This document shows, piece after piece, positions 1 through 39,270 of a stretch of DNA of 39,270 nt. The number at the start of each line of letters is the position of its first letter. Position 1 is the first letter of the stretch. The DNA is taken from IMG/VR virus record IMGVR_UViG_3300027985_001017, positions 1-39,270 of that record; one strand, 5' to 3'. The notes beneath the pieces were generated by a model that did not search any database, had not been told where the DNA came from, and was given only the letters and a program-made list of their open reading frames with translations. Both the position numbers and the translations under genes were made by a program. This DNA comes from a virus.

Positions 1-144
1 GCGGCGTCCGCTGATGAGGTCGTTACCGCCGCCTGGCTCGGGCGCTGCACCCGGAAACAGTCGCCGCCCACCGGCGTTTCGCCGGCGAGATCCCGTGTGC
101 TGCTGTTCGGCAGTTCAATGACGCCGCCCTTGACGAGGCCGTGC
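1..144. repeat. Terminal direct repeat, left copy (contig-end overlap)
   Basis: Bases 1-144 are identical to 39127-39270. The tail gene on the minus strand reads in frame through the join, so the repeat marks closure of a circular molecule of about 39,126 bp and is not a gene-level repeat. The length is close to large assembly k-mers, which fits an assembly overlap. A true short terminal redundancy cannot be excluded from sequence alone. Confidence 0.95.
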
Positions 145-200
145 CACGGGTCGCCGAATCGCTCGATCTCGTTGAGGTCGTACGTCTCGCCGTCGTTCAT
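1..200 (-). CDS. Tail structural protein, N-terminal part (gene split by the contig ends)
   Basis: The ATG at 198-200 overlaps the TGA of the upstream gene (ATGA), and the frame runs off the left end of the window. Because 1-144 equals 39127-39270, it continues in frame into 37734-39126. The joined gene is 1,593 bp and 530 aa. The N-terminus begins MNDGETYDLNEIERFGDPW. It is the last gene of the tail operon, after two small tail genes. I recognise no family for it. It should be read together with the entry at 37734-39270; the split is an artefact of where the circle was opened. Confidence 0.85.
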   Translation of the reverse strand, partial: MNDGETYDLNEIERFGDPWHGLVKGGVIELPNSSTRDLAGETPVGGDCFRVQRPSQAAVTTSSADA

Positions 201-535
201 GTCGGCGCCTTGTATTCGAGGACAACGATGTTCGCCGAGGTGTCGGCGAATTTCACGGTTTTGACGGGCAGGATCTTCAGCGTAAACAGCCCGTCGGTGC
301 TGCTGATATTGACGGCGTCGTGGAAGGTGCGATCGGCGTAGGCCGTCTCGACCAGCAACGCGCCAATCGTGCCGGTCCCGGTGCCGGTGGCCACGCGGGC
401 ACTCGACCCGGTACGCGCCGGAATTTCGGCGGCCGAGGGCGCCGACGGCAGCGTCTTGTTCTCGCGCGTGCCTCCGTTCTTCAGTTCGGCCAGCGCGCGG
501 ATATAGCGGGAGAGCGTATCGGCGCCGATTGTCAC
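197..535 (-). CDS. Small tail-region protein, 112 aa
   Basis: The function is not recognised. The GTG start at 533-535 overlaps the TGA of the upstream gene (GTGA), and its own TGA overlaps the ATG of the next tail gene (ATGA), so it is tightly coupled inside the tail operon. A longer in-frame start exists to 622, but it would overlap the upstream gene by about 90 bp. The N-terminal third is helical with a basic patch (RYIRALAELKNGG). The rest is Thr/Ala-rich and beta-prone, ending in TVKFADTSANIVVLEYKAPT, which suits a small virion or tail-tip component. Confidence 0.7.
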   Translation of the reverse strand: MTIGADTLSRYIRALAELKNGGTRENKTLPSAPSAAEIPARTGSSARVATGTGTGTIGALLVETAYADRTFHDAVNISSTDGLFTLKILPVKTVKFADTSANIVVLEYKAPT

Positions 536-954
536 GCCGCGGACTCCACGCATTCGCCCGTCGAGAGCGTCAGGTCGGTGTAGGTGCCGGCAGACAGCGC
601 CGGGGTATCGATGCGTAGCCAAATCGCGGCGGCGTTGCCGCTGCCCGAGGTAATCTGCGCGGCCAGGTCGATACTCGCCCCCGGCGTGGCGCTGTCCAGC
701 CCCGCCTGCGTTGTCGCCAGGCTCACATGCGCGGCCTCGACGCCGCTGCCGGTGGCGGCATCCACGAGACTCACGGTGATCGGATCGACGCCGGGATCGG
801 AGAACGCCTGCAGCACCACATCGGCCGTGGTCGAGCCGAGATAGACGACGCGATCGACGGCCGGGCTGGTGCCGTCGGTGGCCTGTAGTGCGGCGATGTT
901 GCTGGCCACCTGAGAGAGGCCGGCATCAGCGAAAAAGGTAAAGGTCAGCGCCAT
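532..954 (-). CDS. Tail-region protein, 140 aa, unknown function
   Basis: The ATG at 952-954 follows a GAGG ribosome-binding site and starts about 7 bp after the stop of the 806-aa tail protein. The protein is Ala/Thr/Ser-rich with many predicted beta strands and no Cys apart from one near the C-terminus. It resembles the small beta-sandwich proteins often found near tail tips (for example the stretch SLVDAATGSGVEAAHVSLAT). It lies between the putative hub protein and two further tail genes in an unbroken operon. A virion role is inferred from context only. Confidence 0.7.
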   Translation of the reverse strand: MALTFTFFADAGLSQVASNIAALQATDGTSPAVDRVVYLGSTTADVVLQAFSDPGVDPITVSLVDAATGSGVEAAHVSLATTQAGLDSATPGASIDLAAQITSGSGNAAAIWLRIDTPALSAGTYTDLTLSTGECVESAA

Positions 955-961
955 AGGTGCC

Positions 962-3382
962 TCACAGGGTCAAGGTGAATTCGTCCTCGTCGATCGGCGC
1001 AGCGATCTCCGAGGGCAGTTCGATTTCGGCGAGGTTGCGTTCGGCCTCATCGACTTCCGGGAAGGTGATCGTGATGACGTGGTCTTCGCTGGCGCCGTAG
1101 TTGTAGGTGACATCGACCGTGCCGCCGAGCGTGGTGGTCGTATCATCGGTGCCGTCCGGCGCGGTGGTCGGGTCTTGGTCGTGGGTAATGCCGACACCGG
1201 CCAGCGAACACAGGGCGAGCGTGACGGCGCTGGTAGCCAGCCCGGTCTCGGGTGACAGCGAATGCACCACCGAGACGACTTTGCCCTGCGCCGTCAGGCC
1301 GTCGGCCTCGATGCGCACCGTCTTGTCGACATCGAGCGCCGGAATCAGCGGCACCGTCGCCGAGACGCGGCTGGCGCGATGGCTGGCGTGGATCTTGGTC
1401 TTGGCAATGGCGATCAGCGCCTCCATCGCCTTGTTCGCCGCGGCGCGGTCGGTCTCTTCGGTCACTGTTGCGGTGACACTGGTAGTTGCCGAACTGACTG
1501 CCACGGCCTTGTTCTTCGGCGGCGTGCCGGTGATCTCCTTTTTGTACAGGGTGATGCCGGTCTCGACCGCGACAAGGTCGGGATAATCACCCTCCAGCGC
1601 GCCGGTCAGCGTGTCGGTGCGCAGGCCAATGGCCTCGATCGACAACGCGTTATAGACGCGGATCAGGTGCTGCTCCTCGACCGTCTGCGTGTAGTCGAAA
1701 CTAACATCTGCCGTAAAGCCCATGCACAGTTCGAGATCCGCGTCCGACGGGGTGAAATAGCCGGACCCGACGGCGACGATCCACGTCGGCAGCGGCGTAT
1801 AGGTGATCGCCTCGATCGTGCCGCCGGCACTCTCGATGGCGGCCTCGACTTGCGAACGCTGCAGGAACCAGCTTCCATCGAGCACGAACTGGGCGAACCC
1901 GGTCATATCGACCAGTGTATAGCTGACCCCGTAGCACTCGGCTTTAACGCGCGGGAAGCGATAATCGAACTCGATGTTCACCTCGTTGGTCAGCGCCGAG
2001 CGTTCGGCGATCTGCACATCCAGCGTGCCGTCGCCGATCAGGTCATCATCGAGCGTGATGTCCGGCGTATCCTTGGCCGTCCAGGCCGTGAGGCGTAACT
2101 GGCCATAGGGTGAGATATCCAGAGAGGCGGCCACAGTGGAAAGCCGGTCCTGCGCATACGCCCAGCCGATCGCCGCCGAATCAAACACGGCGGAGGATTC
2201 GTAGCCGCCGATGACCGCCAGCAGATCGGCGTTGCACATGAACTGGCAAATACCCTGCAGGTCATCGGTGCAGGAGAGCGAAATAGTGCGGTTGATCGGG
2301 TCGAGGTCCGGCGCATCGACAACCCCGGTGAACAGGCGCATGGCGTTGGCCGGCGTGCCGCTGCTGTTGTCCGCGACATCGATGGTGACATCGCGGCCGG
2401 TCCAGCCGGCGAGGCTCACGGCGGTGCCGCTGGCCGGGCGGATGACGAACTCGGCGATGCGGGCGCTGCCCTCGTCGGCCTCGACGCGGATCTCGCCGAC
2501 GACCTGCGCCGTGATATCGACGCCGTCGAGCGTAACAACCGGCGTCCAGACGGCGGCGGCGCCGACGCCAAGGCAAACGGAGGCTTCGCCGGAAAGCAGG
2601 GAGGCCGGCACCACGGAGACGGCGAGCGGCAGCGAGGCATTCCCATGCGGCACGGTGGTGACGGCGATCGGCACCTGGATTACGTTGCCGTCATAGACCG
2701 TGATCGAAATCGGCAGGGTGATTTCTTCCCCGCTGGCCGGCGGGGCGACATAGACAAACGGCGACGACGGAACGGGTGCCGTGGTGGTGAACTGGCTATC
2801 CCCCGTGGTGATCATCAGATCATCAAGGAAGCCGGCCAGGCCGCCGCTACTCGAACTGTAGCGGCCGATGACAAACTCGGCGGTCGGGTCGTTGATCGAA
2901 TAGGCCGTCGTTACTGTCGTCGGCGTCGCCCCGTTGGCCGATAGGTAGGTCGTCCCCGCGACGCGCCACAATGCAAAATAGTTGTTATCGTAGATCGCCG
3001 GCTCGGTGAGCGTCACGGAGATGATGACATCCCCGCCAACCTCAAGCTTGAGCGCGTAATCCTCGATGTAAAGGGAAATGCCGCTATCGCCGCCGTAGCA
3101 AATAACCTGATAACTGAGCCAGTCAGCGGAATAGACCCAGCCGGAAATCGAGTAGTCTGCCGAACCGAAGGCATTCAGATCGGCGCTGGCGGCATAGGTG
3201 ATATGGTGCTTGGTCGACGCATAGCCGTCGAAATAGGCGCTGGTGGTGTTTCCGGTGAGCGGCGCGGCGAGCATCGTCGAGATGATCGCGCCATAGGTCG
3301 AGGACGGGGTTTTGCCGGCCTCGTCGGTGAACGTCGTGCTGTTGTTGGTGCCATCAAAGTGCAGGCCGAGGGCGAGTGCCAT
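962..3382 (-). CDS. Tail tip / hub-like protein with N-terminal LamG-like domain, 806 aa
   Basis: Two parts are visible. Residues about 1-210 look like a LamG/concanavalin-type jelly roll: an early LHFDGTNN segment, a YFDGYAS strand, SISGWVYS, FVIGRYSSSSGG, and a closing FLDDLMIT strand. A Thr/Val-rich linker follows. Residues about 285-780 resemble baseplate or tail hub proteins, with repeated beta segments such as GEIRVEADEGSARIAEFVI and FTGVVDAPDLDPINRTISL. The C-terminus is acidic. The position three genes downstream of the tape measure fits a tail-tip hub that also binds a surface glycan. The family assignment of the C-terminal part is inferred from pattern and position. Confidence 0.75.
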   Translation of the reverse strand: MALALGLHFDGTNNSTTFTDEAGKTPSSTYGAIISTMLAAPLTGNTTSAYFDGYASTKHHITYAASADLNAFGSADYSISGWVYSADWLSYQVICYGGDSGISLYIEDYALKLEVGGDVIISVTLTEPAIYDNNYFALWRVAGTTYLSANGATPTTVTTAYSINDPTAEFVIGRYSSSSGGLAGFLDDLMITTGDSQFTTTAPVPSSPFVYVAPPASGEEITLPISITVYDGNVIQVPIAVTTVPHGNASLPLAVSVVPASLLSGEASVCLGVGAAAVWTPVVTLDGVDITAQVVGEIRVEADEGSARIAEFVIRPASGTAVSLAGWTGRDVTIDVADNSSGTPANAMRLFTGVVDAPDLDPINRTISLSCTDDLQGICQFMCNADLLAVIGGYESSAVFDSAAIGWAYAQDRLSTVAASLDISPYGQLRLTAWTAKDTPDITLDDDLIGDGTLDVQIAERSALTNEVNIEFDYRFPRVKAECYGVSYTLVDMTGFAQFVLDGSWFLQRSQVEAAIESAGGTIEAITYTPLPTWIVAVGSGYFTPSDADLELCMGFTADVSFDYTQTVEEQHLIRVYNALSIEAIGLRTDTLTGALEGDYPDLVAVETGITLYKKEITGTPPKNKAVAVSSATTSVTATVTEETDRAAANKAMEALIAIAKTKIHASHRASRVSATVPLIPALDVDKTVRIEADGLTAQGKVVSVVHSLSPETGLATSAVTLALCSLAGVGITHDQDPTTAPDGTDDTTTTLGGTVDVTYNYGASEDHVITITFPEVDEAERNLAEIELPSEIAAPIDEDEFTLTL

Positions 3383-3385
3383 CGC

Positions 3386-3907
3386 TTACACCTCCTCGCA
3401 GACGAGTTCCCAGCGGTACGACGCATCGCTGCGTGTGCCGCTGTCGGTCGGCCGGCTCGCCCAAACGGTAAATTGTGGCAGGTAGAGCGCCTGGTACGCG
3501 ACGGCGCCATCGACCGCATCAAGCGTGGCCACGTCGCCGGCCAGTGTCGCGGCGGTGATAACCGGCGAACCGTCGGAGAGGAACGCCACGCCCCACGGCG
3601 TGTGACCGACATCCGACCGGCGCGCGGCGGGCAAGGTCGCCTGCCGTGTGGCGAAGGTCGCAGGAACGGAGCGCGGGACGATGCAGGCGAGCACGAGCTG
3701 CGCCGTGGTGTCCAGCGTGTCCAGCCCTGCCGGAAGCCAGCCCGATCCGCTGGTGGTAATCTGTGTCTTCTGCCAGGTACTTTGCTTCAACCCGGTGCCG
3801 GATACCGTCCGAAAAATCGCCTCGCCGCCGATCGGCGCGTAGGCTTGTTCCATATCCAGCGCGGCGAGCGTGGGAATCTCCAGCGCGCCGATTTTGAGGA
3901 TCATCAT
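3386..3907 (-). CDS. Tail protein downstream of tape measure, 173 aa
   Basis: The start is one of two consecutive ATGs (3907 or 3904) overlapping the TGA of the tape measure gene, so translation is coupled. The protein begins MILKIGALEIPTLAALDMEQ, contains a conserved-looking FRTVSGTGLKQSTWQKT segment, and ends in an aromatic-rich stretch (ASYRWELVCEEV). The spot between tape measure and hub is occupied in many siphophages by a minor tail or distal tail protein (lambda M/L position). I cannot name a specific family. A 3-bp gap separates it from the 806-aa tail tip gene. Confidence 0.75.
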   Translation of the reverse strand: MMILKIGALEIPTLAALDMEQAYAPIGGEAIFRTVSGTGLKQSTWQKTQITTSGSGWLPAGLDTLDTTAQLVLACIVPRSVPATFATRQATLPAARRSDVGHTPWGVAFLSDGSPVITAATLAGDVATLDAVDGAVAYQALYLPQFTVWASRPTDSGTRSDASYRWELVCEEV

Positions 3908-6078
3908 CGCCGGCCCCCTCGCTTGAGTGCTTCACGTTTGAAAGCGGTCTGCAGTTCGCCCATGACATCCGGTGCCATGCTGACCGGGTAGCTACCCATG
4001 CCGGGGAAATTGAACGTCGCTGACGCCACCGGCGCGGCGGTGCGCGGCGTCACCAGCCCGCCGGTGGCGTAGCCGCGCAGCGCGGCCATGCCGACGCGGT
4101 TGAAACGGTTGAGGAAGGCCAGTGCGCCCGGCTGCCTGACGACTTCCTGCCGGTTGACGAACTCGCCGGCATGGACGACCCCGGCCATCTGGTACTTGCC
4201 GCCCGGCCCGGTGTAGCCGCCGGCGGCATAGCCGGTAGTCGTCGTGTCGCCGGTCGTCGCCGGCACGTTGCCGACCTGATTGACCGTCACCGTTACGGTC
4301 TTGTCCTGCAGTGCATCAAGCTGCATCTTCAAACCGGAAATCGCCGACTCGGCGGCCGTGATGTCGGCCTGGACCTTGATATTCGCGGCCTTGGTCTGCA
4401 GTTCAGTGATTTGTGCATCCAGCACGCCGATCAGCTCGCGTTGCGCCTTGGCCTGCTCTTCGTAGCGCGCCTGCTCCTGCTGCTTTGCGGCGGCCTGCTG
4501 TTCAAGCAAGCTCGCCTGGATCTCGGCCACCTGCTCGACCGCACGGGCGGCGGTCTCTGGATCGCTGATCTGGTCGGCGAGCTTGGCGGCGCGGGCGGCA
4601 TCCTTCTCGGCCTGCGCGGCGAGCTTGGCGGCGTTCTCGGTGCGCCCCTGGCTGGCGGCCAGTTTCGCCAGCAAGGCGGACTGATTGGCGCTGTCGGCGA
4701 GGTCGTTGTACTGCGTGGTGATCTGTTGCTGCTGTTCCTCGTCCGACAGTCCCGAGCGGCGCAACGCGGCGGCCTTGTCGGCACCCGCGGTGCGCGTATC
4801 GGCGGCCTTGGCCAGCAGCTTCTCGGCTTCGTCGCCGGCGCTCTTGGCGGCCTTGAGTGACTGCTCCCACATGCCGGTCAGCATGTCGCGCAGCTTCTCG
4901 GCATTCTTGATCTGGACGTCGGTGCGCTTGGTGTCGTCGAGCAGGATGTCGGCGCTGGCCTTGCCCTCGGCGATCGCCCGCTTCTGCGCGAGTTCCGCCT
5001 GTTTGGCGGCGAGCTTCTGCGCGATGTCCAGGCGCTGCCGGGCGATCTCGTTGTCGGAGGCGACGATCGCTTTCTGTCCCTTGTCGCGCTGCAATGGCTC
5101 GGACAGGATCGCGGCGATGTCCTCGCGGTTCAGCCGCAGGATCTCCTTCGCCTCGCTCAGATTCCCCTTCAGCGCGGCGACGCCGGCCGCCGCCCAGGCG
5201 CCGAAGCCCGCACCGACGATGCGGAACAGCCGCGCCACGCCGTCGATTGCCTCCATGACGAAGGTAACGAGGCCGGAGCCCTGGATCGAGGCGGCAAAGT
5301 CGCGAATCCCTTGCGTCACCGCGACGATCGCCCGCGCCAGTCCGCCCATCGCGCCGGTCGATTGGCCGGCGCCGCCGACGATCTCGGTCATCGCGTTGTT
5401 GAGCATCTGCAGCGACTGGCCGACCGAGACCGGCATCTTGGCGAAATCCTCGTTCACGCGGGCGCTGACCTTTTCCAGCGCGGTGACCACCGCATCGGCG
5501 CTGAGTTTTCCGTCCGCGCCGAGTTTCTTCAATTCGCCGCGGGTGACGCCGAGCCCTTCGGCGATGGCGTCGGCCAGCCCCGGCGTGTTCTCCAGGATTG
5601 AGTTCAGCTCCTCGCCGTTCAGCCGCCCGGCGCCGAGCGCTTGGCCGAACTGCAGCAGGCCGGCCGCCGAGGCTTCGGCACTCGCGCCGGACAGGGCGAT
5701 GGCCTTGTTCACCGTTGCGATGATGCCGACCGACTGCTGGCTGTTCTTGCCGAGCGCGGAAAGGACCGGCGAGAGCTTGGTGTACAGCGCGACCGTCTCG
5801 GACAAGGAGGCGCGGGTATCGTTGGCTGTGGCTGACAGCGCGGCCTGCACCTGCTGGTAGTCGCCGGAGAAGCGCGTCGCCAGCTGCAGGCGCGAGGAGA
5901 GTTGGCCGAACTCGTCGGCCATGCGCACAATCTCGGCAGTACCGAAGGAGAAGCCGGAGAAGGCCAGTGCCTTCGAGGCGAGTTTTTCGAACTCGGAAAG
6001 GCTGCGGCCCAGCTTGTTCACCGCCGAGACGGCGCTGCTGCTGTCTCCGCTGATGATGACTTTTGTTTCACTAGCCAC
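3904..6078 (-). CDS. Tail tape measure protein, 724 aa
   Basis: It sets tail length and helps DNA ejection, running through the tail tube. The N-terminal region (about 1-240) has the typical tape-measure domain: long amphipathic helices, 'SSRLQLATRFSGDYQQV', 'LLQFGQALGAGRLNGEELN' and 'LADAIAEGLGVTRGELKKLG'. A hydrophobic Ala/Gly-rich stretch near residues 230-300 could insert into membrane. Residues about 330-580 form a long Ala/Gln/Lys-rich coiled coil, and a Gly/Thr-rich tail follows. I choose GTG at 6076-6078 because GGAG lies 10 nt upstream; a TTG at 6087 has its GGAG only one base away. The gene overlaps the stop of the frameshift ORF before it and is followed by an ATGATG-coupled tail gene. 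Confidence 0.9.
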   Translation of the reverse strand: MASETKVIISGDSSSAVSAVNKLGRSLSEFEKLASKALAFSGFSFGTAEIVRMADEFGQLSSRLQLATRFSGDYQQVQAALSATANDTRASLSETVALYTKLSPVLSALGKNSQQSVGIIATVNKAIALSGASAEASAAGLLQFGQALGAGRLNGEELNSILENTPGLADAIAEGLGVTRGELKKLGADGKLSADAVVTALEKVSARVNEDFAKMPVSVGQSLQMLNNAMTEIVGGAGQSTGAMGGLARAIVAVTQGIRDFAASIQGSGLVTFVMEAIDGVARLFRIVGAGFGAWAAAGVAALKGNLSEAKEILRLNREDIAAILSEPLQRDKGQKAIVASDNEIARQRLDIAQKLAAKQAELAQKRAIAEGKASADILLDDTKRTDVQIKNAEKLRDMLTGMWEQSLKAAKSAGDEAEKLLAKAADTRTAGADKAAALRRSGLSDEEQQQQITTQYNDLADSANQSALLAKLAASQGRTENAAKLAAQAEKDAARAAKLADQISDPETAARAVEQVAEIQASLLEQQAAAKQQEQARYEEQAKAQRELIGVLDAQITELQTKAANIKVQADITAAESAISGLKMQLDALQDKTVTVTVNQVGNVPATTGDTTTTGYAAGGYTGPGGKYQMAGVVHAGEFVNRQEVVRQPGALAFLNRFNRVGMAALRGYATGGLVTPRTAAPVASATFNFPGMGSYPVSMAPDVMGELQTAFKREALKRGGRR

Positions 6079-6232
6079 GGTTGGCAATCTCCAGTGCGAT
6101 TAAATAGGTGCGCCAGGGATACTCGAAAACACCCGTGTGGCCATGCGTCACGAGGCAGCAGCAGGCGTGATCGAGTGCGCGGCTTCCTCCATCATTGTCC
6201 GGGCAGTCGCTGCCAACGCTGCCCGTACCCTG
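6071..6232 (-). CDS. Candidate -1 frameshift extension of the tail chaperone (T-like part)
   Basis: An open frame in -1 relative to the upstream chaperone runs from the slippery run at 6232-6238 to a TAG at 6071-6073, which overlaps the tape measure start. The last 20 or so residues (VFEYPWRTYLIALEIANRG) look like genuine protein. If shifting happens at the T-run, the fusion would be about 140 aa against 114 aa for the unshifted product. The stretch just after the shift (Gly/Ser/Cys-rich) looks less protein-like, which weakens the case. The other possibility is coupled initiation at GTG 6149-6151, which overlaps the TGA of the chaperone but has no visible ribosome-binding site. Confidence 0.5.
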   Translation of the reverse strand, partial: QGTGSVGSDCPDNDGGSRALDHACCCLVTHGHTGVFEYPWRTYLIALEIANRG

Positions 6233-6492
6233 AAAAAATGCGGATTCAGCGCCTTGCACGCGGCAACGAGATCCGCCAGTTCAGACGGCGCATACGCTTC
6301 AAGGTCAGCCGCCGCGATGTCGCTCATCCGCGCCAGATCGGACAGGCTGCACTCATCGAGCGCAAGCGCGTGCAACGGGTCGATCGTCGCGCCGGCTTCG
6401 ACGTCGACAACCCAGGCGCGCACCTCGCCGACGGTCAATTCCTTGACCGTGACGGGGCGATCGCCGACGCGGACGATACGTGTCGCCCGCAT
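6148..6492 (-). CDS. Tail assembly chaperone (lambda G-like position), 114 aa
   Basis: This is a small acidic protein beginning MRATRIVRVGDRPVTVKELT and containing VGEVRAWVVDVEAG, ALALDECSLSDLARMSDI and ELADLVAACKALNPHFF, followed by a helical tail. This is the typical build of tail assembly chaperones (a 'V.ELTVGEVR.W' start is common in such proteins). The gene lies between the major tail protein and the tape measure gene, the invariant place for this function. It starts at ATG 6492, 3 bp after the stop of the tail tube gene. The C-terminal third contains the candidate frameshift site. Confidence 0.8.
   Translation of the reverse strand: MRATRIVRVGDRPVTVKELTVGEVRAWVVDVEAGATIDPLHALALDECSLSDLARMSDIAAADLEAYAPSELADLVAACKALNPHFFRVRAALAATARTMMEEAAHSITPAAAS
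6232..6238 (-). promoter_or_regulatory. Candidate -1 ribosomal slippery heptamer T_TTT_TTC
   Basis: On the minus strand the zero-frame codons are CAT TTT TTC, giving the canonical X_XXY_YYZ arrangement. Slipping back one base gives TTT TTT CAG and enters the frame that ends at 6071. The site sits 27 codons before the zero-frame stop, between chaperone and tape measure, where lambda G/GT-type frameshifting is known. Confidence 0.5.
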
Positions 6493-6495
6493 TGG

Positions 6496-7242
6496 TTAGC
6501 TCGCCTGCTGCAGCGCGAAGTATTTGGATGTCCCGGTGCCGGTGACCGTCTCGTCCTTCTCGACGGTAAAACTCACCTGCAGGGTGCCGAAGTCGTCGCC
6601 AATCAGGCCGATGTTCGCCGCGACGCCGAGCTTGCACTTGTACATGCGCACGCTGGCGTATTTTCCTGTCACCGCGTTGATCCCCTCGAAGAAGACCGAG
6701 ACGTTCGGCGCCGAGTTGATCAGCGACTGGATATCGTTTCCGGCGAGCGGCGTATAGCTGATGGTGATGTCGTCTTCATCAACCAGTCCGGACGTGGTGA
6801 CCGTATCGGCAAAGGTGATGCCGCCGGCGGTGACCGTGTAGTCACCGGTATCAACCGTCGCCGCGCCCTTCTTCACCACCGGCGCCACGGTGGTATCAAT
6901 CAGCCGGTCGGTCGGCACGAACTTGCCGAGGAAGCACACATGGGCTTCGTCAGTGATCGCCGTTGCCGCGAGTACAGAAGTCGTGCCCCACAAAGCCATC
7001 GCCAGGTTGTCGGCGGTAAAGTGGCGCAGATCCATCGAACCGGTTACTGACTCGATGCGCGATACCGAGGCATCGACGCCGCCGGAGGGGTCGCGGTAGT
7101 CACGCAGTTCCTGTTTGTTTTCGGAAAACGAGAATTGGAACGCCGAGGTATTGCCGACGTCGACATAGGCGCGGGCGCCGAAGCTGTCGCCAGAATCGAA
7201 CGGCGCCACCTTGATTTTTCCGCTACCGACAAATGCTGACAT
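6496..7242 (-). CDS. Major tail (tube) protein, 248 aa
   Basis: It forms the stacked rings of the tail tube. The sequence begins MSAFVGSGKIKVAPFDSGDSFGARAYVDVGNT and contains 'FSFSENKQELRDYRDPSGG' and 'DLRHFTADNLAMALWG', a pattern I associate with major tail proteins of lambda-like siphophages, followed by a beta-rich body and 'FEGINAVTGKYASVRMYKCKL'. It has a strong ribosome-binding site (AGGAG, about 7 nt before ATG) and its own 15-bp gap from the previous gene, as expected for a highly expressed virion protein. The next gene is the chaperone. Confidence 0.88.
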   Translation of the reverse strand: MSAFVGSGKIKVAPFDSGDSFGARAYVDVGNTSAFQFSFSENKQELRDYRDPSGGVDASVSRIESVTGSMDLRHFTADNLAMALWGTTSVLAATAITDEAHVCFLGKFVPTDRLIDTTVAPVVKKGAATVDTGDYTVTAGGITFADTVTTSGLVDEDDITISYTPLAGNDIQSLINSAPNVSVFFEGINAVTGKYASVRMYKCKLGVAANIGLIGDDFGTLQVSFTVEKDETVTGTGTSKYFALQQAS

Positions 7243-7257
7243 GGTGTGTCTCCTGAA

Positions 7258-7671
7258 TTAGCCGGCCAGATAGACCGGCACGTTGAAACCAAAGGAAAGC
7301 CGCAGCACGCGGCCGTCAAGTCCGTTGTCCTGCCCGTCTGCCGTTGAAATGAAACGCCCCGGTGAAACCTCCCAGCCGATCAGCGCCGCCAGTGCGTTGC
7401 TGAACAGCGCGCAAGCCGCCGTCTTGTCTGCCGTGCTGGCGCGGCCGGTGTCGACGTACAGGTCAAAACTCCAGCGCGCGTGATGCAGCGCGGCCGTGCC
7501 GCTCTGCCCGACCGGCGAGAACTCGACAAACTGCAGCTGGGCGCCGACCGTCGCCGCGCCTTCGACGGTCAGATCGACCGGGGAGAAGGTGTCGGCGATG
7601 ACGATCGCCCCGGCGTGCGGCGCCAGGCGGGAGAGGAGCGTCTGCTGCTGGGTGAAAAGGTCGAAGCTCAT
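7258..7671 (-). CDS. Tail terminator / completion-like protein, 137 aa
   Basis: The ATG at 7669-7671 overlaps the TGA of the upstream gene (ATGA). It begins MSFDLFTQQQTLLSRLAPHAGA and contains an RWSFDLYVDTGRAS strand and a closing LRLSFGFNVPVYLAG. A short helical N-terminus followed by beta strands is the build of tail terminator proteins (lambda gpU and HK97 gp10/DUF3168 neighbours), and the position just before the tail tube gene fits. The family is inferred from length, fold pattern and synteny, not from a diagnostic motif. Confidence 0.68.
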   Translation of the reverse strand: MSFDLFTQQQTLLSRLAPHAGAIVIADTFSPVDLTVEGAATVGAQLQFVEFSPVGQSGTAALHHARWSFDLYVDTGRASTADKTAACALFSNALAALIGWEVSPGRFISTADGQDNGLDGRVLRLSFGFNVPVYLAG

Positions 7672-7961
7672 TGTTTCACCAACTCCGCCGAGAACTCGGC
7701 CGCGTTGATCCGCTGCGGCAGGCCGTGGACGGTGTAGGTTCCGGCGTGGAGCCCGGTGGCGATGGTGATGGTGTCATTCGGCGCGAGGCTGACCGTCTGC
7801 AAGTAGCGCAGCCGGTGCGTGCCGATGCGCACGTCGCCGAAGACGTCTTTATCGGCGCCGCGCAACAGCGCGTCAAACGGCGTTCCAGAAATCTCGGCCA
7901 GGACATGGCCCGGCATGTCGGCATCGAAGAACACGGCCAGATCCTCGGCATCGAACGGCAT
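7668..7961 (-). CDS. Head-tail joining protein, 97 aa (lambda FII-like position)
   Basis: ATG 7961 overlaps the stop of the previous gene (TGATG), with AAGGG just upstream; a GTG one codon earlier is possible. The protein starts MPFDAEDLAVFFDADMPGHVL and ends LHAGTYTVHGLPQRINAAEFSAELV. The pattern 'LPQRINAAEFSAEL' after a short beta barrel resembles phage head-tail attachment proteins. It lies between capsid genes and the tail completion gene. The role would be to seal the portal and connect to the tail. The assignment is by pattern and position. Confidence 0.65.
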   Translation of the reverse strand: MPFDAEDLAVFFDADMPGHVLAEISGTPFDALLRGADKDVFGDVRIGTHRLRYLQTVSLAPNDTITIATGLHAGTYTVHGLPQRINAAEFSAELVKQ

Positions 7962-8116
7962 CACGCACCCTTCGCCGGTTTTTCCACTGGCGCCAGCGCG
8001 CCGGCGTCGAGCAACGGCTGGGCGGTGTCTTTGTCGAGCGCCACCTCCGCGCCGACGGGGAGGTCGTCCCCGTCGTGACGGATCGGCTCGACGACTTTAT
8101 AGGTCGTCTTGGCCAT
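7961..8116 (-). CDS. Small head-region protein, 51 aa
   Basis: Translation from ATG 8114-8116 gives MAKTTYKVVEPIRHDGDDLP, continuing to a Lys/Ala-rich C-terminus ending EKPAKGA. It starts 2 bp after the TGA of the major capsid gene and its stop overlaps the next start (TGATG). Proteins of this kind ('Y.V..PI.HDG..Y..G..V.L....A..L...GAI') are common between capsid and head-tail connector genes in many phages. Their exact role is unknown; it may be a small connector or head-completion factor. Confidence 0.75.
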   Translation of the reverse strand: MAKTTYKVVEPIRHDGDDLPVGAEVALDKDTAQPLLDAGALAPVEKPAKGA

Positions 8117-8118
8117 GC

Positions 8119-9060
8119 TCAGGCCACCGCCGCCGAGATCAGATAGCCGGACAGCGGCGCGGTGAGTACCGGCGCCACTTCGTCAGTCACCGGATAGACG
8201 TCCGACTTGGCGTTGCGGTCCTGGTAGCCTTGTTCCACGTACGGCGCCCCATCGAGACGGTAGGTGTAGCCGTAGGACGGCTCGCCGAGGTCGGCAACGC
8301 TGCCGATCTTGGTGTAGGCAACGATCACGAACTTGCCCCAGACATCTGCCAGCGTGCCGGACTCGTCGGCATACACCGCATCGCCCACAACGACGCGATC
8401 AACGCCCCACAGCGCGGCGAGCAGGTCGGTGGTCACCACGTCACGGCCGGTGTACTTGATGCGGTCGATGATCGCCGGATGCTGGCGCAGCGCTTTCCAG
8501 ACGGCCGCGCCGAGCAGCACGGTGTTGCCGCGCTTGCCGATCTGCGCACGGATCGCGTCCTTGGCCGTCTCGATGTCCTTTGACGGGGCCGAGGTGCCGG
8601 AATAGTCAGACCACTGCGAGGTGCCGGAGAGCGTCACCTTGTTGGTCGAGGCGTAGCTGGCGGCGGTCGTCGCGAGATCGGCCTGTGCCTTCTCCAGCCG
8701 CAGGGCGATGATGTTCTGCGTCTTGCGCACGGCCATGCTGGCCAGCTGGATGCCGGCCACGTTGGAGGCTTCCTGCTGGTGTTCCCACGGCGCCACGGCT
8801 TCGAGCGCGTGCTGTTCCAGCGCGTAGCTGCCAGAGGTGTAGCCGAACTGCACGCGGCGGGTATTCGCGCCCGGCGCGCGCGCCGTGTTGTACAGCGCGA
8901 AATCTTCCTTCGAGAAGGAGATGATCTTGCCGCCGCGCTGCATTACCGGCACGTACGGGAAGAGGGTCATGCCGACCATCTCGGCGTTCTGGTAGCCCTG
9001 CGCGATCTCGGTAAGGATCGGATCGATGACGCGGGCTTGTGCGAGGGTTTGTTGTCCCAT
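8119..9060 (-). CDS. Major capsid protein (lambda gpE-like), 313 aa
   Basis: It builds the icosahedral shell. It begins MGQQTLAQARVIDPILTEIA, followed by QGYQNAEMVGMTLFPYVPV and 'KEDFALYNTARAPGANTRRV', a typical gpE-family start. A middle region reads 'RAQIGKRGNTVLLGAAVWKAL', and the C-terminus contains 'TYRLDGAPYVEQGYQDRN'. The length of 313 aa is close to lambda gpE (341). A good ribosome-binding site (AAAGGA) precedes the ATG. Neighbours are the decoration protein upstream and connector genes downstream. Confidence 0.92.
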   Translation of the reverse strand: MGQQTLAQARVIDPILTEIAQGYQNAEMVGMTLFPYVPVMQRGGKIISFSKEDFALYNTARAPGANTRRVQFGYTSGSYALEQHALEAVAPWEHQQEASNVAGIQLASMAVRKTQNIIALRLEKAQADLATTAASYASTNKVTLSGTSQWSDYSGTSAPSKDIETAKDAIRAQIGKRGNTVLLGAAVWKALRQHPAIIDRIKYTGRDVVTTDLLAALWGVDRVVVGDAVYADESGTLADVWGKFVIVAYTKIGSVADLGEPSYGYTYRLDGAPYVEQGYQDRNAKSDVYPVTDEVAPVLTAPLSGYLISAAVA

Positions 9061-9081
9061 GATGGAGTTTTCCTTTCCGCG

Positions 9082-9429
9082 TTACGCGACGTTCGGGATG
9101 AGCAGGACTTCGATGAACTGGCCGGCGGCGGTGGCCGCCTGCAGGGCGATGCCGACCTTGGCGCCGGAGGACGCCCAGGTGATCGCGCGGCCCGAGGAAT
9201 CGGACTTGAGCGAGGCACCGGCGGAAATCGCCGCGCCGGCTTCGACGACAGCGGTGCCGAGCACGTCAACCGGGGCCTTGTCGCCGGAGACGCCCGCCGT
9301 GCGGCAGACGCCGAGGGTGTTGGCATCGGCGCCGGCCTGCGTGCCGGCCGGGATGACAAAACGATTGGCGGCGACCGTGCCGGCCAGCGCAACAGTGAGG
9401 GTCAAGACGGGAATGGATTGTGCGGACAT
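9082..9429 (-). CDS. Head decoration protein (lambda gpD-like position), 115 aa
   Basis: This small protein begins MSAQSIPVLTLTVALAGTVAA and contains RFVIPAGTQAGADANTLGVC and 'DVLGTAVVEAGAAISAGASLKSDSSGRA', with a hydrophobic C-terminus QFIEVLLIPNVA. The 'A.ISAG..L.SD..GRA' pattern matches the DUF2190/gpD-like decoration proteins that stud capsids. AAGGAG lies 5 nt before the ATG. It is placed between the protease-scaffold gene and the major capsid gene, exactly as in lambda. Confidence 0.85.
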   Translation of the reverse strand: MSAQSIPVLTLTVALAGTVAANRFVIPAGTQAGADANTLGVCRTAGVSGDKAPVDVLGTAVVEAGAAISAGASLKSDSSGRAITWASSGAKVGIALQAATAAGQFIEVLLIPNVA

Positions 9430-9438
9430 GGCTGCTCC

Positions 9439-9828
9439 TTAAACAGAGACCGCCGCCAGCGCGGCGAGATAGTCGGTGCCGGGGTGATCGGCCTGGTACT
9501 GCTTGGCTTTTTCATGCAGCGCCTGGCGCGGGTCGGCAGCCGTCGTCTGCTCCTGCGGCGCGTCGGCGTGCGGCACCGGCGCGGGGGCATCGGAGGCGAG
9601 GCGCTGGGCCATGCCGGCGAGCTTCTGGCGCTCTGCGGCGAGCACCTGCGCGGCGGCTTCCAGGCCGGTGGTCTTGCCATCGGCCTTGAGCGTGGCGATC
9701 AGGGCGTCGTGACCGGGCAGCGCTTGCGCCTCAACGTCGGCGATGCGCTGGCGTTCGGCGGCGGCGCCTTCCTGACGGAAAGCTTCGGCCAGCTCGGGCG
9801 CTTGCGCGAGGATGGATTCACGATCCAT
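9439..9828 (-). CDS. Nested scaffold protein inside the protease gene (Nu3-like), 129 aa
   Basis: An in-frame ATG at 9826-9828 inside the protease gene is preceded by AAGGAG with a 5-nt spacer, a far better ribosome-binding site than chance would give inside a coding region. From there the protein starts MDRESILAQAPELAEAFRQE and is Ala/Gln/Glu-rich and helical, the usual composition of capsid scaffolds. Lambda has the same arrangement: Nu3 is made from an internal start within gene C. The protein would fill the procapsid and be cleaved by the protease domain. The start choice is well supported; function rests on analogy. Confidence 0.75.
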   Translation of the reverse strand: MDRESILAQAPELAEAFRQEGAAAERQRIADVEAQALPGHDALIATLKADGKTTGLEAAAQVLAAERQKLAGMAQRLASDAPAPVPHADAPQEQTTAADPRQALHEKAKQYQADHPGTDYLAALAAVSV

Positions 9829-10728
9829 GGTTTCTCCTTCTGCCCGCAGCGGCGGGAGTGGGTTTGCGGAACTGGCTGCAGCACCGGCAGCACGTTGCTT
9901 GGCCAGGGCGATCACGCCGTCGAGCGTGGAAACACCGTCCACGAGTCCGGCGGCGATCGCCTGTTGGCCGATGAAGACGCGGCCGTCGGCCATGTCTGAA
10001 ATCACGGTGTCTTCGGAAACGCCGCGGGCCTTGGCGACGTCGGCGACGAAGACGGAATAGAGGTAATCGACCTGCGCCTGCATGTTGGCGCGGCCGTCTT
10101 CGCTGAGCGGCCCGTACTGGCTGGCGATGCGCTTGTACTTTCCGGCGGTGATCTCGGTGGTCTTGACGCCTTCGGCGGCCTGCTGGCCGGAAATGTCGGT
10201 ATGCGTGGCGACAACGCCGATCGAGCCGACCTGCACGGTGTCGGCGGCGATGTACAGGCTGCCGGCGCCGGCCTGCGCGCCGATCCAGTAGGCGGCGCTG
10301 CACATGCAGCCGTCCGCCCAGGTCAGCACCGGCTTCTGCGCGGAAGCGGCGGCGACGATGCCGGCCAGCGCCTGCGTGCCATCGACCGTCCCGCCGGGGG
10401 AATCGACGGCCAGCACGATCGCCTCGACGGCGGGGTCGTCAACGGCCTGCCGGAGGTCGCGGCCGATAAGCTCGGAGGAGGACATGCCGGAGACCTGCGT
10501 CATCAGGTTGGCGCGCTTGGCCAGCACCCCGGAAACGGGGATGACGGCCACGCCGTCGCGGATGTCGTAGGATTTTTGCTCATTGGCCAGAGGGCGGCCG
10601 AGGCGTTTTTCGACGGCCTCGATGTCGATCTTCTCGCCGCGCATGTGCGTGGCATAGATGGCCTGGATTTCCAGCAGCTTTTCCGGCTGGATCGCCCACG
10701 GCGCGGTAATCACGTCAAGCAGTCTCAT
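9439..10728 (-). CDS. Prohead maturation protease, S49/SppA family (lambda gpC-like), 429 aa
   Basis: Residues about 60-270 form an S49 (SppA/ClpP-fold) peptidase: 'GVAVIPVSGVLAKR', the 'LAVDSPGGTVDG' loop, and 'GCMCSAAYWIGAQA' with the nucleophile Ser in CSAAYW. Further on, 'GVVATHTDIS' and 'VDYLYSVFVADVAKARGVSED' are typical of the family. The C-terminal 130 residues are the helical scaffold domain, which also has its own start. It processes the portal and scaffold during head assembly. It starts at ATG 10728, 37 bp downstream of a 34-bp dyad element. In lambda the protease gene follows the portal directly; here about 5.7 kb of lysis and fibre genes lie between them. Confidence 0.9.
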   Translation of the reverse strand: MRLLDVITAPWAIQPEKLLEIQAIYATHMRGEKIDIEAVEKRLGRPLANEQKSYDIRDGVAVIPVSGVLAKRANLMTQVSGMSSSELIGRDLRQAVDDPAVEAIVLAVDSPGGTVDGTQALAGIVAAASAQKPVLTWADGCMCSAAYWIGAQAGAGSLYIAADTVQVGSIGVVATHTDISGQQAAEGVKTTEITAGKYKRIASQYGPLSEDGRANMQAQVDYLYSVFVADVAKARGVSEDTVISDMADGRVFIGQQAIAAGLVDGVSTLDGVIALAKQRAAGAAASSANPLPPLRAEGETMDRESILAQAPELAEAFRQEGAAAERQRIADVEAQALPGHDALIATLKADGKTTGLEAAAQVLAAERQKLAGMAQRLASDAPAPVPHADAPQEQTTAADPRQALHEKAKQYQADHPGTDYLAALAAVSV

Positions 10729-10765
10729 GGCATCGCCTTTGATGAACTGCTTGCAGATTACGGAT

Positions 10766-10799
10766 TCGGCTGTCTCAAATTCAGGGGGAAAATGAGACG
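10766..10799. repeat. 34-bp dyad element, copy A (upstream of protease gene)
   Basis: This 34-bp segment is identical to 18695-18728. It contains arms GTCTCA (10772-10777) and TGAGAC (10793-10798), extendable to imperfect 11-base arms around an AGGGG centre. It sits about 10 bp after the stop of the upstream gene and 37 bp before the protease ATG. The conserved position before a structural gene suggests an operator, activator site or RNA processing element. I see no clear -10/-35 pair next to it. Confidence 0.9.
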
Positions 10800-10808
10800 A
10801 GGACGACG

Positions 10809-11003
10809 CTAGATCCCCAGGAGCAGCAGGTCGGCGTCGCGGCGTTTTTTCTTGCGCCGGAGGCGGATCAGTTCAGATGTCGAACCGAAGGGGAAGCAGG
10901 CGCCGGGATAGACGGCTTGACGCGGCGTCTCCTCGTCGTCCGGGATCAGCCGCCAGGACAGCGGCTTGAACGACTTCGCTGAGAATGATCTACGGAGCAA
11001 CAC
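10809..11003 (-). CDS. Small basic protein, 64 aa, unknown function
   Basis: The GTG start at 11001-11003 has GGGG 5 nt upstream; the gene overlaps the end of the previous gene by 14 bp. The protein is MLLRRSFSAKSFKPLSWRLI followed by a DDEETPRQAVYPGACFPF segment and a very basic RLRRKKKRRDAD tract near the C-terminus. No family is recognised. It is the last gene of the fibre group and ends about 10 bp before the 34-bp dyad element. Confidence 0.5.
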   Translation of the reverse strand: MLLRRSFSAKSFKPLSWRLIPDDEETPRQAVYPGACFPFGSTSELIRLRRKKKRRDADLLLLGI

Positions 11004-11505
11004 CGACGCCCCGCCACGGATCGGCTTCGCTGCCGGTGCCGATGATGTCGGCGCCGTTCATCTTCCTCGTGTCGACCGGGATCGTCGTCCCTTGCAGCGC
11101 GGCGAGGATAGCGGCGGCGATCTCCTCGGCGGTGGGGCCTGTACCCCCCTCAGTCGCAATCCCTTGCGCCTGAACCGGCACTGTGTACTGCACCGCAACG
11201 TTGTAGTTGCCGAGCGTATTGACGACAGGTACGCCACCGCCTGCCACAAACAGATTGCCCGTGATGTTCAGGTTGTGATTCGCCTCCATCGGGCGCACCC
11301 GCCAGCCGTTCTGCAGGAAGATGTAGTTCGGGATGAACAGCCCGCCGCCGAGGTCATCCCCGCCGACGTGCGTCATCACCGCTCCGTACTTCGCGTTATC
11401 AGAGAGCAGCGCCCAGTCTTCCCACCGGGAGAAAATCTCCTCGGCGGTTACACTGATGCTGTCAAGGATGATCCGCTTGGCAGCAGGATCGAACGTAATC
11501 GCCAT
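10990..11505 (-). CDS. Phage structural-type protein, 171 aa
   Basis: It starts at ATG 11505, overlapping the stop of the upstream gene (TGATG). It begins MAITFDPAAKRIILDSISVT and contains EIFSRWEDWALLSDNAKY, GLFIPNYIFLQNGWRVRP and NLNITGNLFVAGGGVPVV. The pattern of N-terminal 'I.ld....s...i.s.W.dW' and a middle 'fi.nGWri.p' is one I know from proteins adjacent to tail fibres in many phages. The C-terminus has a 'EEIAAAIL.AL' helix. The role is likely virion or fibre attached; the exact function is unknown. Confidence 0.72.
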   Translation of the reverse strand: MAITFDPAAKRIILDSISVTAEEIFSRWEDWALLSDNAKYGAVMTHVGGDDLGGGLFIPNYIFLQNGWRVRPMEANHNLNITGNLFVAGGGVPVVNTLGNYNVAVQYTVPVQAQGIATEGGTGPTAEEIAAAILAALQGTTIPVDTRKMNGADIIGTGSEADPWRGVGVAP

Positions 11506-12887
11506 CAGACATACGCCCGATCAGCTTCGGCGACGAGAGACAGGCTGATGCTCTTGCTGCGGGTCAGCGTGCCTGTCGCGACCGCAAACTTCCCATAGCC
11601 GGGGCGGATGCCGATCAGGACCACCGGCCGATCTGTCCCGGCAGTGAATCCCGCCTGCGTGTTGCCGTCGTAGTCGTAGTCGAAGGTAAAACTCGCCGAA
11701 CTGATCGTTCCCGTGATTGGATCGCCCGAAGCATCATTGACCGTGACCGCGCCCGCCTCGCCGTAGTCGTCACCTGCTCCGGGAGGGGCCGCGAACATCA
11801 GCCGGTAGGACGATCCGGCCCCGACCAGCGGCGCGTTGAAATACATCGTGCCTGCTGCAACATACGGATTCGTACGCTTGGTGCCGCTGTCATCATAGAA
11901 CTCAATGCGGTTGCTGTCGGTCGCCTGAATGTTGTCGATATAGACCGAGTTGGCCGTGACCAGCGTATCGCCGACGAAGGACATCAACGCTGCTTGAATC
12001 TTGCCGATCTTGCTGCCCGCCGTTCCGTTGGTGTTGATGTCGGTCGCCTGACGAAGCAGGTACTGGCACTTGGCGTAAATCTGCTCCAGCGTTGCCCCGT
12101 TGCCTTCGACGATGATCTTGAAGTTGCAAGCCACCCCGTTGATCGTGCGCGACTGGTTCGCGGTGTAGTAGCTGACGGTGATCCCGGAATACGGTGCGCT
12201 GCTCATCAGCGCATCGCCGGTCGCCTGATCCGTCGTCCCGAGCGTGTTCGTGATCTTGAGATCGTCCTCATTCGATATCAGGAAATTGACGAGGAACGCA
12301 CCTGTTGCCGTCTTGCCGGTGTCGGACAACACCGAGTCTTTGAATTTTTTCCCGTACTCGCGAACATAGGCTTTCGCATAGGTGCGCTTGTCGAAGTTTC
12401 CGTTTGATGCGTCGCCGTAGACCTGCACGCCGAGGTTGAACTGGTCATCGAACACGAAGTTCGTCGGGGCGTCCGTCGCAGCTAGATGGTAGTAGGGCTG
12501 CGCCCCATCATTGATCGTGCCAAGACCGACGAAACCGGAGTATTCGCGGTTCAGGACGCCGGCAGCGGAGTACTCGCGCCAACCTCCGTCGCGGAGCATG
12601 TTCCTTGTTGCGTCGTCTGCCGGCTTCCAGCCGTTGTAGTTCCCGCCAGCATCCACGCCGAAATAGTACTGGCCGGAAAGCGCATCGATAGCGTTCATCG
12701 GGAACGGGCTGTCCTGATAGGTGAGTGTCGCCCACAGGTCGGAGAACTTCGAGTAGAGCGCCTGCAGCGTCACGCCGTCTTTCGCCATAAGGTTCCCGGC
12801 GACATTCAGCGTGAAGGTACGGTTCGGCTCATCGATAGTCAGTTCCGTCCCGACGTTGAGTCCTGCGCGTGTGGTGATCTTCGCCAT
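11505..12887 (-). CDS. Putative virion/tail fibre-associated protein, 460 aa
   Basis: It begins MAKITTRAGLNVGTELTIDE and contains a 'GVTLQALYSKFSDLWATLTYQDSPFPM' segment, 'WREYSAAGVLNREYSGFVGL', and a repeated beta-rich body. A second 'GATLEQIYAKCQYLLRQATDIN' segment around residue 265 echoes the first (LQALYSKFSDLW), suggesting an internal duplication. It is paired with the beta-helix protein upstream and the 171-aa protein downstream, 9 bp from the former. The context suggests a structural part of an adhesion device. No enzyme motif is visible. Confidence 0.68.
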   Translation of the reverse strand: MAKITTRAGLNVGTELTIDEPNRTFTLNVAGNLMAKDGVTLQALYSKFSDLWATLTYQDSPFPMNAIDALSGQYYFGVDAGGNYNGWKPADDATRNMLRDGGWREYSAAGVLNREYSGFVGLGTINDGAQPYYHLAATDAPTNFVFDDQFNLGVQVYGDASNGNFDKRTYAKAYVREYGKKFKDSVLSDTGKTATGAFLVNFLISNEDDLKITNTLGTTDQATGDALMSSAPYSGITVSYYTANQSRTINGVACNFKIIVEGNGATLEQIYAKCQYLLRQATDINTNGTAGSKIGKIQAALMSFVGDTLVTANSVYIDNIQATDSNRIEFYDDSGTKRTNPYVAAGTMYFNAPLVGAGSSYRLMFAAPPGAGDDYGEAGAVTVNDASGDPITGTISSASFTFDYDYDGNTQAGFTAGTDRPVVLIGIRPGYGKFAVATGTLTRSKSISLSLVAEADRAYV

Positions 12888-12896
12888 GATGGCTCC

Positions 12897-14411
12897 TTAC
12901 GAATAGTTTCTGTCGTACTGCTGCGAGACGGGCAGCGTTGCCCCGGCAGCGGTCAGGGCGAGGTTGCGGAAGGTGACAATGACCATCCCAGGCTTGATGA
13001 CATCGATGTCGACGTTGTGCGCCGATCCGTACGTATAGGTCCAGTTGCCCGAGGTTGAATCGACGGAATCGAGGATCGTGCTGGTTCCTGCGGAGCGAAC
13101 GACGACATCCGTCCCGGATACGAGGCCTGTCAGCGTGAGAGACGCGGTGATCGGATGATCCCCGTATCCGTGGTCGTACTCGAAAGGACCGCCGTCGATC
13201 CCTTCAGTATCGCCATTGTTGTAGTTCGGGCGCTCCTTGCCACCTATGTCGAACAATCGCATCCTGGATAACACCGCCGCATTGTCGACCTGCGGCGCGC
13301 TTGCTGATGCTGGCCGGAAATCGTTGTTTGCGTAGTCAGCGAAGGTAGAGTTATCGGCCGTCAACGTCTTAATTGACGTGTCCGTTCCGACATACCACGG
13401 AGAATCACCCGACTCTCCGTAGTTATTGCCAGCCGAATATAATCCGCTCGGTTGAGCGCCCCAGTTCGTGGTGTTCCCAACCGCCATATTGTTGAATATG
13501 TAATTCGCTCCGCCGCTGGTATTTCTAACAAAACCAGAAGTGCATTTAACGACAAGATTTCCAGACACCGTATTTGCAGCGGAATTGTATTGAGTGAAAT
13601 TAACCCCTGTGCCTCTGATATTAGCAATCACGTTGTTTTCTACAACACAGCCGTTCCCGTTAATGCTTATACCCGCTTGTGATGAGGCCCCCCCGCTTAT
13701 CGCATACACGAAAAGATTTCGGTAGATACCCAGTGAACCATTGATAGCTATCCCATTCTGGTTATTTGCATATAGCATCACACTTACGTCACGAAACTCT
13801 TGATACACACCGGACAAAACAAGCCCATAGTTGTATATCTCAGACTTGCACACAAACGTGTAGCCTGCACCGTACACTCCGGCGTGCCACGCCTCGGTTT
13901 TTACCCCATCAATTTCCGGGGCGATTACAGTTCCTGCGCACGGAATGTTTATTGTTACTACTGCAGAGGCGTACTCAAAAAAACTTTGCCCTATCTCGCA
14001 TACTTCAATATCTAGCGACGCTGCCGCCGATACACGTGCTACTTGAAACGATGCGAGTCCGTCATAACACCGCTCGCTTCCTGAATCACCCCACCGGCCC
14101 GGATACTGCGCGAAGTAGTCGAGCATCTTCTTCGACTTCGCGTACACTCCAGACCCCGCCGATGACCATGCTACACGATTGGTAAGTTCCGGCTCGGTGT
14201 AGATCGCAAACGTGTTTGCTGACAGAGACTGTGTGTAATACGGAACGATCGATGAGACATTCCCCGGAAGCGTCGTCCCGGAGAACATCAACGCGGTCCC
14301 GTCGCGCAAGCCATGATTGGTCGACGTGAAGATCAATCCGCCGGAGTTCGAGGCCGTCACCGATTTCCCGGTGCGACCTCCCCAGCAGACTAGGGAGCGA
14401 ACAGTCGCCAT
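12897..14411 (-). CDS. Tail fibre/spike protein with parallel beta-helix, 504 aa
   Basis: Residues about 185-370 carry the short repeated strands of a right-handed beta-helix: NGIAINGSLGIYRNLFVY, GISINGNGCVVENNVIANIR, NTVSGNLVVKCTSGF and YIFNNMAVGN, with Asn/Gly ladders. Residues 1-70 look like an attachment domain (SNSGGLIFTSTNHGLRDG), and the C-terminal part from about 430 is a small beta sandwich. Beta-helix proteins of this kind bind or cut host surface polysaccharide. The DNA for the helix domain (about 13480-13850) is clearly more AT-rich than the rest of the genome, which suggests exchange of the receptor-binding part. No catalytic residues can be assigned. Confidence 0.75.
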   Translation of the reverse strand: MATVRSLVCWGGRTGKSVTASNSGGLIFTSTNHGLRDGTALMFSGTTLPGNVSSIVPYYTQSLSANTFAIYTEPELTNRVAWSSAGSGVYAKSKKMLDYFAQYPGRWGDSGSERCYDGLASFQVARVSAAASLDIEVCEIGQSFFEYASAVVTINIPCAGTVIAPEIDGVKTEAWHAGVYGAGYTFVCKSEIYNYGLVLSGVYQEFRDVSVMLYANNQNGIAINGSLGIYRNLFVYAISGGASSQAGISINGNGCVVENNVIANIRGTGVNFTQYNSAANTVSGNLVVKCTSGFVRNTSGGANYIFNNMAVGNTTNWGAQPSGLYSAGNNYGESGDSPWYVGTDTSIKTLTADNSTFADYANNDFRPASASAPQVDNAAVLSRMRLFDIGGKERPNYNNGDTEGIDGGPFEYDHGYGDHPITASLTLTGLVSGTDVVVRSAGTSTILDSVDSTSGNWTYTYGSAHNVDIDVIKPGMVIVTFRNLALTAAGATLPVSQQYDRNYS

Positions 14412-14806
14412 TAAACGAACCGCTCCGCGTCAGTCGGTTCCGTGTCGAGGATCGACGCCGCGTCGAGTGCAAATCCCTTAGCGACGAGCACGCCGATCAT
14501 CTGCGCCAGTTCGTCGCGGCGCTCCTTCAGGCCGATGTACTGGCGTACGCTGGCATCTTTGACGAGCGCCTGAACAACTGCGTCTTCCGAGGCGAGGATG
14601 CTTATCTTCTCCGATCCGAAACGGTCGAAGAACGCACCGACGTAGATCCGCCAGTCCGCATCCGTCGTATCTGGCTCAACCTCCGGCACTTGCAGCAGGT
14701 GATTGTGCGTTGCGAACTCCATTCCAGGCCATTCCACCGGCTCGTCTGCCGTGTAGGCATAGACGACTTCGCCGGTCAGCCGCTTCGTGACTTGCCAGGT
14801 GCTCAT
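14411..14806 (-). CDS. Hypothetical protein near lysis/fibre genes, 131 aa
   Basis: ATG 14806 overlaps the stop of the upstream gene (ATGA) and its own stop abuts the fibre ATG. It begins MSTWQVTKRLTGEVVYAYTA, contains VEWPGMEFATHNHLLQVP and RIYVGAFFDRFGSEKISILA, and ends in a helix (ERRDELAQMIGVLVAKGFAL). The 'FF.RFG..K..IL.S.D..V.A..KD...R.YI.L' pattern is known from small proteins next to lysis and tail genes in several phages. The function is unknown. Confidence 0.7.
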   Translation of the reverse strand: MSTWQVTKRLTGEVVYAYTADEPVEWPGMEFATHNHLLQVPEVEPDTTDADWRIYVGAFFDRFGSEKISILASEDAVVQALVKDASVRQYIGLKERRDELAQMIGVLVAKGFALDAASILDTEPTDAERFV

Positions 14807-15069
14807 GCCGATTCCTCGTCAAATTTCGCCCGATACTCCGGCGCGTTCTGCGCGCCTGTTTTCTCGCTCTCGTAGGCATTACGGCAGTGCTGCGGATCGT
14901 CGAACAGCCAGTTGATCCACTTGATCCAGCGCCACTTGCAGGTGCGAAAAACGAACGCGCTGGTCGATTCATCCGGGTACGTCTGCTCGCCCTTGATTGC
15001 TCCGAACCAGACCTGACACAGCAGTTGCGTCAGGTTGATCAGGATGCGCTGCGATACCGTGTAGTTCAT
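14803..15069 (-). CDS. Hypothetical phage protein, 88 aa
   Basis: The start ATG 15069 overlaps the previous stop (ATGA). The sequence MNYTVSQRILINLTQLLCQV leads into WFGAIKGEQTYPDESTSAFV and a Trp-rich RTCKWRWIKWINWLFDDPQHC. The first 25 residues are hydrophobic but not a clear signal peptide. The C-terminal half is polar. The Trp/Cys-rich middle 'DES.S...R......W...W.N.LF.D..HC..AY..E' is conserved-looking in small proteins I have seen in lysis-region operons. The function is unknown. Confidence 0.7.
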   Translation of the reverse strand: MNYTVSQRILINLTQLLCQVWFGAIKGEQTYPDESTSAFVFRTCKWRWIKWINWLFDDPQHCRNAYESEKTGAQNAPEYRAKFDEESA

Positions 15070-15269
15070 GGTTCCATCCTCCGGCACGTCAAATACACCA
15101 TGCTTCCATCAGCACTCACCCGCTCACCGTCGCCGGGATCACCCAGCGCCACCGGACTCCGCGCGCACTCGCATCCGCGCCGGTCGAGCATCGGCTGGGC
15201 GCTGCCGAGGCCGAGATTGATCAGCCGGTCGGCGTAGTCGCGCAGGTCGAAGACGGAGCGGAAGATCAC
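15066..15269 (-). CDS. Hypothetical protein, 67 aa
   Basis: The GTG start at 15267-15269 overlaps the TGA of the holin-like gene (GTGA), and its stop overlaps the next ATG (ATGA). It begins MIFRSVFDLRDYADRLINLG, with one CECARSPVALG segment and a C-terminal VYLTCRRMEP. Longer in-frame reading upstream would run across the holin gene and is rejected. No family is recognised. The tight coupling on both sides makes it likely to be translated. Confidence 0.6.
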   Translation of the reverse strand: MIFRSVFDLRDYADRLINLGLGSAQPMLDRRGCECARSPVALGDPGDGERVSADGSMVYLTCRRMEP

Positions 15270-15682
15270 TTGATGCCCTTCGTCTTTTCCCACGAGCGCC
15301 CGACGACATAGCCGGTCATCACCACGCCGAACAGGGTCAATATCTCTTCCGGGATCGCCTTCAGCCACGCGCCAAAGCCCTGCGTGAAGGTCGATGCCGC
15401 GTCCGGCTTGAAGATCGTCAGAATCCCCATCGGGATGGACCACAACAGCAAGACATAGACCACGTACAAGAACGACGGACGCGCCCGCGATGTCCACGGA
15501 TCGGCGCTGTTCGCTTCGGCGATGATCGCGGAGAGGCGCGTCTTCATCTCGTCGAGTTCGCCGGCCTGCTCCATCTTGAGCAGTTCGAGTTGTGCCTTGG
15601 CCTTCTGCTCCGGGTCAGGGAACAACTTGTCGATAAGCTTCCCGCCAATCCCGAGAATTCCTGAAATGGTCAGCGGGTCCAT
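15266..15682 (-). CDS. Holin-like protein (GTA_holin_3TM type), 138 aa
   Basis: The N-terminus MDPLTISGILGIGGKLIDKL is followed by FPDPEQKAKAQLELLKMEQA, the usual opening of the 3TM gene-transfer-type holin family. It has a helical linker and then hydrophobic segments around residues 70-90 (FLYVVYVLLLWSIPMGIL) and 108-125 (ILTLFGVVMTGYVVG). Such proteins make inner-membrane lesions that release endolysin. It lies immediately after the endolysin gene, with stop and start sharing a base. It is the best holin candidate in the genome. Confidence 0.82.
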   Translation of the reverse strand: MDPLTISGILGIGGKLIDKLFPDPEQKAKAQLELLKMEQAGELDEMKTRLSAIIAEANSADPWTSRARPSFLYVVYVLLLWSIPMGILTIFKPDAASTFTQGFGAWLKAIPEEILTLFGVVMTGYVVGRSWEKTKGIK

Positions 15683-16206
15683 TACAGTTTCGCCTCCTTG
15701 CGAAGATCAGACAGCCGGTTCATCCAGCCGCGCAGGAATTTCGCCTGCTCCGGCCTTGAATCGACGATGCGGAAGTAGAATTCTTCACGTGCCGCGAGAT
15801 ACGAACCTGCGATGTGGCACGTGCCGTGGCATTCCTCGAGGTAGTCGTACGCGGCCATCGTCTTTGGGCCGAACACTCCATCCTGAGTTACTTTTAATGC
15901 GTCTTGCAGGATCTTCACCGCCCGGCCAACGCCGTGATTCACCGCGCTATCGAACAGGATCAGCGACATCGGGTAGTCCAGCGCCTGGCAACGCGACGGA
16001 CGCCAGTATTGTTCGAGGTAGATCTGCTTGACTTCGCCGTCCTCGATCTCTCGCACGCTGCGCTTGTCGTAGTGCTTTCGTTCGCGCCACTCGTCATAAA
16101 CGGCCTGCGTGATTCCTTTGTTCGTCGCACCGCCACGATCGTCAGGATCATCGACAAATCCGCCCTCCCAGCGAAGGACGAAGGCCAAGCAGTCGTCAAA
16201 ACTCAT
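15682..16206 (-). CDS. Endolysin, GH108-family muramidase, 174 aa
   Basis: It cleaves peptidoglycan at lysis. The N-terminal MSFDDCLAFVLRWEGGFVDD with 'DRGGATNKGIT' matches the GH108 family, with catalytic Glu in RWEGG (about residue 14). The middle segment LILFDSAVNHGVGRAVKILQ and the C-terminal 'VFGPKTMAAYD' belong to its peptidoglycan-binding part. There is no signal peptide, so release needs a holin. ATG 16206 is chosen over GTG 16209 because GAGGG lies 7 nt upstream of it. Flanked by two small membrane proteins, it forms a lysis cassette placed unusually between portal and protease genes. Confidence 0.9.
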   Translation of the reverse strand: MSFDDCLAFVLRWEGGFVDDPDDRGGATNKGITQAVYDEWRERKHYDKRSVREIEDGEVKQIYLEQYWRPSRCQALDYPMSLILFDSAVNHGVGRAVKILQDALKVTQDGVFGPKTMAAYDYLEECHGTCHIAGSYLAAREEFYFRIVDSRPEQAKFLRGWMNRLSDLRKEAKL

Positions 16207-16460
16207 CACTGCGCCCTCGCGTCATGTTCGAAGCGGCACCGCTCTTCCAACCGCGTGACGCGCCCGCGTATTTCGCCGATCTCCTCCTTGAGATTCATCT
16301 GAATGTCGTGAATCTCCTTGCGCAAGTCGGAGAACACTTCATACATGTCTTCCAACTTCACGTAGAGCTTGTTTCCCATCCAAGCGAGAACAGCAATCAG
16401 CGTGCCGAAGAGGACCGCGACGAGCTGCGCGGAGAGGGTCAATAGTTGCGTGTCCGTCAT
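16206..16460 (-). CDS. Small membrane protein with coiled coil, lysis cassette, 84 aa
   Basis: One transmembrane segment lies at about residues 9-29 (LSAQLVAVLFGTLIAVLAWMG). It is followed by a charged helix, MYEVFSDLRKEIHDIQMNL, and a likely coiled coil to the C-terminus. ATG overlaps the TGA of the portal gene. Its place directly before endolysin suggests a holin partner, anti-holin or inner-membrane spanin-like protein. Topology looks like N-out/C-in or an inner-membrane anchor with a long soluble coil. No second spanin lipoprotein was found nearby, so the exact role is open. Confidence 0.65.
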   Translation of the reverse strand: MTDTQLLTLSAQLVAVLFGTLIAVLAWMGNKLYVKLEDMYEVFSDLRKEIHDIQMNLKEEIGEIRGRVTRLEERCRFEHDARAQ

Positions 16461-18430
16461 GCTTCCTCCGTCGAATCCATGTCATACCGCGTCACCGTGG
16501 CCTTGATCTCCCCGTCCGGATCGCGCTCGACGGTCTGCACCGCACGGCGCGGATGTTGCACGACAACCTGCGCCGGCGCGGCCAGCGCGTTGATCGTGGC
16601 TTCCAGCGTCATCGGTGTCGGCTCGACGGAGACATTCACCGCCGGGGCCGGCGCGGCGGGAACGGTCATATTCACTACCGGCGGCTCGGCGGCCGGCATC
16701 ACGGCCTCTACCGTGATGTTCGATTCGGGCACCTGGATGTTCGCCGTCACCTGCGCGGGCGGCACGGTGACGTTGATGTGGTGGTGATGCACCTCGGCCT
16801 TCTCGACCGGCGCTTTATCCGGCGCGGACTCGCCGTCCGGGTCATCCTCTTCCGTTTCCTCTTTTGCCGCTGCCGTAACCGGTGCGGCCACCGGCGCGGC
16901 GAGCAGCCCCGCCTCGCGCCGCGCGTCGTTCTCCACGGCGCGCTGCTTGTGCTTGATGCGCCAGTCGACGCCGTCGTGCAGGATCGATTCGGCGGCGATC
17001 GTGCTGATCCCCAAATCGATGCGCTCCTTCGCTGCGCCGACTTCCTTCTGCGGGTCGATGCTGCCCGGCCCGTCGCCGACCCAGATCGCCTGGCACCACG
17101 CCCGCCGGATCGCCGGATCGGCGAAGAATCCCGGCGCGGCCACCCGCCCGAGCGCCACAGCCTCTTCCAGCCAGGCTTCGTAGACCGGCTGGCAGAACAC
17201 CGTCGCCAGCCAGTCGCGGCGGCCCCGGAAGAAGCGCCAGGCGTCGAGCAGTGCGGCACGCGCCGCCGAGTAGCTGGCGGTGAAATGCTTGATCAGGACT
17301 TCGAACGGCAATTCCAGTGCGACGCCGATCTGCCGCACGATGGCCTGCACGAACGGGTCAAACAGCGCATTCGGCCGACCCGGATTGGCCGACTCGACCG
17401 ACTCGCCTGGAAGCAGGTTGATCGCTTTGCCGGCGCCGTCCAGCTCGCCGCCGTTAATCGTCCCGTCCCAGCCCATCGCACTCTGCAGATAGGCCGATTT
17501 CCCGGCCTGATCGAACATGTCGTGGAACGCCTCCGGGTCCATCTTCACGAACACCGCGAACATCCCGGAAATGACGGCGGCCTGCAGCTCGGCGTCGGTG
17601 TAGCGTTGCAGCTGCTTCAGCGGCTCGATGACCGGCGCCAGCACCGGCACGCCGCGCCGCTGTCCCGGCCGGCGGCGGTCGAAGACATGCAGGACATTGC
17701 GCCGGCCGCTGGCGTTGCCGTAGGCCGTCACCCGGTCCCACTTCCAGTCGCCGGCCTTGCGCGCCGTGCCGGGATGCTGCCGGCAGACGTGATAGGCCAC
17801 CGGCGCCCCGAGCGGATCGGTCTCCACCCCGGCGGCGACGGTCGCGGAATCCTGCGTGAACTCCGGATTGCAGATCCGGTCGGCCTCGATCACTTGCAGT
17901 GCCAGTCGATACGGCGCGCGCGGCCGGGCGGCCTGTGGCAGCAGCACGAAGGCGTCGCCGGATTCCAGCGCACTGCGGAACACCAGCGACTGCAGGCCGT
18001 AGAGCGTCTGCGTGCGGGTCGCGTCACAATCGGTCGATTCCGCCCACAGGCGGAACTCGCGCAGGGTGGCATCCGCCCAGGCCTGCGCCTCTTCATCGGA
18101 GAGCCCCAGCGCCTCGCCATCTGGCGACGGCTGGCAGGACAGGCCGGTGCCGACGACGTTGGTGACCATCGTATTGAGTGCGCCGGAGGCCAGCGGCGCA
18201 TTGCGTGCCAGGTCACGCGCGCGGGCGCGCAGCACCGGCAAATCGGTATTGGTGTCGCCGTCGGCATCAGCGGCGCGCGGCCCCCAGCCGGCCAGTCCGG
18301 GGCGCCCGTAGCTCGCGGCGGTGTAGCCAGACGACAAAGCCAGCGCCATCCGCGCCTGCTGGCGCTTCAGCGCCAGGCGCGGCGCCACGGCGGCCAGCGC
18401 GCGATCGATCAACGGGAGTTTTTGTGCCAT
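16457..18430 (-). CDS. Portal protein (lambda gpB family) with long C-terminal extension, 657 aa
   Basis: It forms the dodecameric DNA gate at one vertex. Lambda-type portal features: GYTAASYGRPGLAGWGPRAA near the N-terminus, 'LRARARDLARNAPLASGALNTMV', 'VVGTGLSCQPSPDG', 'RIHV'-like strands around 'GRRNVLHVFDRRRPGQRRG', 'LPFEVLIKHFTASYSAARAA' and 'CQAIWVGDGPGSIDPQKE'. Beyond about residue 540 is an unusual tail: a short His tract (HHHH, about residue 545) followed by repeated Val/Asn-rich strands of the form (V/I)NVTVP. It ends 3 bp inside the lysis gene start. The ribosome-binding site is weak; translation is probably coupled to the joiner gene 3 bp upstream. Confidence 0.9.
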   Translation of the reverse strand: MAQKLPLIDRALAAVAPRLALKRQQARMALALSSGYTAASYGRPGLAGWGPRAADADGDTNTDLPVLRARARDLARNAPLASGALNTMVTNVVGTGLSCQPSPDGEALGLSDEEAQAWADATLREFRLWAESTDCDATRTQTLYGLQSLVFRSALESGDAFVLLPQAARPRAPYRLALQVIEADRICNPEFTQDSATVAAGVETDPLGAPVAYHVCRQHPGTARKAGDWKWDRVTAYGNASGRRNVLHVFDRRRPGQRRGVPVLAPVIEPLKQLQRYTDAELQAAVISGMFAVFVKMDPEAFHDMFDQAGKSAYLQSAMGWDGTINGGELDGAGKAINLLPGESVESANPGRPNALFDPFVQAIVRQIGVALELPFEVLIKHFTASYSAARAALLDAWRFFRGRRDWLATVFCQPVYEAWLEEAVALGRVAAPGFFADPAIRRAWCQAIWVGDGPGSIDPQKEVGAAKERIDLGISTIAAESILHDGVDWRIKHKQRAVENDARREAGLLAAPVAAPVTAAAKEETEEDDPDGESAPDKAPVEKAEVHHHHINVTVPPAQVTANIQVPESNITVEAVMPAAEPPVVNMTVPAAPAPAVNVSVEPTPMTLEATINALAAPAQVVVQHPRRAVQTVERDPDGEIKATVTRYDMDSTEEA

Positions 18431-18433
18431 TGG

Positions 18434-18661
18434 TCAGCCCAGCGGCGCGATGGTGCGCATCCGTCCGCGCCCGCTGGCGCCGGAGGACAGCGACTTGACG
18501 CGCTGGTCCCACAGGACCACGCCGCGCTGCACGAGGTCGAGATTGGCGCGGGTGAGCGATTCCCCGTCAATCATCACGGACTGGCCGAGCAGGATCTTGG
18601 CTTCGGCGGCGAGATAGGCGTCGAGCTTTGCCTGAGCTTGTTCGAGAGTGATTCCGGCCAT
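18434..18661 (-). CDS. gpW-like / DUF6148 head-tail joining protein, 75 aa
   Basis: It begins MAGITLEQAQAKLDAYLAAE and contains LLGQSVMIDGESLTRANLDL with a basic C-terminus, the usual form of gpW/DUF6148 small joiners that sit between TerL and portal genes. ATG 18661 is preceded by AGGAG with a 6-nt spacer; a longer start at 18682 has no such site. The protein probably stabilises DNA in the filled head and connects the portal to the tail. A copy of the 34-bp dyad element ends 33 bp upstream of the start. Confidence 0.85.
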   Translation of the reverse strand: MAGITLEQAQAKLDAYLAAEAKILLGQSVMIDGESLTRANLDLVQRGVVLWDQRVKSLSSGASGRGRMRTIAPLG

Positions 18662-18694
18662 GGGCGCTCCTGAGTATGGCAAGAGCGTACCGGG

Positions 18695-18728
18695 TCGGCT
18701 GTCTCAAATTCAGGGGGAAAATGAGACG
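18695..18728. repeat. 34-bp dyad element, copy B (upstream of gpW-like gene)
   Basis: This copy is identical to 10766-10799, with arms GTCTCA and TGAGAC (at 18701-18706 and 18722-18727). It begins 3 bp after the stop of the Mor-like HTH gene and ends 33 bp before the gpW-like start. Two perfect copies 7.9 kb apart, both in front of head genes on the same strand, suggest a regulatory or processing signal rather than chance. Confidence 0.9.
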
Positions 18729-18731
18729 TGG

Positions 18732-19007
18732 CTATTTTTTCAGGTAGCGATACAACGTTGCCCGGCTCACGCCGTGGGCTCGGGTTATCTCGTCGACCGG
18801 CTGGCCGGCTAGGTAGGCGGCCGTCACGGCCTCCCGTTTCTGCGGCAGCATCGCCCGCGGCGACGGGTGAATCTCGCACACCGCGCCGCGGTATTCCTGC
18901 CGGAACTGCTGCTCGATCTCGATCGCGATTGCCTCCGTCAGCGTCCCTTCGCGCTGGCTGGCGGCCATTATCCGGTCGATCAACTCGCGCACCAGATCCA
19001 CCCGCAT
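18732..19007 (-). CDS. Mor-like helix-turn-helix regulator, 91 aa
   Basis: The N-terminal half (MRVDLVRELIDRIMAASQRE to QQFRQEYRGA) resembles the dimerisation part of Mor/C transcription activators of Mu-like phages. The C-terminal half (KREAVTAAYLAGQPVDEITR then AHGVSRATLYRYLKK) is a clear resolvase/Mor-type helix-turn-helix. ATG 19007 overlaps the TGA of TerL. Length is near the DNA-binding core of Mor (about 129 aa). A Mor-type late activator encoded within the late operon is unusual. A 34-bp dyad element lies right behind the gene, so this protein could bind it; that is inference. Confidence 0.8.
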   Translation of the reverse strand: MRVDLVRELIDRIMAASQREGTLTEAIAIEIEQQFRQEYRGAVCEIHPSPRAMLPQKREAVTAAYLAGQPVDEITRAHGVSRATLYRYLKK

Positions 19008-20833
19008 CAGGCGCCTCGCTTCCAGCCGGAGAGGGTAATGCCTCTGCCAGAAACAGGCGACACCACGGCCGATGCCGCTTCAATCTCCATGGACGCCAGG
19101 CGCTGCTTCAGATCGATTCCGGCCAGCCGAAGCGCCGCCAGCGCATACTTCAGGCAATCCAGCGTCTCATTCCGCGGCCGGGTCTGCACCCATTCAACAT
19201 ACGGTCGCGTGCCGCGAATCTTCGTCACCAGCTTTTCCGCCGTGAGCTGCGCGAAATACTCGTCATCGAATGACGGATCGCGCGGGAAATGGATATACCC
19301 CGGCCCGGCCTGATCGATCTTCAGCCGCGAATAGATCAGCGCCTTGGCCTGATCGTCTCCGACCATGTGCACGGTGATGCCTTTCTTGCGCTGCCGGCGC
19401 AGGCGCTGCCGCCGTGCTTTCTCATCCTCGACGATCGGCCGCCCCGGGCCCGGAACACCTTTGACAGCCAAAGCCCAGCGCCTCTTCTCGACGAAGGCAT
19501 AGACCATGCTCGTGTTGTAGCCGCTATCGACGGCCAGCGCCTCGGGCGCCCAGTGCTGCAGTTCCTCGCCGAAACACGCCCACACTTCGGGCTGCGCGGT
19601 ATCCCCGGGCACGATGAAATGCTCCAGCACGTAGCATTCCTCGCCCGCGTGCCAGTCGGCGATCGTGCATTCGATGCGGTCCTTCTGCACGTCGGCACCG
19701 GCGGTGCGAGCCAGCCCCTTCGGCAGCTCGTCGTAGTCCTCGCAGCGCGCAATCAGCCCGGTCGCCTCGACCTGGTCGCCCTGCTCAACCCACGGCTCGC
19801 CCAGGTGTGTGTTAATGAAGGTACGCAGCGTTCCCGGGCTCTTGATCGCATCCTGCCATTCGCGCGCCAGATCGAGCCACGACGGGCCGAGGCCCACCGG
19901 CGCCAGCAGCGCCGTCAGGTGATAGCCGCGCTTCACCGACGTCGGCTGCTCGGCGATCCAGCGCCCCCCAGCCAGCAGCGCCGGCTTGTGATGCTCCAGG
20001 ATCTCGCCATGGCATTCGCGGCACACGTACCAGGCCGAGAGGATGGCGCCGTCGACCGTGCTCCACTTGACGCCGTGCGGCGTTTCCGGCGAGCCCCATT
20101 CTAGCGGCTGGAACTCGCCGCAATGCGGGCACGGCACGTAGTAGCGGCGCTGGTCGCTCTGCAGCCATTCCCGCTCGATCAGTGATTCGCCGGAAACCGT
20201 CGGCGTGCTGATCAGCATCCGCTTCGCCCGGGGGAAGGCCTTGGTCCGACCCGCCGCCAGCTTGACCGCATCCCCCTCGCTGCCGACCTCCGGCGGAAAG
20301 CGGTCGAGGTCGTCGAGGACAATGAAGCGCGCCGAGCGCTGCGCGTAGCTGTTCGGGCTGTTGCCGCCGGCCAGGAACAACACGCCGCCCGGAAAGTCGA
20401 TCATGTCCTTGCTGTTCGAGGCGTCGCGCGAACGCTGACCGCCGAGCAGATCACGGACCGCCGGCGTTTCCTGCAGCAGCGGATTGAGCTTCTGCACCTT
20501 CCACGCGTCACGGGAGTCCAGTGTAGGCATCAGCACCATCATCGGCGCCGGGGCGTGTTCCATGGTGTAGCCGATGAAATTTACCGTCGCCTCGGTGACG
20601 CCGACCTGCGAGGACTTCATCACGCAGATGTCCGCTACTCGGCTAGTCGACGACAGGCAATCCATGATTTCCTTCAGGAACGGCGTGCGCCGCGTCCGCC
20701 ACCGCCCGCGCTCGCCGGACTGCTTGCCGGTCAGCACGCGGTGCTCGTCGGCCCACTCGGAGACGGTCAGTGCCCGGCGCGGCACCATGGCCGACCAGGC
20801 GACGGTGAGGCAGTGCGGCAGACACGATCCCAC
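19007..20833 (-). CDS. Terminase large subunit (GpA family), 608 aa
   Basis: This is the packaging motor and nuclease of lambda type. It has an N-terminal ATPase region with 'RTPFLKEIMDCLSS' and 'VMKSSQVGVTEA' (atypical Walker A), 'DSRDAWKVQKLNPLL', and Walker B-like 'RFIVLDDLDRFPPEVGSEGD'. A zinc-binding pair CPHC and CREC (about residues 234-280) is a hallmark of GpA. The C-terminal nuclease domain includes 'TAGADVQKDRIEC' and 'ALAVDSGYNTSMVY' with acidic residues. GTG 20833 overlaps the TAG of TerS (TAGTG) and has AAGGAGG 7 nt upstream. GpA-type terminases cut at cos sites, so cos-ended DNA is likely. Confidence 0.93.
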   Translation of the reverse strand: MGSCLPHCLTVAWSAMVPRRALTVSEWADEHRVLTGKQSGERGRWRTRRTPFLKEIMDCLSSTSRVADICVMKSSQVGVTEATVNFIGYTMEHAPAPMMVLMPTLDSRDAWKVQKLNPLLQETPAVRDLLGGQRSRDASNSKDMIDFPGGVLFLAGGNSPNSYAQRSARFIVLDDLDRFPPEVGSEGDAVKLAAGRTKAFPRAKRMLISTPTVSGESLIEREWLQSDQRRYYVPCPHCGEFQPLEWGSPETPHGVKWSTVDGAILSAWYVCRECHGEILEHHKPALLAGGRWIAEQPTSVKRGYHLTALLAPVGLGPSWLDLAREWQDAIKSPGTLRTFINTHLGEPWVEQGDQVEATGLIARCEDYDELPKGLARTAGADVQKDRIECTIADWHAGEECYVLEHFIVPGDTAQPEVWACFGEELQHWAPEALAVDSGYNTSMVYAFVEKRRWALAVKGVPGPGRPIVEDEKARRQRLRRQRKKGITVHMVGDDQAKALIYSRLKIDQAGPGYIHFPRDPSFDDEYFAQLTAEKLVTKIRGTRPYVEWVQTRPRNETLDCLKYALAALRLAGIDLKQRLASMEIEAASAVVSPVSGRGITLSGWKRGA

Positions 20834-21432
20834 TAGGAACCCTCCTTCGCTATTTCAGCCTTCTGCCGCTCGATTGCCTCGCCGACGCTCATCAGCGCAT
20901 CGCGGCAGGCCTGCGTCAGCAGCTCGTGCACTTCATCAAGCGAGACGATCGGCGCCACCAGCGGCGCGGTCTGGTCGGGGAAGACTTCCAGCGCGGCGCG
21001 CACGGCGCCGCCGATGAAGCGCATGGCGGCGTCGACGTCCTCCTTCGGGATCAGGTCGCCGCGCATCTGCGCCGCCTTCATCTCCTCCTGATCAGCCTGC
21101 GCGGATTCCTTGCGCAACTTGGCATCCACCAACCGAACATCCTTCCCGGCCCCGCCTTCGCCCTCTGGCGCGTTTTTTTCTGTTTCTGCACCCTGGCCTA
21201 CATCCTGCGCAGCGATCGACCCGCCAGCGTCGCGGCGTGATGCGTGGCGTGCTGCCACATCGATCCGCCCACCGGCCGTTTGCGCGATCCGGTCAATCGA
21301 TTCGGCGACGCGCACGCGCTTGCCGTCATTGGTGAGCACCAGGCGGCCGTGCTCTTTGAGCTTGGTAATGTAGCTGGGGCGCACACCTTGCAACTTGGCG
21401 AAGGCGGAAAGACTGAGCACTTCCGGGGTCAT
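20833..21432 (-). CDS. Terminase small subunit (Nu1/DUF1441-like), 199 aa
   Basis: It starts MTPEVLSLSAFAKLQGVRPS and continues YITKLKEHGRLVLTNDGKRV, a winged helix for DNA recognition of the Nu1 kind. A charged linker follows, then a helical domain 'AKLRKESAQADQEEMKAAQM' that would contact TerL. ATG 21432 has GGAG about 8 nt upstream; a further in-frame ATG at 21477 is rejected. Immediately upstream lies the iteron cluster, a natural binding site for this protein. Its TAG overlaps the TerL GTG. Confidence 0.85.
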   Translation of the reverse strand: MTPEVLSLSAFAKLQGVRPSYITKLKEHGRLVLTNDGKRVRVAESIDRIAQTAGGRIDVAARHASRRDAGGSIAAQDVGQGAETEKNAPEGEGGAGKDVRLVDAKLRKESAQADQEEMKAAQMRGDLIPKEDVDAAMRFIGGAVRAALEVFPDQTAPLVAPIVSLDEVHELLTQACRDALMSVGEAIERQKAEIAKEGS

Positions 21433-21701
21433 AGCTGAATCTCCGCTGACGCTACGGGTCGCACTACGGGTGGACACGGGTAGTGGACACGGGTAGAAGC
21501 CTTGATATTACTGACGCTACGGGTGGACACGGGTACACATGCGTATACGCGCCCGTAAGACACACGCGTTAATCCACTTCGTGCGTGTACGCACGCGCCC
21601 GTCAACCCGTGTCTACCCGTAGCCTCTAGGATTGGCGCGGCGTGTACCCGTAGCCTGTACCCGTGTCCACCTGTAGCTTTACCCGTAGCGCGATCGTTCA
21701 T
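21429..21701 (-). CDS. Possible 91-aa repeat-rich protein across the iteron segment
   Basis: The ATG at 21699-21701 overlaps the TGA of the primase gene (ATGA) with a GGGAGG site 4-5 nt before it, and its TGA overlaps the TerS ATG (ATGA). The frame stays open through the whole iteron cluster. The product starts MNDRATGKATGGHGYRLRVH and has Gly/Arg/Val/Thr-rich repeats, no family. The start signals argue for real translation, perhaps mainly to couple TerS expression to primase. The DNA repeats argue that sequence here is selected as DNA. Both may be true. Confidence 0.4.
   Translation of the reverse strand: MNDRATGKATGGHGYRLRVHAAPILEATGRHGLTGACVHARSGLTRVSYGRVYACVPVSTRSVSNIKASTRVHYPCPPVVRPVASAEIQL
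21446..21688. repeat. Iteron-like cluster with mirror arrangement (candidate cos/terminase site or origin)
   Basis: The 6-base core ACGGGT occurs at least six times in one orientation (21454-21459, 21466-21471, 21476-21481, 21489-21494, 21519-21524, 21529-21534). It occurs five times inverted, as ACCCGT (21605-21610, 21615-21620, 21646-21651, 21659-21664, 21681-21686). The larger unit CTACGGGTGGACACGGGTA appears whole in the left block and nearly whole inverted in the right block. Between the blocks lie a perfect palindrome GCGTATACGC (21541-21550) and a GTGCGT/ACGCAC dyad (21581-21594). The location just upstream of TerS is where lambda has cosB. Confidence 0.88.
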
Positions 21702-24232
21702 GCGGCCTCCCGAATGAACGATGAACCGGGTTTTGTCTTCTCCAGCGCGTTGGAGAAGGCGAAATAGCAGCGCGACAGCCATTCCTTCTTGTCCTCGGCA
21801 GGCGGCTTGCGGTAGTCGACGCCCCCGCTTCTACAGGCCATGTCCTTGTCCGACGGAATGACCATGCGCCGGTTCTTGGTGGATCGCTTGTCGTAATCGG
21901 TGGCGAAAGTGTGATAAATGCCTTTTTCCCACCCTTCCATCTGGCGAACGAAGCCATAGAAACGGTTTTTCGGGATGACGAACCGCTCGCCGTTCTTCCG
22001 GCACCAGGTGCTGTATAGTTCGTATAGATCCTCGCTTCCACACGGGCAGAAAGGAACATCGAGCAGACCCTCTTTCCAGTCGTCGATAAAGCGCGTGTCG
22101 GTCGACGAGGACTGCATGATCAGTTCGCGCTTTGCGGCGGTATCCGGCGGGCGTTGTTTCGGCTCGAACGCCGACAGGTCGCGGCGCATCAAGAAGGAGT
22201 AAAACGCTTCCAGCCCGCCGTTGTCGAGCGATGCCTGGACCTTCTTGTACGTCTCGTTTGGCAACGGCGGCGGAGTCCAGATGACCAGGTGCCGGCGGTC
22301 GTCGTTATCCAGTGGCAACGGTTGGCCTTCGTTTGAAAGAAAGGCCATGTTCAGCTGATTCTTCTGATAATAGGCATCGGTGAAGACCTTACGGATGCGC
22401 AGACGGTCGCCGGTGACCAGTTCTTTCAGTTCGTTTTTCAGCAACCACTTGTCGGAGCTATTGACGACTTCTTCGGCCAGGACAAACAGCTTGTTCTCCC
22501 AGTCGGCATTGAAGTTGTCCTGCAAGGCACGCTGGTCGAGAATGACCGAGTAGTTCTTGTAGGGGTGGCCCTTGCCGTAGATGCAGGCCAGCGCCTTGAA
22601 GATCATGCTTTTCCCCGTTCCCTGCGGCCCGTGCATGATGACCGCGCTGTTCATCTTGGCGCCGGGGTTCTGCAGCGGATGCGCCATCCAGTCGAGCAGA
22701 TAGTTGTAGACCTCGCGTGAGTTGTCCTCGGTGCTGCACATGTATTCGATGAGGTCGAGAAACAGCTGGCAGTCCCCGTCCTTCGGCCTCATCGGCCAGC
22801 CGCTCCAGGTGTTCAGCTTGACGCCGGGGTCTTTCTCCGACGGATCGAACCCGACTTCGTCCAGGTAATACGATCCGCGCGAGATATAGACCGGGTGCCG
22901 CTTCACATCGTCGCCGCGCACGCCGGCCGGCAGCAGGGAAATCATCTGGTCGCGCATCACCAGCCGGTTCGTCCAGTAATCGAACATCACCTTGCCCTTG
23001 CCGTCATCGATTGGGATGAAGCGCTCCACCGCCTCATCGAGACTCAGCACCGACACCGCCGCGCGACGGCCTTCCGGATTTCCCCCGCCCCCCGCATCGG
23101 CAACCCCCGCGCGCACGCTGCCAGAGGCGGGGGAATCCCGCCATTTCAGCGCGTCGAGCGTCTGGTTGATCTGGTTGGCAACGACCATCGGCACGCCGGC
23201 CAGCACCGCGAGGTCGTTGTAGTCGGAAAGCTTCTTCCCGCCCCGGCCATCGACTGTTTCACCGCTTTCACTAGTTACGGTGAAGTCCGGTTTCGTCCAC
23301 GCGCTGCCCTCGATCTCGCCGTGCGCCTGGGCAGCGGCGGTGCATCCCGGGTTGCCTGGCGAAAGATAATCATCATCCGCGCAGAACAGCAGCCGCGCCC
23401 GGGGGCAGGTCTTGCGCAGCAGTTTTCCTGCCTTGCCGAGATTGTTCGCCGCGAAGGCATACGCCACTGTCTGGCCGGTGGCCTCGTGCAGCGTCGCCGC
23501 CGTGGCGAAACCCTCGGTGATCAGCAGGATGCCGTCCCGCTTGATGTGCCCGATCAGTCCGAAGGTGCCGCCCATGGCCATTCCGCGTGGCCAGAACTCC
23601 TTGTCGCGCCCCAGCTGCTCACGGCGCGGATGCCCTTTCGGGAAAATCCACTGGATGCCGCACACGTTGCCGTGTTCGTCGTGCATCGGCACCACCAGGG
23701 CGCCGACCGCCTGCTTGAGCCGGTAGAAATTACTGTCGTCGATGCCCGGGAGGAGAATGTCGTCGCACGCGCCCATGATCCGCGTGCCGTGCGGTTGAAT
23801 CCGCTTGCGCGTCAGGTATTCGTGATCAGTCGCCGGTTCGCAGCGCGACCACACCAGCGCCGCCCATTGTGCCGCCCGCTTGGCCTCGGCCTTGCGCTCG
23901 TCGGCGAGTTTCTTCTGCGCCTCCTTCTGCGCGGCACGGATCGCGGCGATGTCTTCCGGCGCCAGCGCCGGCCGCGCCGGATCGTTGCGCGGCAGTTCGA
24001 TCTTGATCTTGCCGTCGTCGTTGCCGTGCCACACGCCGAACACGCCGACGATATAAACAGCCCCGGCCCGCGAGGTCCATTCCTTCAGCCGCGTCCAGCC
24101 GCGTTTCTCGTGATCCTCGCCCTCGACGCGCCAGCGTTGAATCCGGCTGTCGAACATCAGCGGCTTGTCCAGGATCAGCCCGAGCGCCTCGATCTGCGCT
24201 ACGGCGTCATCGTAGTTGATCGCCATGCTCAT
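21698..24232 (-). CDS. Primase-helicase (Toprim + DUF5906/P4-type), 844 aa
   Basis: This is a replication protein joining a primase and a superfamily 3-like helicase. The N-terminal third contains 'LVWSRCEPATDHEYLTRKRI' and a Toprim fold: 'ILLITEGFATAATLHEATGQ' with catalytic Glu, and 'RLLFCADDD' (about residues 275-285). The helicase part has Walker A GPQGTGKS at about residues 535-542, followed by 'LFVLAEEVVNSSDKWLLKNELKELVTGD' and 'FLSNEGQPLPLDNDDRRHLV', typical of DUF5906. ATG 24232 overlaps the TGA of the previous gene (ATGA). It probably starts replication on the phage genome, perhaps at the iterons just downstream. Confidence 0.9.
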   Translation of the reverse strand: MSMAINYDDAVAQIEALGLILDKPLMFDSRIQRWRVEGEDHEKRGWTRLKEWTSRAGAVYIVGVFGVWHGNDDGKIKIELPRNDPARPALAPEDIAAIRAAQKEAQKKLADERKAEAKRAAQWAALVWSRCEPATDHEYLTRKRIQPHGTRIMGACDDILLPGIDDSNFYRLKQAVGALVVPMHDEHGNVCGIQWIFPKGHPRREQLGRDKEFWPRGMAMGGTFGLIGHIKRDGILLITEGFATAATLHEATGQTVAYAFAANNLGKAGKLLRKTCPRARLLFCADDDYLSPGNPGCTAAAQAHGEIEGSAWTKPDFTVTSESGETVDGRGGKKLSDYNDLAVLAGVPMVVANQINQTLDALKWRDSPASGSVRAGVADAGGGGNPEGRRAAVSVLSLDEAVERFIPIDDGKGKVMFDYWTNRLVMRDQMISLLPAGVRGDDVKRHPVYISRGSYYLDEVGFDPSEKDPGVKLNTWSGWPMRPKDGDCQLFLDLIEYMCSTEDNSREVYNYLLDWMAHPLQNPGAKMNSAVIMHGPQGTGKSMIFKALACIYGKGHPYKNYSVILDQRALQDNFNADWENKLFVLAEEVVNSSDKWLLKNELKELVTGDRLRIRKVFTDAYYQKNQLNMAFLSNEGQPLPLDNDDRRHLVIWTPPPLPNETYKKVQASLDNGGLEAFYSFLMRRDLSAFEPKQRPPDTAAKRELIMQSSSTDTRFIDDWKEGLLDVPFCPCGSEDLYELYSTWCRKNGERFVIPKNRFYGFVRQMEGWEKGIYHTFATDYDKRSTKNRRMVIPSDKDMACRSGGVDYRKPPAEDKKEWLSRCYFAFSNALEKTKPGSSFIREAA

Positions 24233-24912
24233 CGCGCCGTCCTCAACGCATCCGCCAGCGCAGCGTTGAACTGCTTTTCCCACTCCTTCTCAACCACAGC
24301 CCGGGCCTTCGCACCGAAATCGAAGCGTTTGGCGTACTTCACTGGCGTCACCGGAAAAACAACGATCGGAATCAGTTGATGCCGTCCATTGACGGCCACG
24401 CGCTTATAGATCCCGCGAGGATAGGCTTTCCCGTTTTGATCGGTCGGATCGCCGTAGAACAGCTCCACCTTGTTGCTGATCGCCACACGGCGACCTTTCA
24501 CCCGGCCCAGCTTGCGTTCCTTGTTGGCCACAGCGACCAGTTGATGGATGATCCCTTTCGGGATGTTGCCGAACTCATTAACCTTGATTGCTGACGGAAG
24601 CCGCACCCCGCGTTTATCAGCCGGACGTGTGCCACCTTCAATCGCCCACTTCATGTATTTTGCCTGAGCGTCCATGAAGCCGACCGTCGCCGCCAGATTG
24701 GCCTTGTTCGCGTACTTCAGCACGCGAACACCGCGCCGGGTAAAAGGCGTCGGCCTGTCGATCGCCTTGTCGATCTCTGCGGGCATAGCCTCGGCGACTT
24801 TCTTCGCCGTCGCGTTCAATGCCTTGCTCGTCGCGAACGGGATCTGCTTTGCCTGATTTCCGAGACTGGCCTTCAAGGCATTCAATCCCTTAACGCTCAC
24901 CGATATTTTCAT
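24229..24912 (-). CDS. Tail protein Z-like (phage minor tail protein family), 227 aa
   Basis: It begins MKISVSVKGLNALKASLGNQ and continues AKQIPFATSKALNATAKKVA, an opening I associate with the phage minor tail protein Z family. Further stretches: 'RPTPFTRRGVRVLKYANKANL' and 'YMKWAIEGGTRPADKRGVRL', with C-terminal 'FDFGAKARAVVEKEWEKQFNAAL'. It starts at ATG 24912, overlapping a TAA (TAATG). The odd point is its location between early regulators and the primase, far from the other tail genes. It could have been recruited or moved as a unit. Confidence 0.78.
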   Translation of the reverse strand: MKISVSVKGLNALKASLGNQAKQIPFATSKALNATAKKVAEAMPAEIDKAIDRPTPFTRRGVRVLKYANKANLAATVGFMDAQAKYMKWAIEGGTRPADKRGVRLPSAIKVNEFGNIPKGIIHQLVAVANKERKLGRVKGRRVAISNKVELFYGDPTDQNGKAYPRGIYKRVAVNGRHQLIPIVVFPVTPVKYAKRFDFGAKARAVVEKEWEKQFNAALADALRTAR

Positions 24913-25103
24913 TACTCCCCCGCCTGCTGTGTCTCACAAGGCCTGCTTCCGACCTCGATTCCGTTTTCTGACGCCCAAAACGTCCCTTCGCCTGCCATTC
25001 CTCGTTTTATCTGCGTGTTGATCTCCTCAACACCGAACTCTTTACGCATCGCATCGATGAACTCGGTGACCAGCGGCATGTCGGCCCGAAGATTCCGTTT
25101 CAC
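24912..25103 (-). CDS. Small early protein, 63 aa
   Basis: The likely start is GTG 25101-25103, which overlaps the TAG of the ORF before it (TAGTG); a TTG at 25121 is also in frame. From GTG the protein begins MKRNLRADMPLVTEFIDAMR, then KEFGVEEINTQIKRGMAGEG and TFWASENGIEVGSRP. This looks like a conserved small phage protein of unknown role. It is coupled to the gpZ-like gene by TAATG. Confidence 0.65.
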   Translation of the reverse strand: MKRNLRADMPLVTEFIDAMRKEFGVEEINTQIKRGMAGEGTFWASENGIEVGSRPCETQQAGE

Positions 25104-25210
25104 TATGCTGACGCCCCACAACCTAGCGCCAACGCGGGCTGCGAATGACCCGCATAGGAGAACTCCAGGAAGGACCCATTCACTGGTGAAAAACGATCGT
25201 TGATAATCAC
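25103..25210 (-). CDS. Possible small early ORF, 35 aa
   Basis: A frame from GTG 25208-25210 to TAG 25103-25105 fills most of the gap between the zinc-finger gene and the 63-aa gene, and its stop overlaps the next GTG. The product starts with IINDRFSPVNGSFLEFSYAG after the initiator and is plausible as protein. No good ribosome-binding site is seen, and an ATT further upstream could be an alternative start. A different 10-codon ORF with a GGAG site (ATG around 25157) also lies here. Confidence 0.4.
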   Translation of the reverse strand: MIINDRFSPVNGSFLEFSYAGHSQPALALGCGASA

Positions 25211-25241
25211 CGTCGCGTCTTTATCAATAGGGGAACGGGGC

Positions 25242-25445
25242 TTACTTCAATCGCTCAGCGCGTTGGCGCGAGTCGTAGTCGTTGCGGCAATCGCAATCAC
25301 AGAAGCGCAGGCCTTCTGGAAGCGGCGCTTCGCAGTTGTGGCAGCAGCCTGTTGCTGGCAAGGCGGGCGCGTGGTTGTGTGCGGCCTTCAGCGCCAGATC
25401 CCGGTCGAGTTCTTCGCGTTCGGAGGCAAGGTCGGCGAAGTCCAT
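25242..25445 (-). CDS. Zinc-finger protein, TraR/DksA-like size, 67 aa
   Basis: A cysteine cluster CCHNCEAPLPEGLRFCDCDC at about residues 33-52 should bind zinc as a treble-clef-like finger; it is followed by RNDYDSRQRAERLK. The N-terminal MDFADLASEREELDRDLALK is a helix as in TraR/DksA-type proteins, and the position of the finger near the C-terminus also fits. Such phage proteins may bind RNA polymerase or DNA. ATG 25445 overlaps the TAA of the CII-like gene (TAATG). Confidence 0.75.
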   Translation of the reverse strand: MDFADLASEREELDRDLALKAAHNHAPALPATGCCHNCEAPLPEGLRFCDCDCRNDYDSRQRAERLK

Positions 25446-25840
25446 TAAGCGACCCTCCGCAACGAAGTTGATGTGATGTGTTCGATTCGGGAAGCCATCG
25501 CCCCGAGTGCTTTTGTCGCTTCAATAAAGTCGCGCTGCAGTCGCGCTACTTCATCTTCTGGTTCGATCGGTTGCGGATCGGCGTAGCCGGCCTCCCGAGA
25601 TAAGAATGTGATGATGGCGTGACATCCGACCTGCCTTCCAATACGAGCAAGTAGCATCACCTGGTCCGGTGTGAAACGTTCCCGACGATCCGGGTTGAGC
25701 GCATCACGGACGCGCCCCGCTGCATGATCAATAGGAAGCTCAGGGAACATCATTGCCCCTACCTTCTTTGGCCCTCCAGCTGCGTTTATCACGTCGCGCA
25801 ATGCATCAGTGATTGACTCGTGTATCAGGCTCATCTGCAT
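25445..25840 (-). CDS. CII-like regulator (Phage_CP76 family), 131 aa
   Basis: The sequence MQMSLIHESITDALRDVINA then AGGPKKVGAMMFPELPIDHA and 'RVRDALNPDRRERFTPDQVM' is the pattern of the CP76 phage regulatory family, which acts as CII in the lysis-lysogeny decision. 'LLARIGRQVGCHAIITFLSR' continues the domain. The C-terminus is a helix (ARLQRDFIEATKALGAMAS) likely for oligomerisation. A GGAGG site is 4 nt upstream of ATG 25840; a second ATG 6 bp later is also possible. It lies downstream of cro and a terminator, as cII does in lambda. Confidence 0.82.
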   Translation of the reverse strand: MQMSLIHESITDALRDVINAAGGPKKVGAMMFPELPIDHAAGRVRDALNPDRRERFTPDQVMLLARIGRQVGCHAIITFLSREAGYADPQPIEPEDEVARLQRDFIEATKALGAMASRIEHITSTSLRRVA

Positions 25841-25874
25841 ACCGCCTCCGGGTGATTACGTGCTTGTCCTCGAT

Positions 25875-26045
25875 TCACGGACAGCTACGGACAGACTTTT
25901 CTTGGGAAAAAAAATAGGCTGTTCTCATGAACAACAGCCGATCAGTCGAAACAAAAAAACCGGCCAGCGCCGAAGCGCTGCCGGACAAGGTCACCGCGCC
26001 AGGGAGGGGAGCACGGGTGAAGCAATCCAGTGGATATGACGACAT
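25875..26045 (-). CDS. Weak candidate ORF overlapping the tR1-like terminator, 56 aa
   Basis: An open frame runs from ATG 26043-26045, just after the cro stop, to 25875. The product includes TLSGSASALAGFFVSTDRLL, which is encoded by the terminator hairpin itself. Short ORFs with such 'SASALAGFF' stretches are annotated in other prophages (Ash/Icd-like entries), but many may simply reflect terminators. The nearest ribosome-binding site (AAAGG) is too far, about 12 nt. I list it because translation through the hairpin would affect termination. Confidence 0.2.
   Translation of the reverse strand: MSSYPLDCFTRAPLPGAVTLSGSASALAGFFVSTDRLLFMRTAYFFSQEKSVRSCP
25953..25984 (-). terminator. Rho-independent terminator between cro-like and cII-like genes
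   Basis: On the minus strand a hairpin with arms CCGGCAGCGC and GCGCTGgCCGG (one bulged C) around a TTCG loop is followed by seven Ts. It ends leftward transcription right after cro, as lambda tR1 does. The whole leftward early and late operon lies beyond it, so antitermination or partial read-through is expected. Confidence 0.88.
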
Positions 26046-26049
26046 GGAT

Positions 26050-26292
26050 TTATGCCGCCTTTCGTTCCATTTGTACAAGCTCAGGCCATATCTGATCCCA
26101 GTCATCACGAAGCTCTGGCCTGGTCACTTGTTTCTCGGACTCTCGCTCGATCGCTACAGCCAAGCGTGGTCCACACGGCTTTACGCCATAGGAAACCATC
26201 TTCAGATAGCCGTAACTGGTTCCGCAGCGACGAGCAAACGCCAACCGATCTTCTTCAGATCGAATCGTTTTAATGAAGTCTTTAAGTTTCAT
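26050..26292 (-). CDS. Cro/YdaS-like repressor, 80 aa
   Basis: ATG 26290-26292 gives MKLKDFIKTIRSEEDRLAFA followed by RRCGTSYGYLKMVSYGVKPC, the helix-turn-helix of YdaS/Cro-type proteins (short N-terminal helix, 'A.RCGTS.GYL...' recognition region). The C-terminal half, TRPELRDDWDQIWPELVQ, is also typical of YdaS. It is transcribed leftward, away from the CI-like gene, with shared operators between them. No ribosome-binding site is seen, and the predicted transcript start is about 2 nt before the ATG, so the mRNA may be leaderless. It should favour lytic growth. Confidence 0.85.
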   Translation of the reverse strand: MKLKDFIKTIRSEEDRLAFARRCGTSYGYLKMVSYGVKPCGPRLAVAIERESEKQVTRPELRDDWDQIWPELVQMERKAA

Positions 26293-26300
26293 GGAATGCG

Positions 26301-26329
26301 ATAATACCCATGTGGGTACTTTCCTGCAA
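26301..26329 (-). promoter_or_regulatory. Leftward switch promoter (pR-like) for cro
   Basis: On the minus strand TTGCAG (26324-26329) and TATTAT (26301-26306) are separated by exactly 17 bp. The predicted start lies near 26294, next to the cro ATG. Operator O1 overlaps the -10 and spacer, and O2 abuts the -35, so repressor bound at either site would block polymerase. Confidence 0.72.
26305..26318. promoter_or_regulatory. Switch operator O1
   Basis: The site is TACCCATGTGGGTA, with perfect 6-base arms TACCCA/TGGGTA around TG. It overlaps the cro promoter -10. It is the best match to the consensus built from O1, O2 and the KilA-N site at 28662. Confidence 0.8.
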
Positions 26330-26343
26330 TACCCACATGGGGG
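26330..26343. promoter_or_regulatory. Switch operator O2
   Basis: The site is TACCCACATGGGGG, 12 of 14 bases matching O1 when inverted. Its centre is 25 bp from O1 and it abuts the cro -35. A further half site TGGGTA at 26353-26358 may be a weaker third operator near the CI-side promoter. Confidence 0.75.
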
Positions 26344-26344
26344 C

Positions 26345-26374
26345 TTACCTCGTGGGTATCCTTTTTCCCATAAT
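26345..26374 (+). promoter_or_regulatory. Candidate rightward promoter (pRM-like) for the CI operon
   Basis: CATAAT at 26369-26374 is a fair -10, with a weak -35 TTACCT at 26345-26350 (18-bp spacer). The predicted start is close to the CI ATG at 26381, which lacks a ribosome-binding site, so a leaderless message like lambda cI from pRM is likely. The weak -35 would fit activation by repressor bound nearby. Confidence 0.5.
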
Positions 26375-26380
26375 GTGCCT

Positions 26381-26758
26381 ATGAAACCCCATAACATCAG
26401 ACGCCGGAATCTCCGCGCCATTATTGAAAGGCAATTTGACGGGAAAGCTGGTCGCCTGGCTGACGCAATTGGGAAAAAGCGCCCGCAAATCTATCGACTG
26501 TTTTCCGACGCGGAAAACAGTCGTGACATAGGGGAAGAACTGGCACGAGATATTGAGAACAGACTCGGCCTACCTTACGGATCCCTAGACAAAGAAGAAA
26601 TGGCTAACGACGAAGCGAACCAGATTGCACAAAAGTACGAAAAGAGCAGCGAAGAAAAGCGAACTGCGATGAAGTCTCTTGCTGATCTCCCGGATGACGC
26701 GTCCGCCGACCTTCAACCTATCCTTGACGCCTTCAAAGCAAAGTACGGAATAAAATGA
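26381..26758 (+). CDS. CI-like repressor, short form without peptidase domain, 125 aa
   Basis: ATG 26381 gives MKPHNIRRRNLRAIIERQFD, then GKAGRLADAIGKKRPQIYRL, a helix-turn-helix of the CI/XRE type where 'GKAGRLADAIGKKRPQIYRLF' holds the two helices. A C-terminal acidic helical part (QIAQKYEKSSEEKRTAMKSL to the end) may dimerise. There is no S24 autocleavage domain (no Ser-Lys pair), unlike lambda CI, so induction must work by another route. It is divergent from cro and starts an operon coupled by ATGA to the nucleotidyltransferase gene. Confidence 0.82.
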   Translation: MKPHNIRRRNLRAIIERQFDGKAGRLADAIGKKRPQIYRLFSDAENSRDIGEELARDIENRLGLPYGSLDKEEMANDEANQIAQKYEKSSEEKRTAMKSLADLPDDASADLQPILDAFKAKYGIK

Positions 26759-27210
26759 GCAAGACAGACTGGCCAGCCCTGTTCCCCCCAGGAATCCACT
26801 CAATGACACTGGACCAGCTCGAAAAATCAACCCTTTCCGGAGCACTAGCGACTCCGCGGCGTGTAGAACTTTTCGCTAGGCTCACAGTCTTCCTGAAAAT
26901 GCTCATAGCCACAGGATGCCGTGCAAACATCTGGCTTGACGGATCATTTACTACAGCGAAACCTGATCCGAGTGATATTGATGTTGCTGTTTTTATCTTC
27001 CCTGAAAGTTTTAAGTCATTCAACGCTGAACAAGAAGCAGCATTAGAGGCATTACTCGATCGTCCGACCGCGCTTGAGCGCTTCGGCTTAGACGTCTATG
27101 TTGAAGAGCACGGAGAGTTTCACCGCGCCGCCTACTGGAAAGGCATATTTGGTTTTTGCCACGATGAAGTCTCCCCGAAGGGGATTGCTGCCGTAGAATG
27201 CGCGCCATGA
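26755..27210 (+). CDS. Pol-beta-type nucleotidyltransferase (DUF6932-like), 151 aa
   Basis: A minimal nucleotidyltransferase signature is present: 'NIWLDGSFTTAKPDPSDIDV' with Gly-Ser and two catalytic Asp in DID (about residues 61-75), and a third likely carboxylate in 'ERFGLDVYVEE' (about residue 112). The N-terminus MSKTDWPALFPPGIHSMTLD followed by 'RVELFARLTVFLKMLI' resembles the DUF6932 family. ATG 26755 overlaps the CI stop (ATGA), and its own TGA overlaps the next ATG. It is expressed with the repressor, so it is made in lysogens. Enzymes of this fold act as antitoxins (MNT), toxins or second-messenger makers; which one is unknown. Confidence 0.75.
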   Translation: MSKTDWPALFPPGIHSMTLDQLEKSTLSGALATPRRVELFARLTVFLKMLIATGCRANIWLDGSFTTAKPDPSDIDVAVFIFPESFKSFNAEQEAALEALLDRPTALERFGLDVYVEEHGEFHRAAYWKGIFGFCHDEVSPKGIAAVECAP

Positions 27211-28151
27211 AAAATATTGCCTGGATCGAGAAACAGATCGAGACCATCTCCGGCTTTCTGGCCGAAGATGAGGCAAAGGCACGTGCTCATCCCGTTGATT
27301 TTGCCGCACGCCTAGTGGCGAAGAACAAACGACAACACCTTGACAGCCTTCGTCATGATCTGCTCCTGGCTCAATCCGCGCGCAACAAGGAAGTCATGGA
27401 ACTGCGGTTTGTCGGACAGCACATGGACCGAGGCGCGATCCCGCTGCGGTTCTTGGCAAAGATCGCCGATCCATTGCACAAACTTCTCTCTGCCAGCGCC
27501 TATCACATCCGCCACGGTAAAGATTTTTCACATGGGCTCCCCGCCTCGTGGAACAGCATTCTTGATTTGCGGCTCGCCGCGATCGGTTATGGCTCGACCC
27601 GTCTTTTCCTGACAGGAAACGTCACCCCCGATCTGGCCGGAGATTCGGCGCTCCAAGACGGTTTAAATGAAATATTCAACCTGCTCAACGCCAAGTCAGA
27701 AGACTTATTCTATTCAATCCACAGAATCGGCCCCGCTGCTGCTCGTGGACTAACCGATTTTCTGATCGAGGTTGAAAAAGAACAAACAGCCGCGGAGTTT
27801 TCATGGACGGCCCCTGATGATGCACAAAAACGCTGGGAAGGGCGACTGGATGAAATCATTCGGCTACGCGCAATCCTTGAGTCCACGACGGAAACAGCCA
27901 CCACGATCAATGAACAACTTGTCGGCATTGTGACATTGCTTTCCGACACAGGGAGAGTCGACATTGTTCCTGACGGATCCAGCGCGAAAATACGAATTAC
28001 CTACCCAAAAAGTTGTCACGAATGGGTCGCTGGCGTTTCTTTGCATCAACGGATTCATGTGGATGTGGAAAAAACAACCTGCTTTGACAGAACAAGCGAA
28101 ACTGAAAAAAGCACTTATTCCCTGACAGGCCCGGTTTCCAAAGTGAGCTGA
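27207..28151 (+). CDS. Unknown 314-aa protein coupled to the nucleotidyltransferase
   Basis: ATG 27207 overlaps the stop of the nucleotidyltransferase (ATGA). The N-terminal 60 residues are a charged helix (NIAWIEKQIETISGFLAEDE onward). The middle has 'IPLRFLAKIADPLHKLLSAS' and 'DLRLAAIGYGSTRLFLTGNV' followed by 'TPDLAGDSALQDGLNEIFNL'. The C-terminal third is beta-rich. No transmembrane segment and no known domain are visible. Being welded to CI and the nucleotidyltransferase, it is probably the partner (substrate, effector or toxin/antitoxin) of that enzyme. I do not recognise its family. Confidence 0.75.
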   Translation: MKNIAWIEKQIETISGFLAEDEAKARAHPVDFAARLVAKNKRQHLDSLRHDLLLAQSARNKEVMELRFVGQHMDRGAIPLRFLAKIADPLHKLLSASAYHIRHGKDFSHGLPASWNSILDLRLAAIGYGSTRLFLTGNVTPDLAGDSALQDGLNEIFNLLNAKSEDLFYSIHRIGPAAARGLTDFLIEVEKEQTAAEFSWTAPDDAQKRWEGRLDEIIRLRAILESTTETATTINEQLVGIVTLLSDTGRVDIVPDGSSAKIRITYPKSCHEWVAGVSLHQRIHVDVEKTTCFDRTSETEKSTYSLTGPVSKVS

Positions 28152-28174
28152 TCGAATAAGATGGAAGGAATTCC

Positions 28175-28609
28175 ATGAAACGCTTTGTTTTTATGTTTTT
28201 TTTGCTCCCTACCATAACTTATGCCCAGGTCTATAAGTGTTTAGAGAACGGGCGAACGATCTACGCTGAAAGACCGTGCTCAAAGACTGCACAAGCCTTG
28301 AACATCAATTCGTCGGTTACCGAGGAGCAGCGACAGCAAGCGATTGATTCCGCGCGGCGACAAAAACAGCTTTCAAACGAAAATGACTATGATGCTGCCG
28401 TAGATCGGCTCGCACGAACCAAACAGGCTGCAGCGCAAAACGCCGCAGATTCTGCAAAAAAGCGACGATGCGACAACCTTCTCAGGAAAGCCAAAGACGC
28501 GAAGGATGAATCCCATAAATGGCGCTATCACCAGGGATTGATCGACGATGCGAAACGCCGCCAGAAAGAAGCGGAAGACGCCCACTTCAGCGAGTGCTAC
28601 GGACAGTAA
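28175..28609 (+). CDS. Secreted DUF4124 protein, 144 aa
   Basis: A signal peptide (MKRFVFMFFLLPTITYAQ, cut likely after TYA) is followed by the DUF4124 core 'VYKCLENGRTIYAERPCSKT', and then a long charged coiled coil (QRQQAIDSARRQKQL onward) with a Cys pair near the end. DUF4124 proteins are periplasmic or surface-bound in many beta- and gammaproteobacteria. AAGGA precedes the ATG by 6 nt. It sits 23 bp after the 314-aa gene, with no terminator between, so it is probably the fourth gene of the lysogenic operon and could change the cell envelope of the lysogen. Confidence 0.82.
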   Translation: MKRFVFMFFLLPTITYAQVYKCLENGRTIYAERPCSKTAQALNINSSVTEEQRQQAIDSARRQKQLSNENDYDAAVDRLARTKQAAAQNAADSAKKRRCDNLLRKAKDAKDESHKWRYHQGLIDDAKRRQKEAEDAHFSECYGQ

Positions 28610-28622
28610 CTGAGAGATTCAT

Positions 28623-28648
28623 AAAAAAACCGCTTCGGCGGTTTTTTT
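28623..28648. terminator. Rho-independent terminator closing the lysogenic operon
   Basis: A perfect stem AACCGC/GCGGTT (CCGC-TTCG-GCGG core, 28630-28641) is flanked by seven As on one side and seven Ts on the other. It can work in both directions, separating the CI operon from the KilA-N promoter. Confidence 0.92.
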
Positions 28649-28661
28649 ATATTCGAAACAG

Positions 28662-28675
28662 TATCCATCTGGGTA
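28662..28675. promoter_or_regulatory. Switch-type operator at the KilA-N promoter
   Basis: TATCCATCTGGGTA matches O1 at 12 of 14 bases and is followed directly by TTGC, as O2 is on the cro side. It abuts the -35 of the KilA-N promoter. Confidence 0.7.
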
Positions 28676-28704
28676 TTGCGAAGAAATAACCTTTTGGTTA
28701 CTAT
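28676..28704 (+). promoter_or_regulatory. Rightward promoter (pL-like) for the KilA-N operon
   Basis: TTGCGA (28676-28681) and TACTAT (28699-28704) are 17 bp apart, the same layout as the cro promoter, and the -35 directly follows a TGGGTA half site in both. A second dyad, GGTTA/TAACC around CTAT (28696-28709), overlaps the -10 and may be another operator. Confidence 0.65.
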
Positions 28705-28734
28705 TAACCATCGGAACCTGAAAAGGAAGATTCG

Positions 28735-29448
28735 ATGGAACAAATACTCATCATCGGCGGAACGAAAATCCGCACCAATAAAACTGGACTGGTTTCGCTG
28801 ACGGATATCTACGCAGCTGCGGAACGCGACGGACACGCAGAAGGAAAACGTGACCCGCGCCGCTGGAAATTACAAGATGGAGCGCAGTTCATCGAGTTTG
28901 CTGTAGCTACGCTAAATGTCCCGCAACGGGACATTTACCGGGCAACAAAAGGAAAAGGCGGAGGAACATTCGCTCACTGGCAGATTGCGCTGGCCTATGC
29001 GAAATATCTGTCGCCGGCGCTGCACATGCAGGTCAATGAGGTTTACGCGCGATTCAAGTCCGGCGATGTGACGCTAGCCGAAGAGATTGCCGACCGCGCC
29101 AGTCCGGAAGACCAGGAGCGCCATGCCAAGCGGATGGCCGGGAAGGTTGCCCGCAACCAACTGACGTCAACGCTGGCCTGCCATGGCGTGAGCGGCAAGG
29201 GTTTCGCTGACTGCACGAATGCGATTTACAAACCGATTCTTGGCGGGAAGAAGTCGGACATCTGCGCGCAGCGGCATCTTCCACAGAAAACCAACATGCG
29301 CGACGTAATGGATCTGGAACAACTCACCCGCACCGCTCTGGCCGAGATCGTCGCAAAGAAGCGTATCGAGCGCTTCGACGTGCGCGGTAATGCGCTGTGT
29401 GCGACGGAATGCCACCGGGCAGCGTTGAGCGTTGCTGCGATTCAGTAA
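28735..29448 (+). CDS. KilA-N domain protein, 237 aa
   Basis: The N-terminal half is a KilA-N DNA-binding domain: 'KTGLVSLTDIYAAAERDGHA', 'RRWKLQDGAQFIEFAVATLN' and the diagnostic 'GGTFAHWQIALAYAKYLSPA' followed by 'LHMQVNEVYARFKSGD'. The C-terminal half (residues about 125-237, 'MAGKVARNQLTSTLACHGVS' and on) is a second helical domain found in phage antirepressor-type proteins. AAGGA precedes ATG 28735. As first gene of the early rightward operon, it may be an antirepressor or an anti-host regulator. Control is likely by CI/Cro through the operator at 28662. Confidence 0.85.
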   Translation: MEQILIIGGTKIRTNKTGLVSLTDIYAAAERDGHAEGKRDPRRWKLQDGAQFIEFAVATLNVPQRDIYRATKGKGGGTFAHWQIALAYAKYLSPALHMQVNEVYARFKSGDVTLAEEIADRASPEDQERHAKRMAGKVARNQLTSTLACHGVSGKGFADCTNAIYKPILGGKKSDICAQRHLPQKTNMRDVMDLEQLTRTALAEIVAKKRIERFDVRGNALCATECHRAALSVAAIQ

Positions 29449-29462
29449 CAAAAGGAGCAACC

Positions 29463-29783
29463 ATGACCGACCGAACTATCACCAACCTTCGCCGCCGCCT
29501 CGAAAAGTGGGAACTCGACCATCTGCGCACCCTGTGTGCGCAGCAGGCCGACCGGATCGAGCGGCTGGAAGACGAACTGGACATCACCCGGCAATCCGCC
29601 GATTTCTGGCGCGAGGACGCCTTTGAACTGACGCGGGAACTGATGGACGCCGGCGAGACGGTCGGCCTGACCCGCGACGGGCAGCTCGGCGTCGTGCGTA
29701 ATGACGCCGAAGACAATGTGCTGATCGAGCGGCGCGGCCAGCCGATTGAGGTGTTTGGATACCCGCAGCAGGAGGCGCTGTAA
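29463..29783 (+). CDS. Coiled-coil early protein, 106 aa
   Basis: AAAGGAGC lies 5-8 nt before ATG 29463. The first 70 residues form a charged coiled coil (ITNLRRRLEKWELDHLRTLC, then AQQADRIERLEDELDITRQS). The C-terminal part GETVGLTRDGQLGVV is beta-type. Small proteins of this design are frequent in early phage operons; the role is unknown. The TAA overlaps the next ATG. Confidence 0.75.
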   Translation: MTDRTITNLRRRLEKWELDHLRTLCAQQADRIERLEDELDITRQSADFWREDAFELTRELMDAGETVGLTRDGQLGVVRNDAEDNVLIERRGQPIEVFGYPQQEAL

Positions 29784-29983
29784 TGGACGCGATCCTCATC
29801 CCCTTCCGCTGCGCCGAGCGCACGGTCGACAGCTTGGTCGATGAAGCCCTGCGGCTCGGCATGGTGCCCTGTAACAGCAAGACCGGGCCGTTCCGCATCG
29901 CTTTTTTCAACCCCGGCCACATCCCGGCCGGCTGGGCGAAATTCACTTTCGGCGTCAAGGAGGCTGCGCCATGCGCCGCGTGA
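29783..29983 (+). CDS. Small early protein, 66 aa
   Basis: ATG 29783 shares its A with the TAA of the previous gene (TAATG). The product is MDAILIPFRCAERTVDSLVD followed by EALRLGMVPCNSKTGPFRIA and a C-terminal FNPGHIPAGWAKFTFGVKEA. No family is recognised. The C-terminal end overlaps the 28-aa ORF that follows. Confidence 0.65.
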   Translation: MDAILIPFRCAERTVDSLVDEALRLGMVPCNSKTGPFRIAFFNPGHIPAGWAKFTFGVKEAAPCAA

Positions 29984-30057
29984 TTATCGCCTTACGGTTT
30001 CGTTACGTTTTGAACTATTCGTGGCGGCTCGCCTGGTTCATGTCGCGGCGCCCATAA
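29971..30057 (+). CDS. Micro-ORF with strong ribosome-binding site, 28 aa
   Basis: ATG 29971 is preceded by AAGGAGG with a 7-nt spacer, one of the best sites in the genome. The product starts MRRVIIALRFRYVLNYSWRL and ends AWFMSRRP: basic, aromatic and amphipathic or membrane-active in look. It overlaps the end of the 66-aa gene and is followed 10 bp later by another micro-ORF. No homologue can be named. Confidence 0.6.
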   Translation: MRRVIIALRFRYVLNYSWRLAWFMSRRP

Positions 30058-30067
30058 CGGAGGAATC

Positions 30068-30160
30068 ATGACCATCGACCTGCTGATCGTCATCTGGTTT
30101 TTGTCGTCACCCCTTTTCGCGCTGCTGAGTGCCGCGCTGATCCATACGGAGGAGCAATGA
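30068..30160 (+). CDS. Small membrane micro-protein, 30 aa
   Basis: ATG 30068 has GGAGG 4 nt upstream, and its TGA overlaps the ATG of the kinase gene (ATGA). The product begins MTIDLLIVIWFLSSPLFALL and ends SAALIHTEEQ, a single hydrophobic helix with a short acidic tail. It may be a membrane-inserting effector or simply a coupling peptide. Confidence 0.65.
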   Translation: MTIDLLIVIWFLSSPLFALLSAALIHTEEQ

Positions 30161-30705
30161 TCATCGGACTCACCGGCCGCGCCTTCAGCGGCAAGGACAC
30201 CGTGGGGGCGTACCTTTCCCGCGCGCACAATTTCTCGATGCTGGCCTTCGCGGACCCGATCCGCGATGCACTGATGGCAGCGTTCGGGCTGGATTACCGC
30301 GTCTTCAAGCCGGAAAACAAGGAGACGGTGATCGACTGGATCGGCAAGGCGCCGCGCCAGATGATGCAGACGCTCGGCACTGACTGGGGCCGATGTTTGG
30401 TAAAAAAGACGATCTGGACCGACCTGATGGAGCGGCGCATACAGCAATCGCTGCACGCGGGCGACAGCGACATCGTGATTACCGACGTGCGCTTCTGGAC
30501 GGAAGCCGCGTTGATTTCGCGGCTCGGCGGGCAGGTCTGGCGCATCCACCGGCCCGAGGCCGACACCACCCGCCACAACGCGCACATCAGTGAACAGGAG
30601 ATGGACTGCATCCCGGTGCATCACACGCTGATCAACGACGGCACGCTGGAGCAGTTGTATGAGTTTGTTGATCTGGCGCTGTTCCCGCAGGTCGAGGCGG
30701 CATGA
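30157..30705 (+). CDS. Deoxynucleoside monophosphate kinase-like P-loop protein, 182 aa
   Basis: The start MIIGLTGRAFSGKDTVGAYL holds a P-loop of the GxxxxGKD[ST] form used by T4 gp1-type dNMP kinases. 'FADPIRDALMAAFGLDYRVF' and 'PRQMMQTLGTDWGR' are typical of that family, as is 'SDIVITDVRFWTEAALI', with a substrate/Mg-binding Asp. The enzyme would phosphorylate dNMPs to raise nucleotide supply for phage DNA. ATG overlaps the micro-protein stop (ATGA). Confidence 0.82.
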   Translation: MIIGLTGRAFSGKDTVGAYLSRAHNFSMLAFADPIRDALMAAFGLDYRVFKPENKETVIDWIGKAPRQMMQTLGTDWGRCLVKKTIWTDLMERRIQQSLHAGDSDIVITDVRFWTEAALISRLGGQVWRIHRPEADTTRHNAHISEQEMDCIPVHHTLINDGTLEQLYEFVDLALFPQVEAA

Positions 30706-31301
30706 GCACTATTCGCGCCGGATGGCCATGGACCGCTTATGACGATGCGCGGCTCCGTGAACTGTACGACACACTGCCCGCCTCAGCCATTGCCCGAGAG
30801 CTCGGGCGAACCAGAGCGGCAGTGAAGAACCACGTCAACAAGCTGGGGCTGACCAAAGGCCACAACAGCGGCTGCTTTGAACCGGGCATGGTCCCGTGGA
30901 ACAAGGGCAAGGCCTTCGACAGCGGCGGCCTCTCCCATGAAACGCGATTCAAGGCAGGCCACCTGCCGAAGAATTACAAGCCGCTCGGCAGCGAACGGGT
31001 GAGCAAGGAAGGCTATCTGCAACGGAAGATGACCGACACCGGCTATCCGCCGCGCGACTGGGTGCCGGTGCATCACCTGGTCTGGCGCGACGCGGGACGC
31101 GAGATTCCGCCCGGCCACGTGCTGCGCTTCATCGACGGCAACAACCGCAATTTCGCCCTGGACAACCTGGAAACCATCCACCGCGCCGAGCTGATGAAAC
31201 GGAACTCGGTGCACAACTACGGACCGGAGATCGCCCAGCTCGTGCAGCTGCGCGGAGCGATCACCCGGCAGATCAATCGAAGGAGTAAAGCTAATGCCTG
31301 A
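30702..31301 (+). CDS. HNH endonuclease with N-terminal helix-turn-helix, 199 aa
   Basis: The N-terminus (WPWTAYDDARLRELYDTLPA then SAIARELGRTRAAVKNHVNK) is a SANT/HTH-type DNA-binding unit. The C-terminal half has the HNH core 'WVPVHHLVWRDAGREIPPGH' and 'LRFIDGNNRNFALDNLETIH', with His, Asn and His/Asn residues in place. It may be a homing endonuclease or an accessory DNA-processing nuclease. ATG overlaps the kinase stop (ATGA). In many cos phages an HNH gene sits beside terminase; here it is about 10 kb away, so it is more likely a homing-type or early nuclease. Confidence 0.87.
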   Translation: MSTIRAGWPWTAYDDARLRELYDTLPASAIARELGRTRAAVKNHVNKLGLTKGHNSGCFEPGMVPWNKGKAFDSGGLSHETRFKAGHLPKNYKPLGSERVSKEGYLQRKMTDTGYPPRDWVPVHHLVWRDAGREIPPGHVLRFIDGNNRNFALDNLETIHRAELMKRNSVHNYGPEIAQLVQLRGAITRQINRRSKANA

Positions 31302-31587
31302 CATCAACACGCTACGGGATCACTTGTTCGCCGCCCTCAACGCGCTACAGGACAAGGACGCGCCGATGGAGATCGAACGCGCCCGCGCCATCAGCGACGT
31401 GGCGCAGACGATCATCAACACGGCGAAGGTGGAGATCGATCACATGAAGCTGATCGGCGGAACAAAGGGAAGCGGCTTCATCCCCCTGGCGCAGGAGGGA
31501 AAGCAGAGCATCCCGACCGGGCACGGCGTCAAGCTGGTGGAGAAGGTGGCCGGCGGGGAAATCACGACGCATCGGATGGCAGGATGA
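31294..31587 (+). CDS. Small early protein, 97 aa
   Basis: AAGGAG lies 8 nt before ATG 31294; the gene overlaps the HNH stop by 8 bp. It starts MPDINTLRDHLFAALNALQD, with 'ERARAISDVAQTIINTAKVE' and a middle Gly-rich part. This form ('LR.hLF..l..L.d......ieRA.ai..vaq.iI..AkvE...') is widespread in phages of proteobacteria. Its molecular role is unknown; a DNA-metabolism helper is possible. Confidence 0.78.
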   Translation: MPDINTLRDHLFAALNALQDKDAPMEIERARAISDVAQTIINTAKVEIDHMKLIGGTKGSGFIPLAQEGKQSIPTGHGVKLVEKVAGGEITTHRMAG

Positions 31588-31895
31588 ACACCGTAAGCAT
31601 CGGGACGTTCATCCGTCCTGTTCCGAAGAAGCTGTATTGCTTCGAGGTCGTCAAGGTTATTCCAGCCGACATCAATGGGCCGGAACAGTGGTGGTGCAAG
31701 CGGTACGGCTACAACCCGACGACCGGCGAACCGATCAAGGACGGCCATCACGACATTCATTACCTCAACGGGCTACAGGCTATCGCACCGGGCGTCTGGA
31801 AGGATGAATGGGAGCACGGCACGCCGCGCTGGAGTTGTTGCCCGCTCTATTACCGGAAGATAACCCCGCTCGGCTACCAGGAGACTCTTTTTTGA
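31584..31895 (+). CDS. Small early protein, 103 aa
   Basis: ATG overlaps the TGA of the previous gene (ATGA). The product begins MNTVSIGTFIRPVPKKLYCF and is rich in aromatic residues (EQWWCKRYGYNPTTGEPI, then RWSCCPLYYRKI). Four Cys and several His suggest metal or disulfide binding, but no standard spacing is seen. The function is unknown. Confidence 0.7.
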   Translation: MNTVSIGTFIRPVPKKLYCFEVVKVIPADINGPEQWWCKRYGYNPTTGEPIKDGHHDIHYLNGLQAIAPGVWKDEWEHGTPRWSCCPLYYRKITPLGYQETLF

Positions 31896-32149
31896 TGACC
31901 GCCCTAACCCTCTTCATCTCCACGCTGCTGCTCGTCATGGCGCTCGGCGCCCAGTCGCTGTTCGTCAACAACGGCTTGTATGTGGCCGCGTTCGCCAACA
32001 GCTTCATCATCGGCGCTGGGAATCTCGCATTGTACAAGCTCGCGCCGGACGCCAGCGGCTTCGAGATCGCCGCGTTTCTGATCGGCGGACCGGTCGGCGT
32101 CTGCCTGGCGATGTTCATCTTTCGCAACCTGCATCGGGGGGAAAATTGA
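31895..32149 (+). CDS. Small membrane protein, 84 aa
   Basis: ATG 31895 overlaps the TGA of the previous gene (TGATG). Three hydrophobic stretches are visible: TLFISTLLLVMALGAQSLFV, YVAAFANSFIIGAGNLALY and AAFLIGGPVGVCLAMFIF. A short basic tail ends the protein. It is likely an inner-membrane protein; superinfection exclusion or holin-like roles are possible but unproven. Confidence 0.75.
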   Translation: MTALTLFISTLLLVMALGAQSLFVNNGLYVAAFANSFIIGAGNLALYKLAPDASGFEIAAFLIGGPVGVCLAMFIFRNLHRGEN

Positions 32150-32457
32150 AACCGTCCAAGTATTACTCCGGACTGCTGTACCGGCTATCCGACGAGCTTC
32201 TGCGCCAAAACTACAAACCAGTTGATCCAGACGAAGTTGCCGAAGCCGCTGAACGTCTGGATACACAGACAGTAACGATTCGCGGGCTGGAATTGCAGGT
32301 GGAAATGCTCGCCAAACTGTTGCGCGAGGCGGTCGATCGTTCCGATCGTGACATTGCGAGCAAATACCCTGAACTACTCCACCCGCGCACCGAAGAGTGC
32401 CAGCGCATGTATGACCGCGCCGTAGCTGGGTTGGCAATGGTGGAGAAGTCATGCTGA
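32146..32457 (+). CDS. Small early protein, 103 aa
   Basis: The TTG start at 32146 overlaps the previous TGA and has a run of six Gs 4 nt upstream. It begins MKPSKYYSGLLYRLSDELLR and has a long charged helix (VAEAAERLDTQTVTIRGLEL to LREAVDRSDRD). No family is recognised. It overlaps the next gene by 7 bp. Confidence 0.6.
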   Translation: MKPSKYYSGLLYRLSDELLRQNYKPVDPDEVAEAAERLDTQTVTIRGLELQVEMLAKLLREAVDRSDRDIASKYPELLHPRTEECQRMYDRAVAGLAMVEKSC

Positions 32458-32621
32458 CCAGAGACCAACTCCAGGAAATCCGCAAGGTTATCGGCGACAT
32501 GCGCTTCATGCAGGCGGCCGCCCTCGTCGCCAGCGGGCAAAGCGACGCAAAGGACGCCAAGGCCTACATGCAGAAGTTGGCCAGGCTCGACAAGTTGCTC
32601 GGAGAGGAGATCACCGCATGA
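32451..32621 (+). CDS. Small helical protein, 56 aa
   Basis: Translation from ATG 32451 gives MLTRDQLQEIRKVIGDMRFM, then QAAALVASGQSDAKDAKAYM and QKLARLDKLLGEEITA: all helix, charged. The ATG overlaps the previous stop by 7 bp, with GGAG 5 nt upstream, and its TGA overlaps the next ATG. The function is unknown. Confidence 0.6.
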   Translation: MLTRDQLQEIRKVIGDMRFMQAAALVASGQSDAKDAKAYMQKLARLDKLLGEEITA

Positions 32622-32911
32622 TGAGCTTCGCCGAAGAGTTCGCCAGCCTTGCTGGATCATGCCGATTTGTTCAGGAAACGATTCGACAAGGGAAAAATGC
32701 GTCGACGGATGCATTTCTTGAGCGACTAGACAGCATCGAGGAACTCATGGAGAAAAAAGGCCGGATAACCATTGCTGATGTGATGCAGGAATACAACCTC
32801 GCCAGAGCAACCGCGCAATTAAGCCTGACTCGGCTGGTGCTTGAGGAACGCGCTGAACGGATGAAGATCGGTCGGAGAAACGTAATCTTCGTCCCAAGGA
32901 AAGACGCATGA
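32618..32911 (+). CDS. Winged-helix-like protein, 97 aa
   Basis: The start MMSFAEEFASLAGSCRFVQE leads to a helical part and then 'RITIADVMQEYNLARATAQL', 'SLTRLVLEERAERMKIGRRN' and 'VIFVPRKDA'. The latter is a winged-helix layout: helix, recognition helix and beta wing. ATG overlaps the preceding stop (ATGA), and GAGAGGAG lies upstream. It may be a regulator of the operon or of the host; no exact family is seen. Confidence 0.65.
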   Translation: MMSFAEEFASLAGSCRFVQETIRQGKNASTDAFLERLDSIEELMEKKGRITIADVMQEYNLARATAQLSLTRLVLEERAERMKIGRRNVIFVPRKDA

Positions 32912-33345
32912 AACACCGACATTACGACCCGCTGTTAAAACACCAGCCTTGGCGCATCTTCGCCGTGTTCCATCCGATCGAATCCGTGCTGGATCGTCTT
33001 GAACGCGACGGAACCGTCGATACCGTAGGCCGCCAGATTGTCTTCCGCGAAGAATCCGCCGGAGACATCTACGACCTGCCCGCCGCGCTACGTGGTGTCA
33101 TCGAGTTCCACCAGTTGGCGCAAAAGAAATATGGCATCACTGCAGAAACTGGCGCGATGGAGAAATTCGCCAACAAACTCGACTACGGCATGCCGGTGTT
33201 CGAAGAGGACCTAGCGGCAGTGCGCGCAAATATCACGAGCTGCAAACGGCAGGCGATGTCGCTGCGGGTGAGCCAGGCCGTTGGGCTGATCGACGCGGTA
33301 AGGATCGGGGCGGAAGTGGAACGGCTGGGATTACGCGCGGCATAA
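32908..33345 (+). CDS. Early protein, 145 aa
   Basis: ATG 32908 overlaps the previous TGA (ATGA). It begins MKHRHYDPLLKHQPWRIFAV, followed by 'FHPIESVLDRLERDGTVDTV', 'LPAALRGVIEFHQLAQKKYG' and a helical C-terminus (MSLRVSQAVGLIDAVRIGAE). No catalytic motif. The function is unknown; it is found near the end of the early operon. Confidence 0.7.
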   Translation: MKHRHYDPLLKHQPWRIFAVFHPIESVLDRLERDGTVDTVGRQIVFREESAGDIYDLPAALRGVIEFHQLAQKKYGITAETGAMEKFANKLDYGMPVFEEDLAAVRANITSCKRQAMSLRVSQAVGLIDAVRIGAEVERLGLRAA

Positions 33346-33355
33346 GGAGACGACT

Positions 33356-33619
33356 ATGTTTGACATCAAGATCGGGCAACTCGACAGCGCCACCATCAGC
33401 GCTGTGTTTCACCAGGGCTTAACCGTCACTCTCCCGAATGGAAAAAAGGCGCGACTCGCCATCATCGACGAAGCCGGAACCGTCATCGACGACTCACCGA
33501 CTGTAGCGAAGGAGGCGTGGAATGTGGCTATGACGTGTTTCAAAAACTTCTGGATCGGGCAAGGCCATCTGCGCGTGAGCACGACCCCCACTGGCTTGAA
33601 GAAGACCACCGCAGCTTAA
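33356..33619 (+). CDS. Small early protein, 87 aa
   Basis: ATG 33356 starts 10 bp after the previous stop with AAGGAG upstream. The product is MFDIKIGQLDSATISAVFHQ then GLTVTLPNGKKARLAIIDEA and a C-terminal helix and strand. It is the last gene of the rightward operon, followed by a terminator at 33636. The function is unknown. Confidence 0.65.
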   Translation: MFDIKIGQLDSATISAVFHQGLTVTLPNGKKARLAIIDEAGTVIDDSPTVAKEAWNVAMTCFKNFWIGQGHLRVSTTPTGLKKTTAA

Positions 33620-33635
33620 ATCAGTCTCGCCTTAA

Positions 33636-33669
33636 AAAACCCCAGAACGCTTGTCGTTACTGGGGTTTT
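33636..33669 (+). terminator. Terminator of the KilA-N operon
   Basis: Arms AAAACCCCAG (33636-33645) and CTGGGGTTTT (33660-33669) form a 10-bp stem with a 14-base loop, and a run of six Ts lies just beyond. It ends rightward transcription before the serine recombinase. Confidence 0.88.
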
Positions 33670-33708
33670 ACTTTTTTGTTATGCTTAATGAATCGGTATA
33701 TATTGGCA

Positions 33709-33730
33709 CTCCCTCAGGCACCCGAGGGAG
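33709..33730. repeat. Inverted repeat upstream of the serine recombinase
   Basis: CTCCCTC and GAGGGAG form a perfect 7-bp stem around an 8-base loop, about 44 bp before the recombinase start. It could be part of the phage attachment site, an operator or a weak hairpin. Serine integrases usually have attP within about 200 bp of their gene, so 33670-33773 is the best place to look for it. Confidence 0.45.
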
Positions 33731-33773
33731 ACTACACCTATACTTTTTGGTTTGTGCATGAAATACTGCAGAA

Positions 33774-35381
33774 ATGGACAAAGGACGAGTATACAGCTAT
33801 CTCCGCTTCTCGGATCCAAAACAGGCGGCCGGGTCGTCGGCGGACCGGCAGGCTGCCTATGCCGAGCGGTGGGCGAGCGATCATGGGATGGTACTCGATG
33901 CCTCGTTGTCGCTGCGTGACGAGGGATTATCGGCCTACCACCAGAAGCACATCAAGCAAGGCGCCCTTGGCGCGTTTCTCGCGGCGGTCGATGCGGGGAC
34001 GATCACCGCCGGCTCGGTGCTGGTGGTCGAGGGGCTGGATCGTTTGTCGCGTGCCGAGCCGGTGCTGGCCCAGGCGCAGCTCGCGCAGATCGTCAATGCG
34101 GGAATCACGGTCGTCACCGCGTCCGATGGCAAGGAGTACAACAGGAAACGGCTGAAGGAACAGCCGATGGACCTTGTTTATTCGCTGCTGGTGATGATCC
34201 GTGCGCATGAAGAGTCCGACACGAAGAGCAAGCGCGTAAAGGCGGCAATCCGGCGGTTGTGCCTCGCCTGGCAGGCCGGGACGTATCGCGGGATCATCCG
34301 CAACGGGAAAGACCCGCAGTGGGTGCGCTGGACAGGGAACAGTTTTGAACTTGTGCCTGAGCGCGCCGAGGCAATGCGCGCGGCGGTGAAGTTGTTTCTT
34401 GAAGGGCACGGCGCGCAACACATCATCAAGAAACTCGGCGAGATAGGGATCGACAAAGCGCATCTACCTGGACGCACAACCTCGATCTACAAGGTGCTGA
34501 AAAATCCCTGCCTGGTCGGGACGAAGATGCTGGCGGTCGACGGGGAGGAATTCGCACTGGCGGGCTATTACCCTCCTCTACTCGATCCGGCGGACTATGC
34601 GCGGCTGGAGGAGGCGTCGCTGCGGCGGGTGAAGCGCAAAGGGAAAGGCGAAATCCCCGGCCTGATCACCGGGCTCGGCCTGCTCCATTGCGGCTATTGC
34701 GGCGCGGCGGTGGTCGGCCAGAACCTGATGGGACGGAAACGGAAATCCGACGGCACCCCGCAGGACGGACATCGTCGGTTGATCTGTGGCGGTCAAAGCC
34801 ACGAGGGGGCGTGCTCGGTGGGCGGCAGCGTATCGGTGGTGCCCGTTGAGCGGGCGATCCTGGCATTTTGCTCTGACCAGATGAACTTGGCAGCGCTGTA
34901 TTCTTCCGCTGACCCGGCGCAGGAAGCGCGGGCGCGGCGTTCCTCGGCGCGGGCGCGGATCGCGGAGGCGGAGAAGAAACTGGCGCGGGTGACGGAGGCG
35001 TTGCTTGCTGACGACGGCGCGACGCCGATCGCTTTCGTCAAAAAGGCGCGCGAACTGGAAGCGGAACTGGCGGAAGCGAAGCGCGACGAGACGCTGGCCG
35101 AGGCGGATATTTCCCGCGCCGGCCAGGCGAGCACCCCCGCCGTCGCGGATCGCTGGCACGCGCTGGCAGAAGCGGCGCTGGCGCTTGATTACGACGCGAG
35201 GATGGCGGTGCGGCAGCTGGTGTCGGAGACGTTCGAGCGGATCGTGCTGTATCACCGCGGAATGTCACTCGACGCGGAGCCGGCACCGGTGGATCTGCTA
35301 CTGATTGCCAAGGGCGCCGGAACGCGGCTGCTGCGCATCCACCGGAAGACAGGCGCATTCATCGTGCAGGGCGACAAATAA
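33774..35381 (+). CDS. Large serine recombinase (phage integrase candidate), 535 aa
   Basis: The N-terminal domain (about 1-150) is a resolvase fold: 'VYSYLRFSDPKQAAGSSADR' with the nucleophilic Ser at about residue 13 and 'VLVVEGLDRLSRAEPVLAQA' carrying the catalytic Arg pair. Residues about 190-290 are the recombinase DNA-binding domain ('FELVPERAEAMRAAVKLFLE'). A zinc ribbon 'LLHCGYCGAAVVGQN' follows, with a second Cys pair (CGG..C), then a coiled coil (SARARIAEAEKKLARVTEAL). This is the layout of phiC31-like integrases that insert without host factors. The ribosome-binding site is weak. It stands alone and converges with the minus-strand gene after it. Confidence 0.92.
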   Translation: MDKGRVYSYLRFSDPKQAAGSSADRQAAYAERWASDHGMVLDASLSLRDEGLSAYHQKHIKQGALGAFLAAVDAGTITAGSVLVVEGLDRLSRAEPVLAQAQLAQIVNAGITVVTASDGKEYNRKRLKEQPMDLVYSLLVMIRAHEESDTKSKRVKAAIRRLCLAWQAGTYRGIIRNGKDPQWVRWTGNSFELVPERAEAMRAAVKLFLEGHGAQHIIKKLGEIGIDKAHLPGRTTSIYKVLKNPCLVGTKMLAVDGEEFALAGYYPPLLDPADYARLEEASLRRVKRKGKGEIPGLITGLGLLHCGYCGAAVVGQNLMGRKRKSDGTPQDGHRRLICGGQSHEGACSVGGSVSVVPVERAILAFCSDQMNLAALYSSADPAQEARARRSSARARIAEAEKKLARVTEALLADDGATPIAFVKKARELEAELAEAKRDETLAEADISRAGQASTPAVADRWHALAEAALALDYDARMAVRQLVSETFERIVLYHRGMSLDAEPAPVDLLLIAKGAGTRLLRIHRKTGAFIVQGDK

Positions 35382-35389
35382 CCGCTTTC

Positions 35390-35737
35390 CTATGTTGTTT
35401 GACGTGAATTGGAATCCTGGCGACGACTCAACCACTCTGTCGCGCTAGGGGTCATCACCAGGCATGAATGCTGGAACCCTCTCTCCATGAGAGATACGGC
35501 TAGATTCTTGGCGCGGCGGGTGATTTCATCAGGTGAGGAAGGGAAACGCGGGTAATTAATGAGTCCGACAACATACCCACTCTCTTGCCCTCCTGTGTAG
35601 ATGTAGTCGCATGGCTCAACGGTAACGCACAACCCTTCACGGAAACACTCTTCCATGCAGACCTGCCTGGCGACATCGATACTCCCCGCCAAGTAGATAC
35701 GCGCCCAGAATGTTTCAACGCTTATCCAAGTATTCAT
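35390..35737 (-). CDS. Small conserved-looking protein after the PAPS reductase-like gene, 115 aa
   Basis: ATG 35737 follows AAGG by 7 nt and starts 14 bp after the previous stop, so both are likely one operon. It begins MNTWISVETFWARIYLAGSI, then 'ARQVCMEECFREGLCVTVEP', 'CDYIYTGGQESGYVVGLINY' and a C-terminal helix with TPSATEWLSRR. The Cys residues and the 'YTGG.E.G..VGLINYPRFP' stretch look conserved. The longer in-frame reading to 36034 is rejected because it runs across the upstream gene. The function is unknown. Confidence 0.7.
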   Translation of the reverse strand: MNTWISVETFWARIYLAGSIDVARQVCMEECFREGLCVTVEPCDYIYTGGQESGYVVGLINYPRFPSSPDEITRRAKNLAVSLMERGFQHSCLVMTPSATEWLSRRQDSNSRQTT

Positions 35738-35751
35738 TTTTTTACCTTCTA

Positions 35752-36564
35752 TTAAGCAGCGCACGCGCACGGCAAAAGGCTCGGCTGAACAGAAATATTT
35801 ATCACCTTTGCGGCTCTCGCCCAAAACCGTTGATGTGGAATATGTTCTGTGGCCGGAACACCAGCGCACTGCATTGCAGCGAACTTCGATTCCATGTCTT
35901 CCAAATACACCGGGCCAGATTCTTCGTGGTGAATAGCGTATCCGATGATTTCTTCGGCTTCCTTGCCCATTGCCCAAATGTCTGGCCGAGTGCAATAGAT
36001 CACGTACCAGTGCTGCCATCCGGCCTTTAGGCATCCTGCGCAGTTCGCGTGCTTGAACTGGCTGTAGCCAAGCGGCTTTGCAATGCCAACCTCTATTGAC
36101 TGGCGGATCGTCCTCTCACGCCACAGCGCCACAGGATATTCAGTTTTGAACCCGAGTAGCCCCATGATTACGGATCGACGCTGGACGCGGTGCATTTCGT
36201 TCTTGTCGAATCCGTAGTAGATGATGCAATCCTTCTCCGGGTGATTTTCGTCCAGCCAGCGCATGAACGGCTCGGTCTTCAAGCGGGACGTGCATAGCTC
36301 GGGACCGTTATCGACCTTGAACGCCTTGGCCTGAATGCAGACAGAGAACTGGTTTGCCTCCGGGTCTGGATGATTGGCGTAGGTGATCGGAAGTCCGACG
36401 TAATCGGCAATCTCTCGCTTGAAGCGTTTGATGTCAGCAGCCTCAACCAAGGCAGGGATGTCGTGATTCAACAGCGTCACGTTCTCAGTGCCAAATCGCC
36501 GGCATACTTCAATGGCGACCAGACCTGACGAATGCCCACCTGAATGTAAGACTACGTGTTTCAA
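35752..36564 (-). CDS. PAPS reductase-like PP-loop protein, 270 aa
   Basis: The N-terminus MKHVVLHSGGHSSGLVAIEV has the SGGxxS PP-loop that binds the phosphates of ATP/PAPS. Further elements: 'NVTLLNHDIPALVEAADIKR', 'GPELCTSRLKTEPFMRWLDE' with a conserved Cys, 'DCIIYYGFDKNEMHRVQRRS' and a 'HANCAGCLKAGWQHWYVI' Cys pair. Phages often carry such proteins; roles proposed for relatives include sulfur transfer to nucleic acids or sulfur assimilation. The TTG start at 36562-36564 has AAGGA 7 nt upstream. It has its own promoter and its own small downstream gene. Confidence 0.85.
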   Translation of the reverse strand: MKHVVLHSGGHSSGLVAIEVCRRFGTENVTLLNHDIPALVEAADIKRFKREIADYVGLPITYANHPDPEANQFSVCIQAKAFKVDNGPELCTSRLKTEPFMRWLDENHPEKDCIIYYGFDKNEMHRVQRRSVIMGLLGFKTEYPVALWRERTIRQSIEVGIAKPLGYSQFKHANCAGCLKAGWQHWYVIYCTRPDIWAMGKEAEEIIGYAIHHEESGPVYLEDMESKFAAMQCAGVPATEHIPHQRFWARAAKVINISVQPSLLPCACAA

Positions 36565-36697
36565 GCCGCTTTCCTTTCGTTGTTGGCGGGTGGTCGGTGC
36601 TGATCTCCGACTTGTGGCGCCTCTATGCCGCGAACTGCTTATCTAAGCCACTGCTGCGACTCGCTGCGCATCAGCCTGCGCATTCACCCGTTGATTT

Positions 36698-36726
36698 ATT
36701 GTGCTACACAAAATCGAATAAATCAA
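36698..36726 (-). promoter_or_regulatory. Candidate promoter of the PAPS reductase-like operon
   Basis: On the minus strand TTGATT (36721-36726) and CACAAT (36698-36703) are spaced by 17 bp in an AT-rich patch. The leader to the TTG start is about 130 nt long, long enough for control at RNA level, but no known riboswitch fold was recognised. Confidence 0.5.
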
Positions 36727-36735
36727 GCAATTTTT

Positions 36736-36771
36736 GTAATACTTTAAGTAATACATGAAATGCTCTATACT
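36736..36771 (+). promoter_or_regulatory. Promoter/operator of the small DNA-binding protein gene
   Basis: A direct repeat GTAATAC (36736-36742, 36748-36754) overlaps a TACTT-T-AAGTA dyad (36740-36750). A -10 TATACT lies at 36766-36771 with a weak -35 TTTAAG 17 bp upstream. Transcription would start about at the ATG 36779, making a leaderless message, and the repeats suit autoregulation by the encoded protein. Confidence 0.5.
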
Positions 36772-36778
36772 GCGCGGC

Positions 36779-36967
36779 ATGGAAGAGAAGAAAAAACGAG
36801 GAAGGCCCGCTATCCAGCCCGAACAAAGGCTTGTGCTGCGATCCATCAGGCTATCTCCAGCGCAATGGGAGAAGATCGACAAGTTCGGCCTTTCCTGGCT
36901 TCGTGCGCTCATCGACAAGGCCAAGCCGACTAAATCACATCCGCGAAAGCCTGGCGAAGAATCCTAG
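36779..36967 (+). CDS. Small ribbon-helix-helix-like DNA-binding protein, 62 aa
   Basis: From ATG 36779 the protein reads MEEKKKRGRPAIQPEQRLVL, with an AT-hook-like RGRP, followed by RSIRLSPAQWEKIDKFGLSW and a final helix. This is the strand-helix-helix plan of RHH repressors. An upstream ATG at 36755 is in frame but lies before the predicted -10. The 3' end overlaps the 3' end of the tyrosine recombinase gene on the other strand by 38 bp. It probably controls itself and the divergent PAPS reductase-like operon. Confidence 0.6.
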   Translation: MEEKKKRGRPAIQPEQRLVLRSIRLSPAQWEKIDKFGLSWLRALIDKAKPTKSHPRKPGEES

Positions 36968-37616
36968 GATCGCACTCGATATACCGCATGGTGCAGTCCG
37001 GCGAGTCATGGCCGAGAAGCTGCTGCACAACGTCCATGTCTGAGGTTTGCGAATAGAGTCTCGTGGCGAACGTGCGCCTGCCTGAGTGGCTGCTGCCGCC
37101 CTTGATTCCGGCTTTCTTGTACAGGCGCGTGATGTAGCTCTGGAGCGAATCAGCGGCCAGATACTCGCGGTATTCGCCGGTTTCGAGAATCCGTCGTTTG
37201 ACGTTCAACTCGAATTTCGCGCCCTTCCTCGTCACGAATAGCGGCAGATCGGGACGTAGTCCACGATAGGCGAGGTTTTCAGAATCGGGGAAGGTTCCAA
37301 TGCCATGATCGACACGGAAGGATAGATAGCGTTCCAGCGCCTCGATCAGCTTGGGTGATGCGAGATAGACGCACCGCTGTTTGCAGCCCTTGGTGATGGC
37401 CGCTCTCAAACTCACTTCCTGCCGTAGCTTGCCTGACGGAAACATTAGGTCGGCGATGGTGATTTGTGCCGTCTCGGTGCAACGCATCCCGCAGGACAGG
37501 CCGAGAAGAAGGATAGCCGCGTCTCGCTCGGGGTGGCGACTGGTGGCTTCGGTAACGCGGAGAAGGTGGCGGATGGCCGAAGGCGTGAGGACGGTTGCGC
37601 GCTGTTGGTCTTTCAT
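36930..37616 (-). CDS. Short tyrosine recombinase, 228 aa
   Basis: The catalytic domain is complete: Arg in 'LLLGLSCGMRCTETAQITIA', the H-x-x-R box in 'GGSSHSGRRTFATRL', a second His in 'VQQLLGHDSPDCT' and the nucleophile Tyr in 'TMRYIECDP'. The usual N-terminal arm-binding and core-binding domains are mostly missing, so it resembles XerC-like or short phage recombinases. ATG 37616 has GAGAGG 4 nt upstream; an in-frame extension to 37694 lacks such a site. It may act in dimer resolution, DNA inversion or excision alongside the serine recombinase. Confidence 0.85.
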   Translation of the reverse strand: MKDQQRATVLTPSAIRHLLRVTEATSRHPERDAAILLLGLSCGMRCTETAQITIADLMFPSGKLRQEVSLRAAITKGCKQRCVYLASPKLIEALERYLSFRVDHGIGTFPDSENLAYRGLRPDLPLFVTRKGAKFELNVKRRILETGEYREYLAADSLQSYITRLYKKAGIKGGSSHSGRRTFATRLYSQTSDMDVVQQLLGHDSPDCTMRYIECDPRILRQAFADVI

Positions 37617-37733
37617 GGTGCCTCTCTGAAAAGGTTGGGTTTGGCAACAATTCAGAGAGAGAAACCGTTCGGCTCTTTTTCGAGCATACCACAAGCAAAA
37701 GCGGGCAACCTCGGAAAGTACAACCGGGAAAAC

Positions 37734-39270
37734 CTACTTGAACACCACTTCTTCGTCACTCAGTTCAAGCACGTTCGTCACTGGCTGCACCGTCGCAAAC
37801 CCCAGGCGCTGGCGCGGCTGGTTGTAACTTCCGCTGATGCTGCGTGTTGGCACGGTCAGATCGTCGCGGGCGCCACCGAAGACTGAGCGCGCGTAGTGCC
37901 GCTGTGAGAGCAGGCCGTCGTTTTCGTTCCACGGGGTCAGCGTCCAGCCGGCGCCGCGGATGTAGAGAAAGCCGTACGCATTACTGCTGTATCGCACCGG
38001 AATGAAGCGGGTCAGCCATTGGCCGGAATACGCCCCATAGGCCAGCTCCCCCGAGGAATTCAACCCCTCGATGGTTTCGCCTGTACCCGGCCCGGCGATC
38101 AGAACGTGGGTGTCGTCGGTGAAGATGTCGAGCACAGCAAATCCGGCCATCAACGAGGCCGCGCTGGTGTTGGTATAGATGTCGCCCAGGTTGAGGGTGT
38201 AGGTTCCGTCGCCGTAGGTGCTGGCAAAATTCAACGTCTCAATGGACGTCGCGCCGATCTTGAGCGCCAGCGTGCCTTCCCGCGTGATGGCAAGGCCGCT
38301 GTTGGAATCGGTCAGGCTCATATCGACGGTGACAAGCTGCGCCGTGGCGCCGCCGGCAAAGGTCGCGCCGATGACGACGCCGGTTTTCTGTTTCGCGCCA
38401 GAATAGGTATATGTGCCGCCGCTTGCCGCCGCGCCATTGATCAGATCGACAGGGCTGGCAATGGCCACAATCCAGGAGGCGGTGAGATAGACGCCGCCCA
38501 TGCCGTTACTGTAGGTGTAATACTTTCCGGACGGCAGCGCCGGTGCCGTGTTCGGATCACCGCTGTCGGTCGCATAGGAATAATCCCAATCAACCTGCTC
38601 ATAGGTCGATGTATCCGGCCACGGCAAGCCGCTTGATGGATCGGGCGCGGCGACGGTGGTGAAGCGTTCGGCATAGACGCTGCGCGTGTTGCTCGCCGTC
38701 CCGCGGCATGCCTCCTCGTCCGCCAATACGGTGAAGGTCGCCGAGGCGGCCGGTGGCGTGCCGCTGATCTCGATCAGATAGACGCCGCCGAGGATGTTCG
38801 CTGCTGCCCGGCTGGCCATGTAGTAGACGCTTTCGACGGTCGAACCGATCAGCGCCTTGGACCCTGTTGCGGTGAGGTCGAGACAGCGCGTGATATAGCC
38901 GGTATCCGTCCCCGACAGGCTGATCGTCTGCGCCACGGCGGCTGGATCTTCTCCGAGCAGGCCGAAGCGGGTAAAGGTGAGATCGCCCGAGCCATTGGCG
39001 TATTGGACGCGCCACACCGTCTCGTCATCAGCGATGTACAGCCAGGAAAGCTCGTTCAACGCGACGCCGTAGAGAATGTGCTGGCTGCCGTAAATCAGGC
39101 CATAGTTTCTCCATTCCATGCCTTCGGCGGCGTCCGCTGATGAGGTCGTTACCGCCGCCTGGCTCGGGCGCTGCACCCGGAAACAGTCGCCGCCCACCGG
39201 CGTTTCGCCGGCGAGATCCCGTGTGCTGCTGTTCGGCAGTTCAATGACGCCGCCCTTGACGAGGCCGTGC
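37734..39270 (-). CDS. Tail structural protein, main part (gene split by the contig ends)
   Basis: This is the C-terminal part of the 530-aa protein whose first codons are at 1-200; the frame is open to the right end and joins through the 144-bp overlap. The body is beta-rich with repeated Thr/Gly-rich strands ('LNELSWLYIADDETVWRVQY', 'TGYITRCLDLTATGSKALIG', 'YFYSNGMGGVYLTASW'-like segments) and a C-terminal 'GAGWTLTPWNENDGLLSQRH'. An internal ATG at 39197 is not the true start. It is the last structural gene before the tyrosine recombinase. A tail-tip or adhesion role is likely from position; no family is named. Confidence 0.8.
   Translation of the reverse strand, partial: HGLVKGGVIELPNSSTRDLAGETPVGGDCFRVQRPSQAAVTTSSADAAEGMEWRNYGLIYGSQHILYGVALNELSWLYIADDETVWRVQYANGSGDLTFTRFGLLGEDPAAVAQTISLSGTDTGYITRCLDLTATGSKALIGSTVESVYYMASRAAANILGGVYLIEISGTPPAASATFTVLADEEACRGTASNTRSVYAERFTTVAAPDPSSGLPWPDTSTYEQVDWDYSYATDSGDPNTAPALPSGKYYTYSNGMGGVYLTASWIVAIASPVDLINGAAASGGTYTYSGAKQKTGVVIGATFAGGATAQLVTVDMSLTDSNSGLAITREGTLALKIGATSIETLNFASTYGDGTYTLNLGDIYTNTSAASLMAGFAVLDIFTDDTHVLIAGPGTGETIEGLNSSGELAYGAYSGQWLTRFIPVRYSSNAYGFLYIRGAGWTLTPWNENDGLLSQRHYARSVFGGARDDLTVPTRSISGSYNQPRQRLGFATVQPVTNVLELSDEEVVFK
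39127..39270. repeat. Terminal direct repeat, right copy
   Basis: It is identical to 1-144. Removing one copy gives a circular map of 39,126 bp in which the tail gene is intact. Confidence 0.95.

What the first reader, a model, noticed from the sequence alone, without database searches (positions are those of the whole stretch)
26381..28151. Repressor-welded nucleotidyltransferase plus unknown 314-aa protein: candidate defence or toxin-antitoxin module
Three genes are joined by two ATGA overlaps: a CI-like repressor, a pol-beta-type nucleotidyltransferase with an intact GS...DxD signature, and a large protein of no known family. This is the place where temperate phages keep genes expressed in the lysogen, often superinfection or anti-phage systems. 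A minimal nucleotidyltransferase with a bigger partner recalls MNT/HEPN and AbiE-type pairs, yet the partner shows no HEPN motif (R-x4-6-H) or AbiEi-type helix-turn-helix that I can see. The region is also more AT-rich than the late genes.
Basis: partly seen in the sequence, partly recalled or inferred. Interest (0 to 1): 0.72.

Follow-up and report, generated by a model that had tools for sequence, protein, structure and literature searches.

The report
Prophage nucleotidyltransferase pair, candidate defence PDC-M63
Next to its own repressor gene this dormant virus carries a small two-gene unit, an intact nucleotide-transferring enzyme plus a larger partner, which recurs as a pair across bacteria and archaea and is already catalogued, but not proven, as an anti-virus defence system.

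Summary
A 125-aa repressor, a 151-aa pol-beta nucleotidyltransferase (A) and a 314-aa protein (B) are joined by two ATGA overlaps in an AT-rich immunity region. The partner is not of "no known family": A and B match the PADLOC candidate defence pair PDC-M63A/B (1.6e-39, 1.1e-77). A is Pfam DUF6932. The pair is conserved: B follows A in 176 of 235 A loci, usually with the same 4-base overlap, in Pseudomonadota, Bacillota, Bacteroidota, archaea and others. In lambdoid phages it sits directly after cI, the rexAB position. B is predicted (pLDDT 93) as helical hairpin, unrecognised alpha/beta core and C-terminal OB fold, with no conserved HEPN motif. The core and OB recur in DUF6575 proteins, one in a PD-T4-10-like operon; weaker core similarity reaches PDC-M32A and PDC-M02B, the latter paired with a DUF4365 protein. 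Best reading: a lysogen-expressed toxin-antitoxin-like or abortive-infection module in which an active NTase is controlled by, or controls, B. Which gene is the toxin is undecided; I lean to A. The only published test found (E. coli NILS69, virulent phages) saw no defence. New member of a catalogued but unproven kind.

The parts
26303..26359 (.). operator-like repeats between divergent cro-like and repressor genes: palindrome TACCCATGTGGGTA, a second copy TACCCACATGGG and a third half-site CGTGGGTAT
   Evidence: perfect 12-nt inverted repeat 26307-26318 / 26330-26341 and further arms
26369..26374 (+). candidate -10 box CATAAT, ending 7 nt before the repressor ATG, suggesting a near-leaderless repressor transcript like lambda PRM (inference)
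   Evidence: sequence; the consensus promoter scan reported none
26381..26758 (+). CI-like repressor, 125 aa, helix-turn-helix, no S24 peptidase match
   Evidence: phrog_5736 1.2e-10, phrog_12107 1.9e-10
26755..27210 (+). gene A: DUF6932 pol-beta-type nucleotidyltransferase, PDC-M63A, 151 aa, intact GS...DxD and third Asp D113
   Evidence: PF22014 1.5e-28, PDC-M63A 1.6e-39; model pLDDT 96.7; nearest solved folds include MNT antitoxins
27207..28151 (+). gene B: PDC-M63B, 314 aa (helical hairpin 4-60, core 61-229, OB fold 232-306)
   Evidence: PDC-M63B 1.1e-77, phrog_6603 1.2e-54; model pLDDT 93.3; OB hits
28175..28609 (+). small DUF4124-domain protein with a signal-like start, likely last gene of the repressor operon; not part of the conserved pair
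   Evidence: PF13511 7.3e-07; no + strand terminator found between B and it
28621..28650 (+). intrinsic terminator that ends the operon
   Evidence: 13-bp stem, TTCG loop, U tract, -15.2 kcal/mol, z -4.65

Best explanation
The pair is a prophage-borne member of the PDC-M63 candidate defence family: a two-gene toxin-antitoxin-like or abortive-infection (superinfection exclusion) module, co-transcribed with the repressor and so expressed in the lysogen. Shown: an intact, conserved NTase (A); a translationally coupled partner (B) that recurs with it, predicted as helical hairpin, alpha/beta core and OB fold; the same site right after cI in other lambdoid phages; a B core and OB shared with DUF6575 proteins, one in a PD-T4-10-like operon. 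Inferred: A and B form a complex through B's N-terminal hairpin. The core and OB part of B responds to something made or exposed in infection (nucleic acid or a nucleic-acid-bound protein is the natural guess for an OB fold). The complex then changes state so that A transfers nucleotides to a target and infection is aborted. I favour A as effector and B as regulator over the MNT-like reverse (A modifies and silences a toxic B) by about 55 to 45. The confidence given is for a defence or toxin-antitoxin-like module, whichever the polarity.
For: PADLOC PDC-M63A/B match both genes. B lies downstream of 176 of 235 A hits, 126 with the ATGA overlap, 106 distinct B. The pair sits directly after cI in mEpX1, PhiR30_1, Erwinia phage 59 and a Klebsiella prophage; 22 of 50 distinct viral loci have an upstream homologue of five known repressors, others an obvious HTH gene. 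Catalytic-type residues are conserved, including D113 (92%), R36 and K142, which the DNA pattern did not impose. The core HMM finds DUF6575-type proteins at 1e-33 to 1e-37; one has a PD-T4-10_A homologue overlapping upstream, and PD-T4-10 is a validated abortive TA system (PMC9519451). For A as effector: B has almost no invariant polar residues; M02B, with a core-like stretch, follows a DUF4365 protein; other DUF6932 genes pair only with a 70-100 aa helical protein or an HTH protein. Neighbours in bacterial genomes include type I RM genes and integrases.
Against: Deleting PDC-M63AB in E. coli NILS69 did not change infection by the tested virulent phages (PMC12409345). PADLOC membership is itself a computational prediction. 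PD-T4-10 biology (B toxic, A antitoxin) and MNT/HEPN precedent point to the opposite polarity. The canonical PD-T4-10B C-terminus shows no sequence similarity to the core. The hairpin relationship between B and the small DUF6932 partners is weak (hhalign probability 36%). The neighbour analysis had no control set, and nothing here measures toxicity, complex formation or defence.
Confidence: 0.62

Rival explanations
1. MNT-like polarity (a sub-case of the toxin-antitoxin reading, stated as a rival to A as effector): A is the antitoxin, nucleotidylating (for example AMPylating) B to keep it inactive; B is the toxin, acting through its core and OB domain on nucleic acid or translation.
For: A's best solved fold matches include MNT antitoxins 2rff, 7ae9 and 6m6u; MntA silences HepT by adenylylation (PMC7641770); in PD-T4-10 the downstream gene is the toxin and a PD-T4-10-like operon carries B's core and OB in that position.
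Against: B has no conserved HEPN motif and few invariant polar residues; Foldseek E-values for A are weak (0.025-0.3); other DUF6932 genes go with a 70-100 aa partner unlikely to be an enzyme.
Confidence: 0.28
2. A lysogenic-conversion or regulatory module unrelated to defence: A modifies a host or phage regulator and B is a nucleic-acid-binding accessory that tunes lysogeny.
For: Operon position with the repressor; DUF6932 genes elsewhere pair with XRE-HTH or ImmA/IrrE proteins, typical of regulators; the one defence test was negative.
Against: The pair also occurs outside phages, sometimes beside RM genes, and at other phage sites such as next to spanin-like genes, which suits a mobile cargo gene better than a dedicated lysogeny regulator.
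Confidence: 0.15
3. A synthesises a soluble nucleotide signal sensed by B, as in CBASS.
For: Pol-beta fold and intact active site; a CD-NTase (6e0n) is among weak fold hits.
Against: A is 151 aa, without the helical C-terminal half of CD-NTases (own knowledge); B resembles no known nucleotide-sensor effector; no PADLOC CBASS model hit.
Confidence: 0.05

Closest known systems
PDC-M63 (PADLOC-DB phage defence candidate M63A/M63B)
   Same: both proteins match nearly full length (1.6e-39, 1.1e-77), same order and overlap
   Different: nothing defining; the window proteins are divergent members (B at most 36% identical to the relatives found)
PD-T4-10 (validated abortive toxin-antitoxin system) and DUF6575 proteins
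   Same: two overlapping genes, small first gene; a DUF6575 protein with a PD-T4-10_A neighbour carries the M63B core and OB
   Different: M63B lacks the DUF6575 N-terminal domain; M63A is an NTase, not PD-T4-10A; the enterobacterial PD-T4-10B C-terminus is not detectably the core
MNT/HEPN (type VII TA, MntA/HepT)
   Same: minimal pol-beta NTase with GS...DxD, paired gene, weak fold match
   Different: MntA model far below cut-off; no HEPN motif in B; B has core and OB domains
AbiE / MenAT (type IV, DUF1814 NTase with HTH partner)
   Same: NTase plus partner, abortive infection logic
   Different: A is about half the size (own knowledge), no AbiE model hit, no HTH match in B
PDC-M02 and PDC-M32
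   Same: partial, weak sequence similarity of M02B and M32A to B's core; M02A (DUF4365) overlaps upstream of M02B
   Different: different enzymes or partners and different extra domains; similarity covers only part of the core

Membership tests
PDC-M63 | A matches M63A model | tested here: met
   PDLC04744 1.6e-39, residues 1-149 of 151
PDC-M63 | B matches M63B model | tested here: met
   PDLC04749 1.1e-77, residues 5-307 of 314
PDC-M63 | A directly upstream of B in one operon | tested here: met
   ATGA overlap 27207-27210
PDC-M63 | anti-phage activity | not testable with these tools
   candidate only; the one published test found was negative in E. coli NILS69 (PMC12409345)
MNT/HEPN type VII TA | MntA family NTase | tested here: not met
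   NF047752 14.6 bits against cut-off 60
MNT/HEPN type VII TA | HEPN partner with R-x4-6-H | tested here: not met
   motif not conserved in 81 B proteins; no HEPN Pfam hit
AbiE type IV TA | AbiEii/DUF1814 NTase and AbiEi HTH antitoxin | tested here: not met
   no such Pfam or PADLOC hit in A or B
PD-T4-10 | PD-T4-10_A and _B models | tested here: not met
   no hit for A or B; link only through the L233 bridging protein
CBASS | CD-NTase with known effector | tested here: not met
   no PADLOC CBASS hit; A is only 151 aa
pol-beta NTase superfamily | GS...DxD plus third carboxylate in a pol-beta fold | tested here: met
   G63 S64 D74 D76 D113; fold hits MNT, AadA, LinB, pol lambda (weak E-values)

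The most novel reading that the evidence does not exclude
B's core and OB region is an unrecognised shared regulator (sensor or antitoxin) of a whole set of two-gene defence systems (PDC-M63, PDC-M02, PDC-M32 and DUF6575/PD-T4-10-like operons). It would be coupled by interchangeable N-terminal adaptors to different small partner proteins: an NTase in M63, a DUF4365 nuclease-like protein in M02. The helical hairpin would be the adaptor for DUF6932 NTases.
Probability: 0.35. Interest if true: 0.72.

Novelty: new member of a known kind. Interest (0 to 1): 0.5.

Why it matters
PDC-M63 is widespread but unproven, with two proteins named only by numbers. Tying B's core and OB to a DUF6575 protein in a PD-T4-10-like operon, and more weakly to two other candidate systems, gives a concrete shared module to test. 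The prophage setting suggests which phages to test: temperate superinfecting phages rather than the virulent ones used so far.

Tried and rejected
Single-sequence scans of viral and genome collections with B found nothing, because the relatives are too diverged, and a two-sequence alignment also failed; a six-sequence alignment and a motif pattern worked. HEPN in B: rejected. AbiE, MntA, CBASS: no model support. B core equals canonical PD-T4-10B C-terminus: tested with HMM and hhalign, not supported; only the DUF6575 N-terminal domain is shared with L233. Homology of the B hairpin with the small helical DUF6932 partners and the HTH partners: weak only. Solved relatives by sequence: none for A or B. 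Near relatives of the left 24 kb of the phage among named phages: none beyond 40 bases. DUF6575 is too rare to collect many examples.

Full report
Anatomy. On the + strand the window carries a 125-aa repressor (26381-26758), a 151-aa protein A (26755-27210) and a 314-aa protein B (27207-28151), joined by ATGA overlaps. Divergently, on the minus strand, lies a YdaS/Cro-like gene (ends near 26050; likely start near 26292; phrog_35, 2e-11). Between them are operator-like palindromes. A CATAAT box at 26369-26374 ends 7 nt before the repressor ATG, which would make a near-leaderless transcript as in lambda PRM; this is inference, and the consensus scan did not report it. After B follow a small DUF4124 gene (28175-28609) and a strong intrinsic terminator at 28621-28650, so the likely operon is repressor, A, B, DUF4124. 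The region has 48-53% GC against 58-69% for most late genes. The window is a virus record (IMG/VR) of 39,270 bases with a terminase, a primase and a serine-type integrase.

Identity. A is Pfam DUF6932 (1.5e-28), phrog_9194 and PADLOC PDC-M63A (1.6e-39). B has no Pfam or NCBIfam match but is phrog_6603 (1.2e-54) and PDC-M63B (1.1e-77). In the paper library, PDC-M63 appears in one paper. There PDC-M63AB, in a prophage of E. coli NILS69, was deleted and showed no evidence of defence against the phages tested, all virulent dsDNA phages (PMC12409345). DUF6932 appears in no paper held.

Conservation of the pair. Iterated HMM searches of all ORFs found 235 A and 176 B hits. B lies immediately downstream of 176 of the 235 A hits. 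In 126 of 176 the B start overlaps the A stop by four bases, as here. Some loci overlap between scans, so these are not all independent; 106 B sequences are distinct, in 84 clusters at 80% identity. They come from Pseudomonadota, Bacillota, Bacteroidota, Chloroflexota, Parcubacteria and others, with Methanobrevibacter among the loci fetched. Of the 59 A hits without B, most belong to other DUF6932 branches, and some are cut by contig ends.

Position. In mEpX1, PhiR30_1, Erwinia phage 59 and a Klebsiella prophage the pair sits directly after cI, the site of rexAB in lambda (own knowledge). In 22 of 50 distinct viral loci an upstream gene is homologous to one of five known repressors; several more have an obvious HTH gene, and a few have spanin-like or amidase genes instead. 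The mEpX1 version is in 18 of 5,426 complete E. coli genomes. M63B was found in 2 of 369 gammaproteobacterial genomes searched, one of which was the centre of the sample and the other a more distant relative. Near the pair in bacterial genomes are type I methyltransferases (4 of 148 neighbour proteins) and integrases. There was no control set, so this is only indicative.

Structure of A. The AlphaFold2 model has pLDDT 96.7. Foldseek against PDB gives 2rff, 7ae9 and 6m6u (MNT-type NTases), AadA, LinB, pol lambda and a CD-NTase, all with weak E-values of 0.025 and above. The fold class is clear from the combination of motif and hits; close kinship to MNT is not shown. G63, S64, D74 and D76 are invariant partly because the search pattern required them; D113 (92%), R36 (94%), K142 (100%) and G143 (99%) were not required and are conserved too.

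Structure of B. From an 81-member alignment (A5) the model has pLDDT 93.3, pTM 0.83: helices 4-27 and 32-60, an alpha/beta core from 61 to 229, and a beta-barrel order from 232 to 306. The best Foldseek hits in PDB are OB folds (SSB, Rim1, LysRS), probability 1.00, E about 0.003, over about 90 residues; I place them at the C-terminus from length and secondary structure. No PDB match to the core was among the hits shown. Conserved residues are mostly glycines and hydrophobics; polar or aromatic exceptions are E62 (D/E 93%), R67 (K/R 85%), S130 (100%), E197 (D/E 79%) and W200 (91%). No HEPN motif is conserved.

Wider family of B. Foldseek against viral models gives a DUF6575 protein at 9e-15, though with a modest TM-score of about 0.4. 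The core HMM (B residues 61 onward) hits three DUF6575-type proteins at 1e-33 to 1e-37, across the core and OB. One of them, L233, has an N-terminus matching PADLOC PD-T4-10_B (1.4e-14) and a core matching M63B (9.6e-14), and is preceded by an overlapping PD-T4-10_A homologue (5.2e-6). PD-T4-10 is an experimentally confirmed toxin-antitoxin system that protects by abortive infection, with B toxic and A neutralising (PMC9519451). However, the PD-T4-10B proteins from Enterobacteriaceae (L237, L238) show no core similarity by HMM or hhalign. The bridge is therefore architectural: in L233 the M63B core occupies the place of the PD-T4-10B C-terminus. Individual B proteins also hit PDC-M32A and PDC-M02B models weakly. 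An M02B example (L244) matches the first third of the core at 7e-4, and its overlapping upstream gene is a DUF4365 protein; DUF4365 is, from my knowledge, a PD-(D/E)XK-like family.

Wider family of A. DUF6932 genes without B are mostly followed by a 70-100 aa helical protein (28 loci in one similarity cluster), an XRE-HTH protein (6 loci) or an ImmA/IrrE peptidase (2 loci). These helical proteins look like B's N-terminal hairpin, but the profile match is weak (probability 36%).

Mechanism. The recurring pattern is a small enzyme gene plus a larger regulator-like or toxin-like gene, translationally coupled. Because A keeps its catalytic site while B keeps few polar residues, and because A relatives go with very small partners, I favour A as the effector and B as sensor/antitoxin, by about 55 to 45. 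MNT/HEPN (PMC7641770) and PD-T4-10 argue for the reverse. Complex formation, target and trigger are inferences. The lysogen expression and cI-linked site suggest exclusion of other phages, so the negative result with virulent phages in NILS69 lowers but does not remove the defence reading.

Verdict. Observation confirmed; interpretation partly supported. It is a new, divergent member of an existing candidate family. The shared core/OB module is the part that would interest a specialist; it is supported for DUF6575-type proteins and only suggested for M02 and M32.

Noticed in passing
window 33774-35381 and 36930-37694: A serine-recombinase-type integrase (phrog_95, 2e-64) on + and a tyrosine-type integrase match (phrog_216, 5e-31) on - within 3.5 kb; the second may belong to the host or a neighbouring element, so the right end may include non-phage DNA.
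   Followed up: no
window 28175-28609: Small DUF4124-domain protein with a signal-peptide-like start, apparently last gene of the repressor operon; candidate envelope-acting lysogenic gene.
   Followed up: partly
window 26303-26359: Palindromic operator-like repeats between the divergent repressor and YdaS/Cro-like genes, and a likely near-leaderless repressor transcript.
   Followed up: partly
window 28735-29448: KilA-N domain protein (3e-10) downstream of the operon terminator; possible antirepressor.
   Followed up: no
L053 9934-10686, L115 3263-3982: DUF6932 NTase followed by a helical ImmA/IrrE peptidase (the L053 one similar to capP): another NTase pairing not named in the searches made here.
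   Followed up: partly
L137 903-1892: DUF6932 relative followed by a 330-aa protein with only weak B similarity (5.7e-06): a diverged or third type of partner.
   Followed up: no
L236 106-561: PD-T7-4 homologue (7e-70) next to a DUF6575-like protein with the M63B core.
   Followed up: no
L045, L058, L062 (viral loci): The pair sits after a small lipoprotein gene resembling an o-spanin rather than after a repressor, a second phage cargo site.
   Followed up: no
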